DNA from: Candidatus Binatia bacterium
GTDB taxonomy: Bacteria > Desulfobacterota > Binatia > Bin18
Assembly: GCA_022824615.1 (NCBI GenBank)
Contig: JAJDZM010000158.1
Location: 1-55,076 of the forward strand
DNA length: 55,076 nucleotides
Direction of reading: 5' to 3'
This document shows, one piece after another, positions 1-55,076 of the stretch. The translations under genes and the position numbers were made by a program. Positions within the stretch are counted from its first letter, which is position 1. Every line of letters starts with the position of its first letter. The notes beneath the pieces were generated by a model. The model ran no database searches. It saw only the letters and a list, made by a program, of their open reading frames with translations, and was not told the origin of the DNA.

Positions 1-77
1 AGGGAAGTGCCGAACAGGGCCAGCAGACTCACGATCAACCACCCGTACCGCCATCTCGTCGCCAGCATCGTTTTCAT
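1..77 (-). CDS. N-terminal fragment of an exported or membrane-anchored protein
   Basis: An ATG at 77 (minus strand) opens a frame that runs off the left edge of the window. The 25 visible residues start with a basic stretch (K, R, R, R) followed by a hydrophobic run (LIVSLLALFG), the usual shape of a signal peptide or first membrane helix. It lies 33 bases downstream of the CcdA-TlpA gene on the same strand, so it may belong to the same transcript and act in the envelope. Nothing beyond the leader is visible, so no function is assigned. Confidence 0.5.
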   Translation of the reverse strand, partial: MKTMLATRWRYGWLIVSLLALFGTS

Positions 78-110
78 ACGCGCGAGCCTATTTTCTTCCT
101 CCCAAGAGCG

Positions 111-1364
111 TCAAGGCGGATAGGCAATCGCTTCAACCTGAGGCGTCTGTTGTCGCTCCGGACTGGCCCGGAAGGTTTTTGCGAGTTCGCGGTCCAGGAC
201 GTCTTCGGCGACATAGCCGGTAAACGCGCGCTGTACCGTGCCGTCAGGAGCAAACAGGAAACTGCTCGGCAGGGCAAACACCTGATAGCGCAGACCGATC
301 TCGTCCGACAGGTCACGGCCAATGGCGTACGGGATATTGTATTTGCGGACAAAGTCCCGCACCCCGTCTTCTTCACTCTGCAAGGCGACCCCAATCACGG
401 CAAATCCCTGACGTTTATACTTGTGGTACATACGGACCAAGGCTGGCGTTTCGATGACGCACGGGCCGCACCAGGTCGCCCAGAAATTGACCAGAACCAC
501 TTTGCCCTCATAGTCGGACAAACTCACCAGATCGCCATCAATGGTCGTCAGGGTAAAATTATAGTCGCCGTATTTACTCGGCGCTGGCAGCGCGTCAGAC
601 GCAACCGGCGTGGAAGCATCTGCTTTTTGGACCTCGCTGACGAGCAGCTCTTCCGGGTTCAAAAAAGTCAGCCGCGACGAGACCCAGGCGAGCTTATCGG
701 TAAAGATGAGCAGACCGACCAGGACGAGCAGCATGCCGGCCGTCACTTCCATTTGCCGCAGATAGCCCTTCATTCCCTGGAAGAGCGACAGAAAGCCGTT
801 CAGGAAGGCGGCCGAGAGCATAAACGGGATGCCGAGGCCCAGCGAATACACCGCCAGCAAGAGAACCCCCTGACTGAGCGTCTCGGTTGTTGCGGCTATG
901 GCCAGAATACCGGCCAGAATCGGGCCAACGCACGGCGTCCAGCCAAAGGCAAAAAACAGCCCCGCAACAAAAGCCCGGATCATACCGGGTTCCGCGGGCT
1001 CTTTGGAAAAGCGGCGCTCCCGGAGCAAGGCCGGGATGGGCAATACCCCGGCCAGATGCAGCCCAAGGACCATAATGCCAAGGCCGGCGACGCCTTTGAG
1101 GATGCCCAGGTTTGATCTGAGCAGTCCACTCACCGCAGAGGCCGAGGCGCCCAGGGCAATAAACACCAGAGAGAAGCCCAACACAAAGGGGATGCTCTTG
1201 ATCAGCGCGCTGGTCATCAGTTGCGCCGAGCGCTGGCGGGCGGTGAGATGCTCAAAGCTCATGCCGGTAATAAAGGTCAAATAGCCGGGCACGATAGGCA
1301 GGACGCACGGCGAGGCAAAAGACAGAAAGCCGGCCAGCAGAGCAATACCAAGTCCGATATCCAT
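111..1364 (-). CDS. CcdA-type membrane electron carrier fused to a TlpA/ResA thioredoxin domain
   Basis: A 417-residue fusion. Residues 1-240 or so form a CcdA/DsbD transmembrane domain with the two Cys-Pro motifs of that family, FASPCVLP near the N terminus and FGWTPCVGP about 140 residues in. The family moves reducing equivalents from cytoplasmic thioredoxin across the membrane. Residues ~262-400 are a TlpA/ResA-like thioredoxin fold with the active site WCGPC near residues 297-301. The two modules are separate proteins in many bacteria; here donor and periplasmic acceptor are one chain. The likely role is keeping periplasmic thiols reduced, for example apocytochrome c haem-binding cysteines during cytochrome c maturation. 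The assignment is firm at family level; the exact substrate is inferred. Confidence 0.9.
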   Translation of the reverse strand: MDIGLGIALLAGFLSFASPCVLPIVPGYLTFITGMSFEHLTARQRSAQLMTSALIKSIPFVLGFSLVFIALGASASAVSGLLRSNLGILKGVAGLGIMVLGLHLAGVLPIPALLRERRFSKEPAEPGMIRAFVAGLFFAFGWTPCVGPILAGILAIAATTETLSQGVLLLAVYSLGLGIPFMLSAAFLNGFLSLFQGMKGYLRQMEVTAGMLLVLVGLLIFTDKLAWVSSRLTFLNPEELLVSEVQKADASTPVASDALPAPSKYGDYNFTLTTIDGDLVSLSDYEGKVVLVNFWATWCGPCVIETPALVRMYHKYKRQGFAVIGVALQSEEDGVRDFVRKYNIPYAIGRDLSDEIGLRYQVFALPSSFLFAPDGTVQRAFTGYVAEDVLDRELAKTFRASPERQQTPQVEAIAYPP

Positions 1365-1436
1365 CGTTACTTCCTGTCGTCTCCCAGGTTGAGCCGGGTT
1401 CTTTTTATGGAGAAAGCTTCTACTATACCGACAAGG

Positions 1437-1523
1437 CGGAGAGGGGGGGATTCGAACCCCCGATACCCGAAGGTATACACGATTTCGAGTCGTGCGCGAT
1501 CAACCGGACTCTGCCACCTCTCC
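1437..1523 (-). tRNA. tRNA-Ser (anticodon CGA)
   Basis: Read on the minus strand, the acceptor arm GGAGAGG (from 1523) pairs with CCTCTCC ending at 1438. The discriminator is G, the T arm is GGGGG-TTCGAAT-CCCCC and the anticodon loop is CTCGAAA, giving anticodon CGA for the codon UCG. A long variable arm (ATACC TTC GGGTAT) marks a class II tRNA, consistent with serine. The 3' CCA is not encoded: the bases after the discriminator are CCT. It sits between the ccdA-tlpA and tadA genes. Confidence 0.93.
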
Positions 1524-1548
1524 AACGTCTCAGCGGAACTTGCCCCCA

Positions 1549-2055
1549 CTATAGGCGATTTCCAGATAAGCGCAAAGACGGGTCAGTCCTTATGACGCGC
1601 CGTCGCTTCTCTCTGAAGAAGCGCTGGAGGAACGTCCGACACTCCTCTTCACAGACCCCACCCGTGACGTCCGGGCGATGATTCAGACGGGTATCCAGGG
1701 CGATATTATACAATGACCCTGCTGCGCCGGCCTTGGGGTCAAAACAGCCAAAGACGAGGCGTTTGACCCGCGCAGACACGAGCGCCCCCATACACATGAG
1801 ACAGGGCTCGACCGTTGAATACAACGTCGCGTCTACCAGCCGGTAATTCTTCATCTGCCACGCGGCATTTCGCATGGCCTGGATTTCAGCGTGCGCCGTC
1901 GGGTCGCTGGTTGAAATAGGCGTATTATGCCCCCGGCCGATGATTTGCCTTTCCAGGACGACGACCGCACCAATGGGCACTTCGTCCGCGGCTTCGGCCA
2001 GGGCGGCTTCGGCCAGGGCGGCGTGCATCCAGGCTCTATCCTGTTCGGTATGCAT
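1549..2055 (-). CDS. tadA: tRNA-specific adenosine deaminase TadA
   Basis: The product of 168 residues is a zinc-dependent deaminase of the cytidine/deoxycytidylate deaminase fold that converts the wobble adenosine of tRNA-Arg(ACG) to inosine. The catalytic HAE motif is at residues 55-57 and the zinc ligands PCxxC at 84-88. The frame is open further upstream, but the ATG at 2055 starts exactly where TadA proteins normally begin (MHTEQDRAWM). Longer versions would overlap the upstream MBL-fold gene deeply; with this start the overlap is 20 bases. It lies next to a tRNA gene, but that tRNA-Ser(CGA) is not a TadA substrate, so the adjacency has no evident functional meaning. Confidence 0.93.
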   Translation of the reverse strand: MHTEQDRAWMHAALAEAALAEAADEVPIGAVVVLERQIIGRGHNTPISTSDPTAHAEIQAMRNAAWQMKNYRLVDATLYSTVEPCLMCMGALVSARVKRLVFGCFDPKAGAAGSLYNIALDTRLNHRPDVTGGVCEEECRTFLQRFFREKRRRVIRTDPSLRLSGNRL

Positions 2056-3649
2056 GAACAACTCGGCGCAGTTCTTCCAGCGTTCCCACCCCTCCCCGGC
2101 TGCCGACAATGGTCTCGACCGCGAGGTCGTAACTCTCAATGGCGTTGAGGAGATCCCGGGACCAATCAACAACCTGTCGGACGGCTCCCGGCGTAAACAG
2201 GTCGGCCACAAAAAGCAGGCGTTCTTCAGGCAGATAGACGATCAACATGCCGTCCACATGCACGGTCTCGATCGGGTAGACAATCACCACCCGATTTTCA
2301 TCAACAAAAAACTTGCGTTCATTCCTGACCGCTTCGATGACCGCCTCTCTGGGGCGCCGCTGGAGACTGTCCGGGACTTGGGTGTGCAGGGCACGAAAGA
2401 CGTCCTGGAAGAGCGGAACGTTCAACGTACTGGTCACCACAATCGTATCAGCAGCCACATAGGTCCGCAGTCCCCCCGCATGCTCGCTATGAAAATGCGT
2501 ATTCACGACAAAACGGACCGGCTTGGTTGGGAATCGCTGACGTAAGGTGTCCAGCACCGCGCGTGAGTGCGGGTCGTCCTGGGGGGCCTCAACCACAATC
2601 AGGTACTCGCCCATCTCAATCGCCAGACTCTGATATCGTCCCCCGACAACATGCATCACGCCTGGGGCAAGGTCGCGCAGCGCGAGCGTTGAAGCGGGCG
2701 GGTCGACCGGTCGGCCCTGAGCAATCTGACGCAGCACCCAGTGAGAACTCTGCTCTCCGCGTTCTCCGTCCCACTCTTCCGGGTGCTCGATCTCGTCCGG
2801 AATGGTAAAGTCCACGGGCGATAGATCAACGTCATTCTGGATGGCTTCAACGTGTTCGACCATGATGGTCTGGCCGTCGACCCGATAGATGCGCTCAAAC
2901 GGGAGTTTCAGCTTTCCGACCTGCCGCCAGTCCGAAAAAAACACCTCGTTCTGCACATCGCCGTACAAAGGGTCGTCTTCAACAAAGATGACCTTGGTCA
3001 GCAGGCGCGTCTCCGCGTCGATGGCCAGCACGACGAGCTGGGTATTGTCATTAAACGAGACAACCACCTGGCGGCGACCATGAATCGTTTGATCCATCAG
3101 ACGCAGGAAGGAGTTCGAACGACTCAGGGCATGAATCAGGATGGAGACGGGCGAGCGCCGCAACTCTTTGTGGCGGGCGGCAATACGGGAGGCCGACATG
3201 GCCCGGCGACACGGGCTCTCAAAGCCATCGCAGCCGAGTATGGCGCCGTCGAGTCCGTTCATGATCTCGGTGTAGGCCCAGGTCTCCTGGAAGGGATAGA
3301 CCAGCCTGCGCTCCCACTCGTAGCGCACGCGGCCCTTCTCCAGGTCTTGGAACAACACGTAACGAAATTCTGACACCTTCCGGGGTTCGGCTCCGGGCCG
3401 GGGACTCAGGTCGGGCTCAAAATTCTCGCCATGACTGATAATCCGCTGACTTTTGAGGTCCAGCAGGACCGGCCGTTCGCCAATAGCGAGCACGGCCGAA
3501 TTCACGAACACCTTGGCGGGTTGGGCAGAGGCAGGAGCAGGGCCAAAGAGCAGCGGCAGACAGACTCCCCAGACCAGACGTGTCGCCATGCTGATGCTAC
3601 TCCGTTTTTTCATTCGGACTCTATTCCGGGGTTTACTCGGCTTTTGCAA
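2036..3649 (-). CDS. secreted metallo-beta-lactamase-fold protein with an altered metal site
   Basis: Up to 537 residues. The N terminus is a plausible Sec signal peptide (MKKRSSISMATRLVWG followed by a hydrophobic stretch and ASA), best fitted by the in-frame ATG at 3613. Residues ~55-310 contain an outer-membrane-lipoprotein-sorting or DUF1329-like beta-rich region that I cannot name firmly. The C-terminal ~220 residues are an MBL fold. Its metal motif reads THFHSEHAGG, with Glu where HxHxDH has Asp. An Asp is present in VADLFTPG, but the usual late Gly-His-Gly is replaced by GSRGGVG. It may therefore bind one metal or be weakly active. It resembles periplasmic MBL hydrolases of the SoxH/quinoprotein-relay type; the substrate is unknown. 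Its last 20 bases overlap tadA. Confidence 0.7.
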   Translation of the reverse strand: MQKPSKPRNRVRMKKRSSISMATRLVWGVCLPLLFGPAPASAQPAKVFVNSAVLAIGERPVLLDLKSQRIISHGENFEPDLSPRPGAEPRKVSEFRYVLFQDLEKGRVRYEWERRLVYPFQETWAYTEIMNGLDGAILGCDGFESPCRRAMSASRIAARHKELRRSPVSILIHALSRSNSFLRLMDQTIHGRRQVVVSFNDNTQLVVLAIDAETRLLTKVIFVEDDPLYGDVQNEVFFSDWRQVGKLKLPFERIYRVDGQTIMVEHVEAIQNDVDLSPVDFTIPDEIEHPEEWDGERGEQSSHWVLRQIAQGRPVDPPASTLALRDLAPGVMHVVGGRYQSLAIEMGEYLIVVEAPQDDPHSRAVLDTLRQRFPTKPVRFVVNTHFHSEHAGGLRTYVAADTIVVTSTLNVPLFQDVFRALHTQVPDSLQRRPREAVIEAVRNERKFFVDENRVVIVYPIETVHVDGMLIVYLPEERLLFVADLFTPGAVRQVVDWSRDLLNAIESYDLAVETIVGSRGGVGTLEELRRVVHAYRTG

Positions 3650-3741
3650 CGCTTACTATCCGCAGGGCAGTAGGAAAAATGGGGACAGCTACTCCACCGC
3701 CCCCGAGGTGCGTCGCCCAGGAGTAAAGAGGGAAGAGCGGG

Positions 3742-4365
3742 CTAACCGGTCAGACCAATCCGGACCTCTTCGTAACTCGGCCGGCTCTTCAGCCGCTCGG
3801 CCCAGGCCGCGACGTGTGGAAATGGACTGAGGTCAATACCCAATTTGTCGCACAACCCAAGAAACGGGGTAAAGGTGAGGTCGGCCAGGCTATAGTCGCC
3901 CATGAGATAGTCTTGATTCTGGAGCCGTTCTTCGAGTTGCGGAAAGAGCGCCTTGAGCCGGTCGGCATTCCGGGCCATGCGGGCCGGGTCTTGTTCGGCT
4001 TTGGGTTTCCGGCTGGTGTAGAGTAGACGAATGATCGGTGGCACGAACTGACTATTACACAGTTCGATGAGCAGCCGCATTTCAGCCTTGGCGGCTGGCG
4101 CCGACGGGGAGAGTGCCGGCGTGGGGTATTGGTCTTCCAAATACTCGTTACAGATAGCCGACTCGTAGACCCAGGCGCCTTCTTCGACCAGCACCGGCAC
4201 TTTCCCGTACGGGTTAATCGAAAGAAACCACGATTCTTTTTGTTCCTTGCTCGGCAGGTCTATAAGAATGCGATCAAAGTCGAGCGCCTTTTCTTTGAGA
4301 ACAATCCTTGTTCTCATGGCGAACGGTCAAGGCAGATAGTCGAACAGCTTTCTTTTGATAGTCAT
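3742..4365 (-). CDS. glutathione S-transferase family protein, predicted selenoprotein (Sec13)
   Basis: Taken from the first downstream ATG (4317), the protein would lack the first beta strand and active-site loop of a thioredoxin-fold GST. The same frame continues upstream through a single in-frame TGA (4329-4327) to an ATG at 4365 preceded by AGGAG six bases away. The restored N terminus reads MTIKRKLFDYLP-U-PFAMRTRIVL, so the UGA sits exactly where GSTs carry the catalytic Ser or Cys. Length becomes 207 residues, normal for the family. The N-terminal domain includes the cis-Pro glutathione-binding segment (NPYGKVPVLVEEG) and ES, followed by an all-helical C domain. A perfect hairpin begins 11 nt after the UGA (separate entry). 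Selenocysteine readthrough is inferred; GST identity is firm. A nonsense mutation or sequencing error is the alternative. Confidence 0.8.
4297..4315 (-). promoter_or_regulatory. candidate bacterial SECIS hairpin downstream of the in-frame UGA
   Basis: On the coding (minus) strand GAGAACAA (4315-4308) pairs perfectly with TTGTTCTC (4304-4297) around the loop GGA. The first loop G is 20 nt after the last base of the UGA codon. Bacterial SECIS elements, as I recall them, lie inside the coding region just after UGA, with an apical loop 16-37 nt away and a G among its first two loop bases; this hairpin meets those conditions. It would recruit SelB with Sec-tRNA. Confidence 0.72.
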
Positions 4366-4473
4366 ACCTGGCTCCTCTTCGTATGGCGCAAATCTCTTGA
4401 CATACTGACCCTAGAAAGACCGCGGGTCTACGTCAAGCCTCTCTACCCGGCGAGCGGGCGTGGCCCGTTTCCC

Positions 4474-5532
4474 TCACGGCTCGGACTGAATGACCTTGGC
4501 AAACACCTGCATGAACTGCTGCATCTGTTCGAGCGTCCCAAGACTCAGCCGAAAGCTGCCGTCAATCACAGGCTTGCCTCGCATATTGCGGACCAGGATG
4601 CCTTGCTCGCGCAGTGCGCTTTCGACCACCTCGCACTCTCGTGGCGGCCAGACGAGCAGATAGTTGCCGCCCTGCCCAAAATATCGCACGCCCAAACGGT
4701 GGAGCTGTTGCGCCACCCACTCCCTGGCGGCGTGGACCTGCTGGACGTAGTGTTCGACATAGGCACGGTCAGCGAGCGCGGCTTTTCCGGCGATCACGGC
4801 AAAGGCGTTGATATCATAGGGGCCGGTGACACGGCTGAGCCGGCTCACCACCTCGGGCTGACCAATGGCAAAGCCCAAGCGCAACGCGGCCAGGCCCGCA
4901 GACTTGGACAGGGACTGAAGCACCACAATATTGTCCAGTTCAAGGGCGGCCGGCAGGACCGACTTCTTCGTGAAATCCGCGTATAACTCGTCCACCACAA
5001 CCAGGGTATCGGGCGCGGCGCGGGCCAACCCCAGCAAGGTCTGCGGTTCGAGCAGGGTGCCGGTTGGATTGTTGGGATTACAGATAAAACAGAGCCGGGG
5101 TGTATGCGTGAGCCGTTCGCGCATGGACTCAATCGGGAAGCTCAAGTCAGCGGGATACAGGACCTCATCCTGTTGCATGCCGTGCTGGAGCGCGCACGGC
5201 TTGTAATAGCCAAAGGTTGGTGCGGTTGTCAGAAAGGTACTTCCCTTTTCGCCGTAGACATCAAAGATGGTGTGGATCGCCGCATCCACCCCGTTAAAGG
5301 CTTCAACGCATCGGGCCGGGACGTTGATGGACGCCGCATACGCCGCATTCAGGCCGGCGTATTCCGGATAGGTTGCATAGGCATTGGGCGGCAGGCGGCG
5401 GATGGCTTCGACGACTTTCGGGCTCGGGCCGACCGTGTTTTCGTTAAAGTCGAGGCGCAGCATGGGCCGCCGCCCTTCCAACGGAGCAACGTAGGGCTCA
5501 AGCTGTTCGACTTCAGACCTGGCCTTAATCAT
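4474..5532 (-). CDS. hisC: histidinol-phosphate aminotransferase
   Basis: A 352-residue fold-type I PLP aminotransferase. It shows the HisC pattern: an N-terminal LDFNENTVGPSPKV segment, the substrate-binding NPNNPTGT motif, a VVVDELYADF cofactor segment and a Schiff-base lysine in LQSLSKSAGLAALRLG. The enzyme converts imidazole acetol phosphate and glutamate to histidinol phosphate in histidine synthesis. Some close relatives act on aromatic amino acids or cobalamin precursors, and no other his genes are visible here, so the histidine assignment is by sequence pattern only. It is transcribed toward the GST gene with a 108-base gap. Confidence 0.82.
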   Translation of the reverse strand: MIKARSEVEQLEPYVAPLEGRRPMLRLDFNENTVGPSPKVVEAIRRLPPNAYATYPEYAGLNAAYAASINVPARCVEAFNGVDAAIHTIFDVYGEKGSTFLTTAPTFGYYKPCALQHGMQQDEVLYPADLSFPIESMRERLTHTPRLCFICNPNNPTGTLLEPQTLLGLARAAPDTLVVVDELYADFTKKSVLPAALELDNIVVLQSLSKSAGLAALRLGFAIGQPEVVSRLSRVTGPYDINAFAVIAGKAALADRAYVEHYVQQVHAAREWVAQQLHRLGVRYFGQGGNYLLVWPPRECEVVESALREQGILVRNMRGKPVIDGSFRLSLGTLEQMQQFMQVFAKVIQSEP

Positions 5533-5562
5533 AGCCCTGCGATCCCGTACTTCTGGCGGCTG

Positions 5563-6486
5563 CTACACAAAGTGGGGCAGGATGTCTTGTCCATAGTGTT
5601 CGAGTTGGGACGGAATGTCAGTCGGCGGGCAAATCGGCCGGAGCACGAATTTATCGCAACCGACTTCGACAAAGCGCTCGATCTGCTCCACGCACTCCTG
5701 GGCTGAGCCGATCAGCGAACGCCGCATGATGGCCTCCGGATCAACCCGCAGGCCGTGGAAGAACGGCGCGACCGTCTTCATGGCCGCGGCCCGGTCGTCA
5801 CACACATGCGTAAAGAGCAGCACTCCGGCCTCACGCGGATCAATCGTCCGCCCGTACTCCTCCCCATACACCCTGAGCTTTTCCATATCGCGCTGAAACT
5901 CCATGGGCGAAGTCAACGCGGGAAACCAGCCGTCCCCGAGACGGACGACGCGTTTGAGAATCGCGTCACTCTTGCCGCCAATCCAGATATCGAGCGCGCC
6001 CTGCTTTGGTTTGGGCTCAATCGTCACATCCTCAAAATCGTAGAACTCGCCGCGATGCGTGACGTGCGACTCGGTCCACAGCTTGCGCAGAATCTCGATC
6101 CCTTCTTCGAGGCGACGGCCACGGGCTTGGGCTGGCACTCCACACGCCACCAAATCGCGCGGATCGTTGCCGCTTCCGACCGCCATGATCATCCGCCCGT
6201 TTGAAAGATAGTCGAGGGTGGCATAGGTCTTGGCTACCTGAACGGGATGGCGCGCCGGCAGGGTAAAGACGCTCGGTCCCATTTTCAGGCGGGAGGTGCG
6301 GCCGGCAAGCATGGCAAACAGACAGGAGATGTCCAGCGTGGGGTTGAGGGTCACGATATGATCGGACAGCCATAACGAATCGAGCCCGGCGGCCTCGGCC
6401 GCTGCTGCGCTGCTGCACAGGAGTTCGGGGTCGGGTAAGCCATACTTCCACTGTCCAAAGCCGATACCGATTTTTACGCCGCTCAT
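5563..6486 (-). CDS. LLM-class flavin/F420-dependent oxidoreductase
   Basis: A 307-residue TIM-barrel oxidoreductase of the luciferase-like monooxygenase superfamily. Seen features are the N-terminal [12 protein letters not shown] strand, [16 protein letters not shown], the segment [16 protein letters not shown] typical of the F420-binding branch, and the DIWIGGKS motif. The ATG at 6486 follows a strong GGAGGAG ribosome site; upstream in-frame codons add 74 non-homologous residues and were rejected. The substrate cannot be read from the sequence. Relatives reduce or oxygenate small organics using F420H2 or FMNH2. An NADP:F420 reductase-like gene at 22001 makes F420 use plausible. The gene is divergent from msrB, with about 100 bases between the starts. 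Confidence 0.85.
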
Positions 6487-6586
6487 GGTGCTCCTCCGCG
6501 CTCTTTCCGACGGGTGCTTCTCGCTGTATATAGATGAAGCTATCAGACCGGAGCAAAGAGTACAGACCAGCGAGGGGGCGTACACC

Positions 6587-6979
6587 ATGGGTGATAAAGT
6601 CGAGAAAACCGAAGAGGAATGGCGCGCGCAGCTCACTCCCGAGCAGTTTGCCGTCTGCCGGATGAAGGCGACCGAGCGGCCGTTCTCGGGCGAATACAAC
6701 GATTGCAAGGATGAGGGTATCTATCAGTGCGTGTGTTGCGGCACAGAACTGTTCAACTCATCCACCAAATACGAATCGGGCAGCGGTTGGCCCAGCTTCT
6801 GGGAACCGGTGCAGCCGGACAGCGTACGCCTGGAATCGGACCACAGCCACGGCATGGTCCGGACCGAAGTGCTGTGCAACACCTGCGATGCCCACCTCGG
6901 TCATGTCTTTGACGATGGCCCACCACCAACCGGGCAGCGCTACTGCATGAACTCCATCTCACTTCAGCTCAAGAAGTGA
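6587..6979 (+). CDS. msrB: peptide-methionine (R)-S-oxide reductase MsrB
   Basis: A 130-residue MsrB domain protein that repairs methionine-R-sulfoxide in proteins using thioredoxin. The structural zinc is held by two CxxC pairs, C48/C51 and C97/C100. The catalytic cysteine is C120 in RYCMNSISL, and the family signatures GSGWPSF and [10 protein letters not shown] are intact. Both redox Cys codons are normal, unlike the nearby GST. The frame is open upstream, but the ATG at 6587, after a purine-rich GAGGGGG, gives the normal length. It is monocistronic on the plus strand. The downstream 122 bases to the next gene show nothing recognisable. Confidence 0.95.
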
Positions 6980-7101
6980 AGAAAGGGGGCCGCGTGTGCC
7001 GGCACGGACAGGCGCGCTGTGTTAGCAGCGGCACCACAGTCTGGGCCGCGCTCCAGGTCGCTACCCGGCCTGAAAACGTTGGGTAGGAGAACGACCCTCC
7101 C

Positions 7102-7917
7102 CTACCCCTTCGGCTTGATCATCCTGAAAACTTTGCGGATTACCGCCGAGGCATTCATATACGGGGCAGCCTTGCCCATGTCCGCAATCTCCGTATAACG
7201 ATCACGGATCTGTTCCGGCTGTGGAATCGTCTCGGAGTCAAACAGCACCCCGGCCGCTTCCCGGACCTCTATCTTGGCGTAATAGCCGACTCCGGCCTGA
7301 ATAATATGCCCGGAGTCCGTATTGTCGGGCGCGCACAGCCAGGCGACCGCGGCGGTGACGAACTCGGGTTTCATCAACGGCGCGTATTGCGGGGTGGTTG
7401 CCGGTTCGGACATACGCGTCAGCGCAATCGGGGCAATCGCGTTGACGGTGATATTATGGCGCCGGCCCTCTTCCTTGAGGGAGTTCATGAGCCCAATCAG
7501 GGCCATTTTTACCGTCCCATAGTTGGTATGGCCGTGATTGCCGTACAGACCGGCGGATGAGGTGGTCATCACAATACGGCCAAAGCCTTTTTCCCGCATA
7601 ATGGGCCAGACCGCGTGGGTACAATAGACCGCCCCCATGAGGTGCACGTCAATCAACGACCGAAAATCGTCCAGGTCCATTTTGGCAAAGCTTTTATCCC
7701 GCACGTTTCCCGCGTTGTTAATCAGGATGTCTACCGTACCAAAGGTATCCTGACTAAAGACTACTCGTCCCAGTTCGGTTGCCCTTGCTAACACTGGAGG
7801 GTCATCGAACTCTGCCGTCCCATCTTCGTATGCGGTCAGAACATCAACTCCCCGACTGCGAAGTCCTTGCGTAATCGCCGCAGGAACATGATGATCCATA
7901 TACAGTCGAACACTCAC
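7102..7917 (-). CDS. chimera: N-terminal DUF5615 (PIN-like) toxin half fused to a headless short-chain dehydrogenase
   Basis: A 271-residue open frame built from two unrelated pieces. Residues 1-58 match the start of DUF5615 PIN-like toxins (RLYMDHHVPAAITQGLRSRG, then RVVFSQD) and stop where that family should continue with a second acidic motif. From residue 59 (about base 7743) it is a short-chain dehydrogenase: FGTVDILINNAG, then Ser120/121, Tyr133 and Lys137 of the catalytic set. The first ~85 residues, including the glycine-rich NAD-binding loop, are missing, so it should not work as a dehydrogenase, and the toxin half is incomplete. It overlaps the DUF433 gene by ATGA, as an intact toxin gene would. 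The origin is either a genomic deletion or an assembly join. Confidence 0.8.
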   Translation of the reverse strand: MSVRLYMDHHVPAAITQGLRSRGVDVLTAYEDGTAEFDDPPVLARATELGRVVFSQDTFGTVDILINNAGNVRDKSFAKMDLDDFRSLIDVHLMGAVYCTHAVWPIMREKGFGRIVMTTSSAGLYGNHGHTNYGTVKMALIGLMNSLKEEGRRHNITVNAIAPIALTRMSEPATTPQYAPLMKPEFVTAAVAWLCAPDNTDSGHIIQAGVGYYAKIEVREAAGVLFDSETIPQPEQIRDRYTEIADMGKAAPYMNASAVIRKVFRMIKPKG

Positions 7918-8231
7918 GGCTGTGAGCCTAACCCCTTCAACTTTTCTTGAATCAGAGATGGACCAAGGCTGGCTTTTATCGCATCCACTTGAGAGAGCTG
8001 CGCTTGAATAGCCTGATCGAGCTCGTCCTGGTGATCGTAATAGTAGGCAAGAGCGCTACATATCTGACCACGGGTCAGGTGCGGATGCTGACGGTGCATT
8101 TCATCGACATCCCAATGGTGGGCCAAGCGATCAAGGGCAACTTCGATCACCTTCGTTTTCGTACCGGCCAGCATCGGCACACCACCAGGCGTGACGCTGA
8201 TATGAGGATAGTCGGTTGCGGGCATATGCAT
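7914..8231 (-). CDS. DUF433 antitoxin-like protein
   Basis: A 105-residue protein with a DUF433 helix-turn-helix-like domain: the segment HISVTPGGVPMLAGTKTKV, then LTRGQICSALAYYYDHQDELD. DUF433 proteins commonly stand directly before DUF5615 toxins as the antitoxin of a type II module, as here, with a 4-base stop/start overlap. Two start codons are close together (8231 and 8225); GAGG lies just upstream of both. Because the adjoining toxin is truncated by the SDR fusion, this is probably an orphan antitoxin. A 14-bp dyad about 130 bases upstream could be its operator. Confidence 0.75.
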   Translation of the reverse strand: MHMPATDYPHISVTPGGVPMLAGTKTKVIEVALDRLAHHWDVDEMHRQHPHLTRGQICSALAYYYDHQDELDQAIQAQLSQVDAIKASLGPSLIQEKLKGLGSQP

Positions 8232-8356
8232 TACCTCAGCCTCAAGATATTCCAACTCTTCGGACTCAGTCAGAATACCAGACTCGTAATGGAAGATACT
8301 GGTAAACGCAACAAACCGAGGGCGCCAACAGTTGTAGCTTCCTCCTTCTCTAATTT

Positions 8357-8370
8357 TGTCAGTTTTGACA
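8357..8370. promoter_or_regulatory. 14-bp dyad TGTCA-N4-TGACA, possible operator
   Basis: A perfect 5-bp inverted repeat with a 4-base spacer (GTTT) lies in the 200-base gap between the addiction-module antidote gene and the DUF433 gene. Antitoxins often bind such dyads to repress their own operon. Only the symmetry is seen; binding is inferred. Confidence 0.3.
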
Positions 8371-8431
8371 GAGAAAGAAGTGTAGCAGACATCTTTCTTG
8401 AGGGGCCACAGAGCGGAAATGCTTAATCGCA

Positions 8432-8752
8432 CTATTTTGCCGCTGTCATATCGAGCTTCCGTGGACTGAGCCGGTAGCCAAGGGCGTGCATGATGGCGTT
8501 GATACTCTCAAACTTCGGATTCCCCTTTTCTGAGAGCGCCTTCTGTAACCCCTTTCGGGACAGGCCGGCTTCGCGTGCGGTCGTCGTGATGCCTTTGACC
8601 TTACTTATAGTTCGCAACGACGCCAGTAGTGCACCGGTGTTCCCATCACGCGCGTACTCCTCAAAAATAACAGACATATACTCTTCCATCTCCTCGGGAT
8701 GGTCACGGAGATAGTCCGCTTCTACCGTGTCCAAGGTTTTCAGCTTTCGCAT
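8432..8752 (-). CDS. addiction-module antidote protein (HI1420-like, HTH)
   Basis: A 106-residue protein of the putative addiction-module antidote family (COG3636). The N-terminal half (LDTVEADYLRDHPEEMEEYM) is typical, followed by an HTH: TTTAREAGLSRKGLQKALSEKGNPKFESINAIMHALGYRL, seen here in shorter segments. It normally neutralises a RelE/HigB-type nuclease encoded just upstream. The ATG at 8752 gives the family's start; the frame upstream is not homologous. The expected toxin gene is reduced to a remnant (separate entry), so this looks like a solitary antidote that may persist as a small transcription regulator. Confidence 0.82.
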   Translation of the reverse strand: MRKLKTLDTVEADYLRDHPEEMEEYMSVIFEEYARDGNTGALLASLRTISKVKGITTTAREAGLSRKGLQKALSEKGNPKFESINAIMHALGYRLSPRKLDMTAAK

Positions 8753-8801
8753 GGCTCTGATAGTCTTTCCAGTACGTTTTCGCGTTTGCAATAGCGCCCC
8801 G
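8742..8801 (-). pseudogene. remnant of a HigB/RelE-type toxin C terminus
   Basis: In the frame one register from the antidote, the minus strand reads GAIANAKTYWKDYQSHAKA, which looks like the conserved C-terminal end of toxins paired with this antidote family (a residue pattern of the type AKxYWxDYxxH). Upstream the homologous residues are split among the other frames and there is no start or full domain, suggesting indels and loss of the rest of the gene. The similarity is judged by eye against remembered family patterns. Confidence 0.4.
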
Positions 8802-8912
8802 GAACATTGACAAGCAATAACAACATATTTTCCCCTCTCCCCGATCCTGCTACAACACATTCCAGAACAATTCGATCACGTTGCATTTTCCGCTACGCCA
8901 AGGAGGGAGCCC

Positions 8913-10367
8913 ATGTTGTCACACCAGACAGCCGAGCAGATTCACGCCAAACTGAGCCATCCGGTTATTGACTCGGACGGCCACTGGATCGAGTTTGAGC
9001 CGGCGGCCATAGACTATTTGCACGAGGTCGCGGGAGAGCGTGTGGCTGAGCGCTATAGCAAGGTCGCCAACCAGTTTGGCAACAAGAAATGGGCGGGTCT
9101 CTCCGAAGAGGAACGCAAGGACCGGCGTATGCTCCAGCCGGCCTGGTGGGGAGTGCCGACCAAGAATACGCGAGACCGCGCGACCGCGATGCTGCCCAAG
9201 CTGCTGTACGAGCGCCTGGATGAGCTTGGTATCGACTTTGGGGTGATCTATCCGACCGGAGGCGCGCTGTTTGCACCGTTTCTGCGCGATGATGAAGTGC
9301 GCCGGGCGGCCTGTCGTGCGTTTAATATGTATACGGCCGATCAGTTCAAGGGCCTGGAAGACCGCCTGACTCCGGCCGCGGTGGTACCGATGTTCACCCC
9401 GGAGGAGGCGATTGAAGAGCTGGAGTTCATCAAGAGCAAGGGCTTTAAGGTGGCCATGCTGTCGAGCCTCATCCGGCGTCAGGTTCCGGCGGTGGCACGC
9501 AAGGCGCCCGAGGCCGGCCGTTATGCCATCTGGCACGATACCCTGGGTATAGACAGCGCGCATGATTATGACCCGGTCTGGGCAAAATGCCTCGAAGTGG
9601 GTATCCCGCCCAGCTTTCACTCGGCCTCGTCAGGTATTGGCATGCGGGCCTCGATTTCCAATTTTGTGTACAACCACATCGGCCATTTTGCCCAGGCCGG
9701 AGAGGCGGTCTGCAAATCCATCTTCATGAACGGCGTGACGCGGCGTTTCCCGGAACTGCGCTTTGCCTTTTTAGAGGGCGGCGTGGGTTGGGCCTGCGGC
9801 CTGTACAGCGACCTCATCGGGCACTGGAAGATACGCAATCCCAAGGCCCTGGATAATGTGAACCCCGCCAATCTGAACCAGGAAATGCTGGTTGATTTGT
9901 TCCAGAAATACGGCTCGCCCGCGGCGATGGAAAAGCTGGGGCAGAAGGCGACGCAGGCCCATCTCGGCCTGCTCACCAAAGAGCCGGAGAAACTGGACGA
10001 TTTCGCGCCCTGCGAGATTGAGCGTGCCGAGGACATCCGCGACCTGTTCGTGCCGAATTTCTACTTTGGCTGCGAGGCCGACGACCCGCTGAACGCCTGG
10101 GCCTTCAACACCAAAGTCAATCCGTATGGGGCCAAGATCAATGCGCTGTTTGGCTCGGACATCGGTCACTTCGATGTGCCGGATATGGCCGGGGTGTTGC
10201 CCGAGGCGTATGAAAGCGTTGAAGACGGAGTGATGACGGACGATAATTTCAGGGATTTTGTGTTCGGAAATCCCGTCCGCTTCTGGAGCGCCGTCAACCC
10301 GGACTTCTTTAAGGGGACGGTGGTAGAGTCACAGGCGCGGGCGTTGGTGGCGGAGGGGGCTGCTTAG
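8913..10367 (+). CDS. amidohydrolase family protein (COG2159 type)
   Basis: A 484-residue metal-dependent hydrolase of the Amidohydro_2 group (TIM barrel). The N-terminal metal motif appears as DSDGHW at residues 20-25, and a late acidic residue in FGSDIGHFD near residue 410. Family members include decarboxylases and hydrolases of aromatic and other cyclic acids; the substrate here cannot be told. AAGGAGG lies 7 bases before the ATG. The gene converges with the MBL-fold gene that follows, their stops overlapping by 4 bases, and it shares this neighbourhood with a second amidohydrolase (11338-12438) and an acyl-CoA ligase, which suggests a degradative cluster. Confidence 0.85.
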   Translation: MLSHQTAEQIHAKLSHPVIDSDGHWIEFEPAAIDYLHEVAGERVAERYSKVANQFGNKKWAGLSEEERKDRRMLQPAWWGVPTKNTRDRATAMLPKLLYERLDELGIDFGVIYPTGGALFAPFLRDDEVRRAACRAFNMYTADQFKGLEDRLTPAAVVPMFTPEEAIEELEFIKSKGFKVAMLSSLIRRQVPAVARKAPEAGRYAIWHDTLGIDSAHDYDPVWAKCLEVGIPPSFHSASSGIGMRASISNFVYNHIGHFAQAGEAVCKSIFMNGVTRRFPELRFAFLEGGVGWACGLYSDLIGHWKIRNPKALDNVNPANLNQEMLVDLFQKYGSPAAMEKLGQKATQAHLGLLTKEPEKLDDFAPCEIERAEDIRDLFVPNFYFGCEADDPLNAWAFNTKVNPYGAKINALFGSDIGHFDVPDMAGVLPEAYESVEDGVMTDDNFRDFVFGNPVRFWSAVNPDFFKGTVVESQARALVAEGAA

Positions 10368-11323
10368 GTACAGCACCAATCCGGCTCACCCGCGGCGTGG
10401 TTGTGGCGTTCGGCCCGGAGTTGGCGCATGCCGTCCATCATACGCTGCCGGTCGATGGGTTGGTCGAGCTCGTTCTGAAACTCCTGGTAGAGCCGCATGA
10501 TGTTGGGCAGAATCCGCTCGGGCTCGCGCCAGCGGGCGTAGATGCCGAGCTTCACGTCGCGGGCGGCTTCTTCGGGGCTCATACCGAGCTGAAAACGTTT
10601 CTTGGCCTCGCGCCGGACGAGCATGAGGTAGGAGCGCATTTCGCGCAGTTCTTTTTTACCGCCAAGCGGACCGTGCCCCGGCACGATGAGGTCCACGTCC
10701 ATCTTCAAGATCCGGTCGGCAACCTTGATCCAATTGCCGACATGCCCCTGGAAGGCCAGGGGCGTGACATAGTAAAAAGCCAAGTCCCCGGCAAAAAGAA
10801 TCTTGTCTTTGGGCAAATAGACAAAGGCGTCGCCAAAGGTGTGGGCCGGTCCGAGATGGCGCAGTTCCACGTCCCGTCCAGACTGGTGGAAGACCAGCCG
10901 GTCTTCAAAGGTCAGGTCCGGGACTTTGGGTTTGAGCTTGAAGAACTCCTTGGCAAAACGGGGAATGCGCTGCTGGAGCTGTTTGACGGGTATGCCTTCC
11001 CGGACCTGTTCGTCGCGACAAAAGGTGTGGCTGATGACCTGGGCATCGCGAAAGAGAAAATTACCACCGCTATGATCGACGTGATGGTGGGTGTTGACCA
11101 GCCGGGAGACCGGCCGTTTCGTCACCTTCTTAATCGCCCCGAGAAAGCGGGTGGTCATGGACGGAACCATGAGGGCGTCAATGGCCATAACGCCTTCACG
11201 GTCCAGCAACAGGCCGGCGTTGCTGACACCCAGTTCCCCGTACGCCTGAATATAGGCGTAGACTTTTGGCGCGACCTCCTCGATCCCCGTCCGCCAGCCT
11301 GCGGGAGTGATGTAGTCATGCAT
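10364..11323 (-). CDS. MBL-fold metallo-hydrolase
   Basis: A 319-residue metallo-beta-lactamase-fold hydrolase with a complete binuclear metal signature. THHHVDHSGG lies near residues 76-83, LGPAHTFGD further on, the Asp in FAGDLAFYY, and a late VPGHGPLGG near residue 213. No signal peptide is apparent, so it is probably cytoplasmic, unlike the other MBL gene at 2036-3649. Relatives hydrolyse esters, thioesters and lactones. It is on the same strand as, and 14 bases after, the amidohydrolase at 11338-12438, so the two are probably cotranscribed and may act on the same substrate. Confidence 0.85.
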   Translation of the reverse strand: MHDYITPAGWRTGIEEVAPKVYAYIQAYGELGVSNAGLLLDREGVMAIDALMVPSMTTRFLGAIKKVTKRPVSRLVNTHHHVDHSGGNFLFRDAQVISHTFCRDEQVREGIPVKQLQQRIPRFAKEFFKLKPKVPDLTFEDRLVFHQSGRDVELRHLGPAHTFGDAFVYLPKDKILFAGDLAFYYVTPLAFQGHVGNWIKVADRILKMDVDLIVPGHGPLGGKKELREMRSYLMLVRREAKKRFQLGMSPEEAARDVKLGIYARWREPERILPNIMRLYQEFQNELDQPIDRQRMMDGMRQLRAERHNHAAGEPDWCCT

Positions 11324-11337
11324 AGGGCCACCCGCGT

Positions 11338-12438
11338 TTAGAGGTTGAATAGACGGGCAGCATTCTCGCTCAGGATTTTCTTCTTCAGCCCGTCCGATAT
11401 ATCCGTCCGCTCATAGATGGCTTTGACCGAATCCGGGCACATGCAGTCCCAGTGCGAGTAGTCCGAGGCATAGATCAGGCGCTCTTCCCCGATTAGTTGG
11501 GCCACGAACGGAATGGTCTTTTCGTCCGGCTCGACCGCGAAGAAGCAGTTCTCGCTCGTAATCCAGTCCTCGGGGCTGCGCTGCTGCCAGGGCATTTGCT
11601 GCGGCAATAATTCATAGTGCTCGTGGAGCCGGTCCATCATCCACGGGACCCAGCCGGCGCCGGCTTCCATAAAGGCCACCTTCAGCTTCGGGAAGCGCTC
11701 CAAAATCCCCCCGGTGGTAAACGAAGCCGCGGCCAGCATGGTATCGAGCGAATAAAAGGCGTGCTTGAACACGTAGCGATCGAATCGATCGACACCCGCG
11801 GAGTTGGTTGAGATGATATGCGCGCAAATGGGGACACCGAGACCCTGGGCTTCTTCCCAAATCGGATCAAACTCGGCTTCGTGCAAGAGCTTGCCACCGA
11901 AATTCGTCAGGACCTGGACACCGACCATGCCCAGTTGTTCGACCGTCCGTCTGATTTCGACCCGAGCCGCCTCGGGGTCCTGCATGGGAATCATGGCGAT
12001 GCCTTTGAGGCGGTCGGCGTAGGGTTTGCAGTATTCGGCCAGCCAGTTGTTATAGGCGACGGAGACGGCCATACCCAGGCCGGGGTCTTCAATTGATGCG
12101 GCGGCACCGAGGCCGATGAAGGTCCCGAACAGGACGGCGATGTCGATTCCTTCGAGATCCATATCAGGGATACGCTTGTGCGGGTCCTGCATCCCCGCTC
12201 GGTCCCAGCCCCATTGGTGGTCGGGTTTCTTGGGCTCGGGCCACATGCCGAGTCGGCCATAGAAATCACGCCGGCTGGGCCACATTTTGCCCTCAACCAC
12301 CAGATGCTTACGACCATCAGGGTAGCTCACCCAACAGGGAGCATCCTTGTGATAGCGCTCGGGCAGTAACTCAACCCAGTTGACAGCCTTTTCATCGACG
12401 TGTCCATCGGCATCAATGACAGTATATCCAGGTCGCAT
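11338..12438 (-). CDS. amidohydrolase family protein (COG2159 type)
   Basis: A 366-residue Amidohydro_2 protein. The first metal motif is DADGHVDE at residues 9-16 and the C-terminal catalytic Asp is in YASDYSHWDC near residue 332. The central barrel includes the conserved FMEAGAGWVPWMMDRLHEHY segment characteristic of this group. It is shorter than its relative at 8913-10367, with which it shares the fold but not close identity. Transcription order is acyl-CoA ligase, this gene, MBL hydrolase, all minus strand with gaps of 36 and 14 bases, consistent with an operon for breaking down an organic acid or lactone. Substrate unknown. Confidence 0.86.
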   Translation of the reverse strand: MRPGYTVIDADGHVDEKAVNWVELLPERYHKDAPCWVSYPDGRKHLVVEGKMWPSRRDFYGRLGMWPEPKKPDHQWGWDRAGMQDPHKRIPDMDLEGIDIAVLFGTFIGLGAAASIEDPGLGMAVSVAYNNWLAEYCKPYADRLKGIAMIPMQDPEAARVEIRRTVEQLGMVGVQVLTNFGGKLLHEAEFDPIWEEAQGLGVPICAHIISTNSAGVDRFDRYVFKHAFYSLDTMLAAASFTTGGILERFPKLKVAFMEAGAGWVPWMMDRLHEHYELLPQQMPWQQRSPEDWITSENCFFAVEPDEKTIPFVAQLIGEERLIYASDYSHWDCMCPDSVKAIYERTDISDGLKKKILSENAARLFNL

Positions 12439-12474
12439 GTTTCCCTCCTCTGTCTTTTTCTTTCCGGCTGCTCG

Positions 12475-14661
12475 CTAGGGCGTATCATAACGCCGCCGAA
12501 ATTCCGCATACTCTATCATGGCCCGGAGCGCAGCAACCGCTCGATGGGCGCTGGGGTAGCACACACGACCGGCTGCGCGGACAGCCAGGGGGCCGGCATT
12601 GTCGTAGTCCCAAGCAGTGTAGACGAGTTCGGTGGTCGTGAGGACGGGTTTCTTATGCTTGTCTGAAGCTTCGGCCGCGGCTTCGGCATAGCGTCGCTCC
12701 TGGTTTTCGTGAAATCCGGCCATACGCTCCAGGCCGTAGTCCGGATAGAATGCCCCACCCTTAAAGCCGTGGGCGGTTGCGGCCTGGATACCCAGACCGA
12801 GGTGCAGCACCGCATCGACCTCGGGGTGCCCGCACACGAGGTCAAGGACCTGAGGAACCGTATCCCGGGTCTCGCCGCCCGCCAGATCAATCGGATTATT
12901 GTGGCTCCAGCGGGCCGGGACCAGGGTACTAATCGTCTCGACGAGGTCTTGGGGGAGGGGAATGAGGGTGAGCCCGGCCTGGGCGCAGGCATCCGCGGTC
13001 AGAACCCCCCAGCCGCCAACGGTGGTAAAGACCACAACTCGTCTGCCCTTGGGCAGCGGCTGGGTCACCAGGGTCGCCGCCCATTCAAAGGCATGTTCGA
13101 TCGTCGGTGCCCGCAATATGCCAAACTGACGACACAGCCCGTCAAAGACCCGGTCGTCCGTCGCCAGCGAACCGGTATGCGATAAGGCCGCCCGCTGCCC
13201 CTCTGCTGCAGCGCCACCTTTCACCAGCACCAGCGGCTTGCGCCGGGTGAGACTGCGGACTGCGTCAATAAAATGAGGACCGTCAGGCACGCCTTCAAGA
13301 TAGGCCAGCACGGCATCGGTTTCCGGGTCGGCCGTAAAATATTCCAGATAATCGGCGATATTCGTGTGGGCGGAGTTGCCGGCAGAAACCGCCTTGCTCA
13401 CGCCGACTCCGGTCTGGACAGAGTAGTTCAAGAAGGCTGATAACAGATTCCCGCTCTGACTCACAACGGACAGGCGACCCGCCGGAGGATACGGCGCCAC
13501 AATTTGGGCGCACATTGACGCCGGCGTCGAGATCACCCCTTGGCCATTCGGCCCGGCCAGCAGCATGCCAAGCTCCTGGGCGGTTTTGGCGAGTTCGTTT
13601 TCCAGGCGGCGGCCCTCCTCTCCGGCCTCCCTATATCCCCCACTGGCGACAAAGGCGGCCCGCACGCCGATCTTGGCACAGGAACGCAGCAGTTCGACGT
13701 TGGCCGCAGCAGGGGTACATACAAAGACGAGATCGGCCTTATCCGGCGGAATCTCCTCTACCGTCCGATAGGTGGGTTGGCCGAGAATCTCCGCGCCGTC
13801 ACGATTGACTGGAAATATTTCGCCCTGATAGCCGAAGCGTCTGAGGTTGTGCAAAGAGACAAACCCGAATTTTCCTGGATGGGAGGACGCCCCGGCAACG
13901 ATCACACCGCGCGGGTGAAACAGGGGACGGAAGCGTTCCAGGATCTCTTCAGAGGCACGCCGCTGAACCGCTGGTCCGGTGTGGGCTGTCGGATTCGTGA
14001 CGATCAGGGCATCAACCGCAATGGGTTTTCCGTTGACAACGATCAACGGGTTCACGTCCACACTCTCGATATCGGGCCGTTCGACGGCCAGACGGCCCAG
14101 CCCAACCAGGATATCGGCCAGGGCATCGAGATCAACCGGCTCCTCGCCACGAAACGGTTGGATGACAAGATGTTTGAACCGCATTCCCTCAGCCATGGCT
14201 CTCGCCTGAGTGTGGGAGAGCGGTGCCAGGGCAAAGACCGCATCACCGAGCGCTTCGGTCAGAACACCGCCAAGACCCAGGAGGACGCACGGACCGAATT
14301 GAGGGTCACGGACCATACCGGCGATCAACTCTCTCCGCCCGGCAACCATCTCAGCAACGAGCAGACCGACTTCCCCATCTTCATCCCGACGTCGCGCCCA
14401 CAGCTCGCGCGCCGCCCGCTCAACAGCCTGGGCCGTATCAAGTCCGAGGCGGACGAGCTGCCGTTCGGTCTTATGAGCGATACGCGGCCCGCACAGTTTC
14501 ACTACAACGGGAAGCCCTATCTCCGCGGCTGCGCTGCCTGCCTCGGACGGGTCTTGGACGAGGACTTCTCGAGAAACCGTGCCCCCGTATCCGGCAATCA
14601 CACGCTTTGATTCATACTCGGACAGGGTCGATGTGGGCGGCTCGGTCGAACGTTTCATCAC
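12475..14661 (-). CDS. acyl-CoA ligase, ADP-forming (fused ATP-grasp and CoA-binding domains)
   Basis: A 728-residue member of the ADP-forming acetyl/acyl-CoA synthetase superfamily. The domain order is beta-alpha: an ATP-grasp domain first (about 1-235, GLPVVVKLCGPRIAHKTE and DVNPLIVVNGKPIAVDALI), then a CoA-binding Rossmann domain (about 250-380, FHPRGVIVAGAS) and the succinyl-CoA-ligase-like domains with the phosphohistidine motif LSHTGSLA near residue 493. It would interconvert acyl-CoA, ADP and phosphate with acid, ATP and CoA. Which acid is unknown. The amidohydrolase and MBL genes downstream on the same strand suggest it activates or releases an intermediate of the same route. Confidence 0.85.
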   Translation of the reverse strand: MMKRSTEPPTSTLSEYESKRVIAGYGGTVSREVLVQDPSEAGSAAAEIGLPVVVKLCGPRIAHKTERQLVRLGLDTAQAVERAARELWARRRDEDGEVGLLVAEMVAGRRELIAGMVRDPQFGPCVLLGLGGVLTEALGDAVFALAPLSHTQARAMAEGMRFKHLVIQPFRGEEPVDLDALADILVGLGRLAVERPDIESVDVNPLIVVNGKPIAVDALIVTNPTAHTGPAVQRRASEEILERFRPLFHPRGVIVAGASSHPGKFGFVSLHNLRRFGYQGEIFPVNRDGAEILGQPTYRTVEEIPPDKADLVFVCTPAAANVELLRSCAKIGVRAAFVASGGYREAGEEGRRLENELAKTAQELGMLLAGPNGQGVISTPASMCAQIVAPYPPAGRLSVVSQSGNLLSAFLNYSVQTGVGVSKAVSAGNSAHTNIADYLEYFTADPETDAVLAYLEGVPDGPHFIDAVRSLTRRKPLVLVKGGAAAEGQRAALSHTGSLATDDRVFDGLCRQFGILRAPTIEHAFEWAATLVTQPLPKGRRVVVFTTVGGWGVLTADACAQAGLTLIPLPQDLVETISTLVPARWSHNNPIDLAGGETRDTVPQVLDLVCGHPEVDAVLHLGLGIQAATAHGFKGGAFYPDYGLERMAGFHENQERRYAEAAAEASDKHKKPVLTTTELVYTAWDYDNAGPLAVRAAGRVCYPSAHRAVAALRAMIEYAEFRRRYDTP

Positions 14662-14856
14662 GGTACGGTTACTCCTTCTGGTCAGTCGTGTCCGCGCCTC
14701 GCCATAATGACCAAAGCGAACGGGCCTGAAAAGTACGGGATATTAGCATACGCCGGTCTGCTCGGGCAGGCGTCAGCAGGTCAGGGTCTTGAGGGGTTGC
14801 TTTCACATAAGTGAGGCATTAGTTATTGTTGACTCCGCAGACTCAAAGGGGACAGC

Positions 14857-15759
14857 GTGAACGCTTCGGTCAGGCTTATTGAACAAGTGGTTCCTTCGAC
14901 GGTTGCCATTCAGGTCACCGTTCCCTCACAGCACCATTCCGCCCAACTGTTAGGCACTGAGCGTATGGGGTCCGGGGCGGTGGTGAGCCCGGATGGCTAT
15001 ATTCTGACCGTCAATTATATTGCTATTGGCGCGTCTCAGGTCCAGGTCAACATGATTGATAACACCCAGCTCGAAGCTGAGGTGGTGGCCCAGGATTTTG
15101 CGAGCGGTATTGCCGTACTCAAAGTCTCCCAAGCCGGTTTTCCCGCTATTCCCCTTCAGCCTTCCACCGCGCTGCACGCGGGCGATGAGGTTTTCCTGGT
15201 CGCCAGTGCGGGAGAAGAAAATGGCCGGCGGGTGAATGGCGGCGGACTCACCTCGGTTTCCCATTTTGATGCCTACTGGGAGTATAGCCTGGATCGGGCG
15301 TTGACGAGCACGGCGATGAACCCGGGCTTAGGCGGCGGTCCCATGTTCGATATGCGCGGCCGCATGGTCGGCGTCGTTTCTCTCAATCTCAATGAAATTG
15401 GAAAGTTTTCCCTAGCTATTCCGGTTGAGCACTTCACCGAACACCAGGACGAACTCCTGCGCTATGGACGGCGGGTCACCCGGCCCTCCCGCGCCTGGAT
15501 CGGCATGTACTCGTATACGGTCAAAGAGCATCTCGTTATCGCCGGCCTTCTGCCCGATGGTCCGGGAGCCAAATCGGGGCTGAAATCCGGGGATGTCATC
15601 CTCGCTATCGACGAGAAGGAAATAGCCGACCGCCGCGCCTTTTATGAACAACTCTGGAGCCGGCCCGCCGGCGAGACCGTTCTGTTCCGTGTCTTTCGGA
15701 ATAATGCCGTTCAGAGTGTTCCGGTCGTTTCCGGCAATGTCGAGGAATTTTTCGGCTAA
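14857..15759 (+). CDS. HtrA/DegP-like protein with all three catalytic residues lost, plus PDZ domain
   Basis: A 300-residue trypsin-fold protein of the S1C type followed by a PDZ domain (about 215-290, GLKSGDVILAIDEKEIAD). The fold signatures are clear, but the active site is not. The HtrA TNNHV motif reads TVNYI (Tyr54 for His), D-LAVLK reads SGIAVLK (Gly84 for Asp) and GNSGGP reads GLGGGP (Gly159 for Ser). There is no signal peptide and an in-frame stop lies 25 bases before the GTG start, so it appears cytoplasmic. The start follows AAAGGGG. It may serve as a peptide-binding or chaperone-like pseudoprotease. The reading frame is intact over its full length, which argues against simple decay. 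Confidence 0.85.
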   Translation: MNASVRLIEQVVPSTVAIQVTVPSQHHSAQLLGTERMGSGAVVSPDGYILTVNYIAIGASQVQVNMIDNTQLEAEVVAQDFASGIAVLKVSQAGFPAIPLQPSTALHAGDEVFLVASAGEENGRRVNGGGLTSVSHFDAYWEYSLDRALTSTAMNPGLGGGPMFDMRGRMVGVVSLNLNEIGKFSLAIPVEHFTEHQDELLRYGRRVTRPSRAWIGMYSYTVKEHLVIAGLLPDGPGAKSGLKSGDVILAIDEKEIADRRAFYEQLWSRPAGETVLFRVFRNNAVQSVPVVSGNVEEFFG

Positions 15760-16249
15760 GCGCCATTCCTGTCAGCAACCGTCCGTCGGAGTTCTCCCCT
15801 ACCCTGTAGGCTTCCTCCTTTATTGCAGCAGGAAAGCCATTCAAGAGTGAAAGTGTGGTTTTCCAAAAGTCCGGGACCATTTTCCCCCAGAACCCGAGAA
15901 ATCGCAAAATATTTCACGATCATTTCCCTCAAAAATCCCTAAAAGTCTGGTAATAGCAGTATTTTAGGCGTTTTTTCACACGATAGAAAATTTCACGCAC
16001 TTTTCATATAATTTCACCGAAAATCAGGCTTAAATGGGCCTTAAACGGGGATTAGGATGGCCTTTGGGGGGGATGATATACCTATTTCCCCAAGAATAAG
16101 GGGAAAATAGATGTATATAAAATATACTGAAGATGGGGCACTTATGAGTCCAGAAACCAAGGAAGAGGTCAGCGGTCTACATGCCTTGCCATAGTAGAAC
16201 GGAGTTTTTCCACTAAACTTGGGACTCCTATTAAAGGAATCAATGGACG
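15760..16249. other. 490-base gap, AT-rich left edge of the restriction-modification insert
   Basis: No convincing gene. Base composition shifts to AT-rich from about 15880. Seen here: four copies of TTTCAC (15912, 15974, 15991, 16012), a TATAAT at 16007-16012 without a good -35, and a hairpin TTTCCCC (16085-16091) / GGGGAAA (16100-16106) before a TATATAAAATATA stretch. These may be the promoter and control sites of the methyltransferase operon. A 27-codon frame at 16110-16193 is too short to credit. Confidence 0.5.
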
Positions 16250-17224
16250 ATGAAAGAGAGGGCCTCAAAGAATAGGACGCTAACCTGTACCCCGACTGAT
16301 ATCAAACGCCTGTCCAGTCAAATCCTCTCAGCCGAGAAGCCCGTAGGAAAAGACGAGATAGAAAACAGAGTCATCTGCGGCAATACGCTTGATGTCGTGC
16401 CACATCTACCTACCAATTTTGTTGATTTGCTCATCCTGGACCCGCCCTATAATCTTTCTAAGAACTACAACGGCGCTCCATTTAAGGAGAAGGGGAAGCG
16501 AGAATATCAGAGATGGTTTCAGCGTGTCCTCGAAGCCTTAAAACCGACCCTGAAATCGAGTGCAACCGTGTACGTATGCGCTGACTGGAGGACTTCTGTT
16601 CTGATAGCACCTCTCCTTGAATCACAACTTCATATTCGTAATCGTATTACGTGGGAGAGGGAAAAAGGGCGTGGAGCGAAGACAAACTGGAAAAATAATA
16701 CGGAAGATATATGGTTCTGTACCGTATCGGACTCATATTATTTCAATGTTGACGCCGTTAAGCTCAAGCGCAAGGTTATTGCTCCCTATACCGCGGACGG
16801 CAAGCCAAAAGACTGGCAGCCAGAAGAGCACGGTAACTATCGCCTGACTCACCCGTCAAACATTTGGACGGACATTACTGTACCGTTTTGGTCCATGCCT
16901 GAGAACACGGACCATCCGACTCAGAAGCCCGAGAAACTTCTCGCGAAGCTTATTCTTGCCAGCTCAAGAGAAACCGATTTCATTCTTGATCCATTTCTTG
17001 GCAGTGGCACAACAGCGGTCGTTGCCCGAAAGTTAGGCCGACGTTTTTGTGGTATAGAACTGAATCGAGAATACTGCTGTTGGACGTTGAAACGCCTCGA
17101 ACGTGCCGCTGATGACCCGACTATTCAGGGGTATACGGGAGGCGTCTTCTGGGAAAGAAACTCACTGAGCGATCAGGCGAAATCAGGCGTGTCTCGTATA
17201 CAACAGAAAGAGCTTTTCTTATGA
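16250..17224 (+). CDS. DNA methyltransferase of a type II restriction-modification system (beta-class amino-MTase)
   Basis: A 324-residue N6-adenine/N4-cytosine methyltransferase. The catalytic motif IV, DPPYNLSKNY, is at residues 64-73 and the AdoMet-binding motif I, DPFLGSGTTAV, near 246-256. This order (catalytic motif before AdoMet motif) defines the beta class. HPTQKPEKLLAKLI, the motif X segment, directly precedes motif I. The start at 16250 is preceded by AAAGGA; the ATG at 16243 closes after ten codons. The gene ends in an ATGA overlap with the endonuclease gene, so methylase and nuclease are coupled. The recognition sequence cannot be inferred. Base composition is AT-richer than the flanks, consistent with acquisition. 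Confidence 0.9.
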   Translation: MKERASKNRTLTCTPTDIKRLSSQILSAEKPVGKDEIENRVICGNTLDVVPHLPTNFVDLLILDPPYNLSKNYNGAPFKEKGKREYQRWFQRVLEALKPTLKSSATVYVCADWRTSVLIAPLLESQLHIRNRITWEREKGRGAKTNWKNNTEDIWFCTVSDSYYFNVDAVKLKRKVIAPYTADGKPKDWQPEEHGNYRLTHPSNIWTDITVPFWSMPENTDHPTQKPEKLLAKLILASSRETDFILDPFLGSGTTAVVARKLGRRFCGIELNREYCCWTLKRLERAADDPTIQGYTGGVFWERNSLSDQAKSGVSRIQQKELFL

Positions 17225-17889
17225 AGTCAAACTTCTACTATGGGGATGATGACCTAAAAGTTGCCGAGAAAATAAAGGACCATATCAACACTTCTTCAGA
17301 ATTTCTTTCCCCGCAAACTGCTCGTAGTACCCGTGCCGTAGGTGATGCCCTTGAGTCTTTAATCTCAGAGCAATTCGATTCTTTTCTCGGCGATTGGTGT
17401 GTCGAATATTCAAACGATTTTGCACGTCGCGCAATGGCGGATCTCGCATTTACCGACAGAGAAGGTTTCTATTCGGTCATTGATGTGAAGACACACCGGG
17501 CCGATACGAGATTCAACATGCCCAATCTTACTTCTGTTGAGCGACTGTCGAGGTTCTACGAATCGGATGCCAATATATTTTCCCTGATATTAGTCAAGTA
17601 TGACATTGAAGGCACGAAGGTTATTGCAAATGAAGTCATATTCACACCGATCGAATTTCTGGATTGGGAATGCTTAACAGTGGGAGCATTGGGCTGGGGG
17701 CAGATTCAAATTGCCAACTCGAACATCATAAAAGTAGTCAAGGGCTATTCCCGAAAGAGATGGATGCTCCAACTGTGTGACACCATGCTCGAATTTTACC
17801 CGAAAGAGATTCTCAAGATACAAGATCGAATCGGGAGATTCGGCGAAGTGAAGGCATACTGGGAATCCCGAGAAGATATATGGAGCTAA
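17221..17889 (+). CDS. probable type II restriction endonuclease (PD-(D/E)XK fold)
   Basis: A 222-residue protein coupled by a 4-base overlap to the methyltransferase. I do not recognise a named family, but the likely nuclease core is visible. An acidic residue in a helix (E46 or E50) is followed by D74 in MADLAFTD, and then D88-V-K90 in YSVIDVKTHR, the spacing of a PD-(D/E)XK site. The rest has the mixed alpha/beta look of small orthodox type II enzymes. The context, directly after a DNA methylase and in the same operon, makes a cognate restriction enzyme the best reading. Cleavage site unknown. Confidence 0.75.
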   Translation: MKSNFYYGDDDLKVAEKIKDHINTSSEFLSPQTARSTRAVGDALESLISEQFDSFLGDWCVEYSNDFARRAMADLAFTDREGFYSVIDVKTHRADTRFNMPNLTSVERLSRFYESDANIFSLILVKYDIEGTKVIANEVIFTPIEFLDWECLTVGALGWGQIQIANSNIIKVVKGYSRKRWMLQLCDTMLEFYPKEILKIQDRIGRFGEVKAYWESREDIWS

Positions 17890-18058
17890 CTCGCCTTCTT
17901 ACATTTCGCGGCCTTCGCGCTCCGGCGCAACTAAATGTCGATCCAGCCTATGTGAGTTGTGGGTAAATAGGTATGTAATTCCCTTGTTGAAGACGTGGAT
18001 TGACGACCTCAGCCGCCAAGTGAAGCGCAGGGCCAAGAGAAAAGTGAGGAGGGAGAAG

Positions 18059-18748
18059 ATGCCAAGGGAGAAAGGCATTCAACAAGAGTACGAAGGCAAA
18101 CAATTTAAAGCAGACTGTCCGCACTGTCTCACAAAAAGCGTGGCATTCACAACCTTAGATGTGGTCCCACAGCCAGGCTCCTCGTCCTCGTACGACGTGT
18201 TTGCAGAATGTGGATATGAAGATTGTGCTCGAACAATCATCGCCACCTTTTCCATCAACGATCTCACTGAACGGTTTTTATCCATCGGTATGCTTCGGAA
18301 ACCCGATTGCATCGTTCCCGCCTCCCCATCCTCTGATGCTCCGCCTTACACCCCAGACCCAGCAGCGAAATATTTCAAACAGGGCCGTGACAGTAATATG
18401 TCAGGAAATTGGGACGCGGCTGGGGCCATGTTTCGTAAGGCGCTGGAAGCCGCCTTGACAGACAAGTTTCCCGATCTTTCCGGCACCCTGCACTCTCGCA
18501 TTCAGAAGGCGACAGAACAACATGCCCTGACTCCTGATTTAGCAGAGTGGTCACACGAGATACGGAATGAAGGCAATAAAGCGGTCCACGACGAAGGGCC
18601 ATACCAAGAAGAAGAGGCGAGGCGGTTGGAAGCATTTACGGATATGGTGTTCCAGTATCTTTTCTCCTTACCCGGAATGCTGAAGCAGAAAAAACAACAG
18701 CCATCGCCTCAGCAAGACGGGCAGAAAGAGAGAAAGGAAAGCTCCTAA
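18059..18748 (+). CDS. zinc-ribbon protein with C-terminal DUF4145 (HEPN-like) domain
   Basis: A 229-residue protein starting at the ATG at 18059, preceded by GGAGG at a 6-base spacing; the longer frame from 17957 has no such site. Cysteines 20, 23, 51 and 56 form a likely zinc ribbon. Residues ~105-210 match DUF4145, with the signature EIRNEGNKAVH (R169 to H177). DUF4145 belongs to the HEPN-like helical group that often appears beside restriction-modification and other defence genes. It lies 170 bases after the endonuclease gene on the same strand. Its function is not known; nuclease or scaffold roles in defence are inference. Confidence 0.72.
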   Translation: MPREKGIQQEYEGKQFKADCPHCLTKSVAFTTLDVVPQPGSSSSYDVFAECGYEDCARTIIATFSINDLTERFLSIGMLRKPDCIVPASPSSDAPPYTPDPAAKYFKQGRDSNMSGNWDAAGAMFRKALEAALTDKFPDLSGTLHSRIQKATEQHALTPDLAEWSHEIRNEGNKAVHDEGPYQEEEARRLEAFTDMVFQYLFSLPGMLKQKKQQPSPQQDGQKERKESS

Positions 18749-19176
18749 GAAGAATTAAAGAAGATGGCTGACACCCTCGGTCCACTGCGCCCCCCGCCCT
18801 AGGCAGACCGGTCTTGGCCACCAGTCCCATAGCGTCAACGGTAGTGCTGTGTAGCTGCTTGCATAAAAAAGATCGAAAATTGCGAAAAAATGTTTGCAAA
18901 AACAAGCGCTGGAACAAAAAATTACGAGTATCGGGGAGCGCAGGAAAAATGCCTGGATCGCTGATCTTTCGCTTGTCGATAGGTTTAGGCCCATAACTTA
19001 CTATTCCGATGAAAAAACCGCCTCCAACTTCTTGGCGTTCATTAAACTCGTGACCGTGCGTCCGTGACTCCAAACTAATACACAATCCGGTTCCCCAGGC
19101 TGAGTATTATTGATCTAATCAAATTTCTGGAGTTTATCAGTTCTGAAATTTCCGTTTCTGAAATGGATGGTGCTAC
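18749..19176. other. 428-base intergenic stretch with phased A-tracts
   Basis: No gene that I can support. Five A-tracts occur at 18865-18870, 18876-18879, 18885-18890, 18898-18902 and 18916-18921. The first three are centred exactly 10 bases apart, which predicts intrinsic bending. On the minus strand a frame (18636-19085) reads STTVDAMGLVAKTGLP, which faintly recalls transposase text, but I could not place it. The sequence could hold the promoter for the gene at 19177. Confidence 0.4.
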
Positions 19177-20241
19177 ATGAGCTTCTCCACCTATACCGAC
19201 TTCGTGGCGATTGATTGGTTTTTTGGTTGTTGCTACGTCCCCAGGATAATCGAGATGCTCATGAAAGCAAATCCAGCGTTGGATATGGGCCGCTTACACA
19301 GTGTATGTTCTGGACTGCCCAGATTCGGAGATACCGAACTCGAAGATATTACCAATCGGGTGGTTGATGTACCTACCGATCCAGCAAAAACGTCCAGCTA
19401 CTTCGACATGGGAGCTGACTATCTTCAGCGCCCTCTTGAATTGTCCGTTGCGTGTTTCGACCCTGAGGTCCTGACAAAATATTCTATTCATAGAGACAAG
19501 TACCGCCTAGACTATGGTGTAAGTGGAGATGGATGGTACTTACGAGATGTTGACATCAACGATGTGGGGCAAGTCCACGCTTGCATCTGCGACCTCCAAA
19601 CGTTGCCGCCAAAGGAGCAACTCTATTGGAAATCCCACAACGTTGAACCTGAGTGGTTGCCCAATACTTCCATGTCAAAGACAGCTTTTCGAGGGATATC
19701 GCAGGTATTTGTCAGTAGATGTTTATTCAATCGTTGGCCAAAAGAATCGGAGTTGCCGCCCCACGTCCTTATAGAATTCATATTGCAGGAGTGGGAAAGC
19801 AAAAAGGTCAGTTGGTGGACGTTGAGGGATGAATCTCTATTTAGCGCAGTCGCCTATCTATTGCCGATATCCAGTTCTACGGAATGGATGATTGCTTTCA
19901 AAAATCTAGCGAAGCTGGTTGTCGAAGGTTTTGAGGTTAAGGAGATTCGAAGCCGAGTAGCTTCCGAGAAAATATCTTACGATGAGAAGGATAAAAGCCT
20001 GACCCTGTTGGGGCGTCTGGAGTTATCCGTAGAGGGGTTGAAAGAAGTTATTGCTATAAGAAACATGGATGCACACTCCTCAGGGAAGTCCGCCACAAAT
20101 CATGCGCAGGGTGCGGTAGAGAGGTACGGCTCATACAGGGCTCATTTTGCGGCCATTTGCCAGAAGGTGGTTAAGGAACTAACAGACATCCAAGGATACT
20201 TAACCGCTGATAACGTAGACGAGGAAGAGATTCCTGATTGA
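19177..20241 (+). CDS. protein of unknown function with a C-terminal RNxxxH (HEPN-like) motif
   Basis: A 354-residue protein that I cannot assign to a named family. The middle (FDPEVLTKY, then KEQLYWKSHNVEPEW at about 146-160) recalls a recurrent family of uncharacterised proteins. The last ~110 residues are predicted to be mostly helical and contain RNMDAH at 295-300. That fits the Rx4-6H pattern, with Asn after Arg, of HEPN ribonuclease-like domains, including ApeA-like ones. An in-frame stop lies 15 bases upstream, so the start is constrained, though an upstream frameshift cannot be excluded. It is the last gene of the AT-rich insert with the restriction genes; an effector role in defence is a guess from motif and context. 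Confidence 0.55.
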   Translation: MSFSTYTDFVAIDWFFGCCYVPRIIEMLMKANPALDMGRLHSVCSGLPRFGDTELEDITNRVVDVPTDPAKTSSYFDMGADYLQRPLELSVACFDPEVLTKYSIHRDKYRLDYGVSGDGWYLRDVDINDVGQVHACICDLQTLPPKEQLYWKSHNVEPEWLPNTSMSKTAFRGISQVFVSRCLFNRWPKESELPPHVLIEFILQEWESKKVSWWTLRDESLFSAVAYLLPISSSTEWMIAFKNLAKLVVEGFEVKEIRSRVASEKISYDEKDKSLTLLGRLELSVEGLKEVIAIRNMDAHSSGKSATNHAQGAVERYGSYRAHFAAICQKVVKELTDIQGYLTADNVDEEEIPD

Positions 20242-20310
20242 AGACTTCCGTCCTGCACTGTATAGCCTTTTCTTGCCGTGAGTCTGATATACTATCCACA
20301 GGGAGGGCGT

Positions 20311-21966
20311 ATGGAAGCGCGGATGCAACTTGGGAATTATCTCGTCGCGTATTTGCGCAGGATTGGCCTGACCCACCTGTTTGGGATTCCGGGCGATCTG
20401 GTCATTCAGCTTTTCATGAAGTTCGGCCAGCCCCACGATATCCAAGTCATTACGTCTTCGCATGAGCCGGGTGCCGGCTTCGCCGTCGATGGGTATGCAC
20501 GGGCCACCGGAAAAATCGGCGTCCTGTGTGTAACCTACGGAGCCGGGGGGCATAACGTTGTGAACAGTGTTGCCGGCTCGTATTCCGAACGGGTGCCAGT
20601 CCTGGTCATCAGCGGTGGACCGGGTGAGGAAAAACGCAAACTCGGAGTGTTAGTCCATCACCAAGCCAGAGAGATTGAATCTCAATTCCATATTTTTCAG
20701 GAAATTACCTGCGCAGCGAAAATCATTGACGACCCACGGACCGCGGCAACGGATATTGATGAGGTGGTCCAGGAGATTTGGCGGCATCAGCAACCGGGCT
20801 ATATCGAGATCCATCAGGATATGGTTGAGCAGGAGATTGGCGTCCCTGTACGGATCAGAGAGTGGGACGGCAGCTTTTCTCGAACCCCGTCCGACACTCA
20901 AAAGGTTGAGGAATCGGTCCGGGAGACAACTACCCGTCTCAATCAGGCCCGTAAACCAGCCGTTATCATTGGTATTGAAACGTTCCGGCATCATCTCACG
21001 ACCGATATCATTACCCTGGTCGAAAAGATCGGCGGACCCTGCCTGACGACCGTTTTGGCCAAGGGCGCCTTTCCTATGGACCATCCCCAATATATGGGCG
21101 TCCATATTGGGGCCATCTCACCGGCGCCCATCCGCAAACGGATTGAGGAGTCCGACCTGGTGCTCCACCTGGGCTCCCTGCTGACCGATATGAATCTGGG
21201 CTCACGGCCGCAATACATCGACCGTCACCACTCGATCTGGGCCGCGGAGAATAAGGTGCATAGCAGCTTTCATACCTATACCGAGGTCACCATTGAGGAT
21301 TACGTCCAGTCTTTGCTACAGGCTCCGCTGAGGCGGCATCGGGAAGAGATTGCCTATTATGACAATCTCGCTCCTCAGCCACCCGGAGATGATCGGGCGA
21401 TCCAGGTCTCGGATATGTTATGGGAAGTCAATACATTCCTTGATGGGCGCGAAGGCTATATGGTGGTGGCCGAGGCGGGCGACATGCTGTTTGCCGGGCT
21501 GGATATCAAGATTGGCCACGGTGGTGGCTATCTTGCCCAAGGGTATTATGCTTCGATGGGCTTTGGCGTCCCCGGTGCGCTCGGCGCTCAATTGGGGACC
21601 GGTCAGCGGCCGCTTGTGTTGTGCGGGGATGGGGCCTTTCAAATGACAGGCTCAGAGATCTCGCACGCGCCCCGTCACAAACTCAATCCCATTGTCCTGG
21701 TCATGAATAACGGCGGCTGGGGTATTTTTCGGCCGGTCTCCGAACGGCAGGACTTGCTCACCATTCCTCCGTGGCCCTATGCCACACTGGCCCAAGAGTG
21801 GGGCGGCAAGGGGTTACGGGCCGCGACCGTCCAAGAGCTGCGCCAGGCTTTATTGGAAGCCGACCGGACCTCGTCTTTTGTCATCATTGAGGTTATGGTG
21901 TCGCCGCGTGACTTATCGCCGGTCACGGAAAAGTATATCAAAGCCTCAGTTGGCAGCAGCCAATAA
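20311..21966 (+). CDS. thiamine-pyrophosphate-dependent 2-oxoacid decarboxylase-like enzyme
   Basis: A 551-residue TPP enzyme of the pyruvate oxidase/decarboxylase group. The N-terminal Pyr domain carries the activating glutamate in SSHEPGAGFAVDGYARATG. The C-terminal PP domain carries the GDG...NN cofactor motif (CGDGAFQMTGSEISHAP ending in VLVMNNGGWGIF). The closest feel is to indolepyruvate or phenylpyruvate decarboxylases and acetolactate-synthase-like proteins; the substrate is not determinable. The start at 20311 follows GGGAGGG. The gene is 34 bases ahead of the F420 reductase-like gene on the same strand, so the pair may form an operon joining oxoacid metabolism to reduced F420 supply. 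It marks the return to high-GC sequence after the insert. Confidence 0.82.
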   Translation: MEARMQLGNYLVAYLRRIGLTHLFGIPGDLVIQLFMKFGQPHDIQVITSSHEPGAGFAVDGYARATGKIGVLCVTYGAGGHNVVNSVAGSYSERVPVLVISGGPGEEKRKLGVLVHHQAREIESQFHIFQEITCAAKIIDDPRTAATDIDEVVQEIWRHQQPGYIEIHQDMVEQEIGVPVRIREWDGSFSRTPSDTQKVEESVRETTTRLNQARKPAVIIGIETFRHHLTTDIITLVEKIGGPCLTTVLAKGAFPMDHPQYMGVHIGAISPAPIRKRIEESDLVLHLGSLLTDMNLGSRPQYIDRHHSIWAAENKVHSSFHTYTEVTIEDYVQSLLQAPLRRHREEIAYYDNLAPQPPGDDRAIQVSDMLWEVNTFLDGREGYMVVAEAGDMLFAGLDIKIGHGGGYLAQGYYASMGFGVPGALGAQLGTGQRPLVLCGDGAFQMTGSEISHAPRHKLNPIVLVMNNGGWGIFRPVSERQDLLTIPPWPYATLAQEWGGKGLRAATVQELRQALLEADRTSSFVIIEVMVSPRDLSPVTEKYIKASVGSSQ

Positions 21967-22000
21967 GAAATCAAGCTGTAGGAAAGAGAGGAGAAAACGC

Positions 22001-22654
22001 GTGAAGATTGCCATTTTGGGAGGAACTGGAGAACAAGGTCCTGGCCTGGCCCTACGCTGGGCACTCGCGGGAGAAGAGGTCATTATCGGCTCGCGTCAAC
22101 AGGAAAAAGGGGAACGTGTCGCAAGCGAGCTCAATCAGGAACTCGGTCGAGACCTCCTGCGCGGAACAGATAATGTCACGGCCGCCGCAGAAGCCGACGT
22201 GGTGTTTATTACCGTCCCGTACTCCGCCCACGTCAAGACGATAGAGTCCGTGAAAGAGCAGCTTAAGGGAAAGATCTTTGTGGACGTGTCGGTTCCGCTT
22301 GACCCGGATAACGCCCGGCGGGTGGTCATGCCGGAGGCAGGCTCTGCAACAGAAGAGGCGAAACAAATCCTGGGCGACAATGTCCAGGTCGTGTGTGCAC
22401 TCCAAAATATTTCCGCTCATCTCTTACGTGATGTCAACGCCGAAATTGACTGTGATGTTCTGGTCTGTGGAGATAAAGACGCCAGGCCGACGGTGATTGA
22501 GCTGGTGCAGAAACTGGGCATTTCCACGGTTGACGTCGGTCCGCTGGCCGCCGCCAGTTTGATCGAGCCGATTACCGCCCTGCTCATTCGTTTGAATATT
22601 CGGAATAAAGTGCATTCCGCCGGGATTCGGATCACCGGACTCTCCGAGAACTAG
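22001..22654 (+). CDS. npdG: NADPH-dependent F420 reductase-like protein
   Basis: A 217-residue Rossmann protein beginning with a GTG after GAGAGGAG. The N-terminal MKIAILGGTGEQG and EEVIIGSRQQEKG segments match F420H2:NADP+ oxidoreductases, with the arginine after Ser placed for NADPH phosphate. The family transfers hydride between NADP(H) and coenzyme F420. The LLM-class enzyme at 5563-6486 could be a user of the product. It is followed by a strong bidirectional terminator. A role with another deazaflavin or substrate cannot be excluded, since close relatives include ferric reductase-like membrane-free proteins. Confidence 0.8.
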   Translation: MKIAILGGTGEQGPGLALRWALAGEEVIIGSRQQEKGERVASELNQELGRDLLRGTDNVTAAAEADVVFITVPYSAHVKTIESVKEQLKGKIFVDVSVPLDPDNARRVVMPEAGSATEEAKQILGDNVQVVCALQNISAHLLRDVNAEIDCDVLVCGDKDARPTVIELVQKLGISTVDVGPLAAASLIEPITALLIRLNIRNKVHSAGIRITGLSEN

Positions 22655-22682
22655 ACCCGCCCGATTGCCCCGCGCCAGCAAG

Positions 22683-22714
22683 AAAAAAGGCCCTACAAAA
22701 GTAGGGCCTTTTTT
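22683..22714. terminator. bidirectional intrinsic terminator between npdG and groEL
   Basis: A perfect 14-bp inverted repeat, AAAAAAGGCCCTAC and GTAGGGCCTTTTTT, flanks the loop AAAA. The U-runs at both ends suit termination of the plus-strand npdG transcript and the minus-strand groESL transcript, which converge here. Confidence 0.92.
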
Positions 22715-22738
22715 GATGAGTACTCGGTATAAGGGGGC

Positions 22739-24717
<1,979 letters not shown>

Positions 24718-24801
24718 ACCTCGTCTCCTTTCTCTCAGACGTGTTTCCTTAACTGTGAATCTTCTCTATGGGAGGGATTTCCCCACACTCAGGCTGGAGG
24801 G

Positions 24802-24829
24802 AAAATAATCACTCTTCTAATGTTGTCAA
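24802..24829 (-). promoter_or_regulatory. likely sigma-70 promoter of groESL
   Basis: On the minus strand TTGACA (24829-24824) is followed after 16 bases by TATTTT (24807-24802), about 85 bases before the groES start. The -35 is a perfect match, the -10 matches 4 of 6. Heat-shock control is not evident from these boxes. Confidence 0.5.
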
Positions 24830-24839
24830 CCGTCAGCGC

Positions 24840-25109
24840 TCAGAATTTTCGCTTTCGGGACTCTTCCTCGAAATACCGACGATACAGGACATCCCATTCC
24901 GTACTTCCTGGAGCGACTTTTCTCGACAGGGAACGAATCTTTCGCCGCACTGCCGCATCAATGGCGTCTCCCTGCTGAAAGTGCGAGCTCAATATCCGTT
25001 TGCTCTCGATCAATGCCCCTCTCTCATTAACAATTTTGCCTTCTGCGGCAATGGCCCGTAAAGCCGAACGGGCCAAGGCGGTAATGCGGTTGTCGGACAG
25101 ATCGCTCAT
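24840..25109 (-). CDS. DUF507 family protein
   Basis: An 89-residue, charged, helical protein of the DUF507 family, second of a pair. It shows the family's ARSALRAIAAEGKI and VRRKIRSLSRKVAPGSTEWDVLYRRYFEEE segments. No biochemical role is established to my knowledge. DUF507 proteins are common in Deltaproteobacteria, Aquificae and related phyla, often as two adjacent genes. It overlaps the upstream DUF507 gene by 4 bases (ATGA), so the two are translationally coupled and may form a heterodimer. The groES promoter begins just after its stop codon. Confidence 0.8.
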   Translation of the reverse strand: MSDLSDNRITALARSALRAIAAEGKIVNERGALIESKRILSSHFQQGDAIDAAVRRKIRSLSRKVAPGSTEWDVLYRRYFEEESRKRKF

Positions 25110-25381
25110 AGTGCAAAGTCCCGCTCTTCGGCTAAGCGTCGCTTGATGAGCTGGACGACCTTATAGCGATCAACCGTTGGCGTTTTCTGGATATGCGCTT
25201 CAGCCAACCGCTCGGCTTCCTTTTCAAGGGCGGCTTCTTGGCGGAAGTTCGCGAGTAACGCGCTCGCAACCTTGTTCGCAACCGCAGCCCGTTGCCCACT
25301 CAGGCGGACCGCACCCTTCGTGCACAATGCCTCTACCAGAACCTGACTCACATGGCGACAGAGTGCTTCTGGGTCCTGCAT
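25106..25381 (-). CDS. DUF507 family protein (first of a tandem pair)
   Basis: A 91-residue protein beginning at the ATG at 25381 (MQDPEALCRHVSQ). The frame is open to 25474, but those codons would overlap the divergent sensor kinase gene and do not look homologous. The C-terminal KTPTVDRYKVVQLIKRRLAEERDF is typical of DUF507. It precedes its paralog with a 4-base overlap. The ribosome site before 25381 is weak, so the exact start is uncertain. A 10-bp palindrome CTGGCGCCAG at 25397-25406 lies just upstream, between this gene and the divergent NtrB-like gene. Confidence 0.72.
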   Translation of the reverse strand: MQDPEALCRHVSQVLVEALCTKGAVRLSGQRAAVANKVASALLANFRQEAALEKEAERLAEAHIQKTPTVDRYKVVQLIKRRLAEERDFAL

Positions 25382-25462
25382 GTCAAAACAGCATAGCTGG
25401 CGCCAGCGCTGTTTGGCAACCCCGTCTTGACAAGAAAAACAAGGTTTGAGATGGGACCTTGA

Positions 25463-26683
25463 GTGACGCAGCAAAGATTCACCTCAGGCCAATCTCCTTC
25501 AAACTTTCCCTCAGACTATTGGGAGCATATTGCTACCTATCTCGAAGAAGGCTTGGCCATCATCGATAACCAGCACAATATCGTATTCTTTAATGCCGCC
25601 GCGGAGTCCCTCACCGGTGTCGCTCAAACACAGGTCCGGGGGATTTCGTATATCCAGGTTTTTGACGAGAATCCGTGGATTGTGACCCTCATCCGGAGGG
25701 CGCAGGAACTTGGCTATAGCCGGACGGCAGGAGAGGGAGAATTGCGAGACCGTTTTCGCCGCGTCGTCCCGGTCCGTGTCACCTGTTCTCCTATTTTCGA
25801 CCAGAGCGACTGTCCCCTAGGGTTTGTCCTGGTCTTACACGATCTGAGCCACCAGAAAGAACTGGAAGAGGAGCAACAGCGGGATGATCGACTGACCTCC
25901 CTTGGCGTGGTGGCTGCCGGACTCGCGCACGAAATTAAAAATCCTCTGGCGGGCATCCGAGGCGCGGCGCAACTCCTCCAGTCTCGGGTCAAGACCGACC
26001 AGTCTGCGGTCAAATACACGACTATTATGGTAGACGAGATTGACCGCCTCAGCGCTCTTCTTGGGCAGTTGCTTGAGCTCTCGGCGTGTCCCCAATTTGA
26101 TCCCCAGCCGGTCAATATCCACAAGACGATCACTGATGTCCTGCTGCTTGAACAAGAAGTGGCCCCCAAAGGAACAACCGTCCAAACCCATTTTGACCCG
26201 AGTTTGCCGCTCGTGTTGGGCGATGAAGCGCGCCTCTCCCAGGTTTTTCGCAACCTGATCAAAAACAGTTTGCAGGCCCTCCGCGGGCAACGTGGTGGGG
26301 TGCTCAGCATTGCGACAAAAATGGCGACAGACTTCCATCTTGTACGTTTACCCCATGACCGGACTGTCCCTCTTCAGCCAGGGAGCCTTGCGCCCCCTCC
26401 TCAAACGCCGCCCCCAGACGCTCCAGGAAAACAGCCGCTCTACGACAAACACACTGGCGGTCGTTTTCTGTCCATCATTTTTGCTGACAACGGGCCAGGA
26501 ATTACCCCGAACCATCTCCCCCATCTGTTTACCCCATTTTTTACCACCAAGAGCCAGGGCACAGGCTTGGGGTTGCCCGTCAGCCAACAGATTATTGCGC
26601 AACACGGAGGGACCATTCGGGTAGAAAGCAGCCCAGGACAAGGGGCGGGCTTCCACGTGTATTTACCCGTCCCACCAGGATAG
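25463..26683 (+). CDS. NtrB-like two-component sensor histidine kinase
   Basis: A 406-residue soluble kinase with no membrane segments. A PAS domain occupies about residues 15-125 (GLAIIDNQHNIVFFNAAAESLTG). The dimerisation/phosphoacceptor domain has the NtrB-type H-box GLAHEIKNPLAGIRGAAQLL with His156. The HATPase domain carries the N-box FRNLIKNSLQAL, a G1 box FADNGPGI and GTGLGLPVSQQII. The GTG start at 25463 is the best in the frame. It directly precedes the sigma-54 activator gene (6-base gap), forming a pair like NtrB/NtrC. Nitrogen sensing is the family default but not proven; no glnA or amt gene is nearby. Confidence 0.88.
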   Translation: MTQQRFTSGQSPSNFPSDYWEHIATYLEEGLAIIDNQHNIVFFNAAAESLTGVAQTQVRGISYIQVFDENPWIVTLIRRAQELGYSRTAGEGELRDRFRRVVPVRVTCSPIFDQSDCPLGFVLVLHDLSHQKELEEEQQRDDRLTSLGVVAAGLAHEIKNPLAGIRGAAQLLQSRVKTDQSAVKYTTIMVDEIDRLSALLGQLLELSACPQFDPQPVNIHKTITDVLLLEQEVAPKGTTVQTHFDPSLPLVLGDEARLSQVFRNLIKNSLQALRGQRGGVLSIATKMATDFHLVRLPHDRTVPLQPGSLAPPPQTPPPDAPGKQPLYDKHTGGRFLSIIFADNGPGITPNHLPHLFTPFFTTKSQGTGLGLPVSQQIIAQHGGTIRVESSPGQGAGFHVYLPVPPG

Positions 26684-26689
26684 GATGCT

Positions 26690-28117
26690 GTGGTGAACGG
26701 AACGATTCTCATTGCCGACGATGAAGACCTCATCCGTCAGGTCCTGCACGATACGCTCACCGAGCAGGGCTATCACGTCGAAACAGTCGCGACCGGCTCT
26801 CAAGCCTGGTCGACCGTGCAGGAACAGGTCTTCGATCTGGCCTTTGTCGATATTCGCATGCCGGGACTCAACGGTTTGGATCTCTTACAGAAGACGCAAG
26901 CCGCTCAGATCGACCTACCGATCATCATCATGACCGGTCAAACTACGCTGACCAACGCGATCGAGGCAATGAAGCATGGGGCCTTCGATTATTTACCAAA
27001 ACCGTTTGACCTGGATGACGTTCACGCCTTGGTCTCCCACGTCATAGAAGCCAAACGGCTCACGGCTAATACCGAACATCCACTGCCAGCCATCCAAGGC
27101 CGCGATGAGCAAATCATCGGCAGCGGCACAGCCATGCAACAGGTGTACAAAACTATCGGGCGTATCGTCCGTAGCGATGCAACCGTGCTCCTTCAGGGTG
27201 AAAGCGGGACCGGCAAGGAGTTGGTGGCAAAAGTGATTCACCACTACTCGGCCCGCTGGCGAGCGCCCTTTATCGGGGTGAACTGTTCGGCCATTCCGCT
27301 CGATTTGCTCGAAAGCGAGCTATTCGGCCACGAACGTGGGGCATTCACTGGTGCGGTTGAGCGGCATGCCGGGAAGTTTGAACAGGCGGCTGGCGGGACC
27401 CTCTTTCTAGATGAAATAGGCGACATGCCCCCATCACTTCAGGCAAAACTGCTCCGCGTCCTCCAGGAGCGTGAGTTCACCCGGGTCGGAGGTAGCCGGG
27501 CACTCCAAGCGGACGTTCGCATCATCGCGGCCACAAATCAGGACCTGGCAACCGCCGTCAAAGAAAAACGCTTTCGAGAAGATTTGTATTTTCGTCTTCG
27601 TGTCGTGCCGATCACCCTGCCCCCACTGCGCCAACGGCGTGAAGATATTCCTGAACTCACCGCCTATTTTCTCGATAAGATCACGCAGGAGGTGGGGACT
27701 GCGGCCACAGGGATTACCCCTGAGGCGCAAGCCCTGCTCACCCATTATGCCTGGCCGGGGAATGTGCGGGAGTTGGAAAACACCCTCCTCAGAGCGACTG
27801 TCCTCAGCCCAGGGCCGTTACTGACGCCGGCAGATTTCTCGCTCCCGCAGACGAGAGCCCCGCTGTCGGCCGATCTTGCGGAACTCTCGTTCGAGGAGGT
27901 CATCCAGCGCCAACTCACGGCCTATCTTCAGCAACCCGACCTGCTCGAGACCGGCGACCTGCATGCGGTGGTCATTAGCCAAGTCGAAAAGCCGCTGATC
28001 GAACTGGTCTTGGACCATACCCGCGGGAATCAGCTCAAGGCCGCAGAGATTTTGGGGATTAATCGCAATACCTTACGCAAGAAAATGACGGATCTCAAAA
28101 TAGCCGTCAAAAAGTGA
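26690..28117 (+). CDS. NtrC-family sigma-54-dependent response regulator
   Basis: A 475-residue activator. The receiver domain is at residues 5-120 with phosphoacceptor Asp54 (FVDIRMPG). The central AAA+ domain has Walker A GESGTGKE near 170 and the sigma-54 contact loop GAFTGA near 217. A Fis-type HTH at the C terminus reads [16 protein letters not shown]. Two GTG codons in tandem (26690, 26693) could start it. It is the partner of the kinase immediately upstream. Genes controlled would have -24/-12 promoters; I did not find one in intergenic space here. The adjacency to thiE may only be operon readthrough. Confidence 0.93.
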
Positions 28118-28129
28118 GCGGCTCCTCAT

Positions 28130-28768
28130 ATGCCCTTCGCCTTTCCCAGTCCGTTCTACGCCATGGCTGACACGTTGAATCGGCCCGGCCTGTCATTCCA
28201 GGGACTGACCGATCATCTGTGCGCTGGAGGCGTACGGCTCCTCCAGCTACGTGTCAAACAGCAGCCGACGCGAGACTTTGTCGCCCTGGCTACAGAAGTC
28301 CAACGCATTTGCCGGCGCTATCAGTGTACGCTCATCATCAATGACCGGGTGGATATTGCCCTGGCAGTTGAGGCGGACGGCGTTCATCTCGGTCAGGAAG
28401 ACCTCCCACTAGCCGCCGCCCGCAAGATCGTAGGACGCGAGAAGATTATCGGCGTTTCAACCCACACGGTCCAGCAGGCGCTGAGCGCTGAACAGGAGGG
28501 TGCTGACTATATTGGATTTGGACCGCTCTTCGGCACAACGACAAAAGCGACCGGCTATGCCGCCCGCGGCCTTGAGCAGTTGCAGGAAATTCGTCAGCAG
28601 GTTCGTATTCCTGTTGTGGCGATTGGGGGGATTACGGCCGAACGGGCGCCAGCCGCCCTCCAGGCCGGCGCAGACGCGGTCGCGCTGATCAGCGATATTG
28701 TTCTCGCCCCGGATATCCAATATCGGGTCAAAACCCTGCTTCGGCAGCTTGACAGTCCCGAACGCTGA
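28130..28768 (+). CDS. thiE: thiamine-phosphate synthase
   Basis: A 212-residue TIM-barrel enzyme that joins HMP-pyrophosphate and HET-phosphate to thiamine monophosphate. Conserved parts seen: LLQLRVKQQPTRDF, the IINDRVDIALAVEADGVHLGQEDLP strand-loop, GVSTHTVQQA, GADYIGFGPLFGTTTK and the phosphate-binding IGGITAERAPAALQAGADAVALIS. It follows the response regulator by 12 bases on the same strand, so it may be read as part of that operon. No TPP riboswitch is visible upstream. It converges with dnaB; only 55 bases separate the two stops. Confidence 0.93.
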   Translation: MPFAFPSPFYAMADTLNRPGLSFQGLTDHLCAGGVRLLQLRVKQQPTRDFVALATEVQRICRRYQCTLIINDRVDIALAVEADGVHLGQEDLPLAAARKIVGREKIIGVSTHTVQQALSAEQEGADYIGFGPLFGTTTKATGYAARGLEQLQEIRQQVRIPVVAIGGITAERAPAALQAGADAVALISDIVLAPDIQYRVKTLLRQLDSPER

Positions 28769-28823
28769 GAGGGGAAACGGGCGGGTAGAATAGGATTCGC
28801 ACTCCTGGCGTTCCAGAAGCGTG

Positions 28824-30200
28824 CTATCCTTCCTCCACCAGTTCTTCTTCGGGTTCGGCAAAGGTATCGGCGACCAGGCTGTCAAACCGCGTGTACTCAC
28901 TCCGAAAGGCCAGCCGGATTGTGCCGATCGGGCCGTTGCGTTGCTTGCCGATGATGATTTCCGCAGTCCCTTCTTCTTCCGACTCTGGGTGGTAAACTTC
29001 GTCCCGGTAGATAAACATGATGACATCCGCATCCTGCTCGATAGAGCCCGATTCACGGATGTCTGACATGACAGGCCGTTTATCAGAGCGGAGTTCGACC
29101 TGGCGGTTGAGCTGAGAGAGAGCGACCACGGGGATGGCCAGCTCTTTGGCCAGGGCCTTCAGACTGCGCGAAATTTCCGCAAGCTCCTGGGTCCGATTCT
29201 CCTGCGCGGTGAGACCACGCATCAACTGGAGATAATCAATAATAATGAGGCCGAGGTTGGTCTCGCGTTTCAACCGGCGCGCCTTGGCCCGGAGTTCGAG
29301 GACATTCTGTCCGGGCGTATCATCGATATAGATCGGGGCTTCGGCCAGACGGCCGGCGGCCATCGCCAGACGCGGAAAGTCCCTTTCCGCCAAATACCCG
29401 GCGCGGACTTTAGCGTTGTCCACGCGGGCTTCCGCACACAGCATCCGCATCACCAGTTGTTCTTTCGCCATTTCGAGCGAGAAGATACCCACCGCGGTCT
29501 CGGTCTGCATCGCCACATACTGGGCAATATTGAGCGCAAAGGCGGTTTTGCCCATGCTGGGTCGCGCCGCGATGATTACCAGGTCAGCGGGCTGGAGTCC
29601 GGCCGTTTTTTGATCGAGATCCAGAAAACCGGTCGGAACGCCAGTCACCAACTCCTTACGTTCATACAGTTGTTCGATGATTTTGATCGTGTCCATGATC
29701 ATATCCCCGACCTTGGCAAAGGCCGGGCGAATCCGCTGCTCGGACACGTCAAAGATCAGCCGTTCGGCTTCGTCAAGAAATCGCTCGATGTCCTCCTGGC
29801 CGGTATAGGCCCGACTGACAATCTCCCCGGACACATTAATCAAACTGCGCAGGACGGCCTTTTCTTTCACGATACGTGCGTAGAAGGCAATATTGGCCGC
29901 GCTCGGCACCTTATCGCTCAACTCGGCCAGATAGGTGGCTCCGCCGATCTCCTGCAATTCGTCGCGCGCTTTGAGGGTATCGGTGAGCGTAATCAGGTCA
30001 ATCGGTTCACCCCGCTCGGTTAAGGCGAGCATGGCCAGAAAAATTTTCCGGTTCGTCTCGCGATAAAAATCATCGGGACCCATGACCTCAATCACCCGGT
30101 CGAGGGCGTGGGAGTCTAGCAGGATACCCCCCAGGACGGACTCTTCCGCTTCCAGGCTCTGCGGCGGCACTTTGCGTAAGGCATCTTCAAGCGTTGACAT
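28824..30200 (-). CDS. dnaB: replicative DNA helicase DnaB
   Basis: A 458-residue hexameric 5'-3' helicase of the replication fork. The N-terminal DnaB domain (VPPQSLEAEESVLGGILLD) is followed by the RecA-like domain with Walker A ARPSMGKTAF near residue 214, the GIFSLEMAKEQLVMRML helix, the LIIIDYLQLM Walker B and the ALSQLNRQVELR switch. No intein is present. The start ATG at 30200 is the family start. Just upstream on its own transcript is an unusual 9-bp repeat array (separate entry). It ends the long collinear minus-strand gene run. Confidence 0.97.
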   Translation of the reverse strand: MSTLEDALRKVPPQSLEAEESVLGGILLDSHALDRVIEVMGPDDFYRETNRKIFLAMLALTERGEPIDLITLTDTLKARDELQEIGGATYLAELSDKVPSAANIAFYARIVKEKAVLRSLINVSGEIVSRAYTGQEDIERFLDEAERLIFDVSEQRIRPAFAKVGDMIMDTIKIIEQLYERKELVTGVPTGFLDLDQKTAGLQPADLVIIAARPSMGKTAFALNIAQYVAMQTETAVGIFSLEMAKEQLVMRMLCAEARVDNAKVRAGYLAERDFPRLAMAAGRLAEAPIYIDDTPGQNVLELRAKARRLKRETNLGLIIIDYLQLMRGLTAQENRTQELAEISRSLKALAKELAIPVVALSQLNRQVELRSDKRPVMSDIRESGSIEQDADVIMFIYRDEVYHPESEEEGTAEIIIGKQRNGPIGTIRLAFRSEYTRFDSLVADTFAEPEEELVEEG

Positions 30201-30208
30201 ACAAGGTC

Positions 30209-30317
30209 CTTTGAGTCTGCTGGGTCTGTTGAGTCTATAGGGTCATTGACTCAACAGACCCAACGGATTCTATAGACTCAACGAACTCAACAGACACAAT
30301 AGACACAATAGACTCAG
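30209..30317. repeat. 9-bp repeat array in two opposed tandem arms
   Basis: Right arm: eight 9-base units from 30248, consensus GACTCAACA (units at 30248, 30257, 30266, 30275, 30284, 30293, 30302 and a partial one at 30311). Left arm: about four units of the reverse complement TGTTGAGTC (30209-30244). The centre forms a perfect 15-bp inverted repeat, 30221-30235 with 30248-30262, around a 12-base loop. It fills the gap between the BtuF-like gene's stop and the dnaB start. It could fold as a long hairpin in the transcript. Confidence 0.85.
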
Positions 30318-30321
30318 CTAT

Positions 30322-31149
30322 CTACTCGTCCATTGTGTCCCGCACAAAAGCAAATAAGCGGGACAGTTCGGTTAAACCGTGAGCGATGCGCGGTCCATAC
30401 CAACACAGCGCCATACCATCAATGCAGTAGAAGTGACCGCCGCGGCCCGCTGTGGTCTCCTGGAGTGGGGCAAGATGAACGAAATGCTTTTCTGCAAAAG
30501 GATAGGGCTCACTCGGGAGCAGAACGAGGTGGGGGTCAGCCGCAACTACTTCGTCAAGAGCGAGAGAGAAATACCGCTCGTCCTTGGTGCGAAAGATGTT
30601 CTCTCCACCACACTGCCATAGCATATCATCGCTATACGTCTCGCGATTAAACGACATCCAGGGCTTGCGCCAGATGGGACAAAAGACACGCAGCCGTTCG
30701 CCCTCTTCGAGCCCGGCCGTACTCTCTTCGTATTGCTGCCAGAGTGAGAGCGCAAGCCTCCGAGCTTGCGCTTGGCAGCCGATGAGCGGGCCGAGTTGTT
30801 CCACCATCCGTATCCCCTCCGCTACCGTGCGCGGAGCAGTAACATATAGCGGCAAGCCTCGTTTCTCCAGCACGCTGAAGTCCTCCTGCCGATTCTCCTC
30901 ATCGTTGACAATAACGAGGTCGGGTTTCAGGTGTGCAATCGTGTCGAGATCAGGGTCTTTTGTCCCGCCAACGCGCGTCACACCTGCCAGCCCGTCTGGT
31001 GGATGGGTACAATAAGCCGTTACACCGACAACACGTTCACCAGCCCCAAGCGCGAACACCGTCTCGGTAATACTCGGGACGAGCGAAACAATGCGCTGTG
31101 GCACCTGCGGGAGCGCAACAGAACGTTTATAAGCGTCCAGAAATTCCAT
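30322..31149 (-). CDS. BtuF-like cobalamin/metal-chelate binding protein
   Basis: A 275-residue protein of the helical-backbone metal receptor group (BtuF/FepB-like periplasmic-binding fold). Visible segments: PQRIVSLVPSITETVFALG, VTRVGGTKDPDLDTIAHLKPDLVIV and DEVVAADPHLVLLPSEPYPF. It lacks a signal peptide: the protein opens directly with MEFLDAYKRSVALP. Many lone BtuF-like proteins look like this and may act in the cytoplasm or as B12-handling proteins. The B12-dependent mutase genes upstream on the same strand make cobalamin a sensible ligand, but no transporter permease or ATPase is adjacent. Confidence 0.75.
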   Translation of the reverse strand: MEFLDAYKRSVALPQVPQRIVSLVPSITETVFALGAGERVVGVTAYCTHPPDGLAGVTRVGGTKDPDLDTIAHLKPDLVIVNDEENRQEDFSVLEKRGLPLYVTAPRTVAEGIRMVEQLGPLIGCQAQARRLALSLWQQYEESTAGLEEGERLRVFCPIWRKPWMSFNRETYSDDMLWQCGGENIFRTKDERYFSLALDEVVAADPHLVLLPSEPYPFAEKHFVHLAPLQETTAGRGGHFYCIDGMALCWYGPRIAHGLTELSRLFAFVRDTMDE

Positions 31150-31175
31150 CGTTTCGGGTCAGGGCGGAATTTGCT

Positions 31176-31496
31176 CTATTTTTCCTTCACCTGCTGCAGA
31201 ATGGCTTCTAATTCTTGACGTTCCTCTTGGGTGACCTCTTCAACGACGTCGGCAGGGTTGTTTTCAGGATTCGGCTGAGCCACGACTTGGCTCGGAGTCG
31301 TTGCCTCCCCTTCCTCAGGACCGAACAGGCCGATCCGACGTGATTCTTCTTCCATCACAAAAATTGCGCCGATAAACAGCACCAACCCCACACACGCCAT
31401 GAGGAGCATGAGTTTCGGGATCCACAGCCAGCGTCCTTTCTTACGTGTTGTTTTACGCTTTGGTGCTGCCGGTCGAGTCTTTTTCTGTCGTGCCAC
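31176..31496 (-). CDS. small single-pass membrane protein, unknown
   Basis: A 106-residue protein with three parts: a very basic N terminus (residues 1-22, eleven Lys/Arg), one hydrophobic segment (about 24-47, WLWIPKLMLLMACVGLVLFI) and an acidic, Glu/Gln-rich tail (EEVTQEERQELEAILQQ). By the positive-inside rule the tail should be outside. I do not recognise a family. It lies 12 bases after the flavoprotein gene and 26 before the BtuF-like gene on the same strand, and is probably cotranscribed. Real coding is supported by spacing and composition rather than homology. Confidence 0.6.
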   Translation of the reverse strand: MARQKKTRPAAPKRKTTRKKGRWLWIPKLMLLMACVGLVLFIGAIFVMEEESRRIGLFGPEEGEATTPSQVVAQPNPENNPADVVEEVTQEERQELEAILQQVKEK

Positions 31497-31508
31497 GCTC
31501 TTGCCTCC

Positions 31509-32762
31509 TTACGGCTGCCTCGGATATCGGTTGATGACCGCTCGGACGGCATCCCATCCACTCCGCTGATGCCAACCATCCACCCCATTATACCATTTCA
31601 AGCCAATAGATTGGAGACGCGTATTCCGCGCCGCAAGCGTAAACCACAAGCGGGCTGTTCGACCGTAGAAAAGCTTGGTGGCAAAAGCCAGCCGTGCCAG
31701 CTTCTTGCCGAGCCACGACTGAGTGATCGTCCGGGTATAGGCATCAAACGAGAAGTCCTTGGTCCGCAGCGCCTCGCGGATGGCCTGAGCGGCAAAGGCT
31801 CCATACTCAAACGCAAAAGAGATGCCTTCCCCCATAAGCGGTTCGGCTCCTGCCGCATCGCCGACGAGCACAACATGCGGAGCGGAGAGCGGACGTTCGG
31901 GAGCATAGCCATGAATGGGAAAAGCCCGCAGCCGTCGGGTCTGTCCGGAAGAGTGAACGTGTCCTCCACTAACCATGCGATGCTGGACACGTTCACTCTT
32001 TGATGCCGTCGCTGTAGTGAACACGTCGATTTCCGCGGTGAGACAATCCTGGAGGGCGGCGTTTGAGAGAGAATTGACGCCCAATGAATAAATACCAAGG
32101 TTCACATGCGGAACCTGATCAATCAGACAGGGGAAGGCCCACAGATAGCCGCGCAACCCACCCTGGACGGGCAGGAAATTAAAGTCGTAGCGCTGCTGTA
32201 CGAAGCCGTCCCAGTCTGTTTCCAAGACCGGAACATCGGCCATCATGGCCTTGCCGACTGGCTGGTGGGTCTGCCCGATCAATTGTCGTCGCACCCGGCT
32301 TCCGGACCCGTCAGCCCCGACCACAATCCGAGCGCGATAGGTCGTCTTTTCGGTCACCACCCGAATGCCGCCCGGCTCTCGGACCAGTTGGATAACCTTT
32401 TCTCCCTGGCGGATTTCCGCTCCACGTTCCGCGGCAGTGCGCACGAGCAAAAAATCAAACTCGTTCCGTCGAATAATAGAGCACATCCCCCCTTCTTCAC
32501 ACACGACCTCGTGGCCGGGCAAAGCCTTGACACGGGCTCGGTTAACCTGGACGTGAGGAGCGCTCAACGGAATCTCTAAGGCGTTGAGACAGTCGAGGGT
32601 ATGGGGAATGAGTCCACCGGCGCAGATCTTCTCTCGGGGATGAACGGCTTTGTCGAGCAGGAGAATAGTGCCGGCGAGCGCGGGGTCGGCCCGCAACAGA
32701 TTGAGCGCGGTGGCGGTTCCGGCCGGACCGGAGCCGATAATAATAACGTCAAAGCACTCCAC
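31509..32762 (-). CDS. geranylgeranyl-reductase-type FAD-dependent oxidoreductase
   Basis: A 417-residue flavoprotein. The FAD dinucleotide fold starts at DVIIIGSGPAGTATALNL (residues 5-22). GADGSGSRVRRQL and VVLVGDAAGAEPLMGEGISFAFEYG are the other FAD motifs of the GGR/halogenase-like group. Members saturate isoprenoid chains of lipids or quinones. Residues ~255-272 (KSERVQHRMVSGGHVHSS) are encoded entirely by a 52-base palindromic repeat (separate entry), an in-frame insertion that leaves the frame open on both sides. Whether the insert is tolerated cannot be told, but the flanking core is intact. Upstream neighbour is an EthD protein, 29 bases away. Confidence 0.82.
   Translation of the reverse strand: MECFDVIIIGSGPAGTATALNLLRADPALAGTILLLDKAVHPREKICAGGLIPHTLDCLNALEIPLSAPHVQVNRARVKALPGHEVVCEEGGMCSIIRRNEFDFLLVRTAAERGAEIRQGEKVIQLVREPGGIRVVTEKTTYRARIVVGADGSGSRVRRQLIGQTHQPVGKAMMADVPVLETDWDGFVQQRYDFNFLPVQGGLRGYLWAFPCLIDQVPHVNLGIYSLGVNSLSNAALQDCLTAEIDVFTTATASKSERVQHRMVSGGHVHSSGQTRRLRAFPIHGYAPERPLSAPHVVLVGDAAGAEPLMGEGISFAFEYGAFAAQAIREALRTKDFSFDAYTRTITQSWLGKKLARLAFATKLFYGRTARLWFTLAARNTRLQSIGLKWYNGVDGWHQRSGWDAVRAVINRYPRQP
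31949..32000 (-). repeat. 52-bp palindromic element, copy 1 (inside the flavoprotein gene)
   Basis: Arms AAGAGTGAACGTGTCC (31949-31964) and GGACACGTTCACTCTT (31985-32000) are perfect 16-bp inverted repeats around a 20-base centre. The same arms, with one compensated base change, and a similar centre recur at 35346-35398 in the opposite orientation. On the coding strand it contributes about 17 residues in frame. Confidence 0.9.
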
Positions 32763-32791
32763 AGCAGCGGGGGCCGTCTGAAAGCAGATAA

Positions 32792-33136
32792 TTAGCCGTC
32801 AATTATAGGAACTTCTTCGGTCACGAACCAGACAAGGTTGGGGTGGTCTGAGAATTTCAGTTCGTCCGGTCGCACCTGAGCCAGGTAGTCCGGGTCCGCT
32901 AAAAAAGCCTCCACCGCCGCGTGATCGTCAAACCACAGTTCCGCAATACCGTCGAAGGGCGCGGCATCGTTCTCGTACGCCTGCGGGATCGTATGACTCT
33001 GGACGTATTTCCGAATATACTGCCGTAGGCCTGGGACGCTCTTCACCAGACTCCCATGGTGCGTCCGCCAGTAGTCGTGAAACTCTTCGACTCCCATGCC
33101 GGGCTTGCGTTTTACACAGACGACAAGTTTGACCAT
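32792..33136 (-). CDS. EthD domain-containing protein
   Basis: A 114-residue ferredoxin-like (dimeric alpha/beta barrel) protein. The family pattern is clear: MVKLVVCVKRKPGMGVEEFHDYW, RTHHGSLVKSVPGLRQY and the later DYLAQVRPDELKFSD. EthD-type proteins appear beside catabolic oxygenases and hydrolases, where they act as small enzymes or accessory proteins of uncertain function. It stands between the mutase small subunit (32 bases upstream) and the flavoprotein (29 bases downstream) on the same strand, so it is probably part of the run, but a role with either neighbour is unproven. Confidence 0.82.
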   Translation of the reverse strand: MVKLVVCVKRKPGMGVEEFHDYWRTHHGSLVKSVPGLRQYIRKYVQSHTIPQAYENDAAPFDGIAELWFDDHAAVEAFLADPDYLAQVRPDELKFSDHPNLVWFVTEEVPIIDG

Positions 33137-33168
33137 GATGCCCTTACCCGCGAGGCTCGCTCCCTCGC

Positions 33169-33594
33169 TTAGAGACCGGAACGCGGTTCAACATTGGCCC
33201 AGATCCAGTCGACAATTTCCTGGGTACTGGCTCCGGGAGTAAACACTTTTTTCACGCCGACTTGCGCCAGTCCGGGCATATCGTCCTCCGGGACGATCCC
33301 CCCACCAAAAACGGCGACATCATCGGCTCCCCGTTCTTTGAGCGCACCCAGAATAGCGGGGAACAGGGTCATATGCGCACCGGACAGAATGCTTAACCCG
33401 ACGGCGTCGACGTCTTCCTGCACGGCCGCCTCAGCGATCATTTCCGGCGTCTGGTGTAAGCCAGTGTAGATCACCTCAAAGCCGGCGTCCCTGAGCGCGC
33501 GGGCAATAATCTTTGCGCCGCGGTCATGACCATCGAGCCCAGCTTTTGCCACCAGGATGCGGAGTATTTTTTCTTCGGACACACTAACCTCCAT
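33169..33594 (-). CDS. B12-binding small subunit of an acyl-CoA mutase
   Basis: A 141-residue cobalamin-binding domain. The base-off/His-on signature is [10 protein letters not shown] (Asp-x-His-x-x-Gly), followed by [17 protein letters not shown] and [11 protein letters not shown]. It is the separate small subunit that binds adenosylcobalamin for the large subunit encoded just upstream (75-base gap). A split arrangement like this is known from archaeal-type methylmalonyl-CoA mutases and from isobutyryl- and 2-hydroxyisobutyryl-CoA mutases; most classic bacterial methylmalonyl-CoA mutases carry this domain fused at the C terminus of the large chain. Confidence 0.92.
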
Positions 33595-33668
33595 GAAGGG
33601 ATGAGGGGTTGGGAATTGAGGGTTGGCCTTCCCCAGGTCCTAATCTCCAGTTCTCAGTCCCTTTTTCG

Positions 33669-35300
33669 TCACAGCCAGGCAGGGTCTTGATAGACGCCAA
33701 ACACCTCACGGTAGACATCGGAGATTTCGCCTACCGTACAATGGGCCTTAACGGCATCAATCAGGACCGGCATCAGATTCTGCCCGTTACGCGCCGCGGC
33801 ATGAACCCGGCCAAGCTGCTCTTCGGCCGCAGCCTGGTCACGCTCCTGTTTCACCTGCGTGACCTGGGCAATCTGGCTGCGCTCCACTTCCGGATCAATT
33901 TTGAGGATTTCCATCGGTCGCTCTTCTTCAACCGCGTGCGAATTCACCCCAACAATCACCTTTTCTCTGGCATCCAACTGCTGCTGATAGCGATAGGCTG
34001 CATCGGCTATTTCCTTTTGCGGAAAGCCGATATCAATCGCCCGGATAATACCGCCGAGTTCGTCAATCCGGTCGATATAGGCGAACGCTTCTTTTTCCAT
34101 GCGATCCGTCAGAGCTTCTATGGCCCAACTGCCGCCCAGCGGATCAACGAAGTTGGTGACCCCGCTCTCTTCCGCAATAATCTGCTGGGTGCGTAGCGCG
34201 ACCGTGACGGACTCTTCGGTCGGGAGGGCCAGGGTCTCGTCCATGGAATTGGTATGCAGCGACTGGGTGCCGCCCAGGACGCCCGCCAGGGCCTGAATCG
34301 CCACCCGCACGACGTTATTGACCGGCTGCTGAGCCGTCAGGCTGACACCGGCCGTCTGGCAATGGGTGCGCAGCAGCATGGAGCGGGGGTTCTTTGCGCC
34401 AAAGCGCTCCTTCATGATCGTGGCCCACATCCGGCGTGCCGCGCGCAGTTTGGCGATTTCTTCAAAAAAGTCGTTGTGGATATCAAAGAAAAAAGACAGC
34501 CGCGGGGCAAATTCGTCAACGTCAAGCCCCCGTTCTATGCCGGCCTGGGCATAGCCAATGCCGTCGGCCAAGGTAAAGGCCAGTTCCTGGACCGCAGTCG
34601 ATCCGGCCTCACGGATGTGATAGCCCGAAATCGAGACGGCGTGCCAGCGCGGCACCTCCTTGGCACAGAATTCAATCATATCGGTCACGATGCGGACGGC
34701 TGGCTCGGGCGGGCAGATCCACTCTTTTTGGGCGATATACTCCTTGAGCATATCGTTCTGGATCGTCCCGCTGATCTGATTGCGTGGGATGCCCTGCTTA
34801 TCGGCAACCGCAACATACATGGCGAGCAGAATACTGGCCGTGCAGTTCACCGTCATCGAGGTGGAGACTTTATCGAGCGGAATGTCCTGGAACAGGCGCT
34901 CCATGTCTTTGATGGTCGAGACCGACACGCCCTCACGACCAACCTCGCCCAAGGAGCGCGGGTGGTCCGCGTCATAGCCCATCAGCACCGGCATATCAAA
35001 TGCGGTTGACAGGCCGGTTTGACCCTCGGACAGCAGCAGCTTAAAGCGTTGATTCGTATCCTCAGGCGTGCCAAACCCGGCGAACTGACGCATGGTCCAG
35101 TAACGCCCCCGATACATACTCGGGTAAACCCCACGGGTGTAGGGATATTCCCCCGGATAGCCTATCCCTTCGAGGTTGGAACCGTTGAGATCGTCCGGCG
35201 TATAGACGGGCTCAATCTCCATATCGGATATGGTCGAGAACCGCTGCGAACGTTCCTCCTGCTGAGGATATTTTTCATTCAACCACGCTTGCTTATTCAT
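33669..35300 (-). CDS. B12-dependent acyl-CoA mutase, large (catalytic) subunit
   Basis: A 543-residue TIM-barrel mutase that rearranges branched acyl-CoA, classically (R)-methylmalonyl-CoA to succinyl-CoA. The start at 35300 ([13 protein letters not shown]) follows GGAGG; the longer frame would be encoded partly by a repeat element and was rejected. Recognisable parts: [48 protein letters not shown] and the C-terminal helical region. Residue 73 is Phe (RQFAG) where methylmalonyl-CoA mutases usually have Tyr; to my recollection isobutyryl-CoA mutases also have Phe here. So the substrate is open. It forms a unit with the B12-binding subunit, an enoyl-CoA hydratase upstream and a BtuF-like gene downstream. 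Confidence 0.9.
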
Positions 35301-35345
35301 GCTTCCTCCGGGAGAATCAAGTGTCTCTCCAGCATATTCGCTCTG

Positions 35346-35398
35346 AAGAGTAAACGTGTCCAGCATCTCATATCTAATGGGAGGACACGTTTACTCTT
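35346..35398 (+). repeat. 53-bp palindromic element, copy 2 (intergenic)
   Basis: Arms AAGAGTAAACGTGTCC (35346-35361) and GGACACGTTTACTCTT (35383-35398) form a 16-bp perfect inverted repeat with a 21-base centre. The centre begins AGCATCTCAT, compared with AGCATCGCAT in copy 1 read on its own strand. The element lies in the 178-base gap between the enoyl-CoA hydratase and mutase genes, 46 bases before the mutase start, and could form a hairpin in the leader. Confidence 0.9.
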
Positions 35399-35478
35399 TG
35401 CGTTCCAAGTCCTTTTGAGAGCAATAAATTTTACGCTACATAGCATGACGAACAGGCCCGGAATAGGGCACGTTCGTC

Positions 35479-36261
35479 TTATTTTCCAGAAAACTTCGCC
35501 GCTCGTTTTTCAAGAAACGCGGCCATCCCTTCGGCCTTGTCCTGCGTCGCAAACGTCAACCCAAAAGCCTCGGTTTCAAAACGACAGCCATTAACAATAT
35601 CCATATCAATACCGGCATTAATGGCCGCCTTTGCCTGCTGAATGGCAATCGGCGGTTTGGTGGCCAGCTTATGGGCGAGGGCTTTGGCCTCATTCACACA
35701 CTCGGCCGCCGGCACGACGCGATTGGCCAGGCCGTAGCGGACCGCTGCCTCGGCATCGATCATATCGCCAGAGTAGATCAGTTCTCGGGCCAGCGGTAGC
35801 CCAATCCGACGCGCTAGGCGCTGGGTGCCGCCAAAGCCGGGAATGACCCCAAGGTTGATCTCAGGCTGACCGAATTTGGCCGTATCCGCAGCAATAATCA
35901 TATCACAGGCCAGGGCGAGTTCTATGCCGCCGCCCAAGGCAAAGCCGTTGACCGCGGCAATGACGGGAATAGGCATTTCCTCAAGCGTCCGCGCCACGCG
36001 GAGTCCCGAGGCCGCAAAGGCCTTTCCTTCCAAGGGAGACATTGACACCATCGCCGAGATGTCCGCCCCGGCAACAAAAGCCCGGTCGCCCGCACCGGTC
36101 ATCACAAGACAGCGCAGCCCGGCGTCTTGCTGTACCGCGTCCAGGCAGTCGGCAATCTCATTCAGGGTCACGGGATTCAGCGCATTCAGGCTCTTGGGGC
36201 GATTGATCAGCAGAATGCCAATCGCCTCTTCTTTTTCAAATACGATATTTTCATACGTCAT
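35479..36261 (-). CDS. enoyl-CoA hydratase/isomerase family protein
   Basis: A 260-residue crotonase-fold enzyme. The start at 36261 follows GGAG at a 7-base spacing. Oxyanion-hole residues are in RAFVAGADISAM and AAVNGFALGGGIELALACDMIIA. The catalytic acid position appears in QPEINLGVIPGFGGTQRL, which contains the second glutamate-type site. It resembles short-chain enoyl-CoA hydratases of fatty or branched-chain acid breakdown. It is one base from the upstream glpX stop and upstream of the mutase genes, so a role in feeding propionyl- or branched-chain-CoA metabolism is plausible. Other crotonase reactions are possible. Confidence 0.88.
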   Translation of the reverse strand: MTYENIVFEKEEAIGILLINRPKSLNALNPVTLNEIADCLDAVQQDAGLRCLVMTGAGDRAFVAGADISAMVSMSPLEGKAFAASGLRVARTLEEMPIPVIAAVNGFALGGGIELALACDMIIAADTAKFGQPEINLGVIPGFGGTQRLARRIGLPLARELIYSGDMIDAEAAVRYGLANRVVPAAECVNEAKALAHKLATKPPIAIQQAKAAINAGIDMDIVNGCRFETEAFGLTFATQDKAEGMAAFLEKRAAKFSGK

Positions 36262-36262
36262 A

Positions 36263-37219
36263 TTAATACTCCGGCTGCTCCTCAAAGTAGTGAACCGTAT
36301 TGAGAAAGCGGATGGTCCGGCTCTTTGAGCGCATCACCACGGAATGCGACTCGCCCCCCCCAGGAAAAAACCGTACCCCACGCAGATAGTTCCCGGTGGT
36401 TACCCCGGTTGCGGCAAAGACCACGCTGCCGCGGGCAAGTTCTTCGGCCGTATACTTTTTCCGAATATCCTCCACTCCGCTTTCACGCAGTTGTTCAAAT
36501 TCTGCCGCATTCCCCGGCTGGAAGCGCGCCTGAATCTCCCCGCCCAAACACCGCAGGGCCGCCGCGGCGAGAATACCCTGTGCGGCGCGTCCCGTCCCAA
36601 CCAACAGGTCAATCCCGGACTCCTCCCGCGTAGTGGCTAAGGCCGCCGACAGGTCCCCATCGCTGATCAGGGTGACATGGACGTCGATGTCACGCAGTTC
36701 GCTCAGCAGCTTGGCATGACGCGGCCGGTCAAGCATGACCACACGCAGGTTTTGCGGCTTGACCCCTTTCACCTCAGCGAGGGCGGCAAGGTTGTCACCC
36801 ATCGACTTATCCAGATCAATCACCCCCCGACCCCAGGGTCCGACCGCAATCTTCTCCATATACACATCCGCTGGGCAGCGGAGAAAACCGCCTTCTTCAG
36901 CAACGGCAATGGCGACAATCGCATTCGGCGCACCGAGCGCGCAGGTGGTTGCCCCTTCAAGCGCATCGACCGCGACCTCAATGGCAGGCCCCGCCCCCGT
37001 CCCGAGCATTTCGTCGACGTACAGCATGGGCACCGAGTCTTCATCTCCCTCGCCAAGGACGAGTTGGCCCCTGAACTCAATATCAGGGAACAGCCGGTGC
37101 ATGGCCTCCACCGCGGCAGCGTCGGCGACCGCTTCATCGCCCCGCCCCATATGGGCCGCTGCGGCTAAAGCCGCGGCTTCTGTCACCCGAACGAACTCAA
37201 GCGCGAGGTTCCGATCCAT
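36263..37219 (-). CDS. glpX: class II fructose-1,6-bisphosphatase GlpX
   Basis: A 318-residue GlpX-type phosphatase of gluconeogenesis, hydrolysing fructose 1,6-bisphosphate. It carries AAHMGRGDEAVADAAAVEAM, the lithium-sensitive phosphatase metal site in VAVDALEGATTCALG, YMEKIAVGPWGRGVIDLDKS and the C-terminal RSVVF-like segment read as GSVVFAATGVTTGNYLRG. Some homologs also cut sedoheptulose 1,7-bisphosphate. It lies 32 bases after apgM and 1 base before the enoyl-CoA hydratase gene on the same strand, part of the collinear metabolic run with another gluconeogenic/glycolytic enzyme. Confidence 0.95.
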   Translation of the reverse strand: MDRNLALEFVRVTEAAALAAAAHMGRGDEAVADAAAVEAMHRLFPDIEFRGQLVLGEGDEDSVPMLYVDEMLGTGAGPAIEVAVDALEGATTCALGAPNAIVAIAVAEEGGFLRCPADVYMEKIAVGPWGRGVIDLDKSMGDNLAALAEVKGVKPQNLRVVMLDRPRHAKLLSELRDIDVHVTLISDGDLSAALATTREESGIDLLVGTGRAAQGILAAAALRCLGGEIQARFQPGNAAEFEQLRESGVEDIRKKYTAEELARGSVVFAATGVTTGNYLRGVRFFPGGGESHSVVMRSKSRTIRFLNTVHYFEEQPEY

Positions 37220-37251
37220 GCCGAATCTCTTGTGTTGCTCCCGACTCCTAC

Positions 37252-38484
37252 CTACACCAAGGCCCGCACCTGTCCGCGAATCACGTGCTCCATCAAGCGC
37301 CAGGCCTCAGCCACAAACACCTGCGTTGCTTTGGCACACGGCTCGTTATAGCCCACCGCCGGAGCCGCGTGTGTCCGGTCATGAGACGAGAGCACGGCAA
37401 ACGGCACGGGGTCGGACGAGTGGGTCTTGATTGCAACGGGCGTGGCATGATCGGGCATCAGCAGGATGGTCCACTCAGGAAAATCGGCCAGACCATCCAG
37501 GATAGTTCCCACAACTTTCTCATCAAAATCCTCAAGCGCCTGGACCTTTTTATCGGCCGCGCCCATGTGACCGGCTTCGTCCGGTGCCTCAACGTGCAGA
37601 AAAAGAAAATCTTTGTCACGCAGGGCGGCCAGACCATATTCGGCCTTGCCGAGATAATTCGTATCAAGAAAGCCGGTCGCGCCAGGCACCAGGATCACTT
37701 CAAGTCCGGCCAGGACGCCAATACCACGTACCAGATCAACCGCAGAAATGACTGAACCACTGAGTCTAAAGCGTTCGGGGATTGTCGGCACGGCAGGACG
37801 GCGGCCCTGTCCCCACAGCCAGATCGCCGAGGCCGGCTGATGCCCCTCGGCCCGGCGCTTGGCATTAACTGGATGCTGGACGCATATCTCTTGGGCGCGT
37901 TTCATCAGCGAGCACAGTTGCTCGCCACCATCTCCCTGGGGCCAGTACTCCTGTACGGGTTGGCCGGTAATATCGTGCGGCGGTGTGGTGTCCATCTTTT
38001 CCTTGCCGCCGTGCCAGACCAGCAGGTGCCGATAGCTCACACCCGGATAAAAGGAAAACTCAGCGCTGCCCAACTCGTGCTGAAGCGTCCCAATCAACTC
38101 GGCCGCATCGGCGCTGGGGATGTGGTCGGCCGCAAAGTCCAGCATGGTTTCCGTTCCATCGGCGGCACGGCCCAGGGTCACCAGATTGCACCGAAACGCA
38201 ATATCTTCCGACCCCAGGTCCACCCCCATACTGGCCGCTTCAATGGGTGAACGTCCGGTGTGGTATTGCCGCGGGTCATAGCCGAGCAAACTCATGGTTC
38301 CGACATCGCTGCCCGAGGGATAGCCCTCGGGAATCGTCTGCGTGAGGCCAAATATGCCGTGGGAGGCAATATGGTCCATACGCGGCGTCCGCGCGTACTC
38401 AAGCGGCGTTTTCCCGCCGAGTTCATCGACCGGCCAGTCCGCCATGCCATCACCTTGGAGAACGATGTATTTCATACGCTTCAC
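37252..38484 (-). CDS. apgM: cofactor-independent phosphoglycerate mutase, archaeal type (ApgM)
   Basis: A 410-residue alkaline-phosphatase-superfamily mutase interconverting 2- and 3-phosphoglycerate. [15 protein letters not shown] opens the domain, with [26 protein letters not shown] and [22 protein letters not shown] holding metal ligands. This is the ApgM type common in archaea and some anaerobic bacteria, sometimes annotated as homoserine kinase-like. The GTG at 38484 overlaps the threonine synthase stop as GTGA; the ATG three codons later (38475) is an alternative start. Some ApgM-like genes beside thrC and hom have been proposed to act as the missing homoserine kinase, which fits this neighbourhood. 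Confidence 0.9.
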
Positions 38485-39902
38485 CCATCTAGGAATCCGT
38501 GAACAGAAGATGCCTGCCTGCGCTCGAGCGCGCCGAAAATCGCGGCTCGAGCACTGTGATAATCGGCCGGCGATTCAATCGGCCTGTTGGCGGAATGCGC
38601 AGCCACCCCACGCAGCCGCCCTTCATGGTAGCGCCGCTTAAAGTCGGTAAACTTGAGCCCATGGGCAGTGGATATCACAACGACCCGTTCGTGCGACCGG
38701 ATCTGCCCACCGCGCGCCAGTTTCAAGAGAACGGCGAGCGCTACCCCGGTGTGCGGACAGTTGAACAGGCCGGTCAAATCTGCCAGGGCCGACGCTTCGG
38801 CTAACTCTTCTTCGCTGGCCTGCTCAACAATACTATCGAAGGCCTGGAGAACCCGGATGGCCTTATGCACGCTGACCGGGTTCCCGATCTGAATGGCTGA
38901 TGCCAGAGTTTTTTTGGCTTTGACCGAACGATATTTTGCAAAACCGGTGGTAAAACTCTTGTATAATGGATTGGCGCGTTCGGCCTGGGCACAGACCAGA
39001 CGGGGCAGGCGATCAATCATCCCCAGTTCCTGCATGAGCAGGAAGCCCCGCCCGATCGCCGTGACGTTGCCCAGATTTCCGCCGGGGACGATCACCACAT
39101 CGGGGACTTCCCAGTCAAATTGCTGAACAATCTCAATCGAAATAGTCTTCTGGCCCTCAAGCCGCAGGCTGTTCATCGAGTTGGCCAGATAGATATTTTC
39201 CTTCGTACACAGCTCGCGCACGACCCGCATACAGCCATCAAAATCGGTATCGAGCGACACAGTCAATGCCCCATTTGCCATGGGCTGAATGAGTTGGGCC
39301 GTAGACACCCGATTGCGGGGCAGAATCACAATCGCCGGGATGCCGGCCGCGGCACAGTAGGCCGCCAGGGCCGCCGACGTATCGCCGGTTGAGGCGCACG
39401 CAACCGCGGGAATGGACACGCCGTCGGCAATCATCTGCTTCACCATGGAGACGAGCACCGTCATGCCCAGGTCCTTGAATGACCCGGTATGGGAGTTGCC
39501 GCACTGTTTGACCCACAGGTCGTCAATACCGATGTAGCGTCCGAGTCGCTCAGCCCAGAACAGATTGGTGCCGCCCTCATAGGTGGAAACGATGTTTGCG
39601 TCGTCAATCGCCGGACACACCATTTCTTTCTTGCCCCACACCCCGCTGCCATAGGGGTAGAGTGTGCGTCGATAGCGCTCGTCAAACAAATGACGCCATT
39701 CTTGGGGCGTGCGCGTCTTGAGGGCGTTAATATCGTGCTGGACATCTAACAGCCCGCCGCAGGTCGGGCAGTAATACAGGATTTTGTTGAGCGGGTTTTC
39801 GCCCGGACAGCCGGCCGCACAGCCAAACCAGGCTCGAAACGGAGACGGGCTCGGGGCTGTCAAAGGAAGAGCAGGAGCATCTATCATCGCGCTGTGTGTC
39901 AT
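38481..39902 (-). CDS. thrC: threonine synthase
   Basis: A 473-residue PLP enzyme converting O-phosphohomoserine to threonine. An N-terminal metal-binding-like segment ([12 protein letters not shown]) precedes the fold-type II core. The Schiff-base lysine is in [14 protein letters not shown] near residue 140, with [20 protein letters not shown] and the phosphate loop VPGGNLGNV. Length and motifs match the longer ThrC class. It follows hom by 39 bases and overlaps apgM by 4 on the same strand, giving hom-thrC-apgM. A dedicated thrB is not visible in the window, so the ApgM-like neighbour or a distant gene must supply phosphohomoserine. Confidence 0.94.
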
Positions 39903-39941
39903 ATCTGTTTCTGACCGATTCTTGCCATCCGGTCCGTTGCG

Positions 39942-41258
39942 TTAACCGAGACTCTCCTCAATACGGACATACACGGACTTGCCCTGCACGATGGGCAATT
40001 GGTCCACTAGTGTCATCGCTGTCTTCAAATTCCGTTCAGTCGCGGCATGCGTGCGCATGACCAGGGGCACGGTATTATCACCGTCGCTCCGCCCACGCTG
40101 AATCACCGAAGCAATACTGATGTCCTGGTCGCCTAAAATCCCGCTAATCTGGGTGAGCACCCCAGGACGGTCGACGGCCATGAAACGCAGATAATACTCA
40201 CTCACCAATTCGTCCATAGGCCGGACCGCGGCCGGCTTCAGCTCCGTCCAGGCACAGCCCAGCGGTGGCTGGGGCTGTTGCTGCTTCGTCTGTGCCCGCG
40301 CGCTATCAACCACGTCGGACAAGACCGCCGCCGCGGTCGGCAAACTGCCCGCGCCCTGTCCGAATTGGAGCGAAGAGCCGAGGGCTTCTCCTTGCGTAAA
40401 GATGGCGTTATACGCACCGCCCACACCCGCCAGCAGGCTGTCCTGTGGGATCATGGTCGGATGGACCCGGGCTTCCAGCACACCGGATTCTTCCTTGGCA
40501 ATCGCCAATAGCTTGATCGCGTAACCGAACTCGCGTGCAAAGGCGATATCGATCTGGTCAAGCTGTCGAATCCCTTCGGTATACACGGCCTCGACCGGCA
40601 CCCGCACGCCAAAGGCGAGCATGATGAGCAGCGTCAGCTTCTGAGCGGCGTCAATGCCATCGACATCCATACGAGGGTCGGCTTCCGCCAAGCCCAACTC
40701 CTGGGCTCTGTGCAGGACGGGAGCAAACTCGGCACCGTCCTCACTCATCGTCGCCAGGATATAATTACAGGTTCCGTTCACAATCCCGAACAACGCCTTG
40801 TTACAGTCCGCGACAAAACCTTCGCGCAGCGTCCGAATAACCGGGATGCCGCCAGCCACGCTGGCTTCAAACCCCAGGCGCACCCCGTGCGCTTCGGCCG
40901 CAGCAAAAATCTCATCGCCGTGGAGGGCCAGCAGGGCTTTGTTCGCCGTCACAACGGCTTTGCCCCGCGCCATCGCTTCCAAAACCAGGGAGCGGGCGGG
41001 GTCGGTTCCGCCAATGAGTTCCAGAACAATATCAACCTCAGCATCGTGCACGACGCTCCACGGGTCGGCCGATAAGCGGACACCGGGCAGGGGCGGGTGC
41101 GGTTTTGTGTCTATGCTCCGGCTCGCAACGTGGACGAGTCGCAGGGGAGCGCCTATTTTTCGGGCAAACGCCTCGCGCTGCCGGTCCAGGAGTTGGACCA
41201 CACCGGAACCGACCGTGCCCAACCCGATAAGCCCGAGTTTGACCCCCTCCCTCGCCAT
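39942..41258 (-). CDS. hom: homoserine dehydrogenase
   Basis: A 438-residue enzyme reducing aspartate semialdehyde to homoserine. The NAD(P) fold opens with LGLIGLGTVGSGVVQLL. NKALLALHGDEIFAAA and GTCNYILATMSEDGAEF lead to the catalytic region DVDGIDAAQKLTLLIMLAFG. A C-terminal ACT domain (about 350-435, YYLRFMAVDRPGVLTQISGIL) indicates feedback control, usually by threonine. Its ATG overlaps the aminotransferase stop as TAATG, so translation is coupled to the upstream gene. It starts the threonine segment hom-thrC-apgM. Confidence 0.96.
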   Translation of the reverse strand: MAREGVKLGLIGLGTVGSGVVQLLDRQREAFARKIGAPLRLVHVASRSIDTKPHPPLPGVRLSADPWSVVHDAEVDIVLELIGGTDPARSLVLEAMARGKAVVTANKALLALHGDEIFAAAEAHGVRLGFEASVAGGIPVIRTLREGFVADCNKALFGIVNGTCNYILATMSEDGAEFAPVLHRAQELGLAEADPRMDVDGIDAAQKLTLLIMLAFGVRVPVEAVYTEGIRQLDQIDIAFAREFGYAIKLLAIAKEESGVLEARVHPTMIPQDSLLAGVGGAYNAIFTQGEALGSSLQFGQGAGSLPTAAAVLSDVVDSARAQTKQQQPQPPLGCAWTELKPAAVRPMDELVSEYYLRFMAVDRPGVLTQISGILGDQDISIASVIQRGRSDGDNTVPLVMRTHAATERNLKTAMTLVDQLPIVQGKSVYVRIEESLG

Positions 41259-42472
41259 TATACCGCCCGAAGCTTTTTGTCCGCCGGCTCGGCTGGAGCA
41301 CCGGCGCCGCCAAAGGCTTTACGGATACCGCGCACCGCCTGTCGGGTTCGATGCTCATTCTCGATCAAGGCGAAGCGGACGTAGTCTTCTCCATACGGTC
41401 CAAAACCGATCCCTGGAGACACCGCGACTTTGGCTTCCGTCAGGAGAAATTCCGCAAAAGCCATGGAGCCCATGGCTCGCAGGGGCTCCGGGATTTGCGC
41501 CCAGACAAACATCGTGCCCTTGGGTTTGAGGATATGCCAGCCGACCCGCTCCAAACCGTCAATCAGGACATCGCGGCGCTGACGGTAGCGCCGGCGCATG
41601 TCTTCCACGCAGTCCTGGGGACCGTTCAAGGCATGAATCGCGGCGATTTGAATGGGCTGGAAAATACCGTAGTCAAAATAGCTTTTGAGTCGGCCCAGGG
41701 CCATGATCGCCTCGGGATTGCCGCAGGCAAAGCCTACCCGCCAGCCCGGCATATCGTAGGATTTTGACAGAGTAAAGAACTCGACGCCAATCTCTTTTGC
41801 ACCAGGCACCTGGAGGAAACTCGGCGGCGTATAGCCGTCAAAAAAGAGGTCGGCATAGGCAAAATCGTGAATGACAAACAATTTATGCTCGCGGGCGAAT
41901 TCCACGACGCGCGTAAAAAATTCAAGGTCCACAACGGCGGTCGTCGGATTATGCGGAAAGCACAGCAGCAGGACCTTGGGCCGCGGCCAACACTGTTGGA
42001 CCGTTTCCTGAAGCGAGGTAAAGAAGTCTTCCCCCGGTCGGAGCGGAACGACCCGCAAATCGGCATTGGCCATCACAATCGAATACTGGTGAATGGGATA
42101 GGTCGGACTCGGGCAGATGGCCACATCACCCGGCCCGAGAATCGACAGCGCCAGATGGGACAGGCCCTCTTTCGAGCCAATGGTCACAATGGATTCGGAA
42201 TCGGGGTCAAGTTCCACCTCAAAGCGGCGCTTATACCAGTCGCAGATCGCCAGGCGCAGCTTATAGAGCCCCCGTGAGGTTGAATAGCGATGATTCTGTG
42301 GCTTGGCTGCGGCCTCAACCAGCTTGTCCACAACATGCTGCGGAGAGGGATGGTCGGGATTGCCCATCCCAAAATCAATAATATCCTCACCCGCCCAGCG
42401 TGCCTCCATTTTCATCTTATCCAGGGTGGCAAAGAGGTAGGGCGGAAGCCGTTTAATACGTGGAAATTCCAT
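41258..42472 (-). CDS. AlaC-like class I/II aminotransferase
   Basis: A 404-residue fold-type I PLP aminotransferase. [19 protein letters not shown] at the N terminus, [15 protein letters not shown] and the lysine site [15 protein letters not shown] match the AlaC/YfdZ group of alanine transaminases, with [16 protein letters not shown] as cofactor segment. Relatives in the same group act as LL-diaminopimelate or methionine-related transaminases. The gene begins the collinear run and overlaps hom by one base. Upstream (42473-42643) no clear attenuator or T-box is visible, though the sequence holds a GTCTC/GAGAC inverted repeat close to the start. Confidence 0.88.
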
Positions 42473-42643
42473 ACGTCTCTTGTCTCACCTCATGGGAGAC
42501 AGGCTGTTCAGCTCATCTCCGCGAGGGCCTCAATTCCTGCTAAGGATATAGGGGATTTACCGAAACCGGTCAAACCACCGTGGGTGTAGTCACGGCCTCG
42601 ACGGCTATGGGGAGAAAGGGCAGAACTCTTTCAGCTTCGCCCT

Positions 42644-43024
42644 TTATGCCGCTGATTTCTTGACCTTTGCGATTTGTCGCGTCGCCAGGGCAAGAGTGGC
42701 TAATTCACGGACTTCTTTCCAACAATCGGAGAACCGCAGGGCTTCGACCGTCCAATTTCTGGCATTCGCTTCTCCACTCATTTGATCGAGTTGTCGGTCC
42801 AAAGATCGGAGCGCCGAAAGTTCGTCCTGCGTGAGCGCATTCTGAAACTCTGCTTCGGTGATGATGCAGCTCGTGTCATCGTAGTCGAGCGCGAGTTCGT
42901 CAATCGCTCGGCTGTCCCCGATGGCCTCAAGAATTGCGAGCTGCTCGTTCGCAGGCAGGGCGAGGTTCAGTACAGAGTCCCACAGTGTCGAAAGCTGTTC
43001 ATCCAAGGATGTTGGTATCAACAA
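42644..43024 (-). CDS. hypothetical helical protein downstream of an antitoxin-like gene
   Basis: A 126-residue, mainly helical and acidic protein with no family I recognise. Its stretch LPANEQLAILEAIGDSRAIDELALDYDD and the C-terminal FSDCWKEVRELATLALATRQ look like a small regulator or immunity-type protein. It follows the DUF6364-like gene by 5 bases on the same strand, in the position where a VapC-type PIN toxin would usually be, but the Asp/Asp/Asp pattern and LDTNVL-like start of a PIN domain are absent. So it is not assigned to a toxin family. Confidence 0.55.
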   Translation of the reverse strand: MLIPTSLDEQLSTLWDSVLNLALPANEQLAILEAIGDSRAIDELALDYDDTSCIITEAEFQNALTQDELSALRSLDRQLDQMSGEANARNWTVEALRFSDCWKEVRELATLALATRQIAKVKKSAA

Positions 43025-43029
43025 AACAC

Positions 43030-43266
43030 CTAGCGCTCATGGAGTTCGTCTCGTGAAACAGGGGGTGTCCAGCCGAGATTGAAACCGCGCTCCAGCCTTG
43101 TCAACGCACGACGCTTTGCCCGCTCGTATCCCTTATCGCGCCGAACAAGGGCCTCTAGCTGATCTGTCAGCAAACGGCTGACGGAAGTCCCTTGCTTTGC
43201 CGCCAAAACTTTGGCCTCTCTAATGAGATCGGCATCAAGCTGTAATGTCAGGTTTGTTTTCATCAC
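43030..43266 (-). CDS. DUF6364-like ribbon-helix-helix antitoxin
   Basis: A 78-residue protein with a short strand and two helices in its first ~45 residues (NLTLQLDADLIREAKVLAAKQGTSVSRLL shown in parts: TLQLDADLIREAKVLA, then GTSVSRLL), the pattern of MetJ/Arc-type ribbon-helix-helix antitoxins of the DUF6364 group. The tail is basic and disordered-looking. Antitoxins of this kind are normally paired with a PIN-domain nuclease encoded just downstream, but here the downstream gene is a different, unrecognised protein. It may be an orphan or a new pairing. Upstream is a short repeat-rich gap. Confidence 0.7.
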   Translation of the reverse strand: MMKTNLTLQLDADLIREAKVLAAKQGTSVSRLLTDQLEALVRRDKGYERAKRRALTRLERGFNLGWTPPVSRDELHER

Positions 43267-43358
43267 TCCATTTTAGCAGGCTAGAGTAACAACATCGATA
43301 AGTCCCGTAGGGCGGGTGAGCAGAAGGCGTAAGCCTACATGTTCGGGCGGGCCGTATC

Positions 43359-43384
43359 GTCGGATTACGCTACGCTAATCCGAC
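43359..43384. repeat. REP-like palindrome
   Basis: GTCGGATTA (43359-43367) and TAATCCGAC (43376-43384) form a 9-bp inverted repeat around CGCTACGC. The preceding text (GTAGGGCGGGTGAGC, then GGCGTAAGCCTAC) has the look of the GTAGGGTGGGC-type intergenic repeats widespread in environmental proteobacteria. It overlaps the stop of the short antitoxin-like frame at 43375. Confidence 0.7.
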
Positions 43385-43518
43385 CGATTTTTCTTTTTCA
43401 CTGGACGATCAAACTTCCCCCGGACGGCATCGCTCCAGTCTGCACCCTCCGGAATATCGCTCGTATCGATATCTTCGTCCGGCAGGGCCTCCAAAACAGA
43501 TTTCGGTGCAGTCAGCAA
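43375..43518 (-). CDS. short BrnA-like antitoxin frame, possibly truncated
   Basis: From a TTG at 43518 this frame gives 47 residues containing LPDEDIDTSDIPEGADWSDA followed by VRGKFDRPVKK. DEDIDxSDIPE-type sequences occur at the start of BrnA-like and related small antitoxins, and the FxRPVK ending is common in unnamed antitoxin-like proteins. No toxin partner adjoins it. Codons upstream of 43518 run into the end of the large restriction-methylase gene on the same strand. It may be a real short gene or the rest of a longer one. Confidence 0.4.
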   Translation of the reverse strand: MLTAPKSVLEALPDEDIDTSDIPEGADWSDAVRGKFDRPVKKKNRSD

Positions 43519-43586
43519 TATCGCAGCGGGAGAAGAACACTGCGTCGAGTTTGGCCCACCTGATACGTCAAGATTTAGTGCTCTCC

Positions 43587-46500
43587 TCACCCCTCCACCC
43601 CCGCGTCCGGTTCCCCCGCCGCCAAGGCATTCAGCCACGCCAAACACAAGTCGCGCGAGCGGTAGCGGTCATAGGTCTCCGTTTCCTGGCGTTCGACAAT
43701 GGGGAAGGTCGAATAGAGGTAACGCACATCGTCTCGATCAGTGACGCCGTACAAATGAAAGAACACCGCGTCGAGCTTGGCTCGCAGGCGTAACCGGCGT
43801 TCCTCGTCCCACACGAACGGCGGTTTCACTTTGCCAGCCTCATCGACATAGCCCAGGTCACGGGCAAACGGGGCCATATCGTGGGCGGTGTAGGTGAGTT
43901 CCAAAACGGCCTCGCGGATAATCTCGTCGGCGGTCTTGGGGCCGAAACGGACTGCCTGAAAGAGATGAAGCGGGACGACCGGCATTTGCTCCAACACGTA
44001 CCATGTGAAATGCGTTGCCGGCACTTTTTGCCGCGCCACGAAGTCGAACGGCGCAGCGTTCAGATTCGCGACAACCAGGCTTGCCTGTAACGCCATGTCA
44101 TCGACACTATCAAGGAACGGGAGGACGGGAAGCGTATGTCCCGCACCGGCACGTGGGATGAGGGCTGCAATCATCGTGCGCATATTGGTAGCGGCGGTAA
44201 TATCCTTGAATGCGATGACCCATTGACTCGGCCAGGACCAGCGCCCTGCATCGTCCATCACGTAGTAACGCGGCTTGGGGCTGCGATTAAAATCAGCCTT
44301 CTCTGAAGCTGGAATGGCCTCCTGCTGACCGGGACGGAAAAGGTTTCCCTGGTTCGAGGTCGTATCCGCGGCGCGATGGTCGAAGGCTTGCACCATCTTG
44401 CCCTCGTACAGCGGCCCCCATTCTCCGTTCGGACTGCCAAAACGATTACCGCCAATGGACCACGCCCCCTCCCCTTCTTCCAGTTCTTCCCGTGTACGGA
44501 ACAGGCCGGAGTCATTGGCCATGTCGAACATGCGAACGTATTTTACCGGCCACGCCTTGACTTCTTCGTCACCGGAACGATCTATCAATACCGGCAGATG
44601 TTCGTAGATCGCAGTCGTCAGCTTGGCGTCACGGCTGGTGCGGAAGATTGGCGCGGTGCCGGTGTTCGGATTGACACGGGCGAAGTCCTCGGCAGTCAGC
44701 GGGAAACGCCGTTCCGGGTCGTTGAGTTCGGAGACATCCTGCAAAAAGAACGCGCAGTGGGCCGGCTCGCTGAATGATGTTGGGCTGGCCACAATCGCGC
44801 AGAACTTGAAACGGCTGTCCACGTCCGGGAAGAACGGCGGAGCGCCGAAGCGCGTGCGGCGGTTCTCAAAGTCGTACAACGCCCGCAACCGCCCTTCCGT
44901 TGCCACGCCCTGAAAAAACGCAGCGGCGGTCTTGTCCGACGCAATACCGGACGGCACCAGCAGGCCGACCATACCTGTCGGCTTGACCAGCGTCATGGCC
45001 CGCTCGACGAACAGGGAATACAGATTCACGTCGCCACGCGACAACAAGGGATAATCGCCACACGTCCGCGCCATGCGCGTAGCGGCGGCGGCTCGTTCGC
45101 TCGCCTTGGCAAAATCGTGGCTCAGCGGATCGCTGTCCGTTTCCAAGGCGGCAATCATACGCTTGCGCTCCGCAGCACGTTGGGCCAAGGCGATTTCAGG
45201 GCGGCGGGCCGCGAACCATTCGACCTGTTGCAGCTTAATACGGTCCCAGGGTGGATTGCCGATCACCGCGTCAAAGCCGCCGTCCGGTTCTACATTTTTC
45301 AGATTCGTCCACACGCCGGGAAACGCGGCCTGCCAGTTCAGAAAGCGCTCTTCGGCCATGAGAGTGCGCGCCCGTTCCAACAGCCCGGCGAACCGTTCGC
45401 CTTCGGGTGTAGCAAGCCCTTCGACCTGACTCAGGACAGGCCCTTCAACTTTACCCTGCGCAATGTCGAGCGGGTCGCCCAAACGGCCCTCGAAAAAGGC
45501 GTGGAGCGCAGCCGTGTCGTCGCTCTCTCGGATGTCCAGCCAGTCCAGGGCGTGCAGCAGCGACAGAAACGCATCGAGCGGCGCGGTCATAGCTTCCACT
45601 TCCGCGAAGGTCTGGGCGGACTGGTGGGCCTCGGCAATCTCGGCGTCTGTCAGATGCTCAACGACCTGCATGGCGTTGGCCGCGTCCGCTGCCCGGTTCA
45701 CCGGCTCATGGATGAACAGCCCATGACCACCGGCACTCATCTTCTCGATGCCCTGACGCGCCCAGCAGCCGAACAGACTGTTGCCGCAACGTAAATGGTG
45801 GTCCAGAAAGCTCAGCGGCGCTCCCACGGTAAAGGTATGCAGCCACAGCGACACCTTGGCCAATTCGACGGCCATAGGGTTTTTGTCCACGCCGTACACG
45901 CAGCGCTTGAGCACCATGCGGCGAATGATATGGCGGTCGTCAAGCTGTTCCGCGTCGATGGTCCAGCCGCGCTCTCCGGCATTATTCAGGATAGTGGTGC
46001 GAATATCGTCAATCCGCTCGGTCAACGGCGAAACATAGTCCTCAACCGTGGCCTGAGCCTCGGCAATGGCGGCAATTACGCTGTCGGCCAGATAGTCCAC
46101 CAGACTGACCAGAAAATGCCCGGAACCCATGGCCGGGTCGCAGATTTTCAGTTCCAAGAGCCGCTCGGCAGGATCGAGCCGTTTGAGGTCGGCAAGCCTG
46201 GCGCTCGGCTCGCGACCCTTTTTCTTGATAGAAGAGGGACGAGCACGCTTTGCCTTCTTGGCAAAAGCCTCCGTACAGGACCGAACTAGCGGGCCGACCG
46301 TCTCCTTGAGAATCACCTCGACAAGATCGTCCGGGGTGTAATAACTGCCCGAGCCCTTGCGAGCGAACACATTGGGCCGCACATTGATTTCGTCACCGTT
46401 GCGGACGACTTCGTATTCGAGCAGGCGTTCATAGATTGAACCGAGTTGCTGTACGCTCAGGTCACGATAGTTGATGTAGCGCCGGCCCTGGTCGGTCGCC

Positions 46501-47717
46501 TCAAACGAGAGCGCGTCAAGCACGTCAGCCATGACCGCATCGCCCAACCGAACGGTGGTCAGTAGCGGCGTGCGCTGTTGGTCGAACAGACCGCCGTTAT
46601 AGGGCGGGAGGCCAATGGAGGCATCGCCTTGGTCAATCGCTCGGCACAGATTGTCAATGATTGACCAGTAAAGGGCCGCACTAGCAGAGAAGGTGTCACC
46701 CAGGTCCTTGCGACGACCGACATCACGTCGCACCTTATCGCGCAAGCCGTAATCGTCGTAACGATTGTCGCGGACCGGCAGCAGGTCGCGGTCTTCGGCA
46801 TACAGGATAAACAGCAGCCGGTAGAGCAGAATCAAGGCCGCCTCGCGCACATCGGGCAACGGCGCATCCGGTGCCGCTTCCGCAATAGCCCGAGCCAACT
46901 TGGGAAAGACCTGCTCGAAAACCAGTTCGGACAGGTCGGTCGCAACGCGCTCTTCGTAGACGCGGCCCTCATCAAGAACGCGCTGGTGTAGCGTACGCGA
47001 ATCTGCGGTGGCCGGGTCGGACAGGAAGGCGTTACGCCGGAAGAAGAGCAAAAACAGCTTGAGGCAGTGCTGGCGCTCGGCCTCGGGCAGCGCGAACAGG
47101 CCGTCGTTATGGCCGGGCAGATTCAGGGCCGCCGCCAAGTCGAGCTCGAAGAATTGCTCCGACACGGATCGCGCGCCGGCATAATACAGCCGCCACCTGA
47201 CTCCATTCGTCAGCACGCCCCAGCGCAGCGTGCCGTTCGTCAGGTCGTCCACCCGTCGCAGGTAGCGCAGCATCTGGGTTGAAGGCGCGGTCTCCTCGCC
47301 CCGTCGGTCGGAGCGCCGGTCAAGCGGACGCTGCCAACGCTTGGACTCAACTACAGCCGAACCGTACTCGTAACGCCTCCATTCCTGTCGGTATCGGTTG
47401 GCGCGCCCCTTGGCCGCTTCATCGGCAAAGAGCAAACCGTCAGGCACATCGTCCCGCCCGCGCGACGAGAGATTCTGCTGGCGCAGGCTGGCCGTCCAGC
47501 CCAAGGCTTCAAGCACCGGCCAGATCAGATCGTCCTCGGTCTGGCTCTCGTTGGGGGTCTGGTCGGTTGGGAAGGGGTCGAAGACACTTCGTAGCGCCCG
47601 TTCAAATTCGTCCAAGGCTGCGTCGTCAACAGCCTGCCAGTCGGATAATTGCGAGATGGATTCCGTCAGAAAGTCGCGGGCAAACAAACTGCCTTGTACT
47701 GCGCTCTCAATGTTCAT
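43587..47717 (-). CDS. type IIG restriction-modification enzyme (fused nuclease and N6-adenine methylase)
   Basis: A 1376-residue single-chain enzyme. The N-terminal ~180 residues hold a PD-(D/E)XK nuclease: QTEDDLIWPVLEALGW, D93 in VPDGLLFADE and E124-S-K126 in AVVESKRW. A long helical region leads to the gamma-type methylase with motif I CDPAMGSGHFLVSLVDYL near residue 525 and catalytic motif IV GNPPWDRIKL near 820. The C-terminal third should contain the target-recognition domain. Nuclease and methylase in one protein fit type IIG/Eco57I-like systems; DISARM or BREX methylases lack this N-terminal site. Residues ~760-767 (PVLSQVEG) come from a 24-base repeat insertion. No separate specificity subunit is seen. 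Confidence 0.85.
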   Translation of the reverse strand: MNIESAVQGSLFARDFLTESISQLSDWQAVDDAALDEFERALRSVFDPFPTDQTPNESQTEDDLIWPVLEALGWTASLRQQNLSSRGRDDVPDGLLFADEAAKGRANRYRQEWRRYEYGSAVVESKRWQRPLDRRSDRRGEETAPSTQMLRYLRRVDDLTNGTLRWGVLTNGVRWRLYYAGARSVSEQFFELDLAAALNLPGHNDGLFALPEAERQHCLKLFLLFFRRNAFLSDPATADSRTLHQRVLDEGRVYEERVATDLSELVFEQVFPKLARAIAEAAPDAPLPDVREAALILLYRLLFILYAEDRDLLPVRDNRYDDYGLRDKVRRDVGRRKDLGDTFSASAALYWSIIDNLCRAIDQGDASIGLPPYNGGLFDQQRTPLLTTVRLGDAVMADVLDALSFEATDQGRRYINYRDLSVQQLGSIYERLLEYEVVRNGDEINVRPNVFARKGSGSYYTPDDLVEVILKETVGPLVRSCTEAFAKKAKRARPSSIKKKGREPSARLADLKRLDPAERLLELKICDPAMGSGHFLVSLVDYLADSVIAAIAEAQATVEDYVSPLTERIDDIRTTILNNAGERGWTIDAEQLDDRHIIRRMVLKRCVYGVDKNPMAVELAKVSLWLHTFTVGAPLSFLDHHLRCGNSLFGCWARQGIEKMSAGGHGLFIHEPVNRAADAANAMQVVEHLTDAEIAEAHQSAQTFAEVEAMTAPLDAFLSLLHALDWLDIRESDDTAALHAFFEGRLGDPLDIAQGKVEGPVLSQVEGLATPEGERFAGLLERARTLMAEERFLNWQAAFPGVWTNLKNVEPDGGFDAVIGNPPWDRIKLQQVEWFAARRPEIALAQRAAERKRMIAALETDSDPLSHDFAKASERAAAATRMARTCGDYPLLSRGDVNLYSLFVERAMTLVKPTGMVGLLVPSGIASDKTAAAFFQGVATEGRLRALYDFENRRTRFGAPPFFPDVDSRFKFCAIVASPTSFSEPAHCAFFLQDVSELNDPERRFPLTAEDFARVNPNTGTAPIFRTSRDAKLTTAIYEHLPVLIDRSGDEEVKAWPVKYVRMFDMANDSGLFRTREELEEGEGAWSIGGNRFGSPNGEWGPLYEGKMVQAFDHRAADTTSNQGNLFRPGQQEAIPASEKADFNRSPKPRYYVMDDAGRWSWPSQWVIAFKDITAATNMRTMIAALIPRAGAGHTLPVLPFLDSVDDMALQASLVVANLNAAPFDFVARQKVPATHFTWYVLEQMPVVPLHLFQAVRFGPKTADEIIREAVLELTYTAHDMAPFARDLGYVDEAGKVKPPFVWDEERRLRLRAKLDAVFFHLYGVTDRDDVRYLYSTFPIVERQETETYDRYRSRDLCLAWLNALAAGEPDAGVEG
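45417..45440 (-). repeat. 24-bp insertion-type repeat, copy in the type IIG gene
   Basis: On the coding (minus) strand it reads CCTGTCCTGAGTCAGGTCGA + AGGG. It matches 22 of 24 bases of the repeat at 53155-53178 in carB. Here it encodes PVLSQVEG in frame. It lies in the linker between methylase motifs, where an insertion is tolerable. Confidence 0.8.
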
Positions 47718-47951
47718 GAGTGGATAGTCCCTATGTTGCTACGACTTGTATTTTTCCACAGTGCATTATATCGAAACGATGTGACAACTGGCGAGGAACG
47801 TATATTCCAATCCAATCGGAAACGGCTGGCCAGAGAGGCCAAGGCATTGGTCGCCGAGCAAGTCAGTCTTGAAACGAGCAGGGAACCCCGGCCTTTGCAT
47901 TTTGGCAGTAACAGAGATATGATCCTATCTAAACTCTATCAGGAGGCGAGT

Positions 47952-48173
47952 ATGGCGAGGGAAAAATCCCGATCCTTCTTCGAGAATATTGGGAAGAAAT
48001 GGTGGCATGCCAAATCAGACCGGGCTACCGAGTTAGCCGCGCGAGAAAGCGAATATCCGTACTACATTATGGAGCAGTCGTTCACACATACTAATCCGTC
48101 TCCGCCCTCCGTTCCGACAGTGAACGACGATGGAGAATTGATTTGGGAGGAACCGCAACAGCAGGGCAAGTAA
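47952..48173 (+). CDS. small protein of unknown function, divergent from the type IIG gene
   Basis: A 73-residue frame starting at an ATG with AGGAGG five bases upstream, the strongest ribosome site in the frame. The same frame is open back to 47733 (146 residues), but that start would lie only 15 bases from the divergent type IIG start and has no ribosome site, so I chose the shorter form. The product is charged, with KKWWHAKSDRATELAARESEY and a proline-rich tail ending in EEPQQQ. No family is recognised. It is followed by a membrane protein gene, 30 bases on. Confidence 0.45.
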   Translation: MAREKSRSFFENIGKKWWHAKSDRATELAARESEYPYYIMEQSFTHTNPSPPSVPTVNDDGELIWEEPQQQGK

Positions 48174-48203
48174 GAAACCCGTTAAAACCGGGATCAGTCC
48201 CTC

Positions 48204-48848
48204 TTGAGTAATGTCAGTGACATCCTTCTCTACGCCCTGCCCGGCTTCCTCGCCGTGCAGTTGTATCGCACATTCTACCCGGCTAAACGTCAGTCTCAGT
48301 TTGAGATTATCGTCCCTAGCGTCTTGCACAGCGTCATCATATACGTAGGTCTCCATTACGCGTCGTGTTTACCCAGATGGAAAGAAATAGGCCTTCCGTC
48401 ACTGCAAAGCAAATCGCTTTCCATAGCTGAACCCTCGACAATCCTGATACTGCTCAGTGGCGGACTATTCTGGGGTTGTCTGCTCATTACCTACTATCGG
48501 TGGATTCGCGTTCACCTACCCTTTCTGCCACAGCCTGACCCCTTGGCCATTTGGCCGCTTGTTGCGACCGATGCCCCCAAGGCAAACCTCTGGGTGCTCG
48601 CTTGCACCAAGCAGGGCCTACGCTACTTCGGTTGGCTCGAACGACATTCTTTTGACCCCACGGTCAAAGATCATGACTTTCTCCTCCGCCCGGCCTATCT
48701 CGTTGACAATAACCTACATGTCCAACGGGATTTGAAGGTTGGCGGGGTGTATTTGAACACTCGTGATATCGAGTCTCTGGAGATAAACCATGCTGGTGAG
48801 TGGGGTAAGGTGTTCCAAAAGGCTCATCAGCCGGGATCAGCAGGTTGA
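48204..48848 (+). CDS. DUF6338-like membrane protein
   Basis: A 214-residue protein from a TTG start at 48204. The N-terminal half has two or three hydrophobic stretches (DILLYALPGFLAVQLYRTFY, then VLHSVIIYVGLHYA and ILILLSGGLFWGCLLITYY), the rest is soluble. The opening LPGFLAVQLYR resembles DUF6338 proteins of unknown function, which occur in accessory regions. It is preceded by the small unknown gene on the same strand and converges with recG; the stops are 15 bases apart. A defence-associated role is possible only from location beside the restriction enzyme. Confidence 0.55.
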   Translation: MSNVSDILLYALPGFLAVQLYRTFYPAKRQSQFEIIVPSVLHSVIIYVGLHYASCLPRWKEIGLPSLQSKSLSIAEPSTILILLSGGLFWGCLLITYYRWIRVHLPFLPQPDPLAIWPLVATDAPKANLWVLACTKQGLRYFGWLERHSFDPTVKDHDFLLRPAYLVDNNLHVQRDLKVGGVYLNTRDIESLEINHAGEWGKVFQKAHQPGSAG

Positions 48849-48863
48849 GTGAATGGCATCGCA

Positions 48864-51086
48864 TCAGCCCACCCTGGCCAGTTCCAGCCGGCCGGCCCAG
48901 CGGTCTTCGAGGACGGTACGTAACCGGCGGGACTCGGGGGTGGTCAGGTTGGGGTCGCGTTCGAGCCAGGCCAGGGCTTCGTCCCGCGCGGTTTCCAGCA
49001 GTTTGCTGTCACGCACGATATTGGCCACCCGGAAGTCAGGCATGCCGGACTGGCGTGTGCCCAGAAATTCGCCCGGCCCGCGAAACGCCAGGTCGGCTTC
49101 GGCAATTTTGAAGCCGTCGTCGGTTTCCGTCATCACCTGTAGACGCCGCTGGGACTCGTCACCCGGCGCGTACTGAGCCAGTAGCAGACACAGGGAGGCC
49201 GCCTGCCCGCGTCCGACTCGACCACGCAACTGGTGCAACTGAGCCAGGCCGAAGCGTTCGGCATGCTCAATCACCATGACGGTCGCGTTCGGCACGTCAA
49301 TGCCGACCTCAATGACGGTGGTCGAAACCAGCAGGTGATGCTGGCCAGCCTTAAAACGCTGCATGACCGCGTCTTTTTCGTCGCCCTTCATGCGGCCGTG
49401 AACGAGCCCAACCGAATAGTCGGCAAAGAAAGTCTGGGCCAACTCTTTGGCCATGGAAGTCGCGGCCTTCAGGTCGGACTTCTCGGACTCCTCAACCAGC
49501 GGATAGACCACATAGGCTTGATGGCCCTGTTCGATCTGATCTTTGACGAGCCGATAAACTTTTTTCCGCTCGCCTTCATGGAACACATGTGTCGTGATCG
49601 GCTTGCGGCCAGGCGGGCGTTCATCAATAGCTGAGACATCCAGGTCGCCATACAGGGTCAGGGCCAGGGTGCGGGGGATCGGGGTCGCGGTCAGCAGCAG
49701 AATATCCGGGTTCGCACCCCGTTTTCGCAGGGCGGCGCGCTGCATCACCCCAAAGCGATGCTGCTCATCCACAATGGCCAGGCCCAGATGCCGAAAGCGC
49801 ACGCCCTCCTGGATCAGGGCATGCGTACCAACCGCGATCTCGACCTCGCCCCGTTCCAGGAGACCATAGATCTCTTGTTTCCGTTTTGGGCGGATTTCTC
49901 CGGTCAGCAATGTCATGGACAAACCAAGTTGCTCGGCCAGCGGCGTCAGCGTCCGGTAGTGCTGCTCGGCCAGGAGCTCCGTCGGAGCCATGAAGGCCAC
50001 CTGGTAACCACTGTCGAGGGCGGCCAGGGCGGCAAAGAAGGCCACGATCGTCTTGCCCGAACCAACATCTCCCTGGACCAGACGGTTCATGGGGTGGGGA
50101 GCGGCCATATCCCGAAAAATTGTCTCAACCACCCGATCCTGGGCGGCGGTCAATTGAAACGGCAGAATGCCATATATCTGCTGGACGAGCGGCCCCGGCA
50201 CAATGGACAACCCCTCTTCCCGGACGGTATTGCGCCGGCGCAGGGCCATGCCCAGTTGCAAATAAAAGAGTTCATCAAACACCACGGCCCGGTGCGCCTG
50301 AGAGGTGGCCTCGTTGAGTTCGACAACCTCAGCATCGAGCGGGGGGAAGTGCAACTGTCGCAGGGCGTGATTGAGCGGCATCAGTTGCAGACGCTCACAG
50401 ATTTCCTGCGGCACACCGTTGGCGACCTGATCGACATAGCGGTCAACCGCACCGTGCACGATCCGGCGCATGGCAGCCACCGTCATTTCGGTGGTCTTAT
50501 TGTAAATGGGCAAGACGCGGGCGGTCTCGTCGTCCTCTTCCAGCGGCTCCATGTCCGGGTGGATCATCCACTTGCCGCCCTTCATGCCCTTCTCGACCTT
50601 GCCGTACAGCAGGACCCGCTGGCCAAGCTGATAGCGCTGCTGAAAATAGCGATGCTGGTGATACCACAGCAGGAAAAGAAAACCGGTTTCGTCTCGGACA
50701 ACGGCTTCGAGCACCCAGCGACGCCGACGGGCCAGAAAGCGCCGCTCCATCCGGGCGATCTGGCCGGTGACCGCCGTCTCATCCCCCATCTGAAGATGAC
50801 AGATTTTCTTGATTTCGCGCCGGTCCTGGTAGCGGAAGGGAATGTGGTAGAGCAGATCTTCGACCGTCTCTATGCCCAGCCGCGCCAACTGCTCAGCCCG
50901 ACGCGGTCCCACGCCTTTGACGTACTGCACCGAATTTTTGAGCGGTGGCTGGCGCGACCGAAAAGAACGTGCCGGTTCTCCCTCCTTGATACGGGGGGCT
51001 GGGGAGGATGTCCTGTCAAAGAGACGGGACGTTTCATCCGACGATCGTCTTTCTGCCCCTCCACCTTTCGACTTTCCGACCGCCAT
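48864..51086 (-). CDS. recG: ATP-dependent DNA helicase RecG
   Basis: A 740-residue superfamily 2 helicase that reverses stalled forks and processes branched DNA. An N-terminal wedge/OB domain (KGVGPRRAEQLARLGIETVEDLLYHIPFRYQDR) is followed by Walker A LVQGDVGSGKTIVAFFAA, the DEQHRFGVMQR DExH box, LTATPIPRTLALTLYGDLD and VSTTVIEVGIDVPNATVMVIE. The ATG at 51086 after GAGGGG gives the normal length; codons upstream enter carB and are not homologous. An Arg/Ser-rich extra stretch of about 45 residues precedes the wedge domain. It follows carB by 7 bases and is probably cotranscribed with it. Confidence 0.96.
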   Translation of the reverse strand: MAVGKSKGGGAERRSSDETSRLFDRTSSPAPRIKEGEPARSFRSRQPPLKNSVQYVKGVGPRRAEQLARLGIETVEDLLYHIPFRYQDRREIKKICHLQMGDETAVTGQIARMERRFLARRRRWVLEAVVRDETGFLFLLWYHQHRYFQQRYQLGQRVLLYGKVEKGMKGGKWMIHPDMEPLEEDDETARVLPIYNKTTEMTVAAMRRIVHGAVDRYVDQVANGVPQEICERLQLMPLNHALRQLHFPPLDAEVVELNEATSQAHRAVVFDELFYLQLGMALRRRNTVREEGLSIVPGPLVQQIYGILPFQLTAAQDRVVETIFRDMAAPHPMNRLVQGDVGSGKTIVAFFAALAALDSGYQVAFMAPTELLAEQHYRTLTPLAEQLGLSMTLLTGEIRPKRKQEIYGLLERGEVEIAVGTHALIQEGVRFRHLGLAIVDEQHRFGVMQRAALRKRGANPDILLLTATPIPRTLALTLYGDLDVSAIDERPPGRKPITTHVFHEGERKKVYRLVKDQIEQGHQAYVVYPLVEESEKSDLKAATSMAKELAQTFFADYSVGLVHGRMKGDEKDAVMQRFKAGQHHLLVSTTVIEVGIDVPNATVMVIEHAERFGLAQLHQLRGRVGRGQAASLCLLLAQYAPGDESQRRLQVMTETDDGFKIAEADLAFRGPGEFLGTRQSGMPDFRVANIVRDSKLLETARDEALAWLERDPNLTTPESRRLRTVLEDRWAGRLELARVG

Positions 51087-51093
51087 ACCCCTC

Positions 51094-54000
51094 TTACCCG
51101 TGCTCTTCACCGTGATAGGCCTGGAGCGGACGCACGCCGAGCAGACCCTGCTTGAGGCGGGCAATGCCTTCGACCGCGGCTCCCGCTCCGGCCACTGTCG
51201 TAAAATACGGCACCTGGCACTCCAGGGCACTCCGTCGAATCGAAAAGGAGTCCCGGATGGACTGCGCCCCCTCGGTCGTATTAATGACCAGATCAATCGA
51301 GCTCGCCTGGAGGGCGTCCACAATATGCGGGGAACCTTCCAGGACTTTATTCACCATCTCAACCGGCAGTCCGTGCTGTTGAAGAAACGCACAGGTGCCA
51401 CGCGTCGCCACCAGGGAGAAATCATTCTCCACCAACTGCCTGGCAATGGGCAGGAGAGCCGGCTTATCGCGGTCGCGCACACTGATGAAGGCCTTGCCCG
51501 TTTCCGGCAAGGTATTCCCTGCGGCAAATTGCGCTTTGGCGAAGGCCATGGCAAAGGACTGATCTACCCCCATGACCTCGCCGGTTGACTTCATTTCGGG
51601 TCCGAGGATGGTGTCCACACCGGGGAATTTAATAAACGGAAACACCGACTCTTTGACATTGACATGCTCGGGAATGACCTCCTGGGTAAAACCCAGCTCG
51701 TCCAAGGTTTTGCCCGCCATAACGCGCGCGGCTATTTTTGCCAGCGGGACACCGATCGCCTTGCTCACAAACGGCACGGTCCGTGAGGCGCGCGGATTCA
51801 CCTCAATCAGAAAAACCTGCTGCTCCTTGACGGCGAACTGGATATTCATCAGGCCAACCACACCGAGTTCTTGGGCCAGCAGGGTGGTTTGCCGCCGGAT
51901 TTCATTCTGCACGGCGGCAGACAAGCTGCGCGGCGGCAGGGAACATGCGCTGTCGCCGGAATGGACACCGGCGAGTTCGATATGTTCCATAATGCCGCCG
52001 ACCACGACCTGCTGGCCATCGCTCAGGGCGTCCACATCAACCTCGGTGGCGTCATCCAGAAATTTATCGATCAGAACGGGTCGCTCCGCGGACACGGACA
52101 CGGCCTCGCGCATATAGCGTCGCAGGCTCGCCTCGTCATACACCAGTTCCATGGCCCGGCCGCCCAGGACGTAGGAGGGGCGGACCAACACCGGATAGGC
52201 GATGTCCTGGGCAATGGCCACGGCTTCCTCGACCGACCGGGCCGTGCCGTTGGCCGGCTGGTGCAAACCGAGTTGTTCGAGCAGCAGCTTGAAGCGTTCG
52301 CGGTCCTCGGCCCGGTCAATGGCATCCGGCGGCGTGCCCAGAATCGGCACTCCGGCCTGTTCGAGCGGCACGGCCAGCTTGAGCGGCGTCTGCCCGCCGA
52401 ACTGAACAATGACCCCATACGGCTGTTCGCGCCGCACGATACTCAGCACATCTTCCAGCGTCAGCGGCTCAAAATACAGCTTGTCAGACGTGTCATAATC
52501 CGTACTGACGGTCTCGGGGTTACAGTTCACCATAATGGCTTCAAAACCGTCTTCTTTGAGTGCAAAGGCCGCGTGCACGCAGCAATAGTCGAACTCGATG
52601 CCCTGGCCGATCCGATTCGGCCCACCACCCAGAATGATCACCTTTTTGCGATCGGTCGGCTGAGATTCGTCTTCCCCTTCGTAGGTTGAGTATAAATAGG
52701 GCGTATGGGCCACAAATTCAGCCGCGCAGGTATCAACTGTTTTATAGACCGGAATCACATCCAAGCGCTCGCGCTCGGCCCGGACATCACCCTCGCTGAC
52801 ACCGAGCAGACGGCCGAGATGAACATCGGAAAAGCCCATCTGTTTCGCCCGACGTAACAGGCCGGGCGGTAATGCCGCTACGACCTCGACCGGTTGGGCA
52901 GCCGACCCGGTGGCCTCCCCCGACCCTCTCGCCTGCTGGATTTCCTTTTCGCACTCTACGATCTGCACGATATTATCCAGAAACCACGGGTCGATTTTTG
53001 AAAGCTGATAGAGCTCATCCACACCCACGCCCAGGCGGAACGCTTCCGCCACAGACCACAGCCGCTGGGCGTTCGGGGTTTGCAGGGACGCGCGAATGGC
53101 ATCCAACGGAGTCTCCGCCCCGTCGTCTCCGCTCGGGACAGGGCTACCGTTTGCCTGTCCTGAGCCCGGTCGAAGGGTTGATTCAAATCCGTAGCTGTCG
53201 ATTTCAAGCGAACGCAGGGCTTTCTGAAGCGCCTCCTTGAACGTCCGACCTATGGACATGGCCTCGCCGACCGATTTCATCTGCGGTCCGAGTAAATCCC
53301 GGGCTTGAGGGAATTTGTCAAAAGTAAAACGCGGCACCTTGACCACTACATAGTCGATCGTGGGCTCAAAAGAGGCCGGTGTTTCGCGCGTAATATCATT
53401 CGGAATTTCGTCCAGGGTGTAACCCACGGCCAGCTTTGCGGCAATTTTGGCAATTGGAAATCCGGTGGCCTTACTCGCCAGCGCGGACGAGCGGGACACC
53501 CGCGGATTCATTTCAATCACGACCAGCCGGCCGGTCTCCGGGTGGACGGCGAACTGGATATTGGACCCACCGGTGTCCACTCCGATTTCGCGGATGATAC
53601 GCAGCGCCGCGTCCCGCATGAGTTGGTATTCCTTATCGGTCAGAGTCTGGGCGGGCGCAACCGTAATGGAATCGCCGGTATGAACGCCGAGCGGATCGAA
53701 ATTTTCGATGGAGCAGATGATGACCACATTGTCCTGGGTGTCACGCATCACTTCCAATTCAAACTCTTTCCAGCCGGCGATCGACTCTTCAACCAGGACT
53801 TCATGTGTAGGAGAGGCCTGCAAGCCCCACTCGACAATAGCCTGAAATTCCTGCGGGGTTTGGACGATCCCGCCTCCGGCCCCCCCAAGGGTGCGGGACG
53901 GGCGGATAATCAACGGCAGGCCCAGGGTCTCGCGTAAGGCATAGGCTTCCTCAAGAGAGTGGATATAGCCGCTCCGGGGCAGGTCCAGGCCGATGCGCTC

Positions 54001-54408
54001 CATGGCCGCCTTGAACAGATCACGATCCTCGGCTTTCTTGATGGCCGGCAGCTTGGCTCCGATGAGTTCCACTCCGTAGCGGTCGAGGATGCCCCCTTCG
54101 GCCAGGTCAATAGCCAGATTCAAACCGGTCTGACCGCCAATGGTCGGCAGCAGGGCGTCCGGGCGTTCCCGTTCGATAATTTTCTCAAGGACGGGTCGGG
54201 TCAGCGGCTCAATATAGGTCCGGTCCGCAAAATCAGGGTCGGTCATAATCGTGGCCGGATTCGAGTTGACCAGTATGACGCGGTAACCCTCCTCTTTGAG
54301 CGCCTTGCAGGCTTGGGTGCCCGAGTAATCAAATTCACACGCCTGGCCGATCACAATGGGGCCGGAACCGATCAGCAAAATGGAATGGAGGTCTGTACGC
54401 TTGGGCAT
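51094..54408 (-). CDS. carB: carbamoyl-phosphate synthase large chain
   Basis: A 1104-residue CarB with two ATP-grasp halves, making carbamoyl phosphate for arginine and pyrimidine synthesis. The ATG at 54408 gives the classic [22 protein letters not shown] opening; the frame's first codon, a TTG nine codons upstream, was rejected. Each half has its own duplicated grasp motifs (for example [15 protein letters not shown] and [11 protein letters not shown]), and the MGS-type allosteric domain ends the chain. Between the first half and the oligomerisation domain, residues ~410-435 ([20 protein letters not shown]) are an extra, low-complexity insertion partly encoded by a 24-base repeat. It starts 23 bases after the carA stop. 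Confidence 0.96.
53155..53178 (+). repeat. 24-bp insertion-type repeat, copy in carB
   Basis: Plus strand CCTGTCCTGAGCCCGGTCGA + AGGG. Read on the carB coding strand it gives TLRPGSGQA in frame. Twenty-two of 24 bases match the copy at 45417-45440, which lies in the other orientation relative to its gene's reading. The motif resembles the CTTCGAC...CTCAGGACAG short repeats seen scattered in many uncultured bacterial genomes. Confidence 0.8.
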
Positions 54409-54431
54409 GGCTTGTATCTGCTGCTCAGGAA

Positions 54432-55076
54432 TCAACCTCGAAACTGCTCCATCAGCGCAGTGAAGCGCCGGAACAAATAGTCTGCATCATGAGGCCCCGG
54501 AGAGGACTCGGGATGGTATTGCACGGAAAAGAGCGGCTCCTGCGTATGTCGCAAGCCTTCAACCGTCCGGTCGTTCAGGTTGAGATGGGTGACTTCCGCC
54601 CGCTCTTGCAACGAATCGACATCGATACAAAAACCATGATTCTGCGCCGTAATTTCAACCTTCCGGGTTGCGAGGTCCATCACCGGCTGGTTGCCCCCGT
54701 GATGGCCGAATTTGAGCTTATAGGTCTGTCCACCCAAGGCCAGACCCAGAATCTGGTGTCCCAGACAGATGCCGAATAAAGGGACTTTTCCCACCAGGGC
54801 GGCGATGTTCTCCTTGGCATAGGGCACCGCGTTCGGGTCGCCCGGACCATTCGACAAAAAAACGCCGTCCGGCTTGAGGCGCAGGACCTCTGCCGCGGGC
54901 GTGGAGGCCGGCACCACCCGTACCCGACAGCCCGCCTCAACCAGATGACGCAGGATGTTGAACTTCACGCCAAAATCGTACGCGACGACAGAGAAGCGCG
55001 GCTCGGGCGTACGGCCGGCCCCCTGCTGGCGATAGCCGCTCTCCAACTCCCAGTAGCCCTGGGACCAGTCATACGG
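54432..55076 (-). CDS. carA: carbamoyl-phosphate synthase small chain (3' part)
   Basis: The C-terminal 214 residues of CarA, entering from the right edge of the window in frame ([15 protein letters not shown]). The glutamine amidotransferase class I domain is complete in its key parts: [11 protein letters not shown], the oxyanion/nucleophile strand [15 protein letters not shown] with the catalytic Cys, and the His-x-Glu pair in [12 protein letters not shown]. It releases ammonia from glutamine for CarB. The order carA-carB-recG on the minus strand, with gaps of 23 and 7 bases, suggests one transcript. The N-terminal substrate domain lies outside the window. Confidence 0.95.

Follow-up and report, generated by a model that had tools for sequence, protein, structure and literature searches.

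Enzymes of the glutathione S-transferase (GST) family mostly use Ser, Tyr or Cys, which raises the question why such a family should pay for selenocysteine (Sec). GST-like selenoproteins (COG0625) have been reported in marine metagenome surveys, as an earlier note on the DNA studied here correctly stated: four are tabulated among the new families from the Sargasso Sea (PMC1088965), and twelve, from eight samples, in the GOS data (PMC2398784). One example accession each is given in PMC9312934 and in PMC13188914, and the inventory in the latter, a 2026 review according to which the functions of such selenoprotein families remain largely uncharacterised, lists the GST selenoprotein as PF13409. 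Predictions of GST selenoproteins in marine metagenomes go back to 2005, and the gene from Candidatus Binatia described below is a host-assigned addition to them.

The gene is located in a stretch of 55,076 nucleotides (hereafter the window), contig C129. The genome to which this contig belongs totals 4.98 Mb in 308 contigs and is rated 89.59% complete and 4.62% contaminated. The features of the gene are as follows:

3742..4365, reverse strand: coding sequence of the Sec-GST, 207 aa, residue 13 being Sec; frame read and translated with TGA=U
4372..4376, reverse strand: ribosome-binding site AGGAG, preceding ATG 4365; read from the sequence
4330..4365, reverse strand: N-terminal extension of 12 codons including the first beta strand, lost if the start is ATG 4317
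4327..4329, reverse strand: predicted Sec codon (UGA), aligned with the catalytic Ser/Cys residue of GSTs
4296..4316, reverse strand: predicted SECIS hairpin of the bacterial type, with 9 bp and a GGA loop (4305-4307) that starts at nucleotide 20 after the UGA
3742-3744, reverse strand: stop codon TAG, end of the Sec-GST frame

The earlier note proposed that the GST frame is open through a single TGA to ATG 4365 with a ribosome site, that the TGA falls in an LP-U-PF motif at the site of the catalytic Ser/Cys, and that the added residues restore the missing first strand. Direct reading bears out the frame: ATG 4365-4363 is followed by 12 codons, TGA 4329-4327 and an open frame to TAG 3744-3742, and in the 207-residue translation (TGA=U) U13 stands within LPUPF. 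The extension also matches homologues in the alignment, which have mostly Cys, Ser or UGA at this residue, and an AlphaFold2 model has the expected strand at residues 5-9. In the extended protein the Pfam GST_N region covers residues 6-77 and GST_C residues 109-196; both GST_N_2 (69.9 bits) and GST_C (45.3 bits) score above the Pfam cut-off, and PF13409 is the top Pfam match of the Binatia Sec-GST.

If the UGA were instead a true stop, translation of the GST would begin only at the internal ATG 4317 and give a product of 191 aa, and a mechanical ORF call indeed returns precisely 3742-4317, starting at ATG 4317, and nothing longer. We consider this very unlikely. The 191-aa form would be without strand 1 and the catalytic residue, and no ribosome site is seen before ATG 4317. 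Comparison with the Sec-GST genes of other Binatia, which fall into clades A (15 genes, the window family), B (39 genes) and C (12 genes), points in the same direction. AGGAG precedes the upstream ATG in all 15 clade-A genes, and the Met at +4 is replaced by His in 39/39 clade-B genes and by Arg in 12/12 clade-C genes, so that these two clades have no start there. In the eight codons before the UGA, 40 of the 42 differences from the majority codon among the 15 clade-A genes are synonymous and two are non-synonymous, although these differences come from related genes and are therefore not independent events. Clades B (67 synonymous vs 106 non-synonymous differences) and C (21 vs 16) are less conserved in this region, as their non-synonymous differences indicate, yet both are stop-free over the eight codons. 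Annotation treating TGA solely as a stop would cut the Sec-GST genes short.

The sel genes, which the earlier note suggested looking for elsewhere in this genome, were all found:

C202:28142-29239: selA
C202:29293-29384: tRNA-Sec (anticodon TCA), beside selA
contig C127: selB
contig C190: selD

The scores of selA (523.7 bits), selB (388.5), selD (309) and tRNA-Sec (70.7 bits) are all above the respective cut-offs. The selD sequence occupies the C-terminal part of an ORF of 755 aa (L016 262-2529), the long first half of which looks like an NADH-dehydrogenase-type domain; by reading, this SelD would have Cys at its own active-site motif. In the class as a whole, selB is found above the cut-off in 51/58 genomes that carry a Sec-GST and in 68/90 other Binatia genomes (Fisher p = 0.089), and because of this p-value the co-occurrence lends no strong support. 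The seven carriers that have no selB above the cut-off are G015, G016, G119, G134, G137, G145 and G146. Among these, G146 has a sub-cut-off match spanning positions 117-580, G015 has tRNA-Sec, and G016 has neither selB nor tRNA-Sec above the cut-off (best tRNA-Sec match 45.8 bits vs 47); the Sec-GST gene of G016 (L083) is itself intact, and its SECIS-type hairpin is perfect. The simple reading is that the missing genes are gaps in metagenome-assembled genomes (MAGs), but G016 is rated 100% complete. Another genome, G081, has two selB matches above the cut-off, on separate contigs (C181 and C358).

An open frame under TGA=X would also be expected if the UGA were decoded as another amino acid, by genome-wide reassignment or by suppression. 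This we regard as extremely unlikely: TGA terminates 6 of the 15 long ORFs of the window, near homologues have Cys or Ser rather than Trp at the aligned residue, and both the Sec genes and a SECIS-type hairpin are present.

To describe the distribution of the gene, a profile of 16 Sec-GSTs was compared with the genomes of 148 Binatia at an E-value limit of 1e-45, the best 21 or fewer candidates per genome being scored. Among the matches listed, at least 66 GST genes in 58 of the 148 genomes have TGA at the site; these genes, each with exactly one TGA, occupy ranks 1-65 and rank 67, and reading of all 66 places the TGA at the identical residue. A match with one TGA elsewhere and Cys at the site (L062) was not counted as a Sec gene. 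At the Sec site the fetched GST loci have TGA (94), Ser (25), Cys (18), Ala (4), Thr (3) or a gap (6), and all 94 stops are TGA (duplicates included; 66 distinct). The TGA is kept in 7/7 genomes of the genus and in 8/9 further genomes of the family; the remaining one (G009) has no such GST gene, yet possesses selB and tRNA-Sec. An isolated TGA in a draft assembly frequently turns out to be an error. Here, however, 66 distinct loci from 58 genomes, many of them assembled separately and two from the genus (G001, G006) being single-contig assemblies, share the TGA at a single position, flanked on both sides by open frame. This already refutes a sequencing error or pseudogene, the probability of which is negligible.

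Among 391 relatives, which must extend beyond Binatia because the class had 148 genomes, matches with E <= 1e-70, a threshold too stringent to pick up distant Sec-GSTs from other phyla, occur in 61 genomes. All 61 are Binatia, namely the 58 Sec carriers and three genomes whose match has no stop. A search of viral contigs found nothing. The nearest named records (95-97% protein identity) are six Candidatus Binatota/Binatia MAGs, including Desulfurellaceae bacterium bin18, which from its name is probably the Binatota bin18 reported in the sponge Aplysina aerophoba (PMC9999580). In the accessible text of that report, selenocysteine occurs solely in the title of a reference on methanogens. Our search of the open literature with a few name pairs found no report of Binatia selenoproteins; as far as searched, the distribution of Sec-GST in Binatia looks unreported.

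Downstream of the UGA, the 8-bp hairpin with loop GGA and an 11-nt spacer that the earlier note had pointed out is present, and an additional U-A pair extends it to 9 bp. The 9-bp hairpin (4316-4296) has an energy of -8.7 kcal/mol, with 0/200 shuffled sequences equally stable, and the fold from the UGA to +42 one of -12.4 kcal/mol, with 3/200 shuffles equally stable. The four constraints described for bSECIS elements in PMC13188914 (Fig. 2 legend) are an apical loop of 3-9 nt with an upper stem of 4-16 bp, a G at loop position 1 or 2 (in most cases as GG or GU), a distance of 16-37 nt from the UGA to the apical loop, and a minimum free energy of at most -7.5 kcal/mol. The window gene has a 3-nt loop, GGA, on a 9-bp stem at a distance of 19 nt (32 nt in clade C), and both energies given above lie within the limit, of which the inner 8 bp alone (-7.1 kcal/mol) fall short. 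An Rfam search gave no match.

To assess how often such a hairpin is encountered, we used a strict rule, fixed only after the hairpin had been seen, which specifies an 8-bp Watson-Crick stem and a 3-nt loop starting with GG, 14-40 nt downstream of a TGA. It singles out one of the 1,786 TGA trinucleotides of the window (772 + 1,014 on the two strands), the one at 4329. The base rate over the codons of the 15 long window ORFs is 9/8,169, and 9/200,000 synonymous recodings of the 23 downstream residues give a strict hairpin. With a lax rule, which allows G-U pairs and any 3-7 nt loop containing G, about 10% of the synonymous recodings attain 8 bp, and 5/24 Ser homologues attain 7-11 bp. We rejected the count of lax hairpins as a test, since the amino acid sequence alone yields about 10%; for the same reason a hairpin in a single sequence is weak evidence, and it is conservation that counts.

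The hairpin is conserved among the Sec genes. The strict Watson-Crick form is found in 49/66 of them (A 8/15, B 30/39, C 11/12) vs 0/41 Cys/Ser homologues (0/17 Cys, 0/24 Ser). The other 17 fail the strict rule, some through G-U pairs, and in 4 of the 46 distinct A+B hairpins the cause is a U-U mismatch one pair from the loop-closing pair. If G-U pairs are allowed (lax rule), 8 bp are attained in 13/15 genes of clade A, 32/39 of B and 12/12 of C, vs 0/17 Cys and 2/24 Ser homologues. According to an automatic rule, the loop starts at nucleotide 20 after the UGA in 50/54 A+B genes, and at nucleotide 33, on a different stem, in 12/12 clade-C genes. The Arg codon at +7 is AGG in all 54 A+B genes, compared to 22/623 Arg codons in the 15 long window ORFs, and codons +10 to +14 of clade C are CTT TTG GAA AAA GGG in 12/12 genes.

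For the 46 distinct A+B sequences, 97.6% of the cells are paired and 29 cells are two-sided, each value being reached by 0/500 shuffles; slid controls have 0-4 two-sided cells. The covariation score (0.253) is likewise attained by 0/500 shuffles, the count of additional pair types (8) by 19/500, and the count of pairs that changed on both sides (3/8) by 389/500. RNAalifold returned the same 8 pairs unprompted. By these comparisons, clades A and B have a common predicted hairpin with compensatory changes. The hairpin of clade C is nearly invariant over 10 distinct sequences and exhibits no covariation, a measure that is uninformative here because the hairpin hardly varies.

In order to infer the history of the Sec residue, two trees were calculated. 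The set excluded identical proteins, 13 rows in which the site is occupied by Ala, Thr or a gap, the short L038, and L061, which has a stop a short way upstream within the cut. The first tree comprised 107 rows, some with long branches, and the second 97 rows, after removal of L022, L023, L024, L027, L034, L035, L077, L078, L088 and L089, with the Sec residue and the following 14 masked; the midpoint root serves for drawing only. On the second tree clades A, B and C are each supported 100/100 (clade C 71/78 on the first). The A+B grouping, with support of 32/10, is not shown to be one clade. In the best tree, clade C groups with nine Ser GSTs (96/88); a single Sec clade is not rejected (AU p = 0.336), and the number of changes needed between Sec and no Sec is three on the first tree and two on the second. 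The unrelated hairpins at different distances and the position of clade C beside Ser-type GSTs suggest that Sec perhaps arose separately. We give about even chances to Sec having entered Binatia GSTs at least twice, in A/B and in C, the separate origin possibly following a Ser -> Sec route.

The AlphaFold2 model (with Sec as Cys) has a GST fold, with mean pLDDT of 92.6 and pTM of 0.88. Helix 14-25 follows strand 5-9, which places Sec13 at the helix start. Pfam, AlphaFold2 and Foldseek concur in both the thioredoxin-like N domain and the helical C domain of the cytosolic GST superfamily. The top Foldseek rows comprise plant phi GSTs, LigF, SspA with bound glutathione and fungal Ure2p-type proteins, with 21-32% identity over the best 50 rows listed. 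The best matches by sequence are the SspA-type 6v91 and 4qq7 (E about 1e-27). K55-V56-P57 and S69, presumably involved in glutathione binding, are invariant in 16 aligned Sec-GSTs.

Taken together, the gene very probably encodes a cytosolic-type GST in which UGA 4327-4329 would be read as Sec by SelB and tRNA-Sec, aided by the hairpin just 3' of it; the Sec insertion proposed in the earlier note is supported by the frame, the hairpin, the sel genes, the conservation of both UGA and hairpin, and the Cys and Ser homologues. Two of the three observations that the note named as refuting it, a genome devoid of sel genes and homologues that do not match the extension, were not borne out. From the GST-fold neighbours and the SspA-type Cys aligned with Sec13 we infer a function of the selenolate with glutathione. 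The Sec13 selenolate, at the N-terminus of helix 1, would form a mixed selenosulfide with glutathione and may reduce electrophiles such as peroxides or disulfides, for which Cys-type (omega-like) GSTs employ a thiol. The protein would then be a selenol-based, glutathione-dependent reductase or peroxidase, in keeping with the suggestion of the earlier note that Sec may render the GST more nucleophilic, or a peroxidase. A monothiol-like cycle through the selenosulfide with glutathione appears likeliest, because the Sec-GST (UPFA) has no CxxU or UxxC motif.

As regards the genomic neighborhood, a metallo-beta-lactamase-fold gene (2036-3649, reverse strand), the product of which has what looks like a signal peptide, lies beside the Sec-GST in six named genus records and in 6/8 further clade-A loci. 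In a search for a conserved operon, the aminotransferase and luciferase-like neighbours were found in the genus only, and none of the window neighbours in 43 clade-B/C loci, most flanks of which cover only about 0.6 kb. We claim no functional link between the Sec-GST and its neighbours. Elsewhere in the window, an ORF at 7102-7917 (reverse strand) has a DUF5615 start running straight into an SDR dehydrogenase that is devoid of its N-terminus, adjoined by DUF433 and HI1420-type antidote genes; this fusion may be the trace of a recombination event or a joining artefact of the assembly. At 111-1364 (reverse strand), a DsbD-like membrane domain is fused to a ResA/AhpC-type redoxin domain.

Compared to known systems, the SspA-like proteins 4qq7 (with glutathione bound) and 6v91 have the same fold according to Foldseek, and SspA-like and omega GSTs have Cys, aligned with Sec13 in these two structures, where the Binatia protein has Sec. 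For the omega GST 1eem the match starts at query residue 7 and chain residue 26, so that residue 13 corresponds, if ungapped, to position 32, and Cys32 is what we take to be the omega catalytic residue. Two GST paralogues of the own genome (on contigs C97 and C191), with 38% and 36% identity to the Sec-GST, have Ser at the site, and their best strict stems are 0 and 2 bp. The Sargasso and GOS GSTs resemble the Binatia protein in the GST domain, Sec with Cys homologues, a bacterial SECIS and no CxxU or UxxC motif listed, a comparison made by description only. Those are metagenome sequences with no host named in the accessible text, whereas the Binatia set provides whole genes, a host class, three clades and two SECIS placements. 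With 66 genes assigned to a host class, a defined SECIS and homologues that naturally carry Cys or Ser instead, the reason for using Sec can be tested directly.
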